From assembly GCF_025698545.1 (NCBI RefSeq), contig NC_068569.1, positions 2,666,001-2,730,000 on the forward strand: a stretch of 64,000 bases of DNA. Reading direction: 5' to 3'. Under the pieces are notes generated by a model. That model was not told the origin of the DNA. It was given only the letters and a program-made list of their open reading frames with translations, and did no database searches. The stretch's first letter is position 1. Each line of letters opens with the position of its first letter. The DNA is from Gossypium raimondii. Lineage: Eukaryota > Streptophyta > Magnoliopsida > Malvales > Malvaceae. The position numbers and the translations under genes are program-made. Below are positions 1 to 64,000 of this stretch, piece by piece.

Positions 1-827
1 AATAAATTATATTATTTGATAATATTTTAATTTTTATTTAAAAATTCAATAAAATATACATATAATGATATTTAAACGTGAATTAATTAAACATTTAATT
101 TACCATTCAAATAAAATTTTATTTTAATATTTTTATCTATTTTAATTTTAATTATGTATATTTTATTATTTTCATCAATTTGATGTTTCTTTTAATATTA
201 TATTAATTTGTTAATTTCTTTTTAATATTAGCAAAATCTATGATGATTTAGTCCCCATCCCCACTTGAAAACGTGCATACCAGCAGACAAGGCCTGACAT
301 AAAAAAGGAAAATTCTAATTTTGTTATTTAAAGGAAAAAGAGAAACAAGTGGATTGAAAATAAATAGGAAATTCAACACGCATTTTGCAGCCATTATTAT
401 CACACCTCTATAGTTACAAAATAGAAAAAATATATATATTCAAAGAATTTCGTCAAACTGTAAATGAAGGCCCCACTTTTAGGTTGTAAATAGGATACCA
501 TCTCCAATCCAATAATATTGGGCTTGAATTTTAGTTGGAGTCCAGTGTAATGTGATAAGTCCTAAATATAGTTTCACTTTACACGTCGGTTTTAAATTTT
601 GTACACTCGAAATCATTATAAACTTAATTTTATACCCATTTTATATATTAGAAGTGCATTTCTTTTATAGATAAGATATGCGATTAAATCTGAATTCTCT
701 ACTCGTAAAATAAAAACTTTCCATCATCAAATAATTACTCTTATATATTATATTTATAATTTTGTATGCTATTTATTTTATTATGTAACACAATATTATA
801 TTCTCGCCACAAGTGGCGTAAGTTAGA

Positions 828-1078
828 AAATTTTTTGAAGTCGAAATTAAATTATATATTTTTATAATAGTAAAAATATAATTTCATTATTTTAATAGTC
901 TATATCTTTATGGTTTTTAAAATATTAAATCAATATTTTATTATTTTGGGGGGCTAAAGTGAAATTTTACCGCTACTAATTTAAAATTTTATAAATTATA
1001 AAAGAGTCTAAATAAAAAAAATTCTATTTTAAGGGTGCAGACCCCTATTAGCCCCCTTGGCTCTGTCACTGCCTGCCA
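828..1078 (-). mobile_element. AT-rich MITE-like repeat, copy 1
   Basis: Read on the minus strand, this block begins with a GC-rich patch (GCCAAGGGGGCTAATAGGGG), continues as A/T-rich sequence and ends near a GACTTC/GTGGCG border. The same order of words occurs at 1650-1910 and, weaker, at 27205-27400. It is a dispersed non-coding repeat, probably a degraded non-autonomous DNA transposon. No clear target duplication was found. Confidence 0.4.
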
Positions 1079-1145
1079 CTTACTTTTTAAAAGTAACTTG
1101 TTTTATCATAATCCTATAATTATAAAAAGAAAATATTCAATTCTA

Positions 1146-1206
1146 TTTGGTGGTTAAAGCTCTTGTCAAATATCAATCATTCATTTAACATGAGTTCGAA
1201 CCATGT
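1146..1206 (+). mobile_element. SINE-like tRNA-derived head
   Basis: A box-A-like word (TGGTGGTTAAAGC, from 1148) is followed about 45 bases later by a box-B-like word (GAGTTCGAACC, near 1192). This is the spacing of an internal RNA polymerase III promoter. No cloverleaf can be drawn for a working tRNA, so a SINE fragment is the likeliest reading. Confidence 0.35.
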
Positions 1207-1649
1207 TACCATTACCTTTAATGTTGTATAAAAAAAAGCACCTCTTCACACATATTAAAATATATTGTCATAAAATGCTTTACTATTTTAATTTGAAATT
1301 TTCAATCTAATTATTAACATCTTTAGTATTTTCATTAAAGTTTGTCAACTTATCATGTTGATTAGACTCTCATTATGTTGTTTAATTCAATCATTAACAT
1401 CGTTATCATTTTTTTGTTAAAATTTGTCAAATTGACGTGTTGACTAAACCGCCTCAGATTATGGGGATAAATAAAATGTCAAGTTAATAAATTTTAACAA
1501 AAACTACTAAGCATATTAATGATTGAATTATGCTTTGTAAATTAAGTATTAAATATAATATTTATAATACAACGATGTTGTTTTTTTATAAAATGCTTAG
1601 AATTACCCCTAATCCCTTCCCACCCAAGGGCTAGGAGAGGTCCCGACCA

Positions 1650-1912
1650 ATGGCGAAACTAGGGGGCTGGTAGGGGTCCCGGTCCCTCTAAAATGATTTT
1701 TTTTTATATAACCATTTAAAATTTTTAAAATTTAAATTGGTACATGTAAAATTGTACTTAAGCCCCCCTAAAATATATAAAAGTTTGATTTAATCCTTTA
1801 AAAATTATAAAGATATAGTCTATTAAAATTGTGAAATTGCATTTTTTCCATCATAAAAATTACAATTTAATTTCGGCCCTCTAAAATAATTTTCTGGTTT
1901 CGTCCCTGGTCC
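1650..1912 (+). mobile_element. AT-rich MITE-like repeat, copy 2
   Basis: The block starts GGCGAAACTAGGGGGC and ends CTGGTTTCGTCCCTGG, so its ends form an imperfect inverted repeat (GGCGAAACTAG against GGACGAAACCAG). The interior is A/T-rich with no coding potential. A related block follows directly (1913-2145), also ending in an ATTTCGACCCTC-like word. The terminal repeats and lack of genes suggest a MITE; the superfamily is unknown. Confidence 0.45.
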
Positions 1913-2164
1913 CGACCACCCCTCAGAATGGAAAAGTTTCTTTTAGACTCCTTTATAATTTATAAAATTTTAAATTAATAATGGTAAAATTATATTTTAG
2001 CCCCCCAACATGATAAAAATTTGATTTATTCATTTAAAATTATAAAAATATAAACTATTAAAATGATAAATTTGTATTTTTACTATCGTAAAAATATACA
2101 ACTTAATTTCGACCCTCTAATTTTTTTTAACTTCACCCTTGTCTCCATTATTAAATAATAAAAT

Positions 2165-2240
2165 AAAGATATCTCTTCGAACTTGCGTCCTCTTATTTTA
2201 ACAATAATGCTTTGACTACAATAACACAGTGTTGTTAATG
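2165..2240 (-). mobile_element. SINE-like tRNA-derived head (minus strand)
   Basis: On the minus strand a TTGTAGTCAAAGC box-A-like word is followed by a GCAAGTTCGAAG box-B-like word at roughly tRNA spacing. It is degraded and carries no gene. Confidence 0.3.
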
Positions 2241-2254
2241 TGTTAAATATAAAG

Positions 2255-2258
<4 letters not shown>

Positions 2259-2285
<27 letters not shown>
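2259..2285. repeat. (TA)n microsatellite
   Basis: Uninterrupted TA dinucleotides, about 13 units. Confidence 0.9.
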
Positions 2286-2597
2286 TGAAAGAGTAACTAT
2301 TATTGGTAAAAATATATGTATTTTAACAAATAGTAAATATATATTTTAACTTTTCATATACGACACGGATACCTATCCAATATTGTATAAAAAAATTATA
2401 ATTTTAAATATTTGAAAGAAATAGTTTTTCTTCCAAAATGATATTTTTATACAGTCAACGCGAAACTCAGCTGAAAAGAAAATGCGTGTATGTTACACGA
2501 CTGTGTAAAGCAGCACATGAAACCCATGCCAAGAAAAGCATCCATACAACGCTTGCTATCAAAGAACTTTCAACTCTGGCACATGTTCATATTCTCT

Positions 2598-2608
2598 CTA
2601 TTTAAATA
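2598..2608 (+). promoter_or_regulatory. Candidate TATA element of OPR3
   Basis: CTATTTAAATA lies about 105 bases upstream of the first OPR3 ATG. It is the best TATA-like word in the region; the transcription start is not otherwise visible. Confidence 0.4.
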
Positions 2609-2711
2609 CATGGACTTCAGTTTTAACCAATAAAATATACTAATAGTGTTTTCTTAAAATTTTCAATTGGAGAGCATACCGAAATACCGTCAATAAGTTC
2701 ATTATCATAAG

Positions 2712-5517
<2,806 letters not shown>

Positions 5518-6682
5518 TGTGCAATCGCCATTGATTGTTTAATATCAAACATTTGCCATAAAAGTTGATTGAGCAAATACTAGGTTCAATCGCCATTGAT
5601 TGTGCACGTATTCCTCTTATGTACCAATGTTATTTGCAATCGATACTCAGCTACCTTATTTTAGCTTGGTTTCACGTTGAGAAATCTTCGGTGAATCTTT
5701 TCAATCGGCTAAGAACTAAACAGGTTTCATGCCAAGTCCTAACTTTTGCTTGTTAGAAGAAAAAAAGAATTAAAGTATCATGGAAATTTATGTACTAAGC
5801 ATCAAATTGTATTTTACCTCATTTACTAAAAGAATAGGTAAATTAATTGTTAGAAGTTGTGTGACCTAAATTCAAATTTAACATAGTGAATGTTCTTTCT
5901 TCTGCTCGTGATTTTTTCTCAAAAGGGTTTTCATGTAAAATTTTGTATGTTCTATTTTTCTCTCTTTTTTTACGATTCATTGTTGATGTTCAATTTTTCA
6001 TTAACCAATGTGCATTAGATCCAAAAGTAAACTAGTCTTTTCTGTTAAAATTTTCATACATTTGTATTATTAAAAAAATGACGTAATTGACAGAATAACT
6101 AAATAGTGATACATGGTGTGTTATGTGTACCTCATGTTACTGCACATGATCAATTTTTAACAGAAAAATAGATGAATTTTTTAACAGAATGACTATCTTG
6201 CTCTTTGATATAACATATATGAGCTAATTTACTCATTTTTTTTAAATTAAGAGGTAAAATATAATTTAACAACTAATAGAATGAGTTCTGGTACTTTTAA
6301 CGTAAAAACGAGGCCCAACTTGTTGCTCTACCTCCAGCTAGTCTTATGTTCTCACCGAACCATGCTTGATTGAGGAATAAAGCTGAATGCTGTAAATTGC
6401 GCTTGGCTCAAGTGTCACAGGTCTCACATCCACAACTATAGTTTATCTTGAGATTAAGTGTTCAAATAATTTTTAATAGGTCTCGTGATTGAGGTCCAAT
6501 GAATTGAAAAAGATAATATCTTGTAAACTAATGTTAGCCCCGAGCTTATTTTTAATGGTCCGCTGTCTAGAGCACTAGGCAAAGGATATTCACATGGATA
6601 GGGAGGGGAAATCCCTCTTACATTAAGATCCCGAGAAATCAGAATGTCAACCACTAGGTTGCTAGCTTGGACTGCCTGAACC

Positions 6683-6766
6683 ATGAAGGGTGGGTAAAAG
6701 CTAAGAAGCTCCCAAAATGGCCAAATGAAGGGTGGGTGGAAACTTAGCAGCTCCCAAAATGGCCAA
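6683..6766. repeat. 42-bp tandem duplication, two units
   Basis: Units at 6683-6724 and 6725-6766 both start ATGAAGGGTGGGT and end CTCCCAAAATGGCCAA, with a few mismatches between them. No gene overlaps it. Confidence 0.85.
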
Positions 6767-7614
6767 ATAAACCAGAGAGGTCATTCTATTATTTATTTTA
6801 GACAATGAAAATCTCCAGACAACGGGGTTGTCTTTTCCTTTGACACCCTCAAAATGATCTCACAAGACAAGTAATACAGAATGTCAATAGACTCTATGCA
6901 TGTCTTGGAGGCTGTTTGAAGGTTGGAAAGATCAAGATATTTTGCCTCCAAACGGATTATCAGCAATGCAGGAATTGCCTTGTTTTGGTCGATAGCCTTC
7001 TACTAGTTTGTCTTTGTGCTGATGTAAATTACCTTAGTTCATTGTGTGAGAAACGACCAAGTTCATTATTTACAGTGAAATTGATTTCTCGTCTTGTGTA
7101 TATATATATCCTGGTTTCTTCATTGCCATCTGATCTTGTTGATAGTCGAACCCGACATGTTTTTTACTTGTGAATCAAGAAAAAAAAGGCTCCACCGGAA
7201 GATCATATCATGAAATCCAAAGGGCAAAAACCTTGAATGATGATGATATAATAATACAACAGTAACAAGGGAATCCGATTTTTCCAGCTAGAAACTGAAT
7301 GCCTATTGGCTTGGTTCTTACTCTTCTGTCATTGTCAAACCTTATCTTTGCTGACACTTACACTGTTAGGGAACCGGCTCCTACCCTTCATGCATTAGGA
7401 ACCGTTAGCTTTACTTGTAGATGGATTAGATATTTACCTATCTCTGCTAGAATATTCTTATTTGGTTCCTTGATTCTTGTTGGCTTCAAGTTTGAGACAA
7501 ATAAGCCATTAACTCGTACCCTGAAGAAGGAGAATTACTCGAACTTAATCACAAGTAAATCAGATATATTAGATAAAACATTTTTGCAAACAATTCTTAT
7601 CTAGCCACTTTGTG

Positions 7615-7617
<3 letters not shown>

Positions 7618-7645
<28 letters not shown>
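7618..7645. repeat. (TA)n microsatellite
   Basis: About 14 TA units. Confidence 0.9.
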
Positions 7646-8857
7646 TCCTTGCTTATTGTTCTTGGAAGTAACTGCAGCTGAATGGTGAATAAATTGTTTC
7701 CACAGTTTCTAGTAGATTCAAGTGAGGGCCCTGAGGAAGGGCAATGAGATGCTCAGGGCAGAGATAAGATAACCCTTGCTAGGTCTGCCTGGGTCCACGA
7801 AAAATGCTTATCAACTAAACTTCCAAATTTACAGTTTTGATATTTTACATTTTCCTAAGGATCTTGCATTGTCATGAAAAAAAGTTTGAGAGACAACTTT
7901 TTTACCCAACGTAATATAGATATGCCTTGTAAGACAGGGAATTAGCAAGCTCCACATATTTTTTTTCCCATGGAGATAAATCACTTGCAGAGTCTCTTCT
8001 TATTAGCTGTTAAAAAATGTCTTCTATCGCCCTAACTTACTCCCTTCTAACGTGCTGTGTAGCCAATGGACCACTTTTTGATATCACTTTCATACTCTTC
8101 TTGACAATGATCTCGGTTTTCCATGTTTAATTAAGCCCCTTAATAACGGGTTATGCTGTTTGTATTATTGTCAATGTATATAGAAAACTTTGAACTGATG
8201 TTTGTAAAGATGTGATTGCATTGAAAAATAGATCATATCACCTTCAAAGTCTCCCTTAAATTATGCAGAATTAGTAGTGTTACAATCAGTCTATCATCTC
8301 TGATACCAACTGTTTGATGGATTCACCTACTGAACGTTTCATTTAAGGAAGAGAAGCCTTTGCTTTCATCGAAACATTTATGATACGCATGCACTCAATG
8401 AAAATTCCTGTTTCCTTAATGCTAGCAGAAAGTCCAAGGTTGCATATATCAGGGATTTAAGTAGACATTTACCACAATTAACTATGATGGCATCTAAATC
8501 CTGGAATATATATCAAAAGCTGATGCTAGATTATAAGTCATTTTTCTGAATGTGTAGAGACATGGCCATGGCTGAAACCTGATTCTCCTTGTAAAATGAT
8601 AAACAGTAAAAACATATGTGACATGAGAAATGAAAATTACCTGAAACAATTGGATGCAAAAGATATTTTTTTCCAATCCAAAAGAGTATTCTTGTTGTTT
8701 TCTGAGAAAAATTTTCCTCTAATTCACATGCATCACTGCTTCAAAATCTGTCGTTTCTCACATAGGGAATCAGTCTCATCATCATCACATGAAAGTATGC
8801 ATGGACATACCTTCAAGGACCAATTGCAATGGCTCAAAATATCCATGCTTTTTGTTC

Positions 8858-8865
8858 TATATAAA
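8858..8865 (+). promoter_or_regulatory. TATA box of germin-like gene A
   Basis: TATATAAA lies 56 bases upstream of the chosen ATG and is conserved in unit B. The 5' leader must be very short, which argues against the longer upstream reading frame. Confidence 0.7.
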
Positions 8866-8920
8866 GGGTGAGCTCAGCTTGCAACATTATTTTCACCCCT
8901 CAAAAACCAGTGCCATAAAC

Positions 8921-9538
8921 ATGTTTATCCCAATCTTTTTCATTTTATCTTTCCTATTTTCCTCCACCAACGCAGCCGACTTCTGTGTTGGGGACTTGAA
9001 TGGCCCTGTAGGCCCTGCAGGCTATTCTTGCAAGAAGACAGTCACCGTAAATGACTTCGTTTACTCCGGCCTCGCTGCCACAGGCAACACTTCGAACCTC
9101 ATAAAAGCTGCAGTAACACCAGCCTTTTCGGCTCAATTCCCGGGTGTTAACGGACTCGGCATTTCAATAGCTCGTTTGGATTTAGCTGTTGGTGGAGTGA
9201 TACCTATGCATACACACCCTGGGGCTTCTGAAGTCCTTGTTGTTATTCAAGGCACAATTTGTGCTGGTTTCATATCCTCAGCTAACAAAGTTTACTTCAA
9301 ATCTCTGAATAAAGGAGACATTATGGTATTCCCACAAGGTTTATTACATTTCCAAATCAATGCAGGCAAAACTCAATCCTTGGCATTTGTATCCTTCAGC
9401 AGTCCAGACCCTGGTCTCCAAATCCTCGACTTTGCCTTGTTTGCAAGTGACTTGCCGACTGACATTATTGAAGAAACCACTTTTCTGGATGCTGCTCAGA
9501 TTAAGAAGCTGAAGGGTGTTCTTGGAGGAACTGGTTAA
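8921..9538 (+). CDS. Germin-like protein, ABP19/ABP20 type, copy A
   Basis: Single-exon gene of 205 residues for a secreted cupin. Residues 1-18 form a hydrophobic signal peptide (ending SSTNA), followed by the mature start ADFC and the conserved Cys22/Cys37 pair. Cupin box 1 ([14 protein letters not shown]) supplies metal ligands His97, His99 and Glu104; box 2 ([16 protein letters not shown]) supplies His143. The C-terminus [14 protein letters not shown] is typical of peach auxin-binding proteins ABP19/ABP20, which are germin-like proteins of the cell wall. The reading frame is open further upstream (to 8789), but those codons span the TATA box, so the ATG at 8921 is chosen. A tandem sister lies at 12572-13189. 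Germin-like proteins often have superoxide dismutase activity; the activity here is not known. Confidence 0.93.
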
Positions 9539-9712
9539 TATTATTTGAACTTGTTGAGAGTCCCTTTTTTTTTTCTTTTTTTTTGGTATGCTTTCACGTT
9601 TGCTTGTGTCTTCTTGTCAGTGGTAGTTTGTTTGAAATTACTAGCAAAAGAGTGAGTCTCTGTTGTGTTTCTTTGTGTTCCTTCTTCAGGTTCTATTGTG
9701 AACCAAAAATGT

Positions 9713-9718
9713 AATAAA
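9713..9718 (+). terminator. Poly(A) signal of germin-like gene A
   Basis: AATAAA lies 175 bases after the stop codon and is conserved at the matching place in unit B (13353-13358). Confidence 0.55.
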
Positions 9719-11096
9719 AAAGACCATCCCTTTCTCGATCTGAAAAGGTTTAAATAAATGCAATTATGTTGTTTATCTTTCTCCCTTAAAATGGGAAATA
9801 GCCAACTTCATTAATCTCCAAAGATGATGGTGAGTAGCTGCAATTGTTTGGTGGGGAATACTGCACTGACAGAATTTTTGGGATGACCATATACCCCCCT
9901 TCTCCATTAAGAAAGAATATTTTAGTCCAACCCGGATTTAAGATATTTAAAAATATTTAGATAAAATTATGTAATCTTTTACAAGAGAATATATATTTTG
10001 GTTGGGAGTTGGTCACTATTAAAATTGATTACTTTCGTAAACCTTATCAAGTAGTAGTACAATATATGGTCCAAATTCTTTTGAAATTTATACTGCACTA
10101 GTATTATGATCAGCAATCACTGAATCAGATATGTTTTGGAGTGTATGGCAAAACTCCCCTTGATGCTAAACAAGTGAAAAGAGGGTTTAATATTAGGATC
10201 AATTCCACCGTACATCATTGGATTTAGATTGTAAATTGGTCAAAATTTTTAAAATACTATCAATATCATATTAATTAAAAGTTAGTTAAATATGAGCTCA
10301 ATTCAACATATTTTTATAAAAAAAAGGTCCAATTACAGATACATATGTATTTATTATATAAACAACTTTACACCCATTGTGTTAAGAGGGAAGAGACTGT
10401 CTTCCTAAATTTTAATGGCATTGTTGCTTTTTTGGCTCATCATATTCAAAACATTCTTATATATATACTTTTTAATTTATATTATAAAAGTTATTTACAT
10501 CGTATCTGGATTGATATTATTGATATTATTTAAATCCAAATATGATAACCTTCCAAACGATAAATCTGGAATCCAATAATCACCAGTAACAGAAATATTC
10601 ATACCGCTGCCCACCTTCCAGCCTACTCCCTCCGATACCACACCCTTAGTGGCCCAAATACTTTTCCAAGTATACGAAACATTATTCCCCAACTGTGAAT
10701 TTAATATTAATAACTTAACAATTAATAAAATATTAATATTTTGAGAATTTAATTGACATATTTTAAAATTTAGTAACTAATTCCAAATTTGAGCAACAAT
10801 TTAGGGTTTCTAACTCCATTTTTTTAAAAAAGCCCGATTTCTGCTGCTCGGTAGAAGAAAGTATTTTAGTTAATAGTATTTTACAATAAAGCATTCTCAC
10901 CGTTGTCTCAAAGCAAACAAAGAGACGAAAAGAGTAGTACATCAGTAATTACTTCTAAATGGCATGTCCATGGTATACCTACCACTTCAAACCACAAGCA
11001 TTAGATCAAAGCAGAACACAAGTGATCATCTCAATGACTAAAACTACAAGCCTTTTGGCCAGTTCTGTAATTCTAAAAGCGAAACTGTGGTTAATT
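9719..11096. other. Non-coding flank inside duplication unit A
   Basis: The region aligns with 13359-14465 of unit B with many small gaps. Apart from the LINE fragment it shows no gene. The 3' end of the OXS3-like remnant begins at its right end. Confidence 0.6.
10535..10692 (-). mobile_element. LINE reverse-transcriptase fragment
   Basis: On the minus strand this encodes a short segment with the words SYTWKSIWATKG, GVGWKVGSG and DYWIPDLS. These match the stretch after the reverse transcriptase domain (zf-RVT region) of plant non-LTR retrotransposons. Only this piece is present. It lies in duplication unit A and has no counterpart at the matching place in unit B, so it probably arrived after the duplication, unless B lost it. 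Confidence 0.7.
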
Positions 11097-11973
11097 TCAA
11101 CGCAGTTTGTTGCCTTCATTACCACTGTGAACAGCCAAACCGGCCATGTTAGCAACAAACTGTAGATCAGACAAGGAATAAGACCGGCAAGGAAGGTTTG
11201 GTCGAGCAGTTAATGATGATGATGATGATGGGAGTTGATTTTTTACACTGTGGATGCAGAGGTGGAAGGCAGTTAGACGGCGGTGATGCCATTGATATTT
11301 TAGTTCCAATGTTTCCCAAAGGATTATTGGGTTTCTGGTCCAATGAAGAACTGCGAGCTAGTAAGTTCTTGCGTTTCCTAATGTAGGGATATTCAGGCCT
11401 AGCAAAATCTTTAACAGAGGAAACAGCAGCCGCATCGGCTAAACTTGTAAAGGACTTTGATTTGCCACCATAAAACTTGGATATGCCTTTTCTGTAATCA
11501 AACAAAACCCGCAAAGAAAAACAAATTGAAGAACCCATAAGAAAAACTATGCAATATCTTATTAAAAGACACCATTTTCTTGTTCTTCAAGCAATGGTTA
11601 GTAGGAGTAACTAGTATCAAACCCACATTTCACTATTTTTTTTTGAATTATAATAATAGGATAAAGCCCAAACAACAAACACCAATAACCATCAAGCCAT
11701 CACATGGGGTTCACATTTCACTACTTTAATACGCTTTAAATAATACATGTCCTTACATTAAAAGTTAAACCACTTCATCTTTTTGGAAGAAATTGCCAAA
11801 CAAAACCCTCGCTATTTTTTTAGATTTACTCGCAAATTTCAACGAAGAATCGAGTTTAAATCAAAACACGTAAAGAGAAAACAAGCCAAATATTTTAATT
11901 TTTATATTTTGAATGTTAAAAATGGTTTACCTCAGAGCATCCATTGTATCCAAAGGTCCTTTGTACTTCAGGT
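11097..11973 (-). pseudogene. Truncated OXS3-like gene copy (unit A)
   Basis: This copy of the OXS3-like gene at 14466-15557 keeps exon 2 (words KGISKFYGGKSKSFTSL and RKRKNLLARSSS), the intron and about 40 bases of exon 1, then ends at the duplication break. It has no start region or promoter of its own. Within exon 2 the frame changes at the run of ATG/ATC triplets near 11210-11232, where the length differs from the intact copy, so the C-terminal part (SYSLSDLQFVA) lies in another frame. It is therefore a non-functional by-product of the tandem duplication. Confidence 0.85.
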
Positions 11974-12003
11974 GCTATCTAAAGATATTGGACAATTAAC
12001 ATG

Positions 12004-12205
12004 ATTGTCAACTGTTTCCATAAATTCAAATAATTAGGAGAAATCAACATTGAAATAAGTAGTTATAATTATTGACAACTGTTTCCATAAATTCAATTCA
12101 GTAATAGTTATATTAAATGGACAATTAAGGTTGAAATAAATAGTTATATTTATTGTCAACTGTTTCCGTAACTTCAATTCATTAGGAGAAAACAATTAAT
12201 AAATT
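12004..12205. repeat. Three diverged tandem units at the duplication junction
   Basis: The word TGTCAACTGTTTCC (or TGACAACTG...) recurs near 12006, 12073 and 12154, each followed by TAAATTCAA/AACTTCAA and AGTTATA-type words. The period is about 67 to 81 bases. The array lies between the end of unit A (11973) and the start of unit B (about 12325) and has no counterpart in either. Confidence 0.75.
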
Positions 12206-12508
12206 ATATTATATTAAAATTAGATTTACTTTAGAGAAGTATAAATGTAAAAATACAATATAAAAAATGTTTTAGAATTAAAATACTATATTAAGTTTAA
12301 AAAATGATATTTATTTGTAAAATTAATGAAATTTACCAGGACGCAAAAGATGTTTTCTTCCAACCCAAAAGAGTATTCTTGTTGTTTTCTGAGAAAAATT
12401 CCCCCCTAATTCACATTATAGGGAATCAGTCTCATCATCATCACGTGAAAGTATGCATGGACATACCTTCAAGGTTTAAATGGCTCAAAAGATCCATGCT
12501 TTTCGCTC

Positions 12509-12516
12509 TATATAAA
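12509..12516 (+). promoter_or_regulatory. TATA box of germin-like gene B
   Basis: TATATAAA lies 56 bases upstream of the ATG, at the same place as in copy A. The upstream flank of B lacks a stretch of about 30 bases present in A near 8728-8760 and differs in the segment just before the TATA box. Confidence 0.7.
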
Positions 12517-12571
12517 GGGTGACCTCAGCTTGCAACATTATTTTCACCCCTCAAAAACCAGTGCCATAAAC

Positions 12572-13189
12572 ATGTTTCTCCCAATCTTTTTCATTTTCTC
12601 TTTCCTATTTTCCTCCACCAACGCAGCCGACTTCTGTGTTGGGGACTTGAATGGCCCTGTAGGCCCTGCAGGCTATTCTTGCAAGAAGACAGCCACCGAA
12701 GATGACTTCTCTTTCTCCGGCCTCCGTACCGCAGGCAACACTACGAACCTCGTAAAAGCTGCAATAACACCAGCCTTTTCGACTCAATTCCCGGGTGTTA
12801 ACGGACTCGGCATTTCAATAGCTCGTTTGGATTTAGCTGTTGGTGGAGTGATACCTATGCATACACACCCTAGGGCTTCTGAACTCATTCTTGTTATGGA
12901 TGGCACACTTTTTGCTGGTTTCATATCCTCAGATAACAAAGTTTACTCCAAATCTCTGAATGAAGGAGACATTATGATTTTCCCACAAGGTTTATTACAT
13001 TTCCAAATCAATACAGGCAAAACTCAATCCGTGGCATTTGTATCCTTCAACAGTGCAGACCCTGGTGTCCAAATCCTCGACTTTGCCTTGTTTACAAATG
13101 ACTTGCCGACTGACATTATTGAAGGAACCACTTTTCTGGATGCTGCTCAGATTAAGAAGCTGAAGGGTGTTCTTGTAGGAACTGGTTAA
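12572..13189 (+). CDS. Germin-like protein, ABP19/ABP20 type, copy B
   Basis: Single-exon gene of 205 residues, the same length as copy A and without gaps against it. It keeps the signal peptide, Cys22/Cys37, the metal ligands His97, His99, Glu104 and His143, and the C-terminal KKLKGVL. It differs from copy A at 35 residues (for example A52R, G101R, Q110D, C114F, A121D, K131E), spread over the mature protein but sparing all metal ligands. All 35 changed codons are replacements and no codon is changed silently. Product and location should be as for copy A, a secreted cupin of the cell wall, but binding or partner specificity may differ. Confidence 0.93.
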
Positions 13190-13352
13190 TATTATTTGAA
13201 CTTGTTGAGAGTCCCTTTTTTTTTCGTATGCTTTCACGTTTGCTTGTGTCTTCTTGTCAGTGGTAGTTTGTTGGAAATTACTAGCAAAAGAGTGAGCCTC
13301 TGTTGTGTTTCTTTGTGTTCCTTCTTCAGGTTCTACTGTGAACCAAAAATGT

Positions 13353-13358
13353 AATAAA
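13353..13358 (+). terminator. Poly(A) signal of germin-like gene B
   Basis: AATAAA downstream of the stop, matching the position in copy A. Confidence 0.5.
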
Positions 13359-14465
13359 AAAGACCATCGCTTTCTCGATCTGAAAAGGTTTAAATAAAGG
13401 CAATTATGTTGTTTATCTTTCTCCCTTAAAATGGGAAATAGCCAACTTCATTAATGTCCAAAGATGATGGTGAGTAGCTGCAATTGTTTGGTGGGGAATA
13501 CCGCACTGGCAGAATTTTTGGGATGACCATATACCCCTTCCCCATCCATTAAGAAAGGATATTTTATTCGAACCCGGATATAAAATATTTAAGTATATTT
13601 AGATAAAATTACGCAATCTTTTACAAAATAATATATATATATATATTGGTTAAAAGTTGGTCACCATTAAAATCGACTACTTTCATGAACCTTATCAAAT
13701 AGTACTATATAATCCATAGTCCAAATTCTTTTGAAAAATTATACTGCACTGTTGAAGCCAATATCTGGACAAATATTTGTACTAAATGTAGACATAATGT
13801 TGGTATAAACTAAAAATTTTGATATGTTTGAGTGAATACTAAACAAGTGAAAAGAGGATTTAAGCTTTAGGTTAATTGATTAGAAAATTTAAAATATATC
13901 AATCAAAATTGGGTAAGTATTAAATGTAAATTCAATTTAACATACTTTTATAAAAAATATTCAATAACAAATACATATGTATTTATTATATAAACAACTT
14001 TGCACCTAGCTTTCTTAATTTAATTTATATATTTTAAAAATTATATACATCATATCTAAATTGACATTTAACGAATAACTTGGCGACTAAATTAATAAAA
14101 TATTAATATTTTGAGAACTTAAATTAAAACATTTTAAAGCTTAGGAACTAATTTCAAATTTGAGCAATAATTTAGGGTTTGAACTCCATTAAAAAGACAA
14201 GCCCAATTTTTGCTGCAAGGTAAAAGAAAGTATTTTAGTTAATAGTATTTTACAATAAAGCATTCTCACCATTGTCTCAAAGCAAACAAAGAGACGAGAA
14301 GAGTAGTACATCAGTAATTACTTCTAAATGGCATGTCCATGGTATACCTACCACTTCAAACCACAAGCATTAGATCAAAGCAGAACACAAGTGATCATCT
14401 CAATGACTAAAACTACAAGCCTTTTGGCCAGTTCTGTAATTCTAAAAGCGAAACTGTAGTTAATT
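13359..14465. other. Non-coding flank inside duplication unit B
   Basis: Aligns with the flank in unit A with many small gaps; it has no LINE fragment. No gene is seen. Confidence 0.6.
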
Positions 14466-15557
14466 TCAACGCAGTTTGTTGCCTTTATTACCACTGTGAA
14501 CAGCCAAACCAGCCATGTTAGGAGTTGTAGCAGCAACAAACTGTAGATCAGACAAGGAATAAGACCGGCAAGGAGGGTTTGGTCGAGCAGTAAATGATGA
14601 TGATGATGGTTTGATGATGGTAGTTGATTTTTTACACTGTGGATGCAGAGGTGGAAGGCAGTTAGACGGCGATGATGCCATTGATATTTTAGTTCCAATG
14701 TTTCCCAAAAGATTATTGGGTTTCTTGTCCAATGAAGAACTGCGAGCTAATAAGTTCTTGCGTTTCCTATTGTAGGGATCTTCAGGCTTGGCAAAATCTT
14801 TAACAGAGGAAACAGCAGCCGCATCGGCTAAACTTGTAAAGGACTTTGATTTGCCATTATAAAACTTGGATATGCCTTTTCTGTAATCAAACAAAACCCG
14901 CAAAGAAAAACAGATTGAAGAACCCATAAGAATAACTATGCAAGATCTTATTAAAAGACACCATTTTCTTGTTCTTCAAGCAATGGTTAGTAGGAGTAAC
15001 TAGTATCAAACCCACATTTCACTGCTTTAATACGCTTTAAATGATTCATGGCCTTTCATTAAAAGTTAAAGCCACTTTATCCTTTTTGAAGAAATTGTCA
15101 AACAAAACCCTAGCTATTCCTCTAGATTTACTTGCAAATTTCAACGAAGAATCGAGTTTAAATCAAAACCCATAAAGAAAAAACAAGCCAATTTTTTTTT
15201 TTTTTTTTTTAGAATGTTAAAAGTGGCTTACCTCAAAGGCAAAATCTCCTGTAGAGCATCCATTGTATCCAAAGGTCCTTTAAGCTGGCTTTGTACTTCA
15301 GGTTCCGGTGAGTCATCATCATCCGATGGTGATTCACCGGAATCATCGCTGTTCCTTCCTATCGACGACGAGCTGCAAGACCCCGACTCATCATCGTCTC
15401 TCTCTTCCTCCTCTTCCTCCGTCGAAAGCAACCGCAACCTATCATCTCTTTTCTCCTCCGGCGAATCATAGACGGAGATACACTGCATCCCGTGGATAAA
15501 CCCCGAGCGTCTCATTGAACTACTATTTTCATTATTCCTATCATAGACAAGCGACAT
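14466..15557 (-). CDS. OXIDATIVE STRESS 3-like protein
   Basis: Two exons, 15557-15232 and 14880-14466, give 246 residues with a clean GTAAG donor and CAG acceptor. Exon 1 is highly acidic and serine-rich (runs of Glu, Asp and Ser around residues 45-80) and ends in the word GPLDTMDALQEILPLR. Exon 2 opens with KGISKFYNGKSKSFTSLADA, the signature of the plant OXS3/OXS3-like family, followed by a basic RKRKNLL patch that could be a nuclear signal. In Arabidopsis OXS3 relatives are nuclear-speckle chromatin-associated proteins linked to heavy-metal and oxidative stress tolerance. This gene's own role is inferred from family only. The truncated duplicate is at 11097-11973. Confidence 0.85.
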
Positions 15558-16953
15558 CGTTTAGGGAAATGAAAAGTGCAGAGAAAAGCAAGGGAACTTA
15601 AACCCAGTGGGTATTAATAATAATATCTGGTGAAGTGCACATGGGAGATGGCGATATTTCCGCCATTGTTGAGATAACACAGAGAGAGAAAATAAAAAAT
15701 TAAAAGAAGTTACTTTAATTTTCTACAGAAAAAAAAAAAAGGTTAAATATTTAAGTACTCAAAACGGAATAAAGAAAAACGAAATTCTTTTCATCGGAAA
15801 TTGTAGAGAAAGAAAAAAATGAATAAAAAAGATTATCTGAAATTCTGGATAAAGATATTTTGATTTGGTAAGAATTAAGAAAGAGAGAAAGAAGGCAGGA
15901 CTATGTTGTAGGCCAGGATACAATGATTCGCGTTTATTCTACATTTTGATTGACTTTTACCTGACGTGTACGGTTATGATTCACACTTGATCACATGATG
16001 TTGAGATTTGTGTGGATAGTGATGATAACGTATTTTTGTCAGTTGAATAAGTGAGTATTATTTGAAGACAAGAAAGAAATATATGAAAAAAGGTTTTGCC
16101 GTTGATTAGGGAAGATTTTTGTTTAACTAAGACTTTCACGTTTTCTAATAAAATTTTGATATTTTATAATTAAGGATTAACCATAATAAAACAAACCTGT
16201 TTTCTTTTATCCAAATATATTGCAAAAAAACAATTTATTTTGGATTTGTCTTTTCACTCTTTTATAGGAAATATATTTGGTGACAGTCTGCAACAAAAGA
16301 AAACGTGGCAACCATGCGATCAACGAAAGCGACACGTGTCGGTCATACTTTGGTCTTGATTGTTGAGCTTTTTTGTGTATGTGTCATTGACAGTTATCTT
16401 TGAATTTCGAGTTTAATTAGAAAATTGAAAAAAATTGTTTTAATAGGCCTATAGCCAATAGGCCCAATATCGAAAACTCTTCTTTAGCTTAAGCATTGGC
16501 CCAATTGAGCTTCAATGATCCAAAGTTCAGGAGATAAAGCCCAAGACTTGGAACCCATTGTCTCGTTTCGCTAGGACGGAGCAGTGGGAGCCAGCCACCT
16601 CTAACAAAGCCAGGCTACATTTCCCACAAGCGACGCTGAAAACCCTAATTTTGCCGTTCCTTCGCATCTAGCATCGAAATCCCCCCCCCCCCATTATACC
16701 TGACAGTTCTAAGATCTTTTCTTTTTTCCCATTTTCTTGTTTTCTTATTTCGGATTGCTTTCGTTTTTCCAGTTTTTGGTTGTCAATGTCAATCGTTTCA
16801 ATGCTCAGTCATCATCCGATGATCTAATTAAGTTATTTAATGCTTGAGATTTATCTGGGGTTTTGGATCTTTTTCTGGTAAGATATTTTATCGTTTAGTT
16901 TGAGCTATGAATCGATTTGCTATGGTACCCTATTTGGATTTCTCGCCATCTCC
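15558..16953. other. Divergent promoter region between OXS3-like and PPR genes
   Basis: Non-coding, bidirectional. It holds a C12 homopolymer at 16681-16692 in the presumed PPR 5' leader. An intron in the PPR leader is possible (GGTAAGAT near 16877) but unproven. Confidence 0.5.
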
Positions 16954-18735
16954 ATGAAGGGTAGAGAGTACTATCAAGGACCCAACTTTGAATCTGGGGT
17001 TCCCAGTAGAAATTTTGGCCATTGCCAAGAAGAGAATTTTGAGTATCTAATTAGGCCTAGATATGGTGTGGGCTTACATATGACCCTTTTTTCATTCACA
17101 ACTCGTGCCTCAAGGGTTCGACCCGCCTCCAAGCTCTTCGTTCCTCAGTATCACATTCAATTTCACGGAGGATCTCACCCGCCAGGCTATAAAGATGTAA
17201 AGGTAGTTCAAAAGCACGAGGCTTGGTTTGTTAAGGTTGTTTGCACTCTATTTCTTTATTCCCAACCTTTGAGTGATCGCTCTCTGGGTTATTTGAGCAA
17301 GCATTTGTCACCTTTAATTGAATTACAAGTTGTTAAATGGTTAAACGATCCAGCATTAGGGTTGAAGTTTTTCGAGTTCAGTAGAGTTAATTTTAATATT
17401 ACTCATTCATTTTGGACTTATACTTTGCTTATGAGATCACTTTGTAATATGGGTCTACATGAGTCGGCTAAATTAGTTTTTGATTATGCGAGGATTGACA
17501 GGCATTTGCCTGATGATACTATGGTAGGATTCATGATTTCGTCTTTTGCGAGGGCAGGTGACTTTGGAATGGCAAAGAAGTTGCTTGCTGAGATTCAGTC
17601 CGATGAAGTTGGGATCGACATTTTTGCTCTAAACAATTTGTTGCATATGATGATTAAGCAAAATAAACTAGAAGAGGCAGTTAGCTTATACAAAGAGAAT
17701 CTAGGATTGAACTTTAACCCAGATAATCGGACATTTAATATTCTAATTCTAGGCCTGTGCAAAGCTCGGCAGGTGGACAAGGCTTTTGAGTTTTTTAATG
17801 ATATGTGGATTTTTGGTTGTTTTCCTGATATTCTTACCTATAACACCATTATAGGTGGGTTATGTAGGGCAAATGAGGTAGATAGAGGTCACGAGTTATT
17901 GAATGAAATTCGATTGAGAGATGATTGTTCACCAGATGTTGTGACTTATACATCAGTCATATCTGGTTACTGTAAGTTGGGTAAGATGGGGAAGGCTTCT
18001 GCTCTTCTTAATGAGATGATTAATTCAGGAACGGTGCCTAGTGCCGTCACTTTTAATGTTCTGATTGATGGCTTTGGCAAGGTTGGAGATATGCTTTCTG
18101 CTAAATCCATGTATGAGAAGATGGTTTCTTTTGGTTGCGTTGCTGATGTTGTAACCTTTACTTCCTTGATTGACGGATACTGTCGCAATGGAGATGTGAA
18201 CCGGAGTTTGCAGCTTTGGAATACAATGAAAGTGAGAAATATATCTCCAAATGTTTATACTTTTTCTATTATTATCAATGCTCTATGCAAGGAAAACAGA
18301 CTGCATGAGGCTCGTGAACTTTTGAAGGAGTTGACATGTACAAATATTGTTCCGAAACCGTTTATCTTCAACCCTGTGATTGACGGGTTCTGCAAGTCTG
18401 GGAATTTGGACGAGGCCAATTTGATAGCAGTGGAAATGAAGGAGAAGAAATGTTATCCTGATAAAGTGACGTATACTATTCTCATTATCGGGCATTGTAT
18501 GAAAGGAAGAATGCTTGAAGCAATTGGCATTTTCGATAAAATGTTATCAGTTGGTTGTACACCTGATGATTTCGCCGTGCATTCTTTGGTATCTTGCCTT
18601 TTCAAGGCCGGGATGCCTAATGAAGCCTCCCGTGTTTCAACAATAGCATCACAGGGCAAGAAGTCGGCAAGTTCATCATCTTTGGATAACAATATTCCTT
18701 TGAGGATAAACAGAGTTGTGCCTGTTGCTGCTTAA
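16954..18735 (+). CDS. P-class pentatricopeptide repeat protein (At2g06000-like)
   Basis: Intronless gene of 593 residues from the first in-frame ATG (16954); the frame is open a little further upstream but without an ATG. From about residue 155 on there are roughly twelve tandem 35-residue PPR motifs of the P type (such as VVTYTSVISGYCKLGKMGKA and VVTFTSLIDGYCRNGDVNRS), with no E or DYW extension. P-class PPR proteins bind organelle RNA in a sequence-specific way and affect stability, splicing or translation. The first part has no clear targeting peptide; a later ATG at 17080 is followed by an Arg/Ser-rich stretch (TTRASRVRPASKLF) that looks more like a mitochondrial presequence. The RNA target is unknown. 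The gene converges on the aleurain-like gene. Confidence 0.9.
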   Translation: MKGREYYQGPNFESGVPSRNFGHCQEENFEYLIRPRYGVGLHMTLFSFTTRASRVRPASKLFVPQYHIQFHGGSHPPGYKDVKVVQKHEAWFVKVVCTLFLYSQPLSDRSLGYLSKHLSPLIELQVVKWLNDPALGLKFFEFSRVNFNITHSFWTYTLLMRSLCNMGLHESAKLVFDYARIDRHLPDDTMVGFMISSFARAGDFGMAKKLLAEIQSDEVGIDIFALNNLLHMMIKQNKLEEAVSLYKENLGLNFNPDNRTFNILILGLCKARQVDKAFEFFNDMWIFGCFPDILTYNTIIGGLCRANEVDRGHELLNEIRLRDDCSPDVVTYTSVISGYCKLGKMGKASALLNEMINSGTVPSAVTFNVLIDGFGKVGDMLSAKSMYEKMVSFGCVADVVTFTSLIDGYCRNGDVNRSLQLWNTMKVRNISPNVYTFSIIINALCKENRLHEARELLKELTCTNIVPKPFIFNPVIDGFCKSGNLDEANLIAVEMKEKKCYPDKVTYTILIIGHCMKGRMLEAIGIFDKMLSVGCTPDDFAVHSLVSCLFKAGMPNEASRVSTIASQGKKSASSSSLDNNIPLRINRVVPVAA

Positions 18736-19896
18736 GAGAAAAGCCCCGTATCATTGAATTTAGTCTGGTCCAGAGATGTTGAAAAGGCCCTACAGCATGC
18801 GTCAAGTATCCAATTAAGCATATCCAGCTTGAACCACAAATGACCTTCCATTAAGTAAGTCTCTTTTTTGTTTTCTTTTGTTCATGTCATAAACTTTTTG
18901 ATCATGCTGTTTAAAAAATGTACTTATAAATAATACAACTGAATGATTTTCTCTTTCTCCCAACCAAGTGACTTGTATTAGCTAGCAAGTCGATTGATTC
19001 AGTTGCTCCAGTGTACCATAAGGTTAAAAATAACATTTATACTCATTATATGAGTTCTAATCCCTTTCTTCAATCATGCTCCAAACTATATAACTTGTAA
19101 ATGCTATTTTTAATAGATAAAGAAGAGTGATGTCAAGTTGCATTTATTTTCTTCAACGATTATTCTTAACACAATTTTTCTTTTCTATGAGTTTGCAGGA
19201 TAACAAGTAAGCATATTTCCTTGTATTCTGCCATTGCCTCTTTACATTATATGAGGGTGTAATAACATCTTAAATCTGAATTTGGTAGGAGATCATCTCC
19301 AATGAATATTTTTGTTTGGCTTCAAATGCTGGATAATGCTATAGAAAACAGGCATGATGCTAAATGAGTGGCACGTACCACGGAGGTTGGCCCTTTGTCC
19401 TTTCACTTCTGTATGTCAAATGAGAAAACAAAGCAATTTCGTGTTTTCAGTAAGGAACCTGGAAAAAAGATGGATCAAATTCATGTTTTTTCCTTATTTA
19501 TTCTGGACAATTCAATACACTCTGTTTTTTGGCCCCCCACATTTTAGTGTGTACAGAACTTTAGAAAATTTCAAGAATGAATGAAATGTATTTGAGGACA
19601 TGCTGATCATCAATAAAGGGATTTCTGTTTACATGGTTCTTTTTTGTTTCAGACGGGTCCATGAGTTATATTCTTGTATTCCAAATTTATGCTTTGAATA
19701 AAAGACAAACATAACAAGGATATAAATTTATTTTTCAATATTGGCAAATTCATTACACAACAAGCATCTAATTGAAGAAAATTTACAGTATTGTCTTTGT
19801 TGTGTACAATACATTTGCTTCTTTTACGTGTCTTGGACCTTATTGTAGGCTGTTAAGCCACAGCACTTTGAACCAGTTCATGATCTCTCCCTCAGA
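18736..19896. other. Convergent 3' region between PPR and aleurain-like genes
   Basis: Holds the 3' untranslated parts of both genes. A minus-strand AATAAA near 19728-19733 could serve the protease gene. No further gene is seen. Confidence 0.6.
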
Positions 19897-22884
<2,988 letters not shown>

Positions 22885-23738
22885 AATTATGTTGCTTTTT
22901 CACTGACTGTACGTTTCTTTGTTTTCGGGATGTTTAGGTTATGGAGAGAAATTTAAGAAGGCATGGGTAGTAGTTAGGTGAATCGAAATGATTAGGATGT
23001 CGATCCCAACGGGGGTAAATCCGCAGATTAAAAGTCTTTTATGATTAGGAAAGTTATGGTCGAAGCAAAAGCAAGGGAAAGAAAAACACAGATCACAATT
23101 ATTGTGTTGTGTATTCATATTTTAGATATTTTCAAAAGTAGTTAAAACTAGATCGTCGAATATTATACCATATTTTAAATTAATTTTAGAAAATATAAAA
23201 GATTGAATTCCAAAGAGAATGAAAAACAGATCAAGGCTCCTTAATTTATATGTACCAACTACCAAACACAAAACACTCCTTAATTTATCCATTAATCTAT
23301 CTCTGTTGTTCTGATCCATATTATCAAACCAAAATATATACGATTGTATACATGCTATTCTATATCCCTTTACAATTATTTAATGATATTTCAATGATGT
23401 TTTTTTATGCCATTGACACATGATTTTGGTAATCTTTTTAATCTGAACTTTGAATCTCAAACCTTAAACATAAACACAAACTAAAAACCATTAAACCCGA
23501 ATCCTGACCCCTGAACCTTGAACTAAAAAGTTAAGTTCATGATTTAAGGTTTAATGTAAAAAATTATCAAAATTGTATCTCAATTATATAAAAAAAAATT
23601 TGTTGAAATATTATAAAATAATTAAAAAAATACAGAATGACGTAACACACCTATTCCATACGATCCTTTCTCAATATACAAATGCACCCCCCACTAGAAA
23701 TATCTATTGATACAAATATATAAACCAACGAATCTTTG
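22885..23738. other. Upstream region of the aleurain-like gene
   Basis: Presumed promoter of the minus-strand protease gene followed by AT-rich spacer. A run of TTAAACC/CTAAACC-like words near 23460-23560 is compositionally unusual. No gene is seen. Confidence 0.5.
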
Positions 23739-23746
23739 GTTGGTAG

Positions 23747-24360
23747 TAGACCTGTCCATGGGCCGGGCCGGGCCCACAAAAAATTTTCAGCCCGTTTACT
23801 AGGCCAGGGCCCGAGCCGGCCCGAAATATGGGCCTGAGATTTTGCCCAGGCCCGGTCCGAAAAAAATATTGGGCCCGAGCCCGGCCCGGCCCGTTTTTAA
23901 TTAAAATTAAAATTATTTTTAATAAAATTAAAACTAATTGTTAGTAAAATTATAAAATTATTAATTGTTAATTGTATTAATTGTTGTAATAAAATCTAAC
24001 ATTTGATTAGTAAATTTATCAAATTATTAATTGTATTAATTGTTGTAACAAAATCTAACATTTGATTAATAAAACAAACTTGATGTTTTATTATTATTTT
24101 GTAACACTAGTCAAGGAAATGAAAGTAAATAAACTTAAAATAAAAAACTATTATATTTTAAAAATAAAAAAATATATATTTAATATTTTTTGGGCCGGGC
24201 CCGGGCCAAAAAAATCTTGCCCGAGGGCCGGCCCATTTTTTAAACGGGCCTAAAATTTTACCCAAGCCCATATTTCGGGCCTATATTTTTACCCAAACCC
24301 TCTCATATTTCGGGCGGGCCGTCGGGCCGGGCCGAGCCGCCCGACCCATGGACAGGTCTA
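23747..24360. mobile_element. hAT-like MITE with GC-rich foldback ends
   Basis: The 614-bp element has inverted ends beginning TAGACCTGTCCATGGG (left) and the same word reversed at the right end (CCCATGGACAGGTCTA). Each end carries about 150 bases of repeated GGGCC/GGCCC words; the centre is A/T-rich. The element is flanked by GTTGGTAG (23739-23746) and GTTGGTGG (24361-24368), an 8-bp target duplication with one mismatch, as expected for hAT transposons. It has no transposase gene. Confidence 0.8.
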
Positions 24361-24461
24361 GTTGGTGGTGGGGAAGAATTTAAGATTTTAAATTTAAGTT
24401 TTATAGTACGTAGGTTTTTTTTAAATAATTTAATTATAAGTTTTGATTATATCTATTCATT

Positions 24462-24602
24462 TTGATACAATACTTAGAATTACTCGTAGTCCTTCCTCAA
24501 ACCAAAAATAAGAGGATAATGTGTTTCAACGTTCTCGCATCCATGCCCTCCAGCATTGACAACAATATCCCTGTCAATTAAGTTAAGACTCAATCAGCAG
24601 TA
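24462..24602 (-). mobile_element. SINE-like fragment (minus strand)
   Basis: On the minus strand the sequence starts GAGTCTTAACTTAATTGACAGG, close to a tRNA box A, and is followed after about 40 bases by a degenerate box B (GGATGCGAGAACG). It ends in TAATTCTAAGTATTGTATCA, a word that recurs near 1590-1610. This fits a degraded tRNA-derived SINE. Confidence 0.4.
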
Positions 24603-27204
24603 TATGAACTCTTTTTTAATATTATTTAAGTTGTTAAAGTTAATTATTGATTATAATTATTCAAATTTATTCAAAAAAAAAAAGGCATATGTCTTGTAAT
24701 TTTTTTATATATTACATAATCGTTTTGTTCAAAATTCTAAAATATTCCGTCTTCCGTTTTCTTGCCAGGCCTTCAATTATTGTTGGATCACCAAAATATT
24801 CAACCTTAACTACCCACTAAGCCCAATAAGCCGCGCCTCAATTTCTTCCTGGCGGGATTATCAAATCCCTAAAATGGATGTGGCCCAATTGAAATATTGG
24901 TCCGGTATTCAGTTTATTATGAAAAAGAGAACAGATGTCCAAGATTTAGACATTTTCACATTCAGAAGTGTCATTGTCTTTTAAAGTTACAACTTTGTTC
25001 ATAAAAAAGAAATCCTAATTTAGAGATAGATAATATAAATACTTGCATTTTAGAATCAATTCTATTACATAATTAATATGAAATTTAAGGCTCCTCCTCC
25101 ATCTATTAGTAATTTGCGAAACTGGAGCAATGCAAGCGTGCGTTTAAAGACAAAAGCCAAATAAGTTATCCACTAAGACAAAACCCAAGGCCGTTAAAAA
25201 ATTTGACTTTGACTCCCTTATTCTCCATTCGATTCATTCCTTGTAGTTCATACCTTTGATACCACTTCCAAATTTCAACCATTTTTCTAAACTCCCCAAA
25301 CAACACTTATCCAAGTTTAGTTTTTCTAGAAACTAACATCAATGTCTTTGGTAGTTTACCTGAAAAAAAAAAAAACCCATCTTAGTCATGTTTTGCAGAC
25401 TTTTGCTTTGCATGGTACGTAATTATTTAATACATTAGTACTTGCAAAACCTAATATATTTAATTTAGGAGTAAACTATGACAAAAGTAGATGTTGTACA
25501 AGAAACTTTGAATAGTCAAATTTTTGGGTATAAAAAAGTTTTGATTTTTGATTTCTATAAAGGTTTTTTTTTTAATTGTTCGGTGAAATTCCATAAAAAG
25601 AAGGTGAAGTAGTTGTAGTTTGAATGGTTTGTTAATCCCGATTTCTTGAATTCAAGGTAAACTATTATAACTAAAAATAACCACAGAAGGACAGCAATTT
25701 TACAGCTAATTACAGTACAAAAGCAGCCACTAAGCCATAAGCTGTCAAATGATAAAACGAGACCTAGCTTAATCATTTTACTTTTTCAATCTAATTAAAT
25801 TATTTCCACCTGCTGTTTAAGATGTCAGAATTTCACAATATAGTACGTGAACATGTGTTATAAAACATGACATGTTTAGCAAGTATACTTTGATATGTTT
25901 AAACCTAATAAATATTATATACAATGTAATATTTAATCATTTATATATATAAATCATCAACAAATTATTATTATTATTAAAATGTAATATTTATATGTTA
26001 CTTGAGTTTAATTAGAAATTATAACAATATTTGACTAGAGATTCAACAAATAAACATTTATATATATAAAAAATCACAATAAAATATGAAACAAACTTAA
26101 ACTTGCTACGAGCAAGACTCAACTTGATTGCATCCTACCAATTACTTCCTTATTAATTCATTTCCTTTAATACAAGATGCTACACAATTTCCCAGTTTTT
26201 TTTACTCTTCCTTTGGAAATTGTCAACTGTTGAGTATTCTTTTAATAAATATTATTTAAAAATCAAAGGAAGAAGTCGAGAATTTCAAATAGAGTTGTTT
26301 AGAACAAGCGAAGAATGTTTGAAAAAGAAAAATCAGCCATAAAAACCATGCAATTTCAATATTACTTTATTACCTATCCGAAATAGTTATATTCATGCAA
26401 AACGCAGTCGTAGTTTCCTACACGAAATGACAATATTACCCATTGACTTTTTTAACGTGACGACATGACGAATTGTTCTCTCAAATCACACACCTACCCC
26501 CTCATTGACAAAGTTGCCTCCCCCATTTCATCATTTCTCATGGATTAAGACATACGAACTCCATCTTTTACCTTTTCCCTCAACCATTTAATAATATTAT
26601 TAAATATATTATTTTGGACATTGCAACTTGGCCCAGATTCCAGACCTGGCCAAATTTTTCCGGTCAAATTTTTGCTTCATAAAATAATAAATGTAATAAA
26701 AAGATGAGGTTAATATTTTCATCCATTAATTATAATACTATGTTTATTAGTGGAGATTCTAATGTTGATAGTAAAAGGATAATGAGCTGACCCCGACGAA
26801 CTCACCAGCTTCTGGAACCACATTATTATATTATATAAATCTAAGGTCAACTTCAAGGAAAAATCAGGACCATTAAATCCAAATGAAGGGGATAAGTCCA
26901 CATTTTTCGCGGTTGTGATGAATTGCCAGTACTTATTTGTCGTGCATACGAAATATTTCCATCATGTCAGGTATGTAAATAAACAACCCTAAATCCGTAT
27001 ATATTAAGGTCGGCATGATAAAAAATATAAAAAGATTATTTATCCGAATTCTGAATAAAAAGAATATTATTTAAGGAAGATATAGATAGTAGCACTATAT
27101 ATTATATTGTTATTGAAATCTATTAAAATAAACCGTTAGTGTCAGTCTAGTTTTTAAACTTTTCAAGCAGGTTTAGGAGTTGACAAATGTCTTATAAGAA
27201 TTGG

Positions 27205-27400
27205 CGTATCTAGGAGGAAGCCTGGCAGGAGCCCCACCATCCCTAAAATGGAAAATTGTCTATTTAAGTTTTTTAGAAATTTTAAAAATTTAAATTAGAA
27301 AAGGCTCCTCCTAAAAATAATAAAATTTTAATTTAATTATTTAAAAATTAAAATTTAATTTCGGTCCTTATAAGGTTTTAAAAATATTTTTTAAAAAATT
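27205..27400 (+). mobile_element. AT-rich MITE-like repeat, copy 3
   Basis: Starts GGCGTATCTAGGAGG and has the family pattern of a GC-rich head (GGAGCCCCACCATCCC), A/T-rich interior and an AATTTCGGTCCTTATAAG tail. It is degraded, and no target duplication is evident. Confidence 0.4.
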
Positions 27401-28097
27401 CACCAAAAAATATTTTGAAGAAAACATGTATCAATTTTTAAAATTGATTGCCAAATAAAAAAATTGACAATATATCAAATATTTATTTTTAAAAAATAAT
27501 TCATAATTTAAATCTGAAGAAATTGCCTAGACTGCCAGCTTTGAGCGTATAATAGTTTTTCTCTAAAAAAAGAAAATAAAAGATAGCGTATAATAGCTTG
27601 AGTAGAAAATGAGTATAAGAGTTATACACCACATATATATTTAATTTGAAAAAACTTTTCATTTGTTTAAGATTAAGTGATTATCCAAATATATTTATTG
27701 CTAAATTTGTCTATAAGTACAAACTGTCCGGAAACAATATGCTTGGAGAAAAGGGTGAGTACGAAAAACCCATAGTTTTGATTTCATTTTGTTACCTGCA
27801 GTCAATTATGAATCGGTAACAAAAGCAGCCGTAAACTTGAGTCATCAACTGAGCTTTCATCGGAACATTCCGAAGCTCAAAAAAAATCTTCTTTTTTTCT
27901 TTTTCGGCCATGAAATAACAAAGTCAAGGGGGCGGGGCAGCAGCGTCATTTCCTTGAACCAACTTTTGTGGACTTGTGCATTCAGTTTCACTTGATTGGT
28001 AGATTTAATCAAAATTTTAAAAAATAGTATGATTATAAATGTAAGAGATCAATAGTTTTAATTTTGTCACGTGCGATAAATTTTTTTAAAAAAAGTA

Positions 28098-28125
28098 AAT
28101 AATAATAATAATAATAATAATAATC
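28098..28125. repeat. (AAT)n microsatellite
   Basis: About nine AAT units. Confidence 0.9.
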
Positions 28126-29127
28126 AATTTTACTGCTTTAATTTGAGTGTTCTTTTATCTTTACAAATTTAGGGAAGTGATGAGATTATCAACATTTTAA
28201 CTTAATTTTTAGTAGAATTTTGATTCAAGAGTAGTCGAAATTTGATCTTGAAATTGAATTTGATGATATGTTTACTTGAAAATTTGATTTGATTGAATTC
28301 AAAAGTCCTTTAGACTTTGAATCAATGATACATACTTTAAAAGTCGTAGAGACTTAATCTTAAATTTGAAAAAGCCTTTGAAGTTTGGTATTGGATGGTT
28401 GATTTTACTTCAAGGGTGTTTTAAACTTGATTTTGAAGAACGAATTTAATCTCCTTTGCAACTGGATAGGCTATTTTAGAAAAAACTGACCTATATGATT
28501 CCGTTATAAGATCCTTTTAGACTTAATCTTGCAGAATGAATTGAATAGGTTAGAAGTAATCTTATTCTATAGTGTTAATCATTTAAACAAAGGAGGATTT
28601 ATTCAGAAATATATAAATATTTAAAAAATATCAAATTAATATAAAATAATAATTTAACATTATCACAAAAATATTTTAGTTTAATTAATGATAATATGAT
28701 TTATTATTATTAAATTTTAAATTAATTAAAAAATAATTATGATGCCACTTTGTAATTGGTATGAGGATATCTTTGTGTACACGTATGATTTATGATATTA
28801 ATTTTCTTAACGGAACTTGGAAGAATTCCATTTATTTATATGTTGTATAGAATAGAGCCGAGAATGATACCAGGAAAATTTCAAAGCAGTGTTGCTAACT
28901 GGAAAGTTGTGTAACGCTGTCTCCATATTGAGTTTTCAGAGGAGTTGGTGATTTGATGTTTGAATATTTTCAATATTTAAAGCCTCCCCCTCTCTTCTTT
29001 ATTAAAGTCCTTCCAAACCATTGCTATTTTTCTTCACCCTTCTCTAATATTTTCTAACCTAATTGTCTGCTTATATCAAATCATTACCTGAAAGTTGTCG
29101 GCTTTCCATCTAATCTACTTTTGCTTC

Positions 29128-29149
29128 ATATATATATATATATATATAC
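29128..29149. repeat. (TA)n microsatellite in the RIPK-like promoter
   Basis: About eleven TA units, 57 bases upstream of the kinase ATG. It may double as a TATA element. Confidence 0.8.
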
Positions 29150-29205
29150 TGAGCCTCAACAAGTGAATTTGTAAAATTATAGTGTCATAAAGAAAAAAAA
29201 AGGAA

Positions 29206-30913
29206 ATGACTGTGATGAAAATTACATGGAGATCCATCTTCCCCAGCTGTTCCAAAGGTGTAGTGAAACCAGAAACCAAGCCTAAGAAGGAAGTTACAAA
29301 ACAAAGTTCATTTAACAGGCTTGCGATGTTAGAGTTGAGTTATCCCAGCACAATGCTTACTGAAGATCTGTCAACTTCGCTTGCTGGTTCAAATCTTCAT
29401 GTTTTCACGCTTGGGGAGCTAAAGGTGATAACCCAGAGCTTTTCATCTTCTAACTTTCTTGGTGAAGGTGGGTTTGGACCGGTTCATAAGGGTTTCATTG
29501 ATGACAAGCTTAGGCCTGGATTGAAAGCTCAGCCTGTGGCTGTTAAACTCCTGGATTTAGAAGGCTTGCAAGGACATAGGGAATGGCTGGTCAGTGTTTT
29601 GAAACCAATATTTGCTTACCTTAATTTGGACGGCATTTGTTTGTAATGCTTGGTTCTTAATAAATGTTTTCTTTTTATTTTCTGGAACAGACCGAGGTGA
29701 TCTTTCTTGCAGAATTGAGGCATCCACATCTTGTGAAGTTGATTGGATATTGTTGCGAGGAAGAACATAGGTTACTGGTGTATGAATACATGCCTCGAGG
29801 CAGCTTGGAGAATCAGCTATTTAGAAGTATGTTTTCACTCTGCAAATTTATCGTTCTATTTTACGGAAAAAAAAAAAAAGAGAGAGTCAAAATTAATGTC
29901 AATCTTCTTGTTTGCAGGGTATTCAGTTTCTCTTCCATGGGCGACAAGGATGAAAATTGCTCTTGGAGCTGCCAAGGGTCTCGCATATCTTCACGAAGCA
30001 GAAAAGCCAGTCATATACCGAGATTTCAAAGCATCGAATATATTGTTAGACTCTGTAAGTGTTGCCCTTTTTTTCTTTCAGTATTTTCTTCAATTTTTAA
30101 TGATGTTACGTTTTGAATTTTTTTTCTTGTTCCAGGATTACAATGCCAAACTTTCTGATTTTGGTCTTGCAAAAGATGGTCCAGAAGGGGATGACACTCA
30201 TGTTTCCACCAGGGTTATGGGGACTCAAGGCTATGCTGCCCCTGAATACATCATGACAGGTAACAGCATTTGATTCAATATCGTTTTCAATGGATTTAAT
30301 TTGCTAAAAGCTGATATATTTGATTGGCGTTGTTTCAGGTCATTTGACGGCAATGAGTGATGTATATAGCTTTGGAGTGGTACTATTGGAGCTTTTAACA
30401 GGGCGAAGATCCGTAGACAAGAACCGATGTCCTAGAGAACAAAATTTAGTGGAATGGGCAAGGCCCATGTTGAACGATGCCAGGAAACTCGGCCGAATAA
30501 TGGATCCTAGACTCGAAGGCCAATACTCGGAAACGGGTGCACGAAAGGCAGCTGCGTTGGCTTACCAATGCCTTAGCCATCGCCCAAAGCAAAGACCCAA
30601 AATGAGTGATGTAGTGAAGACATTAGAGCCCCTCCAGGACTACGAAGACGTCCTTGTGGGTCCCTTCGTTTATACGGTTCCAACCCAAAGTGACAAGCCA
30701 AAACAAGACGAGGACACCGTCACTAAAGAATGTGAACCGAAGAAAGAGAAATGTCATCATCACGAAAACCATAAACACCATCACCGCCACCACAGGCACC
30801 AAACCAGATCATCAAGGATGTCTGCAATTCACTCGGAAAGAGACGCCCTGAAGCGAAATCATAGAAATGGGTTGAATTCACCTTTGCACTATGAAGTCAG
30901 GGAAGCAGCATAA
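29206..30913 (+). CDS. RIPK: Receptor-like cytoplasmic kinase VII, RIPK type
   Basis: Five exons (29206-29589, 29691-29826, 29918-30054, 30136-30259, 30339-30913) give 451 residues. The N-terminal part ([20 protein letters not shown]) and the kinase core closely resemble Arabidopsis RIPK (At2g05940). Kinase landmarks are intact: LGEGGFGPV loop, Lys114 (VAVK), YRDFKASN with Asp209, DFG at 227-229 and the [10 protein letters not shown] activation loop. There is no Gly2 for myristoylation; Cys15 could be acylated. The C-terminal tail (from about 375) is Lys/Glu-rich, then strongly His-rich, and ends with a GLNSPLHYE word also found in RIPK. In Arabidopsis RIPK phosphorylates RIN4 and other targets in immune signalling at the plasma membrane. 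Function here is inferred from family. Confidence 0.93.
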
Positions 30914-32430
30914 GAGTAGGGATTAGATTACTACAAACTGTAAAAAGAAAATCACACAGTAAATAGGCAGTAATTAGAGATTGCTCAACGTGGCAAATTT
31001 TAAAAGTGCAAGTTTTTCTTTTAGACTAAAGAGTTGTTTACTCAGGTCGTTCTTTCAAATATAAAGTGCGGGGGGCGGGGGGCTTGGTTTAATTTTATTT
31101 TTGGTATGGTTCATTATTTTAAATATAAAGTCTTAGATATTTAGAGATTCACATATCTACGGACAAAATAAACTTTTGGGTTTAATTGTTAATTAAGCAA
31201 ATGAACAGTTCACCAACCAATGTGTATCAGAAGGCCGGGTCTTTAAAGAAAAGGACCAAATCTTATACAGAATAATAGATCGAAGATGTACGACTCAAAT
31301 CAAAATTGGAAGTTTAATTTATACTAATTAATAAGTTTTTATTCGAAATTTAGCCTTGTTTTATTTCTAAACTATAATTATATTTGTCGATAAGACCGAG
31401 TCATGGTCTACTTGGGCTCCAAATGTTCACAATAATCTTAAAATTATGTATAATAAATAATAAACTAATATTACGACTGTTGAATAAATTTGGGGTGACA
31501 AATGTGAGAAATTCCAGATTCAATTATTTGCCTAGGTTGCAGGCTCGTGATTGATTGTTGATAATAAAGAGAAAGAACCAAAGATATTGTCCCCTGGAGA
31601 TACAATCATATCCGGTTTTTAAGGTAATTTTCTCAAATCTTGTTACAATGGGAAATGCGACAAATCTCCACACCTAAAAATCTTCCTCACCAACAGCCAA
31701 ATTATTCCTTTGTCGGTGGTTTTCTTTGGGAGATCATATGAGCTGGTAACTTATTTGAGAAGAAAAAGGTTGGTAGATACCATCTTCGTGTATTGATTTA
31801 ATGGTTAGAGTGTTTATCATTATAAATATGGTTTAAATTTTAACTGTGTTACTGTTAAAATTTTATCATTTTCTTGTGATTTCTAATATAGCTAAGATTT
31901 AATACTAGAAGGGTGCTTTTGGTTCACATTATTTAACATTTCACTATTTAATTTCACGTTTGAAATTATAAATATTATGTTCGGATTCAAAATATTCCTA
32001 TCATCCCATAATTTTACATACCACTCATTTGTTAAGTTATTTAAAAATACGGGTGGAATTTGAAATTTTAATTTATCTTTCGTTTTATTATTTTAATTAG
32101 TTTCATCTTTTTCTCCAAATAAAATTGAAGTTTAACTAAAACAAAACTATCTCTTTTTTTTTAAGATTTAATACTTTAAAATTATAATTATTATATTTGC
32201 TATAAATATTTATCCATTAGCATGTTAATTATGATTTATAAATTATGGTCGGTGATGCAATCATTTACCATGATTTTTATAATTATAATTTATAAATATA
32301 TTTTAATGTTATATATATTTATTAATATATAAATTATAATAAAAACAAAAAATTATCGTAATTTTATGTAATTTGAGATTAAAAAATTAAAATAAACTAA
32401 ACTTGTCTAAAAAAATTATATAACAAAACA
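30914..32430. other. AT-rich intergenic region after the RIPK-like gene
   Basis: Holds the RIPK-like 3' end, a G-rich patch near 31066-31082 and a weak SINE-like head near 31790-31850. No gene is seen. Confidence 0.5.
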
Positions 32431-32523
32431 CCAAAATCTTATAATATTGCGGCCCTTGAGATTGAAGAAAACTCCAAATCCCTCAAGATCTATTTACCAA
32501 AATCTTATAATATTGTGGCCCGT
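32431..32523. repeat. 25-bp direct repeat flanking the left edge of the LTR remnant
   Basis: CCAAAATCTTATAATATTG followed by C/TGGCCC occurs at 32431-32455 and again at 32499-32523, with one mismatch. The second copy runs straight into the CGTGTG-rich retroelement sequence. Confidence 0.8.
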
Positions 32524-33742
32524 GTGCTAGGCCGTGTGACACACACGGTTGAGACACACGCCCGTGTCTCTGCCCGCGTGAGCAATTCGAAGCATTCTGT
32601 TTCTCAAATTTTAAGAAGTAAGGGACACACGGCCAAACCACACGCCCGTGCACATGGTTGTGTGTCACACACGGCTGAGACACATGCCCGTGTCTCTTCC
32701 CGTGTGGACAAAATAAGGCCATTTCCAAGCCTTATTTCTCACCCAACCTGGTATCAACCTATCCAACCAATTTTTGTACCATTACAAGTCACAATAAGAC
32801 CCTTCAATTCAAGCAAATTTCAAGTTCAATACATGTCATAACATCACATTTATCTAAGTATTTAATCTTATACCTAACTGGCCATATAAACATATAAGTA
32901 TATTTATGTAACTTCCATCATTCAACCATTTCAATACACACATCAAGCATGATAAGGTCTTATATAACTACATCAAAACATGATTAACACTAGTCATTCC
33001 AATGGCTAGTTACAACCAAAACATTTCATGATTATGCCTACTTAGCTTATACATGCCATTATACCAAAAGTTAACTTGCTTTATATATCGAGAAGTCCGA
33101 GGGATAGTGTGATGTGTCTCCGACCAAGTTCCAACCTTCACAAGCTTTCGAGTACTATAAAACAGAGGAAAGAAAAACTGAGTAAGCATTTAAGGCTTAG
33201 TAAGTTTGTATAACTGAAAATTTAATTTACCATTCATTTTCATTAAAATAAACATATAAATGACATCGAAGCAATTTGGATAAGACCCTAAAACACAACT
33301 TCACTAATCATGTTAGTCAAGTAATTCACATAAATACCAAGAACATGAATGAGCTCATCATGTAATAAATTTCATATACATATGCTTTTCATATCATATT
33401 TCCATATAATATATACATTTCCATGACAAATCATCTCAAGTTCAGTTTAACCATATCAGAACTTTTCCCTTTAAATTTATTTGAAATATCGATAGATACA
33501 CATGTAGTACACTAGAGGTGTACAATTATAATCCGTCAATTCATATTCAGGGATACTCATTAGAGCACATAATCAGAAAGCACACTCTCTCGAGCAATAT
33601 AATAGGAAGCTCATGTGAGCCATGTAACAGGAAGCTTATCCGGGCTATAACAGGAAACTCATAAGAGTTTAAAATAGAAAGCTCATGTGAGCTTAACAAG
33701 TACCTCTGAAGAGTTATTATCAGGGAGCTCCGGATAGCCATA

Positions 33743-35961
33743 TGTAACACCCCCAACCCGTATCCCTCGCCAGAACCAGGTTACGGAGCATTACTGGAGA
33801 TTACAAATCAAATAGACAGAAATCTCAAACATTTTATACCATCAAAACAAGTCATCAAAGAATCATTTTAATCCAAATTATAAACTCTTAAAAATAGATC
33901 TTATAACTTCATATTACAATCAAACCACAAAATAACTAATATTTAGACACTCTAGGTACATGCAGACACAAAGAAATAAACATCACCATATTTGAGTTCG
34001 GGATCGTTTGTTGGATGCTGAATCAGCGATCAAACTTAAGTACTTAACCTGCGCATGGAAAACAAAACCGTACGCTGAGTAAAAACTCAATGGTATTTCT
34101 ATAATCCAAATATTTAAAAATAAAATAATAAAATATGTATAATAAAATGTCAAGCACATTTGAACATTTAAAATCACACAATACTCGATTTTCATCACTT
34201 GCTATATATAATACCTTTCCATAATTTATTCACGTATCATTTAAACAATGACACTATCCATTCCACAATCAATTTATAAGTATATAACTTGTGTATTTCA
34301 TGTATTTACAACATATTTCACATTCTATTTTCAGTTTACTATCTCATATTCTTATTCTTAGCCCAAAGTAGATTTTATAGAACACATCGGATATATGGAA
34401 CATATGCAGAGGTGCATTATCATGCACTAATGAACAGAGAGCACTGACGTGCTAGTAATCAGAGAGCACTAACGTGCTAATAATCAGAGAGCACTGATGT
34501 GCTAATAATCAGAGAGCGCGCTAAGGTTCCTTAATGGCATGCCACTAATATTGCAGTAATTCTAAATTCCGTCTACTTGGGCATTAAAACTGAATTTTAT
34601 ACATATAAAAAATAATCTAATTATCATATTTGCACAATTTCACATTTACACTTATATATTCATAATATATATATATATATATATTCCAATTTAATTCAAC
34701 CAATATAATTTCATCACATACCAAAACAATCCATTTCAATTGTAAAACACAATAATTCTCACCTCAATCACTTACCATAACATTTAATTAAAAATACAAC
34801 AATTAATAATTAGATTCGAATTATAGAAATACAAACCAGGAATCCCGAGCTATTCGATGTTGACTATATTTTTCCCCTTTTTAGTCGAGAATTCCGGTAC
34901 GACGCTAGCTACGGAATTAAAACGATTAAAAATTATCAATACAACACCATTCAATCTCACATTAAATATTTCAATTTTTACTCAATATTTGCCAATATTC
35001 CAATTTAGTCTCTAAACCAAGACTAACTTTTATTCTCAAAACTAATTTCATATTTTCATTCCATTCCCACTTTAAACTAATTTAACTCTCTAATTTCACC
35101 ATAAATCCTTAATTTTGAAATTTTTGAAATTCTCTCAATTTAGTCCCTATTAATTCAAAACCTATAATTTATTTTACAATTTAATCCAGTTCTCTATTCT
35201 AACTTGAAATTTTATCAATTTAATCCCTAATTCTTCAATTAATTCAAGATGAACAACATCTAAAAATTTACTAACTTTCAAAATTTCAACTTAAATCAAG
35301 TAGCATTTTGTTCTAGGATTCCAAAAAATCAAAATTATAAGAATAGGGACTAAATTGACTTACCAATCAAACCTTGAACCTTGAAATCTCAAATTTTCTT
35401 TCTTTCCTTCCCTTTTTCTTTTTCTTTCCTTTCTCCCCTGTTTTCGTTTTGCTATTCTGTTTCTATTCCCTTTTTCTATCTTTTATTTCTTTTATTTAAT
35501 TAATAATAATATAATAAATAAATATCTTTTACTTAATTAATAAGTATGTACATATATTAAATACAAAAGTATACATATATTTATTACACATTTATTTATA
35601 ATTACCACACACTTGTCACTTTTTATGGTTTAATTATTAGTTTAGTCCTTTCACCTTTTCTATTTTATAATTAACTTTCACGCTTAATTCAATTTAGTCC
35701 TAATACTCAATTAACTTTAATTTAACTAAATTCGCTTAACTAAAATCCAATTGGTGATATAACTAATTCTATAAATATTTTTAATAATTATTTTACGAGT
35801 CCGTTTTACCAAGAAGGAGACCCGATAATTCACTAATTCAAAAATATTTCTAAAATCACGCTTAACTTATAATTATTAATTAATAAAATTTTCTAACTTT
35901 TTCATCGGATTTAGTGATCTCAAATCACTGTTCTGACACTACTAAAAATTGGGCTGTTACA
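33743..35961 (+). mobile_element. Solo LTR, gypsy-type (fossil), inserted in the older LTR
   Basis: The 2.2-kb element starts TGTAACACCCCC and ends GGGCTGTTACA, and is flanked by CCATA on both sides (33738-33742, 35962-35966), a perfect 5-bp target duplication. It has no internal genes. Inside are a GCGCATGGAAAACAAAACCG word and a tail shared with the 44378-48044 element, so both belong to one family. The intact target duplication suggests a moderately recent insertion followed by LTR-LTR recombination. Confidence 0.85.
34435..34525. repeat. 25-bp minisatellite in the solo LTR
   Basis: Four units starting CAGAGAGCAC at 34435, 34460, 34485 and 34510; each full unit contains an ACGTGCTA/ATGTGCTA word. 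Confidence 0.85.
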
Positions 35962-37752
35962 CCATATACTAGAAAGTTCAAACGAACCATATCAGGAAGC
36001 TCACAAAGAGCCTATATCGGGACACTCATAAAGAGCTGCGGTATATCCGCAATACATGCAGGATCAATACTGATCATATGACAAGACGCTCACAAAGAGC
36101 TGTGGTATGTTTGCAACACATGAAGGATCAATACCGATCGGGATGCTCGCAGGAACCATGTAACGGGAAGCTCAAGAGGGCTTATAACAGGATGCTCGTA
36201 AGAGCTATGGTGTGTCCGCAACATATGCAGGACCACAACCAATACGGGAAATCCTATATCCATCGAGTTTCATTTATTCAAACGAGACTTTATACTTATC
36301 AACCATTGTCGGATATGTAAATACTTTCATATACATGACAATAATACAAACACATACATACAATTCAATTAACACATATATATTCTCAATTTAGTTACCT
36401 GAACTTACCTCGATAATTGTTCGTGTTCGTAGGCTACTAATCTGATACTTTTTATTTTCCTCGATCCAATTCCGAACTAGTTCTATCCAGATCTATATGA
36501 GTAAATTTAATTCATTTTAATACAATTCACATTCAATTCCATCCAATTCACATCCTAGGAAAAATTACTATTTTGCCCCTATACTTTTAATAAATGACGA
36601 TTTTGTCCCTAGGCTCGGAAAATAAAATTAATGCAATTTAATCATCATTCCAAGTCTAACTGAATTTTTCATATAACACTAACAGTCCATAAATTTCACA
36701 AAATTAGAAATTTTCCATGAATTTTACATATTTACAATTTAGTCCCTAAATTTTAATTTCATGAAAATTTCCTTTACAAAACTTGTTTATCTATCAACAA
36801 CCTTTCATTTTCTACCATAAATTTCAAAATTTAAGCATACTCATCCATGTTAAAATTTTAAAACTTTGATAACTTAGCAAATTGATCCCCATAATAGATA
36901 GATTAAGTTATTACGATCTCGGAAATATAAAATTACTAAAAACGAGACAAGAATTCATACCTAATTGAACCAAAACAACTTGCTTGAGGTCACTTTCTCT
37001 TAACTAGGGTTTCCATGTATTTTAATTTGGGAAGATGATGAAATAAGATGACATTAATTTATTATCATATTTAATTATTTCAATTTCAAATTTAGTCCTT
37101 TTCTTTTCTAATTTTCCAGGGATGAATCATCATAAATATCTACTAACTACTCTTAATGGTCTATTTGCCTTATAAAGACCTCAAATTTTTGAATTCCATA
37201 GCTATTTAATCCCTCTAGCTACTAGAATTTAACTTTTGCATTTTATGCAATTTGGTCCTTTCTATAGAATTAAACATATAATCGGTAAAATTTTCATAAA
37301 AAAAATTTCATATGTCTTTCTTATCATAATGCAGACCATGCAAAAATCTTAAAATAATTTTCCTTTCGGGTTCGGATTTGTGGTCCCGAAACAATTGTTC
37401 CGATTTCACTGAAAATGGGTTGTTACAAAAAGTAAAATATAAAGTAAAATTAATATCTCAGAATTAATATTACAATCAAATAAGGGTATATTTGGTGTAT
37501 TGGTAGTGCACTTTTTTATTTTACAAGCAGCTTTAAAAAATGTACACATGTCTTATTTTTAATTTTTTTATAATATTTTACTATATAGAACACTTGTCAG
37601 TCTCTTAATCTTGTTTATGGAGTCTAAAAATACTACTTACAGTGTACCAAATAATTTCTCATTAAATATTTAACATGTTTGTACATGAATAATTATGAAA
37701 CAATAAACATAAAGTAAAAGAAATAACAAAAATAGCATATAATTATCATTGC

Positions 37753-37820
37753 TAGCTCTAGTGATATTGTAGTTAATTACCCATAAGTACCCTATATGCT
37801 ACACAAGTTCAAATCCCGTC
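37753..37820 (+). mobile_element. SINE-like tRNA-derived head
   Basis: TAGCTCTAGTGATATTG resembles box A and AAGTTCAAATCCCG resembles box B, about 52 bases apart. No tRNA cloverleaf is evident. Confidence 0.4.
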
Positions 37821-38062
37821 AAGAACAAATTTTGAGATTTCCTTGGTGGGTAACCAGGCACGTTTGCATGGTCTACCTTATTAGACACTGAAAAGACACT
37901 CTCACTTTATGAATTTGTTGCCTCTTCAAACACTAAGGTTCTCATTAGTGTTAGAGACAACCATCAGCGAGGAAATATCGACCCATTAAAGGGTCTTTCT
38001 ACTCCCATTAGACAATACTTTACAAATTTCTCCCGACAAAGTCAACCTCCCTTAACAAGGCC

Positions 38063-38122
38063 TTAGCTTAATGACAAGGTTAAAGCATTAGAACTTTAAG
38101 ATCTCAAGTTCGAGTCTTACTC
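38063..38122 (+). mobile_element. SINE-like tRNA-derived head
   Basis: Box-A-like TTAGCTTAATGACAAGG and box-B-like AAGTTCGAGTCTTA lie 43 bases apart, the normal tRNA gene spacing. The sequence resembles the minus-strand copy at 24462-24602. Confidence 0.45.
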
Positions 38123-39552
38123 TGTGCAAACCATGTATTGTTCTGAATCAATATTTATTCTAGTTTATGATCGCCTATATGTGGACTTTGTATATATTGT
38201 TTTGGTATAAGTTTGGATATATTTTTATTATCAATTTGGTCATGCTTTGTAATGATTAATTCTAGTTATAGTCATTTTGATGTACTAGCTTCTAATGACA
38301 CATATGTTGCATGTGATTTCACGTATTTAATATTTAAGTAATTTTTAAATATTATATTCTTAAATTTCAATAATTAGCATAAAATAATTTTTATTTAAAT
38401 TATTGAATATAATCAAAACACATTAACTTATTAATTCAAATATTATAATAGAAAATTTTCAAACCATAATTAAAACATTTTAGTATATTCAACATACAAT
38501 TTAGTTTTACTTTATGTAATTAATGCAAGTAACATTATTCAAAAATAATAACTAATTAACATAATTAACTCTAACAATAAATAAGTTATAATTAAGATGC
38601 TTAAAATTCTATTAAAGTAATAACTCAATTTCACCTCAATAAAATCAACACAACTTTAAAAAAATAGCACAACTTCTTTTTGTATCAATTTTTAATTAAT
38701 AATTGTAATTATAATTATAATTACCGTAATTTTATCTTATATTTTATGCTTAGAGTTCTGTTTAAGTGAAATCTCTATTTTAAAATTAGTACAAATTTTT
38801 AACTAATAATTGTGAATTAAATTATAATTATTTTTAAATGTATAGTTATTACAATTTTTTAAAATTATAATTATTTAAAAATATATAATTATCACAACTT
38901 CTATTTTACTTCAACTTTTTTTATTTTTAAACATAAATTTAGTAATATGATGAAAAATATTGTGTATTCTCGTCAATTCAAAAGTTTTTCCAAACTTGTG
39001 CTTTTATAAATATTATAAATAGATTTTCAATTATGTTTAACACATGATTTATTATATTATAATACAATACAATTTATAATTTTATTTAATAATAATTAAA
39101 ACTTTAATAGGAATAGAGAAATAAATTATATTTGACTTCAATTAATTTTAAATATTTTAAAATTTATATTTAATATTTTCTACAGATACATAAATACTAT
39201 ACATTTGTATTATATAAGGATATAAATAATTAAATTTAATTTAATTTTTAATATGTTGATGAACAAATTTTAATTAATTAAAAGAATTATATACAAAATA
39301 AAAATAAAAATTTCTAGTTATAATTTTATTGTATCTCCATTTATTTTATATTATTTAATTATAAATTATTTTATGATAAAATGCTTAAATAATAAATTAA
39401 TATAATTAAAATCATAATTATAATTAATTCTTTAAATCCCGGATGTAGGCGGTTTCAAAATCTAGTAGAATTTTTGTCGAAGTAAATCTAACTCTACGTG
39501 ACAAGTTCTACATGGCATAGGAATTCAGTTTGTTTATGTCTTTCATGGCGTC

Positions 39553-39564
39553 TATATATATATA
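39553..39564 (+). promoter_or_regulatory. Candidate TATA element of RBX1
   Basis: A TATATATATATA run about 100 bases upstream of the RBX1 ATG. Confidence 0.45.
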
Positions 39565-39659
39565 TGCAACCAATGCCTGTTTAAGGTATATGTGAGTTTT
39601 GTGAGAGATTAACAAAAGCAAAAAGAATTTCTTCCCGCCCTATTTGTTGGGTCCCAGCC

Positions 39660-41019
39660 ATGTCTACCCAAACTTCCGGCAGCACCGCCCCTTCCTCCTC
39701 CACTGAGGAGCCCAAGCACTTCGACATGAAAAAGTGGAGTTCGGTTGCCTTCTGGTCCTGGGGTACCTAACCCCCTTTCTCTCTCTCTCCCTATCTATCT
39801 ACCATATATATATATTGTTATTATTGTCTAAATTTTTCTTACACTGGTTTGGTTGATGGATTGCAGATATTGCCGTGGATAATTGTGCGGTTTGCAGGAA
39901 TCACATCATGGATCTCTGTAAGTCCTTGTGTTTAACTTTCTTTTTCCTTCAAATTTTGATTCGTTTAGTTTACGGATTTTTTTTTTCTTTGGTTTTATTA
40001 ATTTCTTAATGGTTAATTTGGTTGTTCAGGTATCGAATGCCAAGCCAACCAAATACACGGTGCCGATAATGAATGCACTGTTGCGTGGGGTATGTTTTAT
40101 ACTGTTTGGTAGTGTCTTAGTTTCATTGTTGGGGATTATATATTTGAGTTTGCAATGTGTATAACTGTATATATTGGCGAATCCTTAAAAAAGTTCTGCT
40201 AGGGTTACTATTTTACTAACATATAATCTTGTTTGAATTGCATATGCGTTGTTTACTTTGGGCACTGGTGCTAGGCTGTCTGGTACCCAACACAAGGGTT
40301 GAGCTTTAGAATCTATTTTTGAACTAGTTTTTTTGTTGCTGGTTTCTTGAAGTAGAGGAGCGAATGTTCTTGTCTCTGGGTGTAGGAGATAAGAAATCAT
40401 GACTAAATTTTGTGGAAACTATAGTGATTTCATGAAGTAGAGGAGTGAGTGTTCTCGTGTGGATGACAATAAAGTGATAGTAAACTTGTGTTGCAAGTAA
40501 TAAAATAAAGAAGATTTAGATAAAGAATTGAGGCATGAAATCACTTCAAATTTGTTTTTAGGATACACAAGTTTCATCCAAGAAAATTTCACTTAATACA
40601 TAACTTATGACACAAGTTACATTTTTCCATAATATAACTTTCTTCTACTACAACCATCTTTAACGGCATTAATATATTTACTTGTCAATGACGTTGTTTT
40701 GCTTCTGGGATTTTATTTATTTATCTTACATATAAACTCTAAGTGTGCCAAGCCTAAAAACTTGGGCATACTTGATTCAATATTTAATCGCTTTATGTAT
40801 TTAGGTGCATGCAACCATGCATTCCACTTTCACTGCATCAGTCGATGGCTGCAGCACCGGTCAGTGTGTCCTTTGGGTATGCTATTTGCCTCCCGTGCTT
40901 ATCTCGCTTGGACATTTTGCCTCATCCCATTTTATTTTACTGCATATAGCATTGATGTTTTCATTGTTTTGCTTTTTGCAGATAATGCTGAATGGGAGTT
41001 CCGAAAGTATGGTCGCTAG
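39660..41019 (+). CDS. RBX1: RING-box protein 1, cullin-RING ligase subunit
   Basis: Five small exons (39660-39762, 39867-39917, 40030-40089, 40805-40876, 40982-41019) give 107 residues, close to the usual family length. RBX1 binds cullins and recruits the ubiquitin-loaded E2 enzyme; it also supports cullin neddylation. The RING-H2 ligands are all visible: Cys41 and Cys44 (CAVC), Cys52 and Cys55 (CIEC), Cys67, Cys74, His76, His79, His81, Cys82, Cys93 and Asp96. The cullin-binding strand [16 protein letters not shown] and the C-terminal WEFRKYG are conserved. Introns rule out a retrocopy. The N-terminal 20 residues are Ser/Thr-rich and variable in the family. It is presumably expressed widely in nucleus and cytosol. 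Confidence 0.96.
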
Positions 41020-42376
41020 ATCTTTTAGGCTTCTACGGCCACTTCAACTCGTGGAAGAAGGTTCCTCATATTTCTTCAGCTTTCTGATGATTCGACCGGA
41101 GTTGCTTGTAATTTTTTTAGGGCGAGTGCTATGTTCTTTATTTGCATGGATTAAGTCACATTTTAATTGTCATTCGATTTACCATCTTCTACGTTCATGT
41201 TTATTTATTTTTATTTAGTTTGCAATTGGAATATTTTATATTTAATAAATTAATCTCCAATTCAATTATAAAATTACAGAAATATCATTTCTTTTAAATT
41301 ATAGTTAGACACTCATTCTTTCATACTTTTATATCATGGATCTAATACATGTTTAATAATATTAAAATACAATACTGTTATCACTCCGTGTCAACAATTT
41401 TATAATTTAATTACAATTGTGATACTAAAAAGAAAATACTAACATAATATAAATACAATAATGATTAAACCATAAATTGTTGAGTAAGAGTACTGCAAGA
41501 GGATTAGAATTTTAATCTTAACAAATCATGCGGTTTTAGGCGATTTTTTTGGCTTCAAATTCGCCTAAATCAGCTTTACGCTCGAAAGTGAGAATTCACA
41601 AAGTAAATTCTCTAAGTCATGAAAATAAAACGGAAGCTAGACATCGACATAAACCAAAAGCAAAACTCAAAAGACAAAGAAGAATGAATCGAACAGAAAA
41701 GGAACAAGAAAGTAATGCACATAAGGAATTTGAGTAAATGTTCTCAAATATAGTTTTTATTTATAATTGAGCTCCTCAACATTTATGAATTAAAGCTTAT
41801 ATACAATATTAGAGTCTTAAGGGATTTGAACTCTATACAATCCATTTGTTTCACAAGTCGAGTCAGTTCAAGTAGATCAAATCAACTCTATTTAATTAGT
41901 TAACTTATGAAATATTTTGTGCATTCATCACGAGTTTAAATCTAGACCCATGACATGTGCACACGAGCTTTAAGAAATAGACTTGCTGGCTATACACCTC
42001 TCGAATCATGCTCATTTCTGATTACTTTTTCCTTGTTCCCTTTAACCTTTGTTTTCGGTAAATTTGGACTCAATATTATGCAAAGGTTACTTACTAATAC
42101 CTTTCCCATTTCCAAGGATGCTACCTTTTCTTTGTTTCCAATTGTAGAAACGTGCGTCTTCTGCTTATATTAAAACTAAACACTGTCACGCTGTTGAATT
42201 CAAAGAAAATCAAGTATGTATTTAAGGTTGAACAATATTCCATTATCCTCCCTTTGACAACAAAACCGACTCTTGATCTTGTTTCTCAGCACTTTCTAGG
42301 GTAAGCAGGTCACCAGTCTTGCTTATTTTGTCCACTTTTTTTTTTTTTTGCGCTTTAACTGCAATATTAATTATTT
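41020..42376. other. Intergenic region after RBX1
   Basis: RBX1 3' end followed by A/T-rich spacer. No gene or clear repeat is seen before the MITE at 42377. Confidence 0.5.
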
Positions 42377-42835
42377 GGCGTATCATAAAATTAGCCCTTA
42401 ATATACTTATCTTTTATTAATTTGGTTCTTATTTTTTTAGTTAAACTTGGCCCTTAATCTTAAAAAAAAAGTTAAATTTAACCATCAACCTTTCCGAAAG
42501 AATTGAATTATTGTTTTTTCAGTGAAAATACTAACTAAAACGTTAAATTTTAAACATGATAGCATGCGACAACTTATGTGTAATTCAATTTTTTGAATTT
42601 TTATGAACTATTTATATTTTTTATTTTTTTTATTTTTGAATATTTTATAACTTTTAAATCATTTGTTAAAGTTGCCAACTTTGTTAAAAATTTAATGTTT
42701 TAATCAATATTTTCGTTAAAAAATAATTTGACTCTTTTAAAGGTTGGGGTCAAGTTTAACTAAAAAAGAAAAGAAAGAATAAGAGCCAAAATGCCAAAAA
42801 TTACAAATGTTGAAGGTTAAATTCATCATTATACC
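42377..42835. mobile_element. MITE with 9-bp target duplication (Mutator-like)
   Basis: The 459-bp foldback element begins GGCGTATCATAAAATTAGCC and ends in the inverted counterpart TTAAATTCATCATTATACC. Inner arms also pair: TTTTTTTAGTTAAACTTGG on the left against CAAGTTTAACTAAAAAAG on the right. The direct repeat TAATTATTT lies at 42368-42376 and 42836-42844, a perfect 9-bp target duplication, which points to the Mutator (MULE) superfamily. No coding capacity. Confidence 0.8.
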
Positions 42836-43073
42836 TAATTATTTCAAAAAGCTTATGTTGATAATTTATGGGAAAATATTCTATTATTCTATTATTATAT
42901 TTAAGGTTCATCACGAAACTCAAAAAATTAATTAAAAAATATTAAAGGCCTATTTGGACAACAGAAAGTAATTGAACGAAAATACAATTATTAGGGTAGT
43001 AATTTCACCTCTTCTAATTAGAAAAAATTGTAATTCCCTAGATGCCTTTGGTTGATAAAGTATATGTGATGTT

Positions 43074-43515
43074 TGTTAGAGTTGTGTGACCCAAATCCTA
43101 AGAGATTGCTTGTAAGTTAAATTAAACAAAAATATATTTTCTTTCTAGAAGATTTAGCATTTATTAGTATAATATATTTAGCATTTATTAGTATAGTTTA
43201 TTTGACTTACTAATTTAGCCTATAAATAGGCTCTTTTACAATCTTAGAAAAAAACACCCATTAGATTAGAACTCATAACACATTCAGAGAATTTTGTGTT
43301 TACGTTTTGAGGGTTCTTTATTTTTCGAGTTTCTGGGGTTTAGTTTTATCTCCATCTTTTGTACTTCATTCTTTTGCCATTATAGTAAAATTATCTTTGC
43401 CCGTGGTTTTTTATCCTCTTTGGAGGGGTTTTTCCACGTTAAATTTGTGTGTTCATCTTCTCAATTTCTTCTGTTATTTTTACTTGTCTGTTGCTTAATC
43501 GGGACGATCCTAACA
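43074..43515 (+). repeat. Left LTR of the Copia element
   Basis: Starts TGTTAGAGTTGTG and ends CGATCCTAACA. It contains a CTATAAATAGG TATA box. Confidence 0.9.
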
Positions 43516-44377
43516 AGTGGTATCAAAGCTAGTTCAATTTTCATAGATCAGCCCGTTCAGAGATGGCAGCAACAAGGTTTGAAATTGAGAAGTTCGATGG
43601 TGAGACAAATTTCAATCTATGGTAAATTCGGATGATGGCAATTTTAGTTCAAAATGGCTTGAAAAAGGTTGTTACAGGGAAAAAGCCTGAAAATCTAAAT
43701 CAAACAGAATGGGAAGAGCTTGATGAAAAGGCCTTGTCTGCAATCCAATTGTGCCTCGCGAATATAGTATTGCAGAAGGTATTGATGGAGAAGACCTCAT
43801 CCGCCTTGTGGAAAAGGTTAGAAACTCTTTATGCGACTAAGTCTCTGGCTAACCGTTTAGTGTTGAAACGTCTATTTACGTTTCGCATGAACGAAGGTGA
43901 GCTTCTTAGAGATCACATCAGTCAATTCATTACTCTTTTAAATGATTTAAAGAACGTTGAGGTTCATATTTACGATGAAGATCAAGCTATGCTATTATTA
44001 TGCCCTTTACCCTCTTCATACAAGTCTTTCAAGGAGACCCTGATTTATGGCAGAGACAAACTCTCGTTCGAAGATGTGAAGGGTCGTTTGTTGAGTAGAG
44101 ACAAACTCGACAATGAGTTTGGTTTGAATAGCAAAGCAGATAGACAATTTTCCGTTTTGGTAGCATCAAAGAAACGAGACAAAAGGTGTCGCTATTGTAA
44201 AAAGTTAGGTCACGTCAAAGCAGATTGTTATAAACTGTGAAATAAAAGAGCTGCTGAGAGTAACGAGGAAGATGTAGCTGGTGCTAATTTGGTCAATGAA
44301 GGTGGTGATGATTTCTTGTTAGTGTCAACGAGCGATAACTCCAAGCTTACGTTTGAGTGGATCCTAGATTCAGAATG

Positions 44378-47300
44378 TGTAGCACCCCTTACCCGAGACC
44401 GTTTCCGGAGTCGAGTACGAGGCATTACTTAGCTTATCTTACTAATTCGAAGCATAAAAACTTGTTTTGAAAATTAATCTCACTATTTACAGCAATCTGT
44501 CTAATCGCGCAGCAGTTACTAAATTAATTATAAATCGAGTTACGGGACTCAAAATTTAATTCCGAAAATTTTCCCTGAAACTAGACTCATATATCTTCCT
44601 ACTATAAAATTTTCAGAATTTTTGGTTCAGCCAATTAGTACAGTTTATTAGTTAAAGTCTCCCCTATTTCACCACTTGACTGTCCTGACCTCTTGCCACT
44701 AAAAATAAATTTTCTCATTATAGGATTTTCATATGAAGTTATTACTCGTTTCTACAGAAAATAGACTCAATAAGGAATCTATAGATATAAACTAAAACTC
44801 ATAACCATTTTTGTGCAATTTATAATTATTTTCTAAACTTAGAACAGAGGACTCCAAAAACAGTTCTGACCCTGTCTCACTAAAGTTCTCATATCTCAAA
44901 ATATAAAATTTCTTTTGTTAAACCGTTATTTTTCCATGAAAATAGACTCAACAAGCTTTAATTCCATATATCATTCACCCTCTAATTAATTTTATACTAT
45001 CCTAGGTGATTTTTCAAAGTCACATTACTGTAGCTGCTTGAAATCTGTTTATTTGCAAACTTTTACTCTTTCATGATTTCCATGCATGATTTATCATCTA
45101 AATATACATATTACCAAACATTATCACATACTCACACATCTTCCTTTAGCAATATCATAGATAAAAACATTCAAAATGACTAATCCCTATACATCACTTA
45201 GGTATAAACATTACTTAGGTACATGCCACGTTATCAAAAGAAAGGTACATCGCTAAATTTCTCTGAGGTCGGGATTACTCTGGATGCTGGACCGAACACT
45301 GGATTTCTACTAACCTGCGCACGGAAACAACCGTACGCTGAGCATGGGAATACTCAGTGGTATTACCATAATTAAAATTAATAACTTTAATCGATAATTT
45401 ATATACATTTAATTTATGTCTACAATTATTCGTTAATTGCCTCATACTTTAAATCAACTTGATCATTAATAACAATAAGCAATATTTCAATCTTATATTT
45501 AATTGTATTCATACCTTGTTTCACTATCTAAATTTTATTGGATTTTCAACATCTCATTCTAATAACTCATTCCAATCCATACAAACTCAATCATTTCATC
45601 AACTCATTCATTATCATTTCTATTTATATTCAATTTTACACTTATAATCTTTTAACACTCAATTTACACATTAAATCCATAAATAAAATTCAATAACTTG
45701 TATTCAATTAAATTCACATATTATTTCACTATTTCAAATCATTTTATTTTCACTTGTCATTTTACATCATTTCATATTACCAAAAACTATTTCATAAAAT
45801 TTATCATTATTTGTTTCTTGAACCATAATTCTCACATTCCATTTTCACATCTCAATTCAATGTCTTATTTCAAATCAATTTACTTCAATTCAAATTGCTT
45901 TTAATTTCCAATCCATATACCTTCAAATATTCACATAATTCATAATTCAATATCATTTCTTACTTCAATTCTTTTATTTTCCCCCTATTAACATGACTCG
46001 GACTTTGGCGGATACATGGATCCAACCAAACACACCAGTGCGGCACCCAGTGCCTCATCGGATAGTTCGAAGCAATAGTTGACACCCAGTGTCTCATCGG
46101 CAAAGCTGAAGTAAGTTGGTACCCAGTACCTCATCGAATCTATCCGAAGTAACAGTATGACACCCAGTGTCTCATCGACTCAAGGTCGAAGTATCCCTGA
46201 ACACTTCCAATCCTATGGCATGCCAACTATATCCGACTCAGCCCGACTAGTTAATAGGGTATTCAAATCATTTTTCTATTTCAAACTCACTTTCGATTCA
46301 ATTTACAATTCAATTCAAATTCACCTTCCACTTTCAAATCAATACACAATTCAATACCAATACATATTTCAGATATTCACATATAATCATACATCGATTC
46401 AATTCAAACCACTTTTCAATCAATACAGAATTCACATATTCACATAATTTCAAATCTCATATCTCGATTTCCAAGTCACATATCAATTCACAATTCACAT
46501 ATTCACACATAATCATAATTTAATTCACTTTCATTCAATTCATATTTTAGTTCATTTTCCAACCAAATTCAAATCACTAATTATTTTTCATTCAATATAC
46601 ATTTCAATATCACATTAATTCTTTAAATTCAAATCATATCACTAGTAATTTCCATTCAATTCACATACAATTCAATATCATTTAATTCAATATCGATATT
46701 CACCTTATTTTTATTTACTAAACATATTATTCAAAATTCAACAATAATTACTATTAATAGATTCAATACTAATACGTATTTTTCATTTAATTCAATCATG
46801 ATTCTTACCTCAATTTGCTCATCATGTATATTAATTTAAAATTTAACAATTAATAATTAAATTCGAATTATGGTAATACTAACCGAAATTTCTCTCGAGT
46901 CAATCCTTGTCCACCTTCTCCTTTCCTTTCTCGGACAATGACTCGTACACGACATTAGCTACGTAATTAAACAATTAAAAATCATTAATACTCAATTTCA
47001 TCAAAATATTTCCATTTATACCTAAACTTTACCTAAATTCTAATTTAATCCCTTATCAATACTAATTTTATTTTCCCAATCTAACTCTATTCTCTCTTAA
47101 TTCTTACCATAAACTCAATTTAGCTATTCAATTTCACCATAAATCCCTAATTTCGGGATTCTTTCAATTTAGTCCCTACTATTCAAAACTTACACTTTAT
47201 TTTACAATTAAATCCTTTACTAACTTCTAACTTGAAATTCAATCAATTTAACCCCTAATTCATCAATTAATTCAACATGAACAACATCTAAAAATTTACT

Positions 47301-48044
47301 AACTTCCAAAATTTCAACTTAAATCAAGTAGTATTTTGTTCTAGGATTCCAAAAATATCAAAATCATAAGAAAAAGGGACTAAATTGACTTACCAATTAA
47401 ATTTAGAAATTTTGAACCCCTGAACCGTCGCTCTCTTTCTTTTTCTTCTTTCTCTCTTCTCTGTTTCGTTCTGCTCTCTGTTTCTTTCTTTCTCATTTCT
47501 ATTCTTTCTTTTGTTATATATATATATAATATAATATAATATATTAATAATAATATAATATAAAAACATAATCATTACTTACGTTTATATAATATAATAT
47601 ATATTTTAAATTAAAAAAATATCTTAAGATTTTTAAGGTTAAACCGCCTCAACTTTAGAAAAAGGCATAATTGCCTATTTAGTCCTTTTAACTTTTCTTT
47701 AGTCTATTATTCAACTTTCATATCTATTGCAATTTAATCCTTTTAATCAATTAACTATCGGAACATTAAAATTTCTTAACGAAACTTTAATACTACCCTA
47801 ATGACACTTCGTAAATATTTATAAAAATATTTACGGCTCAGTTTATAATATCCAGGTCTCGATACCTCGTTTTGACCCAATTTACCTAATACTTTCTTTT
47901 AAATCACAAAATTCACTCATTCAAAAATATTTCTAAAATCACGCTGAACTTATAATTATTAATTAATAAATTTTTCTAACATTTTCATCAGATTTAGTGA
48001 TCTCAAATCACTATTCTGACACTACTGAAAATTGGGCTGTTACA
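44378..48044 (+). mobile_element. Large solo LTR, gypsy-type (fossil), inside the Copia element
   Basis: A 3.67-kb block starts TGTAGCACCCCTTACC and ends GGGCTGTTACA. It interrupts the protease-like region of the Copia element, with GAATG on the left and AAATG on the right as a near-perfect 5-bp target duplication. It has no coding domains. It shares the GCGCACGGAAAC..CCGTACGCTGAG word and the last 100 or so bases with the solo LTR at 33743-35961. It must be younger than the Copia insertion that hosts it. Confidence 0.8.
46040..46180. repeat. Minisatellite of about 39 bp in the large solo LTR
   Basis: Four units built on ACCCAGTGTCTCATCG at about 46044, 46083, 46120 and 46161. Confidence 0.8.
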
Positions 48045-48707
48045 AAATGTTCTTTCCACATGTGTCCCAATAGAGAATAGTTCTCCACATATAGTTCAGT
48101 TGAAGGTGGAGTTGTGAACATGGGAAACGATTCATCTAGTAAAATAATCGGTATTGGTACTGTTAAAATTAGGATACACGATGGGACGATTAGGACACTC
48201 TCAGATGTCAGGTATGTACCTGATTTACGAAAGAATCTCATCTCATTGAGTATTTTAGACTTGAAAGGATGTAGAATCAACATCGAGTCGAACGACATTA
48301 AAGTATCTCGTGGAGCTCTCGTTTTGTTAAAAGGTAAAAGAACTAGCAGTCTTTATATTCTGGAAGGTTCTACAGTGACCAGTGAAATCGGACGTCTCTC
48401 GTCCGTTACAGAGTCAAAGTCAACTCGTTTGGAGCGGAGGCAACTTGGTCATAGGAGGGAAAAAGGTATGACCGTTTCGTTGAAGAGAGGTTCTCTTTTG
48501 GATGTATGTTTTGAAAAGTTAAGGCACTGTATTCGTGAAAATCAGACCCGGGTTAGTATTGATTTGGCAGTGCATAAGTCGAAGGCTAGAAGTCTTCCAG
48601 CTTCTAAGCATAGATTCGACTCAGTTAATTCCCTGCATAGTTCAAGATAGGCCCGTGGCGGGTTTTGACAAAGATTACGTTGAAAGAATTCGTGTCAAGG
48701 TGGAGTT

Positions 48708-49151
48708 TGTTAGAGTTGTGTGACCCAAATTCTAAGAGATTGCTTGCAAGTCAAGTTAAACAAAAATATATTTTCTTTCTAGAAGATTTAGTATTTATTA
48801 GTATAATATATTTAGCATTTATTAGTATAGTTTATTTGACTTACTAATTTAGCCTATAAATAGGCTCTTTTACAATCTTAGAAAAAAACACCCATTAGAT
48901 TAGAACTCATAACACATTCAGAGAATTTTGTGTTTACGTTTTGAGGGTTCTTTATTTTTCGGGTTTTCGGGGTTTAGTTTTATCTCCATCTTTTGTACTC
49001 TTCATTCTTTTGCCATTATAGTAAATTTATCTTTGCCTGTGGTTTTTTATCCTCTTTGGAGGGGTTTTTCCACGTTAAATTTGTGTGTTCATCTTCTCAA
49101 TTTCTTCTGCTATTTTTACTTATTTGTTGCTTAATCGGGACGGTCCTAACA
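48708..49151 (+). repeat. Right LTR of the Copia element
   Basis: Same ends as the left LTR (TGTTAGAG...CCTAACA), about 97 percent identical by eye. Confidence 0.9.
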
Positions 49152-49156
49152 ATGTT

Positions 49157-51573
49157 TGGTAGTACAAATTATAATTATAGAGTTGCATAATTTATATTTT
49201 AAAAAATTATTAGTGTGATAAAAATAATTTCTAAACAAGTAACAAAAATTAAAATCAATTCATCATATGTATTATGCTAGTCTAAAAAGTAATTGATAAT
49301 ACAATCACAGATAAAACTTATAAGAAAAATAAGCATCATGTGCAATTTTATTTAATTTTTTGTTATAACTTTGTAAAGCACACAAATTATTTTTATAATT
49401 AATTTTTATGATTTATAAAATAAGATTTTTTTACCATAATTATCTCAAACACTTATACATGTTTATGTGTATAATATAATTTCTATATTTTGTATTTTTA
49501 AAATTAAATTTGGGTGTAATTACTTGTTGAATTACTCTAATTTTCACCCTATCCTGAGAAATGGAAAGTGTAATTGGGATACTGCAATTACACCCAATTT
49601 AGTGAGACTTACTAATTACAATAATTACCCAAACACGCCACAATTATATAATTATAAATAATTACATCCAAATCCAAATCTAATTATTAAGTGAATTTCC
49701 AAATTTAACCTAAAGTTTTTCTTGGAAGGTACCGATTGCATGACCACATTCAAGTTAACTGAAAAGTGTGAAAGGGAACGAAAGTACATCATCTATGAAC
49801 TTTTCCAGACTCGTTAATTCTAATTCATCCACCCTTTTAAAATACCTTTGTTATCACACTGTCATGTCAATGTCGTGCTTGTTAGTTTGCAGAGTCTGGA
49901 AGAAGCAATAAAACTGAAGAATCCGTATAGATCTAGCTTTAGACCTGAAGTGATATTATACCAGCAAAATGAAGAAAACAAAAAACAGTACATTGGCGAC
50001 GTTTCAACATGGTAATTTTCATTCATCTTTATTCCTAGCAATTATGGAAATGAAACTACCCTTCGGCACAAGTGATGAATTTAGGCCCATGACTAGGCTG
50101 CTTGTGAGTTATATGTTAATGTACTGTCACTGTCTGAATTTTCTATCCACATAATGGGTCAATATTTCCATGCATGCAAAATCTGATGTCAAGATTATGC
50201 TCCCCTTGCCAGTTTTACCATACCACAAAACATAAAACCAACAGCTCTGATATTGAAACTATGGGTGTCTTTACTCTCAGCCTCCCGAGTAAATACAAAC
50301 GCTTAAAGCATTGTTGATGATTTGATGTTAATAGACATGTTGATTATGGCTACTGCTGTTTTTCGGGGGGCCATTGGAATAATCCATGATATCTACAGAT
50401 CAGGTACATCGCTCAGTTTTGTACTCCAAGGATCCTGTTGAATCTTTGGGGTTTTGCATTTTAGTCCTTCCAGAATTCAGAGATCTCTAGATTGTTTTTT
50501 TTTTGCTTGAGAGGATGCATTTGAGGTGTGTTAGTTTATCAATGAGCCAAATGTCACACAGGGAGCACTTCAACCGGTTAAGTGTGAAACTACCTCTAAA
50601 CAAGTTCCCCATTAAACCAGGGAACTAAACAATGAATTTTAAGAGGTAATGTGGCCTAATCCTATTGGTGTGTGAGCAATTTTTTATTTTTTATCAAAAA
50701 TATCAAGCACAACTATGGATCAACCTGTCATAAAAGGAAAAGGCCAAGATATATATATTTCTTTTTTATTTGATTTGATTTTACATGTTGGTATTTCAGA
50801 CTGGCAACTACAGTTCCAACTGGTTTCATATGTGCTGTTCCAAGTCATAATAATATGAAATGAAAAGAGATCATGGACTTAATATTTACCAAAGGGAATG
50901 GCCATCAAAGAACCGTTCCGGCTTTTTCCCTGTTTTATTTCTTGTCGGATTTGATCATGTTTTCAAACCATTGAAAATAATACATATATATATTTGGCTG
51001 GATATGTCTGGAAACTTCAGTTATCTACCTGGAAAGAGTTATGGCAGATGGCTATTATAATCTGCAGCAACATTTGTATTATTAGAACGAAATTACACAA
51101 CATGAATCTTAAAGATATTTCCTTTGCTTGTAGGAAATTTCCTTTCTCTTTTTCCCCTAATGTGCGTGTTTACCTTTTATGCCAGAATTTATTTACACCC
51201 TTTCCACATAAGCCATTTTTCACAGCTGTCCAAGCTGAAATTTGATTCACTAAACATTACCATTTTCATAAAACATCACATGATGTAAGATTCTTTACCA
51301 AATATCCTAAAATCAAGACATACCAAACTGTTATCTTCAAATATTATCCCCAAGATTCAAGAATATAGAAGATTAAAACAACATAGGCTAAATCAAAGTA
51401 ACTCTCAAACCTAAAGCAGTCATCATATACACACACTCAAAACACCATAAGATAGATTAAATTTCATATACCCAAACATTTGAGCCATAAAGACCCTTTA
51501 TATATGTAATAATCAATCGGATAGGTTTCTTCTTTTTTGGTTTTTTCCTGATACATTTACCTTTTGTTGAGAT
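49157..51573. other. Intergenic region left of the DUF1677 gene
   Basis: The right half of the foldback MITE lies up to 49639, then spacer with no recognisable gene. The last few hundred bases are the 3' flank of the minus-strand DUF1677 gene. Confidence 0.5.
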
Positions 51574-52020
51574 TTAGATAGAAAGAGCTGAGAAACAACT
51601 ATCGGATCGAAGAAGAGAAGGGCGTTTGACTCCTTCAAGTCCGGGCAATACGCTACTTGATTTAGTCCTAAGAGGTCTGGGCGAATCCAAGCTTCGTCGA
51701 AGAACTCTTCCCATGGCAAAAATGGGGTGCTCCGTTTCATCTGAAGGACTCCACGCCCTGAACTTGTTACAGAAACTGATGTGACGATCCAATGCTTCCT
51801 CGGTGGAGATAAGCGTTACGGATCTCAAAACCTCATCTTTGACCGCCTCGATGCAGAGCCCGCAAATCCAACGGCCCTGGTAACGTTCACGGACACGCAT
51901 GATATAAGCAACGGTGCATTCCTCGGTGAAGCCACAAGAGTCGCATTTAACGCAGTGAGTCTCGAGGGGGGTACTCAGTTTGCTTGTTGGGTTTTGAGTG
52001 TCTGAACCTGAAATCGCCAT
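51574..52020 (-). CDS. DUF1677 family protein
   Basis: Single-exon gene of 148 residues from the ATG at 52020. The frame is open further upstream, but those codons overlap the TATA box, so the later start is chosen. The DUF1677 core spans about residues 22-95: a Cys-rich head (Cys23, Cys26, Cys29, Cys35), FTEECT, then YIMRVRERYQGRWICGLC with Cys53 and Cys56, and KDEV. The paired cysteines could bind zinc. This is a plant-specific family of unknown biochemical function. The C-terminal tail is basic and Ser-rich (RSLDSPRPLRTKSSSV). Confidence 0.85.
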   Translation of the reverse strand: MAISGSDTQNPTSKLSTPLETHCVKCDSCGFTEECTVAYIMRVRERYQGRWICGLCIEAVKDEVLRSVTLISTEEALDRHISFCNKFRAWSPSDETEHPIFAMGRVLRRSLDSPRPLRTKSSSVLPGLEGVKRPSLLRSDSCFSALSI

Positions 52021-52070
52021 TGCATGGAACCAAACATTGAATGCTGTGTGTGTCTTTTTGCTCTGTAAGT

Positions 52071-52080
52071 TTTTTATATA
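52071..52080 (-). promoter_or_regulatory. TATA box of the DUF1677 gene
   Basis: On the minus strand TATATAAAAA lies about 50 bases upstream of the chosen ATG. Confidence 0.55.
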
Positions 52081-54157
52081 TTGTGAAGTGAGTGGAGCAG
52101 GGGAGTGAAAGAGATATGCGCCATGTGGGTGATATAAAGAGAGACAAATCAAAGCTGAAAAAGAAATTAATACACACAGTGCTTTCTACGTTTGTGGGCT
52201 GTGTCATGGGTTTTACATCAAACCAGGGTTAAGATGTGGGCCTTTTCAATTTTTGGCATTTACTAAATTATGGATCCCCATTTACTATATTTTAACATAT
52301 TTATTAATAATAATGATGAAAGAAAATTTAGGGTTAGTTTGATTTTAAACCAAGGGTGATTAGATTAAAATACCTTTTTCTTTTTGTAGTAGATTAGATT
52401 AATGTACTTCCCATATTGAAACGGTTTGGTAAACCACCCAATGATTGATACTTACTTTGTGCACTGGGTTGTGTGATTTTGTAAGCAAAATCCTTTCATT
52501 GACAAATTCCAAAATGCCCTATACACCTCAACTTTCAATTGTCCACTTTCTAATTCCATTTTTTTTAAAAGGGTTGTATGGTAAATTTACCCCTTTTTGC
52601 CTCCTCTTCCTCTTACACCCCTCTCCTCTCATTTCAGTCATATCTCATTGGCTGAAAAATAAAGCTTACTGTTATTTGTCTGTTTTTTTTTAAATATTTA
52701 TTTATTTAAATATTTTACTATATCTTATAGGGTATTTATCAATTCATTAACCTTGTTTGTCAAGTCCAAAAATTTCAATGTACTAAATATATTCTCTTTT
52801 CAAGAATAAGATAGAATTTAATATGGGTGAGCATTTGATCGAATCGAGTGAATAAATTTCGAGTTAAGAAGCTATATTTTACCCATTTGAAAATTTTCAT
52901 GTTAGAGGACATATATATTTGAAAGCTCTTTCAAAATAAAATAAGAAAAAAATTTAGTATGATAAACTTGAATTGTTAATTTATTTATTTAGGTCTCAAA
53001 ATTATTATTTTAGACAAATTTTAACTTTTCCATATATTCTTTAGAATTTTATAATTTTAAAAATATATATTTTAGAATTTCTATAAATATCTTAAATTTT
53101 ACAAATTATTTTGTAGTTTTTGTTGAGAGAGCCTGATTTGTTCATTTTCAAAATTAATAGGGTCAAAAGGGTATTTACACTAATATTTTATTTGAGTTAT
53201 TCCAAATTTAACTTAACTCGAAACTTGAATTACTTATTCGAGTTTATTTGAAAAATCGATTCGAGTAACTCAAAATTTAATTTTTTTCGTAAATAGAAAT
53301 AGTTGAGAGAAAAACTGCAATGGTCGGAAGCACAGCAGCAGTATAGAGGCATGCATGATTTTACAGCATATGCAGTTTCCATGTTCGTTAGGGCTTGTTA
53401 AAAGTAATTAATAACTTGAGTAGGAAGAAAGAAATTTATCAGGAGAAACAAATAATTAACCAGCTATTTTTTTGTAATCATATTCGGGATCCAACAAAAA
53501 TAATATCACGGCATATAGGGCATCATTGCATAGAAACGAGGCATGTGCAAAGATTTGTTCAGTTGTGATGGGACAAAAATGTATCACTGGTGTGATAGTT
53601 GTGGCAGAGATTTCGTTATGAAAAGGAAGACCCATTTCACGGTTTTCAGGTATTTATGCAGCTAAAAGCTACCGCTAAGGGAATCTTTTTGCCATTTCAC
53701 TGCGGCCCCTGCCCTTTCTGGACTGGCGCCATATCATTCTGGACCTCAGTTTTGCTGCTTATGTTTAACGATTATGGGTAATTCAATTCACAATTACTTG
53801 GCTTTTAATTAATTAAAGAATATTAAAAAGAGAGAGAGATTCAATGATTGATCCACCATGCACCACGGCTTTTAATTTTGCCTCTCTTTTCAAATAACTA
53901 ACCAAAGAGTCTTCCTATCTCTCTCTTTTATTCTTTTTTTTTTTTCAACTTAGTAAATGCTTCCCGTAATAATTTGGAAAAGAAAGGTAGGGTTTTGGGT
54001 TTGAAAGAGAAATTTTCCTTTTAAAGATTTGATCTTCTTAAGCTTTTTCTTTTCTTTTGGTGGGAAAGAAGTGGTTTAAACTTAGGAGGGTTGAATAGCA
54101 AGCTAATGCCATTTGTTTGTAAAATTGGAATTGAAGTATTAAAGAAGACTAATTTCA
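52081..54157. other. Divergent intergenic region between DUF1677 and LSM1
   Basis: A/T-rich with no recognisable gene. A GC-richer patch near 53500-53780 gives only a short reading frame with no known motif. Confidence 0.5.
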
Positions 54158-55468
54158 ATGTCTCGGATTGGCCATGACGATAGCTTTCTCTACACTTCTC
54201 TTGCTACCTATCCTGGCAGTAAGTAATCCCTCTCCGTTTAAGATGTAGTAAAATTAAGCCAATGCAATTGAAGTTTTTGATGTTTTATTTTGCAATATTT
54301 GATTATTCCACGTTCCCCCTTTTTCCCCATTTTTTCTTGGATGTGAGGTTTTGATTTGTTTAATGGTACTATTTGATTCTTGTTTACGTACTTCACCATA
54401 TCGGGTTCCTTCCCTTGGTGAAGTTGTGTTCTTGGATTCTCTTCATTTTTGTTTCTTTAAGAATTGGGAGGGGTTGGTATTGAATTGCATGTCCAACTTG
54501 TTGGCGTGAGCTTGGAAAATAGACAAAAATATTTATATTTCTCTTCCAAAAAGGTGTCTCAGGGAGAGTGAGTTGGTGGTGTAAATTAAGCACTGGGTTC
54601 TATTATATATGTTTTCAGATCCCTTGAATGTTTGTTTATTGTAGTTATTTTGGCTCCTTGCATCCTCGTGTTGTAGAGATTGGCCCCTTTTTAAATAACT
54701 TTCTGTGATTCAGATCTTTAATTATTGGTGAACATGGCTAAGGAATTTTATATATTTTGCAGAGAAACTCGTTGTGTTATTGGGAGATGGCCGTCATCGT
54801 TTGGGGTTACTGCGTTCTTTTGATCAATTTGGTAGTTCTTTGCTCAGTTGTTTTCTGTTTTCTTTTGCTTCTTTTGTTGTGAATGAATCGGTGATGTGAT
54901 AACCTTCCACATTGGCAGCTAGTATTGTTCTAGAAGGAGCTTGTGAGCGAGTTATTGTGGGTGATTTGTACTGTGACATACCCTTGGGTCTAAATATAAT
55001 CCGTGGGGAGAATGTGGTCCTAATAGGAGAGATGGTATGCTGTTTTATGCCTTTTTGTTGGCTTGAGGAATTGGTTCTCTTATAATGCTATTTGTTACAC
55101 AGGACATGGAAAAAGAGGAGCTTCCTTCACATATGACTGCTGTATCCACGGTTGAGATTAAAAGGGTGAGCACATTCTTATTTCCTGCATGTTATGGAGA
55201 CTTGGTGGATGTTTCCGCTTACCATAGGCTTCCTCACATTTGTTTTCATCTGGTTTTGGCGATGATTAATTAAAAGAGGGATTTCAGAAAGATGGTCTTA
55301 GCTCCCTCTATAGTTAAGAATTTTTCATTATGAAATTCCTCTTGTCAATGTTTCTTACACTCTGAATTTGTGTTTCTATCCATTTTCCAGGCTCAGAAAG
55401 CAGAGAGGGATGCAACATATCTGAAGGGCTCTATGAAAAACATAATGGAGTTCCTTGGTATTGATTAA
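54158..55468 (+). CDS. LSM1: Sm-like protein LSM1, decapping complex subunit
   Basis: Five exons (54158-54218, 54763-54831, 54919-55034, 55103-55165, 55391-55468) give 128 residues, the same length as Arabidopsis LSM1. The Sm1 part reads [30 protein letters not shown] and the Sm2 part IRGENVVLIGE. The C-terminal helix region (EIKRAQKAERDATYLKG) is also typical. LSM1 defines the cytoplasmic LSM1-7 ring, which binds oligoadenylated mRNA 3' ends and activates decapping in P-bodies. The usual Arg before the DGR word (LRDGR) is Gly here (LGDGR). Confidence 0.95.
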
Positions 55469-56009
55469 CATGTCCTGCCATTTTTCTAAAAGTTTCACAT
55501 CACGTTCGTGGCCTAGAATTTGAACGAGGGTCGGTAGGCATGAAGGATTCTTACCGAGGACAATTTCCTTGCACCTCCAAAAACATGGGGTATTAAACAC
55601 ATTAGCAAACAGAACTATGGTAAAGTCTTTCAGTGACAATGAGTTTAGGGTCTTGAAACATTTCATTTTTTAGTAGAAATTGTTCAAAATTGGTCCAGTC
55701 TCTTGCCGGTTTCACCTTCATTTTACTATGTAACATGATTAGTCATGTTTCATGAATCATTAGATGCTCAACTTTCCTCAGTTTCTATTCTAGTGCTTTC
55801 TTAGCTTTGCTGCTTGATAATGGATCACTAGCAAATTTTCAGGGCACGAGTTTCTTATTAATCTGTTTTGCCATGTATTACAACATACATAACAGAATGC
55901 AGTCGACAGTACAGCTAGACTAGATCGTTTTTAACCTTATACTAACACAGCAGAAGATGGGAAAATAATACCGATTCATGATTGTGAGATGAATTTGTGA
56001 AGCTTTGTA
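55469..56009. other. Convergent 3' region between LSM1 and the cupin gene
   Basis: Only 3' flanks of the two genes; nothing else is seen. Confidence 0.6.
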
Positions 56010-57408
56010 TCAATCAGGATAAGTGAGTAAAGAAATGAGATGCTCATGTTTGGGGAAGCGAGTTACAAGCTCGGATCGTTTTGCCAGCTCGAAGTCTTGG
56101 AACTGGAAAGCAGGTGCACAGGTGCATCCTACAAGTGAATAATGGCTCTCAGCATCCCTTGGATCATTTTTCGTCACTGCCCCATCAGTCGAAATGTTGA
56201 AATCTTTTGTTGGAAATGCACCAAACCAAACATTTGGAGGCACTGTGTACTGCACCTTCTGATTATTCAACAAATCAGGTCCAAGACATGTTAGTTTTAC
56301 TTGCCCATCTTTCTCATCCAGCTCCAAGACCTGTTTCGAGTATGCTTCATTAATTACCCAGAATAACAAGGACTTTGTCTATAACCCCAAAAAAGCTTAT
56401 ATTTCTTACATAATTCATATCTTCATCAACATAAAATTAAGAACATTTCAAGTTACCAATTGGTTCCATGTCATTAGAAAGGAAAACTGTTTTGGTTTGA
56501 ACAAGACCAATGCAGGCCATTACCGTAAGAGGTTCTCCCAAATAAAAATGCCAGGTCTCAGCACAGGGTATACGGTGAAGGTGAGACACGCTCCCAGCCG
56601 GTAACAAGAAGTAAATAGATGTGCTAACGGCACGATCGACTTTGTCTGCGGTGAAGATACTGTCATGTTACAATAGGAAATACTACCACGGAAGTAGTAA
56701 ATATTTGCATACATGAGATTTAAAAAAAAAAAAAGAATTATTGCAAACTATCAAGAAACCAGTTTTCATTAAAAATTTCACAACTTTCATGAATTGCAGA
56801 CATGGGCACAGCTATTTAAGCTGAAACTTGTAGGTAAACAATTCCAACCAAAGTTTATTAGGAAGGTGCTTTAAGAATGTAGAGCATTCCATTACATACT
56901 CTCTAAAGGGTATGCAGATAATCAAAATCTTTTGCTTCCCACTTCCCATCAAATTAATGAGTTCTGGGTAAAAAAAGGGGGGGGGGGAAGTGAAAACACA
57001 ATCAACTGGTATTTTTTTTTTTTCAATTTGATGGTCACAATTGGTTTGAATACGTGAATGATAGTGAACAATATATAGATCAGATGGCATCAAAACAGAA
57101 TTGCTTAAAAAATAAAACAAGAAAGTGGAACCCTAAACCAGAAAAAAAACCTATAAGTTACCCAGATCCAAAGACTTGATCTTAATCTACTGCAGCAGAA
57201 GTGAAAAAATTACAATCAAAGGAGAAAAAAGAAAAAGAAGATGACGCATGTAGACAAGGTGCTTACATTGAGGAGGAAGTTGAGATGTGGAGAGCATAAC
57301 AGAACTATCCCTAAAAGTTTCAGAAAAGAAGCCACCTTCAGGGTGGGAAGCCAGATTCAACTTTGTTGCAATCTCTGATGCAGAAACCATGCTTTTTTTT
57401 CCGTACAC
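56010..57408 (-). CDS. DUF985 (Cupin_5) family protein
   Basis: Three exons (57408-57267, 56645-56524, 56330-56010) give 194 residues; a second ATG at 57390 would give 188 and is equally likely. The sequence has the family head LASHPEGGFFSETFRD, the central SIYFLLPAGSVSHLHRI and ETWHFYLGEPL segments with the cupin His/Glu set, and the late NVWFGAFP and YSLVGCTCAPAFQFQDFELA words. These define the DUF985/Cupin_5 family, known in bacteria, yeast (YML079w-like) and plants, with a jelly-roll barrel but no settled substrate. No signal peptide is seen, so it is probably soluble. The acceptor of exon 2 was chosen by frame; a nearby AG at about 56661 would break it. Confidence 0.88.
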
Positions 57409-58673
57409 AGCTACACACTGGACTTCTTAACTTCACAAACAGACAGTGTTTCACTCCAACAACAAACTTGGGTTTCTCCCTTTTTTCGGTTTTGGGGATG
57501 ATGATCCTTTGATATTCCTATGCCGATCTTTGTCGCTTAATAGCAAATTGGAAAGTCAAGGCTTACCTAATACCTTACCTAAAAGTGGGATCCACACATA
57601 TATTGCTTTCCAAACATGTTAGTTAGATAGACCTGGAAATCTTTGCCTATCAGAGATTGTTGGGCTAGATTGGATTCTATGGCTACAAGGCTTTAACCCA
57701 CTGATAATATGCAATCGAATTCTTTCAATTGTCATCACATATGCACCTTTAACCATAAACTACTCTATTAATCACTAAATTACAGATAAATTTTTGTTTT
57801 AATTATTCATTAAAAAAATTATAATTGGGTCATTGAACTCATTATTTAAAAGTTTTTACTTAAGTCACTAGATTATTAAGTTTTTATCTTTTTAAAAGTT
57901 ACACCAACGAGTTCCAATCAACAATTCGACGATCGAAATAGCAGATTAGTATCCATCGACGAATAAAAAAATACTTTAGATTCAAGTCAATTTGATGATC
58001 AATATCAAAGATCGGTGGAAAAAGTTATTTGAATTTTAATTTATAGATTCGTAATGTCTAAAATTATTTCGTAAAAAAATTGAACTATAGAAGAGAAGAG
58101 AAAAAAAAAAGCTTCCGATTGGTGTAAACGGTGCGGATAGAGAAAATCATATAGCACCAAATTTTAATAACCCTACAACTTAAATAAAAATTTTTAAATA
58201 ATTAAGTGACCAAAACAAAAATTTACCTAAAAATTAAAAGTTGGCTGGGGGCATCAATTTGGGGTCTATACGATAATTACATGTGGTATGTATGATGCAT
58301 AAATGAAATCAACAATACATCACTATTTCTGAGTACAAATTGAGGTGTCTTCCCAAAAACCAAAAGGGAAATAGACAAAAACATGACTAAGATTACATCC
58401 TAATCATTCTTGAAAATACTTCATTATCCTAACTTTTAAACAAATCAGATAAAAGTAACAAAAAAAATATATAAAATGGCTTAATTATTGGTAACTAAAG
58501 AAGATGCCAATGACAAAATTTTCTTTGGCTTGATCTTCAAATGCTTTTCCTGTATTTCTTCGACGGAAAACCGGAAACAACGAAGCCTGGATCTCCATCT
58601 TTTCCGGCAACCTCAGCTACTCTTTTTCGGTCTCACCTACGTGCACTACGGCAAACAAGGCCTGTCTTAGGAT
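57409..58673. other. Intergenic region between cupin gene and LRR kinase
   Basis: Promoter side of the cupin gene, then an A/T-rich foldback repeat (57776-58236), then the 3' flank of the LRR kinase. No gene is called. Confidence 0.5.
57776..58236. repeat. AT-rich foldback (MITE-like) repeat
   Basis: The left arm carries TAAATTTTTGTTTTAATTATT; the right arm carries the inverted CAAAACAAAAATTTA. The arms are about 35 bases with mismatches and the spacer has no coding potential. Ends and target duplication are uncertain. Confidence 0.45.
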
Positions 58674-60563
58674 TTAACTTACCTCTTCTATCCTATTAAT
58701 GATTTCGTTCATGTCTAATCGTTTATGAGGGTTACTTTCAGCGCAAGCAGCTCCGATTTTGAGGACTTGAAGCTTTTGATCAACTGAACCTGCATTGTTC
58801 GCTATCTCAGGATCAATCAATTCTTCAGCTTGGTTCTGTAACATTGATAGTTGGACCCATTGCACGATATCGATCCCACCTTCGCCATGGCTTAGATATT
58901 GTGAAGGAAATTTGCCTGTCATGATTTCCATGATGATAATTCCTAGACAATAAATATCTGATTTGGGGGAGACTTGTCTGTACTGGAGATATTCAGGGGA
59001 TTTGTAAGCAAATAATGCTTGGGCGACATTGGTGACGTTTATCAATGGTTCAAAGGCATAGTCGTTTAGTAATGGATCGTAATTATTAGATAAAAGAACA
59101 TTGCTGGATTTGAGGTTTCCATGGGGGACCTCGTATGTTGCATACTCTGTATGAATGTAACTGAGTCCTCGAGCGATCCCTTTGATGATCTTTAAACGAG
59201 TCGGCCAATTCAAATTAGCATGAACCACGTCTCGAGTACCGTGCAAGACGTATGATAAACTGCCCTTGGGCATGTGTTCTGAAACAATAAGCTTCTCCTC
59301 TCTCCTAAAATGGTAGGCTAATGGCGTCAAAACATTAGGGTGTTTCAATTTCCCGAATCGTCTCATTTCAGCATCGAACTCATCTTTATCCAGCCTATTG
59401 ATCCCTCTCATTCTCTTCACCACCACGGCCAATCCATTCGACAGTACAGCCTTGTACGCAGAGCCCAATACGCCACTACTTCCTAGCACCTCCGCGGCTG
59501 CCTTCATCAAATCCTGCAACCCCAACTTACCTTTCTCATCATTCACCATTACCAAGTCAGCCATCGCATTCTTGATGGTCGGCTGCGACGCCGTCGAGTC
59601 TCTCTTCGACCCAGATCTGCCCCTCCCGCTTGAATCGACAGACAACCGGTGGAAGGATTCCGGCGGTAAATGGGTTGGCAGCAGCTCGTCCCTTCGACGT
59701 CCCCTTGGAATGCTTAATTCTTCTTTCTTCCTGCGCTGTGTGGAAACCATGGAAGCTACCACGAAACACAGTACAATAAATAGGGTCGTGGCAGCAAGCA
59801 TTGCCTTGCCATGGATTCGGTTTTCCTTTAGGAATTTGCTTGACGGACTTGGAACTGGCGGCGGAGCTCCTTGACAATCTTTCGGCAGCGGTTTCCCACA
59901 AAGTCCTACGTTTTCTTCAAATGAAGCGGCGCTGAAATTATAGAAACTTTCCGGGATTCGACCTTGTAAGTTATTACGAGTTAGGTTAAGGGATCTAAGA
60001 ACATTCGGAATTTTCAATGGTGGGATTGTTCCGTCAAACTGATTACCATCTAAGTGGAGTTCTAAGAGATGGGGTAATTGCATTAAAGACTCAGGGATAC
60101 GGCCGGTGAATTGGTTTTCATTCAACCAAACTTTCTTCAAAGATCTCATAGACGAAAAATAACCACTCGGTATATCACCGCTAAACTGATTATGAGATAA
60201 GTATAAAGATTTTAAAGCGCCGAGTTTATTGAAGTCCGGGAATGGACCTGTAAAAGAGTTACTCATTAAGCTAATGGATCTCAAGTCACGAAGTTGAAGC
60301 AAAGGTTGAACGTCGACGGTTCCGGAAAGGTGTAAATTTGTTAAATGGAGGCCAACAATGGACTCCCCGGAACAGATGACGCCGACCCATTTTTGCAAGC
60401 AAGGAGAGGAACCAGGTGCTGGAATCCAACTATTCAAATCACCTTGTAGGAAAGATTGCTTGAGCTTAATCAAAGTGTCAGCATCAGATTGAGAGAAACA
60501 AAGAGAGGGAAAAGAAAGGGTAATTAGAAGGGAGAAGAAAAGGAAGAAGCGAACAGCGGTCAT
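58674..60563 (-). CDS. LRR receptor-like kinase, pollen receptor kinase (PRK/LRR III) type
   Basis: The uninterrupted frame gives 629 residues. Order: signal peptide (1-25), LRR N-terminal cap with an SWIPAPGSSPC word, about five leucine-rich repeats (roughly 70-210), a Pro/Ser-rich linker, a membrane segment at 254-273, a basic juxtamembrane part and a kinase-like domain (345-625). Lys383 (VVVKRM) is kept, but the catalytic loop is HGNLKSSN instead of HRD..N and the metal motif is DYA (501-503) instead of DFG. This is normal for LRR III kinases, many of which are inactive or weak. Pollen receptor kinases of this group act in pollen tube growth and guidance through RopGEFs. The last codons include a perfect GTAAGT donor, so a small extra 3' exon is possible. 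Confidence 0.9.
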   Translation of the reverse strand: MTAVRFFLFFSLLITLSFPSLCFSQSDADTLIKLKQSFLQGDLNSWIPAPGSSPCLQKWVGVICSGESIVGLHLTNLHLSGTVDVQPLLQLRDLRSISLMSNSFTGPFPDFNKLGALKSLYLSHNQFSGDIPSGYFSSMRSLKKVWLNENQFTGRIPESLMQLPHLLELHLDGNQFDGTIPPLKIPNVLRSLNLTRNNLQGRIPESFYNFSAASFEENVGLCGKPLPKDCQGAPPPVPSPSSKFLKENRIHGKAMLAATTLFIVLCFVVASMVSTQRRKKEELSIPRGRRRDELLPTHLPPESFHRLSVDSSGRGRSGSKRDSTASQPTIKNAMADLVMVNDEKGKLGLQDLMKAAAEVLGSSGVLGSAYKAVLSNGLAVVVKRMRGINRLDKDEFDAEMRRFGKLKHPNVLTPLAYHFRREEKLIVSEHMPKGSLSYVLHGTRDVVHANLNWPTRLKIIKGIARGLSYIHTEYATYEVPHGNLKSSNVLLSNNYDPLLNDYAFEPLINVTNVAQALFAYKSPEYLQYRQVSPKSDIYCLGIIIMEIMTGKFPSQYLSHGEGGIDIVQWVQLSMLQNQAEELIDPEIANNAGSVDQKLQVLKIGAACAESNPHKRLDMNEIINRIEEVS

Positions 60564-61779
60564 TACTGACCGGAAATAGTAAAGCTCCGGATAGAAACGA
60601 GCCGCTGCTCGGAGAAATCATGTGGTTCTGTAAGTTTTTTTTTGAGAGGTTGTGTTTGCGGTTGCTTAACTCTGGGCTGACAAAAGGCAAGTGTGCCATG
60701 CCGGTAAACTGTATGTGGCTTTGAGAGGAGGCATTGAACGATGCAGATAGGTAGCGTGTTAGATTCGATTCTAATAATAGGAATTGGAATAGAGGTTTGA
60801 GATAGGAGGAGAGTTTACGGGAATGAAAGGAAGAAAGTGAGGCCTGCAAATCGTTTTGACCTTGTCAATGTCAAGGTTAATGCATTGCTTTGCCATTGAT
60901 ATTTTGGGTTACACCATTAAAGATTTAACTTCAATCTCGGACAGGGAACAGACTCCGTGTAATTGCTATAAAATCTAATACGTTGGACATCTCCTTCAAA
61001 ACCCATAAACGAGCATGAATTACAGCAGCAAAATGTCCCTGCAATATAATTTTCATTACGTAATGAACACAATATGATTGAAAATGCATACTAAATCTTT
61101 AATAATCTGTAGTAATTCCTAAAACCTTAAAAAAAGCCTGTCATTTACTTGTTAGCTTTTGATGAGTATAACTCACCTGCTGGTTTTAAAATTCCTTTCA
61201 TTAACTAGACACGATTGATACACTTCAACAAAATCACCTACTAACACAATAGATATATATATACATATTGCTTCTCATTGCCGTGAAAGAGACCTCAGAT
61301 TTTTACTTCTTTCATGTGAAGATCATCGGCTATGAAATTACATAAAATAAACTTTGAATAAATGCACATGCAAAAGGGAAATATCAAAGTTGTAAAGTGA
61401 ACTATCATCAGGTATAGGATCAAGGACTTTTCCTTGTAAGTTAATATAAAGACACGTGTCATAATTAAGCCAAGCAGCACATGGTAATTCGGTACAACCT
61501 AATGCCACCCAAATCAATAAATCTTTGCTGAGAATATATGATTCTTTCTCTCTCACCTGCGCCATTACAGCCTTCCCTTGAAATGCACTCCTCCATCTAC
61601 GAACCACCGATCCACCAGCTACCGATTGTTAACATTTCACCCATAAAAGAAAGATACCCTTTTGCTCTTTTTTCACTCTTCTTGTACAAAAGATTCTCCT
61701 TTTCTGTGTTTCAATCCCAACTGCCGAAGACTGGTTCTTGAACCGAATTTCTGTTAACATTAAAAAAAGAAACCCAGAA
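60564..61779. other. Divergent promoter region between LRR kinase and polygalacturonase
   Basis: Non-coding; 5' flanks of both genes. No other feature is recognised. Confidence 0.55.
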
Positions 61780-64000
61780 ATGGTGGAGACATTGCCGGTT
61801 GGGCGGTTTCAGTTGCAACAACAAAGGCTGGAACTTAAGAGATGGATTCCGGCGTTTCTTTCTTCGCATAAAACGCTCTTTGTTCTCCTCTGGATCGCAG
61901 CTTTCGGTTCGGTTTTTTTCTGGCAATGGAATATCGGTGGGAGTGGGTTTTCGATATTCGCCAATGTTGGGCCGGGTCGGCCTATGCCCAAGATGCGTCC
62001 TTTCGCGTTTAATTTGACTGATTTCGGTGGGGTCGGGGATGGGGTCGCCGATGAAACGGCAGCGTTTGAGAGGGCTATCTTGGCGATTTCCAAGTTTGGG
62101 AAGAGAGGTGGTGCGCAGCTCAATGTGCCGCCTGGGAAGTGGCTTACGGCACCGTTTAATCTTACTAGTCATATGACTTTGTTTCTAGCTGAAGATGCTG
62201 AGATTCTTGGAATCCAGGTTCGTGTTCTTCATCTTCTTTTCCTTTAGAACTTAGTATCATTTAAAAATGGTAATTAAACAAGCTATGTCACACAAATTAT
62301 TTAACATATTTAGTTGTTGTATAGGTTATGAATTGTGAGAGAAATTGTAGTCGTCTTCATGCATGTAAAATGGTGTTAGTGTAAGATCGATATTTCCCAT
62401 TTTAATTAACTTTTGGTGGCTTCACCTTGTGGTTTGTTGTCAACAATTACAATGTCTGGTATTATAACAGGACGAGAAGCGGTGGGCTTTAATGCCTCCA
62501 TTGCCTTCATATGGGTACGGAAGAGAGCATAATGGATCTCGGTATGGGAGTTTAATCCACGGCCAAAACCTCAGAGATGTTGTTATAACTGGTTAGCTTA
62601 TTAAACCTGCCCCTAATAGCCTGCAATTTAGGTTTTTAAGTCATTTTGTAATATGTTCGTCTTAAGTTGCTTGAACTTGAAGTTTTTAAGTCATTTTGTA
62701 AGATTTTCATCTGCATAAATCATTTGTTGCTGGCTGAGTCTAATTCTATCGTTTTGTCTTCTCAAATAACAGGGCATAATGGTACCATAAATGGACAGGG
62801 TCAATCATGGTGGAAGAAGTATCGTCAAAAGCTACTCAACCACAGCAGGGGTCCACTTGTGCAGATAATGTGGTCTAGTGACATTGTAATCTCTGATATA
62901 ACCTTACGCGATTCTCCCTTTTGGACTTTTCATCCATATGACTGCAAGAATGTAACAGTCAGGAATGTTACTATCCTGGCTCCCATATTTGAAGCCCCAA
63001 ATACTGATGGAATTGATCCTGGTAAGTAATCCCCAGTTATAAAACTTAAACTTTTGTCTATGAGAAATTTCGGCAGCTAAGGCTCTAGATACACATACAA
63101 GTCACTGATACAGAATTCCCCTTAATGGTGTAGTTTATGATTTGGCCAAGTTAGTTAGCAAGCTTGGTTGATAATCTATGGAATGAATGTTATTGCATAT
63201 TGAGGTACAATTTGTGGTTTGTCGGAACTGCAAAGAAGCAGGAAGCTGATAACTTAGATGTAGAATGTATAAATTAGTATTCTGAACCAAATTCTGTGAA
63301 ATGTTGGGGCAAATTACTTCGAATTTGCTTTCATTCTTTTGTCTTTTATCACCTTTCCCTTTCCCTTCCTGACGTGTACAAAGAAAATTAACATTGTGTA
63401 CACATCTCTGTAAATGGGGTGAACATCATCAAATCACCAGCCAGCTCCCGTATACACTACATTTCGGCTTGACGAGTTGCTATGGAAAAAATATATATTA
63501 ATTCATTCTGAATGTAAATAAATGCAATTCATTTATGTCGTAAACAGATTCATGTGAAGATATGGTAATAGAGGATTGCTACATAAGTGTTGGTGATGAT
63601 GCAGTTGCAATAAAGAGTGGCTGGGATCAATATGGCGTAGCTTATGGACGACCCTCGAGAAACATTCTTATCCGAAACCTTATTATCCGCTCCATGGTCA
63701 GGTGAAGGTTCTTAAATTAGATTTTCTCCATCATCATGAACATTCTACTGCCCGATTGATTACACTTTGTGTAGTTAACAATTTCGGCATTGAAAGATAG
63801 AAACAGAAGTTGGTTTTTTTATTAAACCAGTTACAATCTGTTAACTTCTTGGCTCTTCAGATTCTAACTAAAATCTGCCTTGGCTAAACCATGCAACAGT
63901 GCCGGCATATCAATAGGCAGTGAGATGTCTGGTGGGGTATCTAATGTGACTGTGGAAAATGTCCTTGTCTGGAGTTCTAGGCGTGCAGTTCGAATCAAGA
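61780..64000 (+). CDS. GH28 polygalacturonase-like protein, partial at the window edge
   Basis: Five exons are visible (61780-62217, 62471-62591, 62773-63021, 63548-63701, 63900 to the window end); the gene continues beyond 64000. The ATG at 61780 is the first in frame. A hydrophobic segment at about 32-50 (KTLFVLLWIAAFGSVFF) suggests a membrane-anchored or uncleaved signal. The GH28 start FNLTDFGGVGDGVADETAAF is followed by NTDGIDP (263-269) and GDDAVAIKSG with Asp286/Asp287, matching catalytic motifs I and II. Motif III, usually GHG, is SAG (321-323) here. The RIK word of motif IV lies at the window end. Plant relatives such as At3g61490 share the SAG form. The family cuts pectin in the cell wall; activity of this subgroup is uncertain. 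Confidence 0.92.

Follow-up and report, generated by a model that had tools for sequence, protein, structure and literature searches.

Two tandem germin-like genes of Gossypium raimondii, here called A and B, differ by 38 replacement steps and a single silent one. This is a clear excess of replacements over the neutral expectation; it is distributed unequally over the two branches, and both reading frames are intact. Adaptive divergence after duplication, mainly of B, is the best reading of these data and in our judgment a probable one. The process is already known, and the A/B pair is a striking, extreme case of it.

The tandem locus and its proteins

The genes lie in a window of 64,000 nucleotides (64 kb), the whole stretch of DNA that was analysed, to which all positions refer. 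The pair is contained in a larger tandem repeat, whose units match in three pieces.

8652-11962, tandem unit A, which carries a promoter, gene A and the truncated downstream-gene copy (aligned with 12339-15281; three pieces by self-BLAST)
8858-8868, plus strand: TATA-like box of A, TATATAAAGGG (three matches in the window against 0.04 expected)
8921-9538, plus strand: intronless germin-like gene A of 205 codons (Cupin_1, E = 9.5e-39; counterpart of cotton GhABP19, as judged below)
9221-9262, plus strand: codons 101-114 of A, where replacements are densest, in the strands around metal ligand E104 (seven of codons 105-114 replaced, scan P = 0.02)
9539-9898, plus strand: low-divergence 3' flank of A (changepoint, divergence jump at about 9898)
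11167-11538, minus strand: truncated copy of the downstream gene, neutral yardstick (aligned against 14466-14927)
12339-15281, tandem unit B (self-BLAST and alignment against 8652-11962)
12509-12519, plus strand: TATA-like box of B (from the same motif search)
12572-13189, plus strand: intronless germin-like gene B of 205 codons, the fast-evolving copy (Cupin_1, E = 1.8e-40)
12872-12913, plus strand: codons 101-114 of B, counterpart of the densest replaced stretch of A
14466-15557, minus strand: downstream gene, apparently complete, two open frames, 14466-14927 and 15228-15557 (open reading frames; collinear matches in the region of the paralogue C7)

We take the downstream gene and its truncated copy to be OXS3-like; a Pfam search with both returned no match.

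Besides the Cupin_1 domain, A and B share the metal ligands H97, H99, E104 and H143 (boxes B and C), all of which are kept, as the preliminary description had stated. The conserved N-terminal cysteine pair, C22 and C37, is present in both, a glycosylation sequon is kept despite the replacements, and the N-terminus of each looks hydrophobic by eye. At the positions of A84 and I94, barley germin has asparagines that presumably bind oxalate (phmmer alignment to 1fi2). A and B have no asparagine there, so oxalate oxidase activity is unlikely, and, judged by sequence, neither copy is likely to be a true germin. The single-cupin fold and the metal ligands are common to A, B and barley germin/oxalate oxidase (PDB 1fi2, 2et7, 2ete); phmmer gave E = 9.9e-41 against barley germin and Foldseek E = 1.1e-21 for a structure model of B of moderate quality (mean pLDDT 79.3; residues 1-19 and 203-205 below 50).

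Judged by primers and reported residues, A is the counterpart of cotton GhABP19 (MH430583), which the accessible text of PMC6517559 describes as a superoxide dismutase (SOD)-type germin of GLP subfamily 3 in Gossypium hirsutum with SOD activity and a role in wilt resistance. Five of the six published primers match A without a mismatch, and three of those five mismatch B; the sixth, the qPCR reverse primer, is a poor fit to either copy, with 4 mismatches to one and 5 to the other. Matching used only the gene-matching part of each primer, with added sites cut by eye, and covered 8700-9600 and 12400-13250. At an offset of 40, all 9 serines and all 6 threonines reported inside the frame fit A, as do both cysteines and the four metal ligands; over the serines and threonines together, A fits at 15 of 15 positions and B at 13 of 15. 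A has the HPGASE box B and the KGD motif of GhABP19, whereas B has HPRASE, has EGD in place of KGD, and fits at 7 of the 9 serines. The agreement of A is close rather than complete: from the published start A would have 245 residues against 244 reported, and the reported S18 is a leucine in A. One G. hirsutum GhABP19 primer with an exact match to A spans the A-derived states N44 and Y48. We found no mention of a tandem twin of GhABP19 in the accessible text of PMC6517559.

Another cotton germin, GhGLP2 of G. hirsutum, is SOD-active and wilt-related, with ligands given as His101, His103, Glu108 and His147 in the accessible part of PMC7385154. These are exactly the positions in the paralogue C9, so C9, judged by ligand positions, is probably the GhGLP2 counterpart. 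A and B have their ligands at 97, 99, 104 and 143, and GhGLP2 was ruled out as the identity of either.

Replacement and silent differences

The two genes, of 618 bases each, align without gaps and show 39 base differences over 35 codons, and in none of the 35 is the amino acid the same. Our recount thus reproduces the figures of the preliminary description, except that codon 136 conceals a silent step: A reads GTA and B reads ATT, and since both outgroups, C7 and C9, read GTT, the step falls on A. The Nei-Gojobori count is 38 replacement steps over 466.5 sites and 1 silent step over 148.5. Neutral change should give a silent share of 25 to 30%, near the quarter first assumed, and the probability of at most one silent step among 39 is 2.0e-4 to 1.9e-5 for kappa from 1 to 4. 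Polarised by the outgroups, 26 of the 39 differences are derived on B and 11 on A, with 2 left unassigned. The truncated neighbor copy shows the neutral share against 14466-14927 (4 silent and 11 replacement codons, leaving out 7 gapped codons), which indicates that the counting of replacement and silent changes is unbiased.

The evidence comes from a single assembly, and a sequencing or assembly artefact was considered. Yet about a quarter of random errors should be silent and some could create stops, and cotton primers published independently carry the A-specific bases, which bears on A and not on B. On the silent share and the primer match we rejected this explanation, which we regard as scarcely credible.

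Tests of selection

Branch tests were run on A and B with two outgroup paralogues of the same genome, C7 and C9. On the A and B branches dN/dS is 13.9 against a background of 0.12, and a ratio (omega) of 1 is rejected (2dl 15.9, p = 6.6e-5). The result is stable when codon frequencies are set equal, when the first 21 alignment columns are removed or when C9 is dropped (p = 4.2e-5 to 8.5e-5). For B alone omega = 1 is also rejected (p = 3.7e-4), with an estimate that runs to the upper bound of 148, while the A branch alone is indistinguishable from 1 (p = 0.27). With these same-genome outgroups the ratio is significantly above 1 for A and B together, and the claim of strong positive selection after duplication in the preliminary description is supported for the two branches jointly and for B but not for A alone. 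A simple count agrees: 38 of 466 replacement sites differ, against 13 of 561 silent and close-flank sites (Fisher p = 1.9e-5).

The pair was chosen by eye within the 64-kb window, and a p value near 1e-4 does not amount to genome-wide proof. Among 34 close germin pairs of the same genome none has a ratio above 1 (maximum 0.71), and all 34 look purifying, as close germin-like pairs usually do. From 71 germin matches in the genome, 22 loci (L005-L008, L011-L028) were searched and 24 stretches from 18 loci kept, after dropping stretches of fewer than 130 aligned residues, stop-bearing stretches and exact copies; pairs at least 15% diverged or with fewer than 80 silent sites were left out, and some sequences belong to more than one of the 34 pairs.

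Relaxed constraint on a redundant B, with omega near 1 and the absence of silent changes a chance picked by eye, would gain from the many tandem pairs of a plant genome, of which the most striking one was selected, and from the weakly clustered, only weakly conservative changes in B. The mean BLOSUM score of these changes is marginally above random (P = 0.053), and clustering is weak (P = 0.02-0.06), at codons 41-65 in the N-terminal segment and at 105-114 in the strands next to the active site. Past residue 18, coil, strand and helix hold replaced sites in similar proportion (17 of 96, 11 of 61 and 5 of 30 residues). Against relaxation, omega = 1 is rejected, and frame, ligands, cysteines and TATA-like box are intact. 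In addition, the replacements are enriched for residues of other germins: 13 of 25 scored B-derived residues occur in other germins of the genome, against a random mean of 5.1 (P = 0.0003; the two unassigned bases, in codons 54 and 114, counted as B changes, and the test began at residue 35). On this enrichment B looks filtered rather than decaying, and we consider relaxation rather improbable.

Flanks, clock and duplication history

Close flanks of A and B diverge by 2.7-3.9% (12/412). In the 3' flank 9 of 336 aligned sites differ, with an 11-base gap in a T-rich run, close to the 8 of 340 first estimated. The best changepoint falls at about 9898, with 9/348 differences before and 30/183 after it, and farther out divergence is 11-18% (distal flank 30/195, intergenic DNA 22/119, intron of the neighbor gene 25/223), which exceeds the 8.1% at replacement sites. 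The earlier claim that the coding part changed faster than neutral DNA is therefore true against close flanks and silent sites but fails against these outer sequences. Their divergence suggests that the duplication is probably older than the genic part implies, and that the genic part was reset, probably by conversion, or diverges slowly. With the outer DNA as clock, change at replacement sites would not count as fast, and the silent deficit would need another cause.

Gene conversion between tandem copies is common. In old paralogues, ongoing conversion could erase silent differences while selection retains amino acid differences, such that dS is erased and replacements are not fast; the sharp rise past the close 3' flank fits this. 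A conversion-plus-retention model nevertheless predicts 6.8-21.9 silent differences (mean tracts of 5-300 bases) against the one observed (P = 0.009 to 7e-9), in a simple form that assumes one clock and independent geometric tracts. The replaced sites are so closely spaced that tracts sparing them cannot clear the silent sites, and we consider this explanation improbable.

Selection on RNA or an overlapping code could instead hold silent sites and depress dS. The silent rate (1/148.5) is indeed below that of the close flanks (12/412), but the difference is not significant (Fisher p = 0.20). On the C7 and C9 branches silent sites change freely (neutral lengths 0.69 and 1.66 with omega 0.12), and the 3' flank of A is not long conserved, since the C7 region matches it in one 31-base piece only. 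We regard such constraint as very unlikely.

Probable adaptive divergence of the pair

We hypothesize that a gene for a secreted SOD-type germin-like protein of the GhABP19 kind was tandemly duplicated with part of the neighbor gene. Later, the two coding regions with the flanks next to them either returned to near identity, probably through gene conversion, or simply diverged slowly. Directional selection would since have fixed amino acid changes, about two thirds of them in B and weakly clustered beside the active site and at codons 41-65, without loss of the reading frame, the metal ligands, C22 and C37 or the glycosylation sequon. Conversion at A/B and secretion of B are both plausible steps of this scheme. 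In a defence role, the changes may affect how the metal site is tuned or how subunits and ligands make contact, and new partners or pathogens, as first suggested, could be the driver, by analogy with the published defence role of the cotton counterpart of A only. More speculatively, B could be a neofunctionalised GhABP19 in which an arms race, for example with fungal inhibitors of apoplastic SOD, remodelled the active-site strands and the N-terminal segment, with A and B forming mixed hexamers or splitting a substrate or ligand range; we hold this version to be unlikely.

A literature search on duplicates with replacement changes only returned no match. In the accessible text of PMC6383267, Ka/Ks exceeds 1 in 3.3% of Arabidopsis tandem pairs, and such plant duplicates resemble A/B in tandem arrangement, low silent divergence and defence-type function; the 38:1 of A/B, polarised by outgroups, lies far beyond their ratios slightly above 1. 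Germin-like pairs of peanut look purifying in the listed table rows that give a ratio (PMC9901545, accessible part). With one member the counterpart of a published wilt-resistance gene, the pair is a concrete case on which adaptive divergence of germins can be tested, through 35 candidate residues, two weak clusters and the natural contrast of A with B.

Results

Genes A and B, the two germin-like genes of the tandem repeat, start 3.65 kb apart, and the second part of the repeat is a copy of a downstream minus-strand gene, presumably OXS3-like, for which a Pfam search gave no match.

Features of the tandem repeat
8921-9538, plus strand: germin-like gene A, complete, single exon
11167-11538, minus strand: downstream gene copy in unit A, truncated
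12572-13189, plus strand: germin-like gene B, complete, single exon
14466-15557, minus strand: downstream gene copy in unit B, apparently complete

Elsewhere in the window, at 43071-49152, a gag-like frame (43632-44240) lies between a pair of direct repeats, each about 448 bases long and 96.4% identical to the other. From its sequence this stretch looks like a young LTR retrotransposon, which we take to be Copia-like.

Over their 618 bases A and B show 39 differences, which fall in 35 codons; exactly as the preliminary description had counted, each of these codons encodes a different amino acid in the two copies. Because codon 136 conceals one silent step on A, the ratio of replacement to silent changes is 38:1. 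Two outgroup paralogues from the same genome, C7 (L003, 1501-2124; 73% identical to B) and C9 (L004, 1501-2130; 64%), polarise 37 of the 39 bases, 26 as derived in B and 11 in A, leaving 2 undecided. The neutral silent share calculated from the inferred ancestor is 0.248-0.297 (kappa 1-4), and the probability of at most one silent change among 39 is 2.0e-4 to 1.9e-5 over the same range. B alone has 0 of 28 silent, the two unpolarised bases included (P = 3.4e-4 to 5.1e-5), and A alone 1 of 11 (P = 0.20 to 0.12).

A purpose-written codon likelihood model, fitted on the tree ((A,B),C7,C9), gave an omega (dN/dS) of 13.9 on the A and B branches and 0.12 on the remaining branches. Omega = 1 on A and B together was rejected (2dl 15.9, p = 6.6e-5), also with equal codon frequencies (p = 4.4e-5), without the first 21 alignment columns (p = 8.5e-5) and without C9 (p = 4.2e-5). 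The dN/dS comparison on which the earlier claim of selection was to stand or fall thus upholds it in part, with same-genome paralogues in place of orthologues. On the B branch alone omega = 1 was rejected (p = 3.7e-4), with the estimate at its upper bound; on the A branch alone the estimate was 3 (p = 0.27), and the omegas of A and B did not differ significantly in this model (p = 0.38).

In the same genome (750.8 Mb in 281 contigs), none of 34 close germin-like pairs (under 15% different, with common members, from 24 of the 71 germin matches) had a ratio above 1, the maximum being 0.71. In the truncated copy of the neighbour gene, 4 codons have changed silently and 11 by replacement, the proportion expected under neutrality. 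Many germin-like matches cluster at about 13.58-14.0 Mb on contig C11 and at about 50.16-50.30 Mb on contig C13, and the close copies examined there have purifying ratios.

Replacement sites (38/466) have changed more often than silent and close-flank sites taken together (13/561; Fisher p = 1.9e-5), and the excess persists when they are compared only with the 3' flank (p = 0.0012) or only with silent sites (p = 3.4e-4); the close flanks differ at 9/336 (3') and 3/76 (5') positions. The proposal that the coding part outpaced neutral DNA therefore holds against these yardsticks but needs qualifying further out, where the promoter (12/149), distal 3' flank (30/195), intergenic DNA (22/119) and the neighbour gene's intron (25/223) diverge by 8-18%. 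Exon 2 and the 3' side of the neighbour gene differ at only 25/783 positions (3.2%), so low divergence marks both genic stretches. The 3' step is sharp (best changepoint 9898; 9/348 before versus 30/183 after). Two histories would account for this: a reset of the genic stretches by gene conversion some time after an older duplication, or slower divergence of these stretches. A relic on contig C10 (L033, 1501-2116) matches the region upstream of B (83% identity over about 600 alignment columns) and is fused to 36 bases that correspond to 15328-15363; it fits an old duplication. A tblastn search with the four germins gave no hit at this locus of 3.2 kb. Whichever flank history holds, change in the coding part is properly timed by the silent sites interleaved with the replaced ones. 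Conversion might itself have removed silent changes while selection retained replacements, but such a model predicts 6.8 to 21.9 silent differences (mean tracts 5 to 300 bases) where one is observed.

Both genes encode Cupin_1 proteins whose closest solved structure is barley germin, which the B model (mean pLDDT 79.3) also matches. The metal ligands H97, H99, E104 and H143 are kept, as previously noted, and cysteines C22 and C37 are likewise the same in A and B. By sequence reading, an N-T-S/T sequon is kept through S58T. In B, the third cysteine of A (C114) is F, G101, adjoining the ligands, is R, and K131 is E, with loss of the KGD tripeptide of GhABP19. Replaced codons cluster weakly: 7 lie within 105-114 (scan P = 0.02) and 11 in the 25-codon window 41-65 (P = 0.03), and the best 15-codon window gives P = 0.06. 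Other germins of the genome use 13 of 25 scored B-derived residues at the same site (random mean 5.1, P = 0.0003); B's mean BLOSUM is just marginally above random (P = 0.053), and variability at its replaced sites is somewhat higher than at the average site (P = 0.023). For A, 5 of 7 derived residues are so used (P = 0.004; BLOSUM P = 0.004). The pattern in both copies thus looks like screening of the changes by the fold and not like decay.

In C7 a tyrosine (position 146) stands in place of the third ligand histidine, H143 in A and B, which may change the metal site of that paralogue. The ligand positions of C9 (101, 103, 108, 147) are those reported for GhGLP2, described as a SOD-active, wilt-related cotton germin (PMC7385154), and C9 is therefore probably its counterpart.

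Discussion

Copy A corresponds to GhABP19 of G. hirsutum. The expression primers for GhABP19 have no mismatch to A and 2 and 1 to B, and the silencing forward primer has 0 and 4. Neither copy has a mismatch to the silencing reverse or the qPCR forward primer; the qPCR reverse primer has no clean match (4 and 5 mismatches to A and B). All 15 Ser/Thr positions reported inside the frame fit A, and 13 fit B. The A-derived N44 and Y48 lie within the silencing forward primer, hence also occur in G. hirsutum and are not errors here. The published frame begins at an ATG at 8801 (8801-8920), upstream of a TATA-like box, and the cDNA is reported to extend as far as that ATG (PMC6517559). When A is read from 8921, its N-terminus is hydrophobic and resembles a signal peptide; the choice of start may explain why the paper reports "no signal peptide".

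Recombinant GhABP19 is reported to have SOD activity and to inhibit fungal growth, and resistance to Verticillium dahliae and Fusarium oxysporum to fall on silencing in cotton and rise on overexpression in Arabidopsis (PMC6517559). In such a defence role, B might have an altered metal site, ligand or subunit contact. A fibre study also counts GhABP19/20 with the genes reported chiefly from fibre cells (PMC10012527), which makes a growth role a candidate beside defence.

Positive selection after duplication, as the preliminary description proposed, is the best reading of the A/B divergence judged against same-genome paralogues, with its weight mainly on B. Ka/Ks above 1 is reported for 3.3% of Arabidopsis tandem pairs (PMC6383267), and the A/B pair is a strong case of an already known kind.
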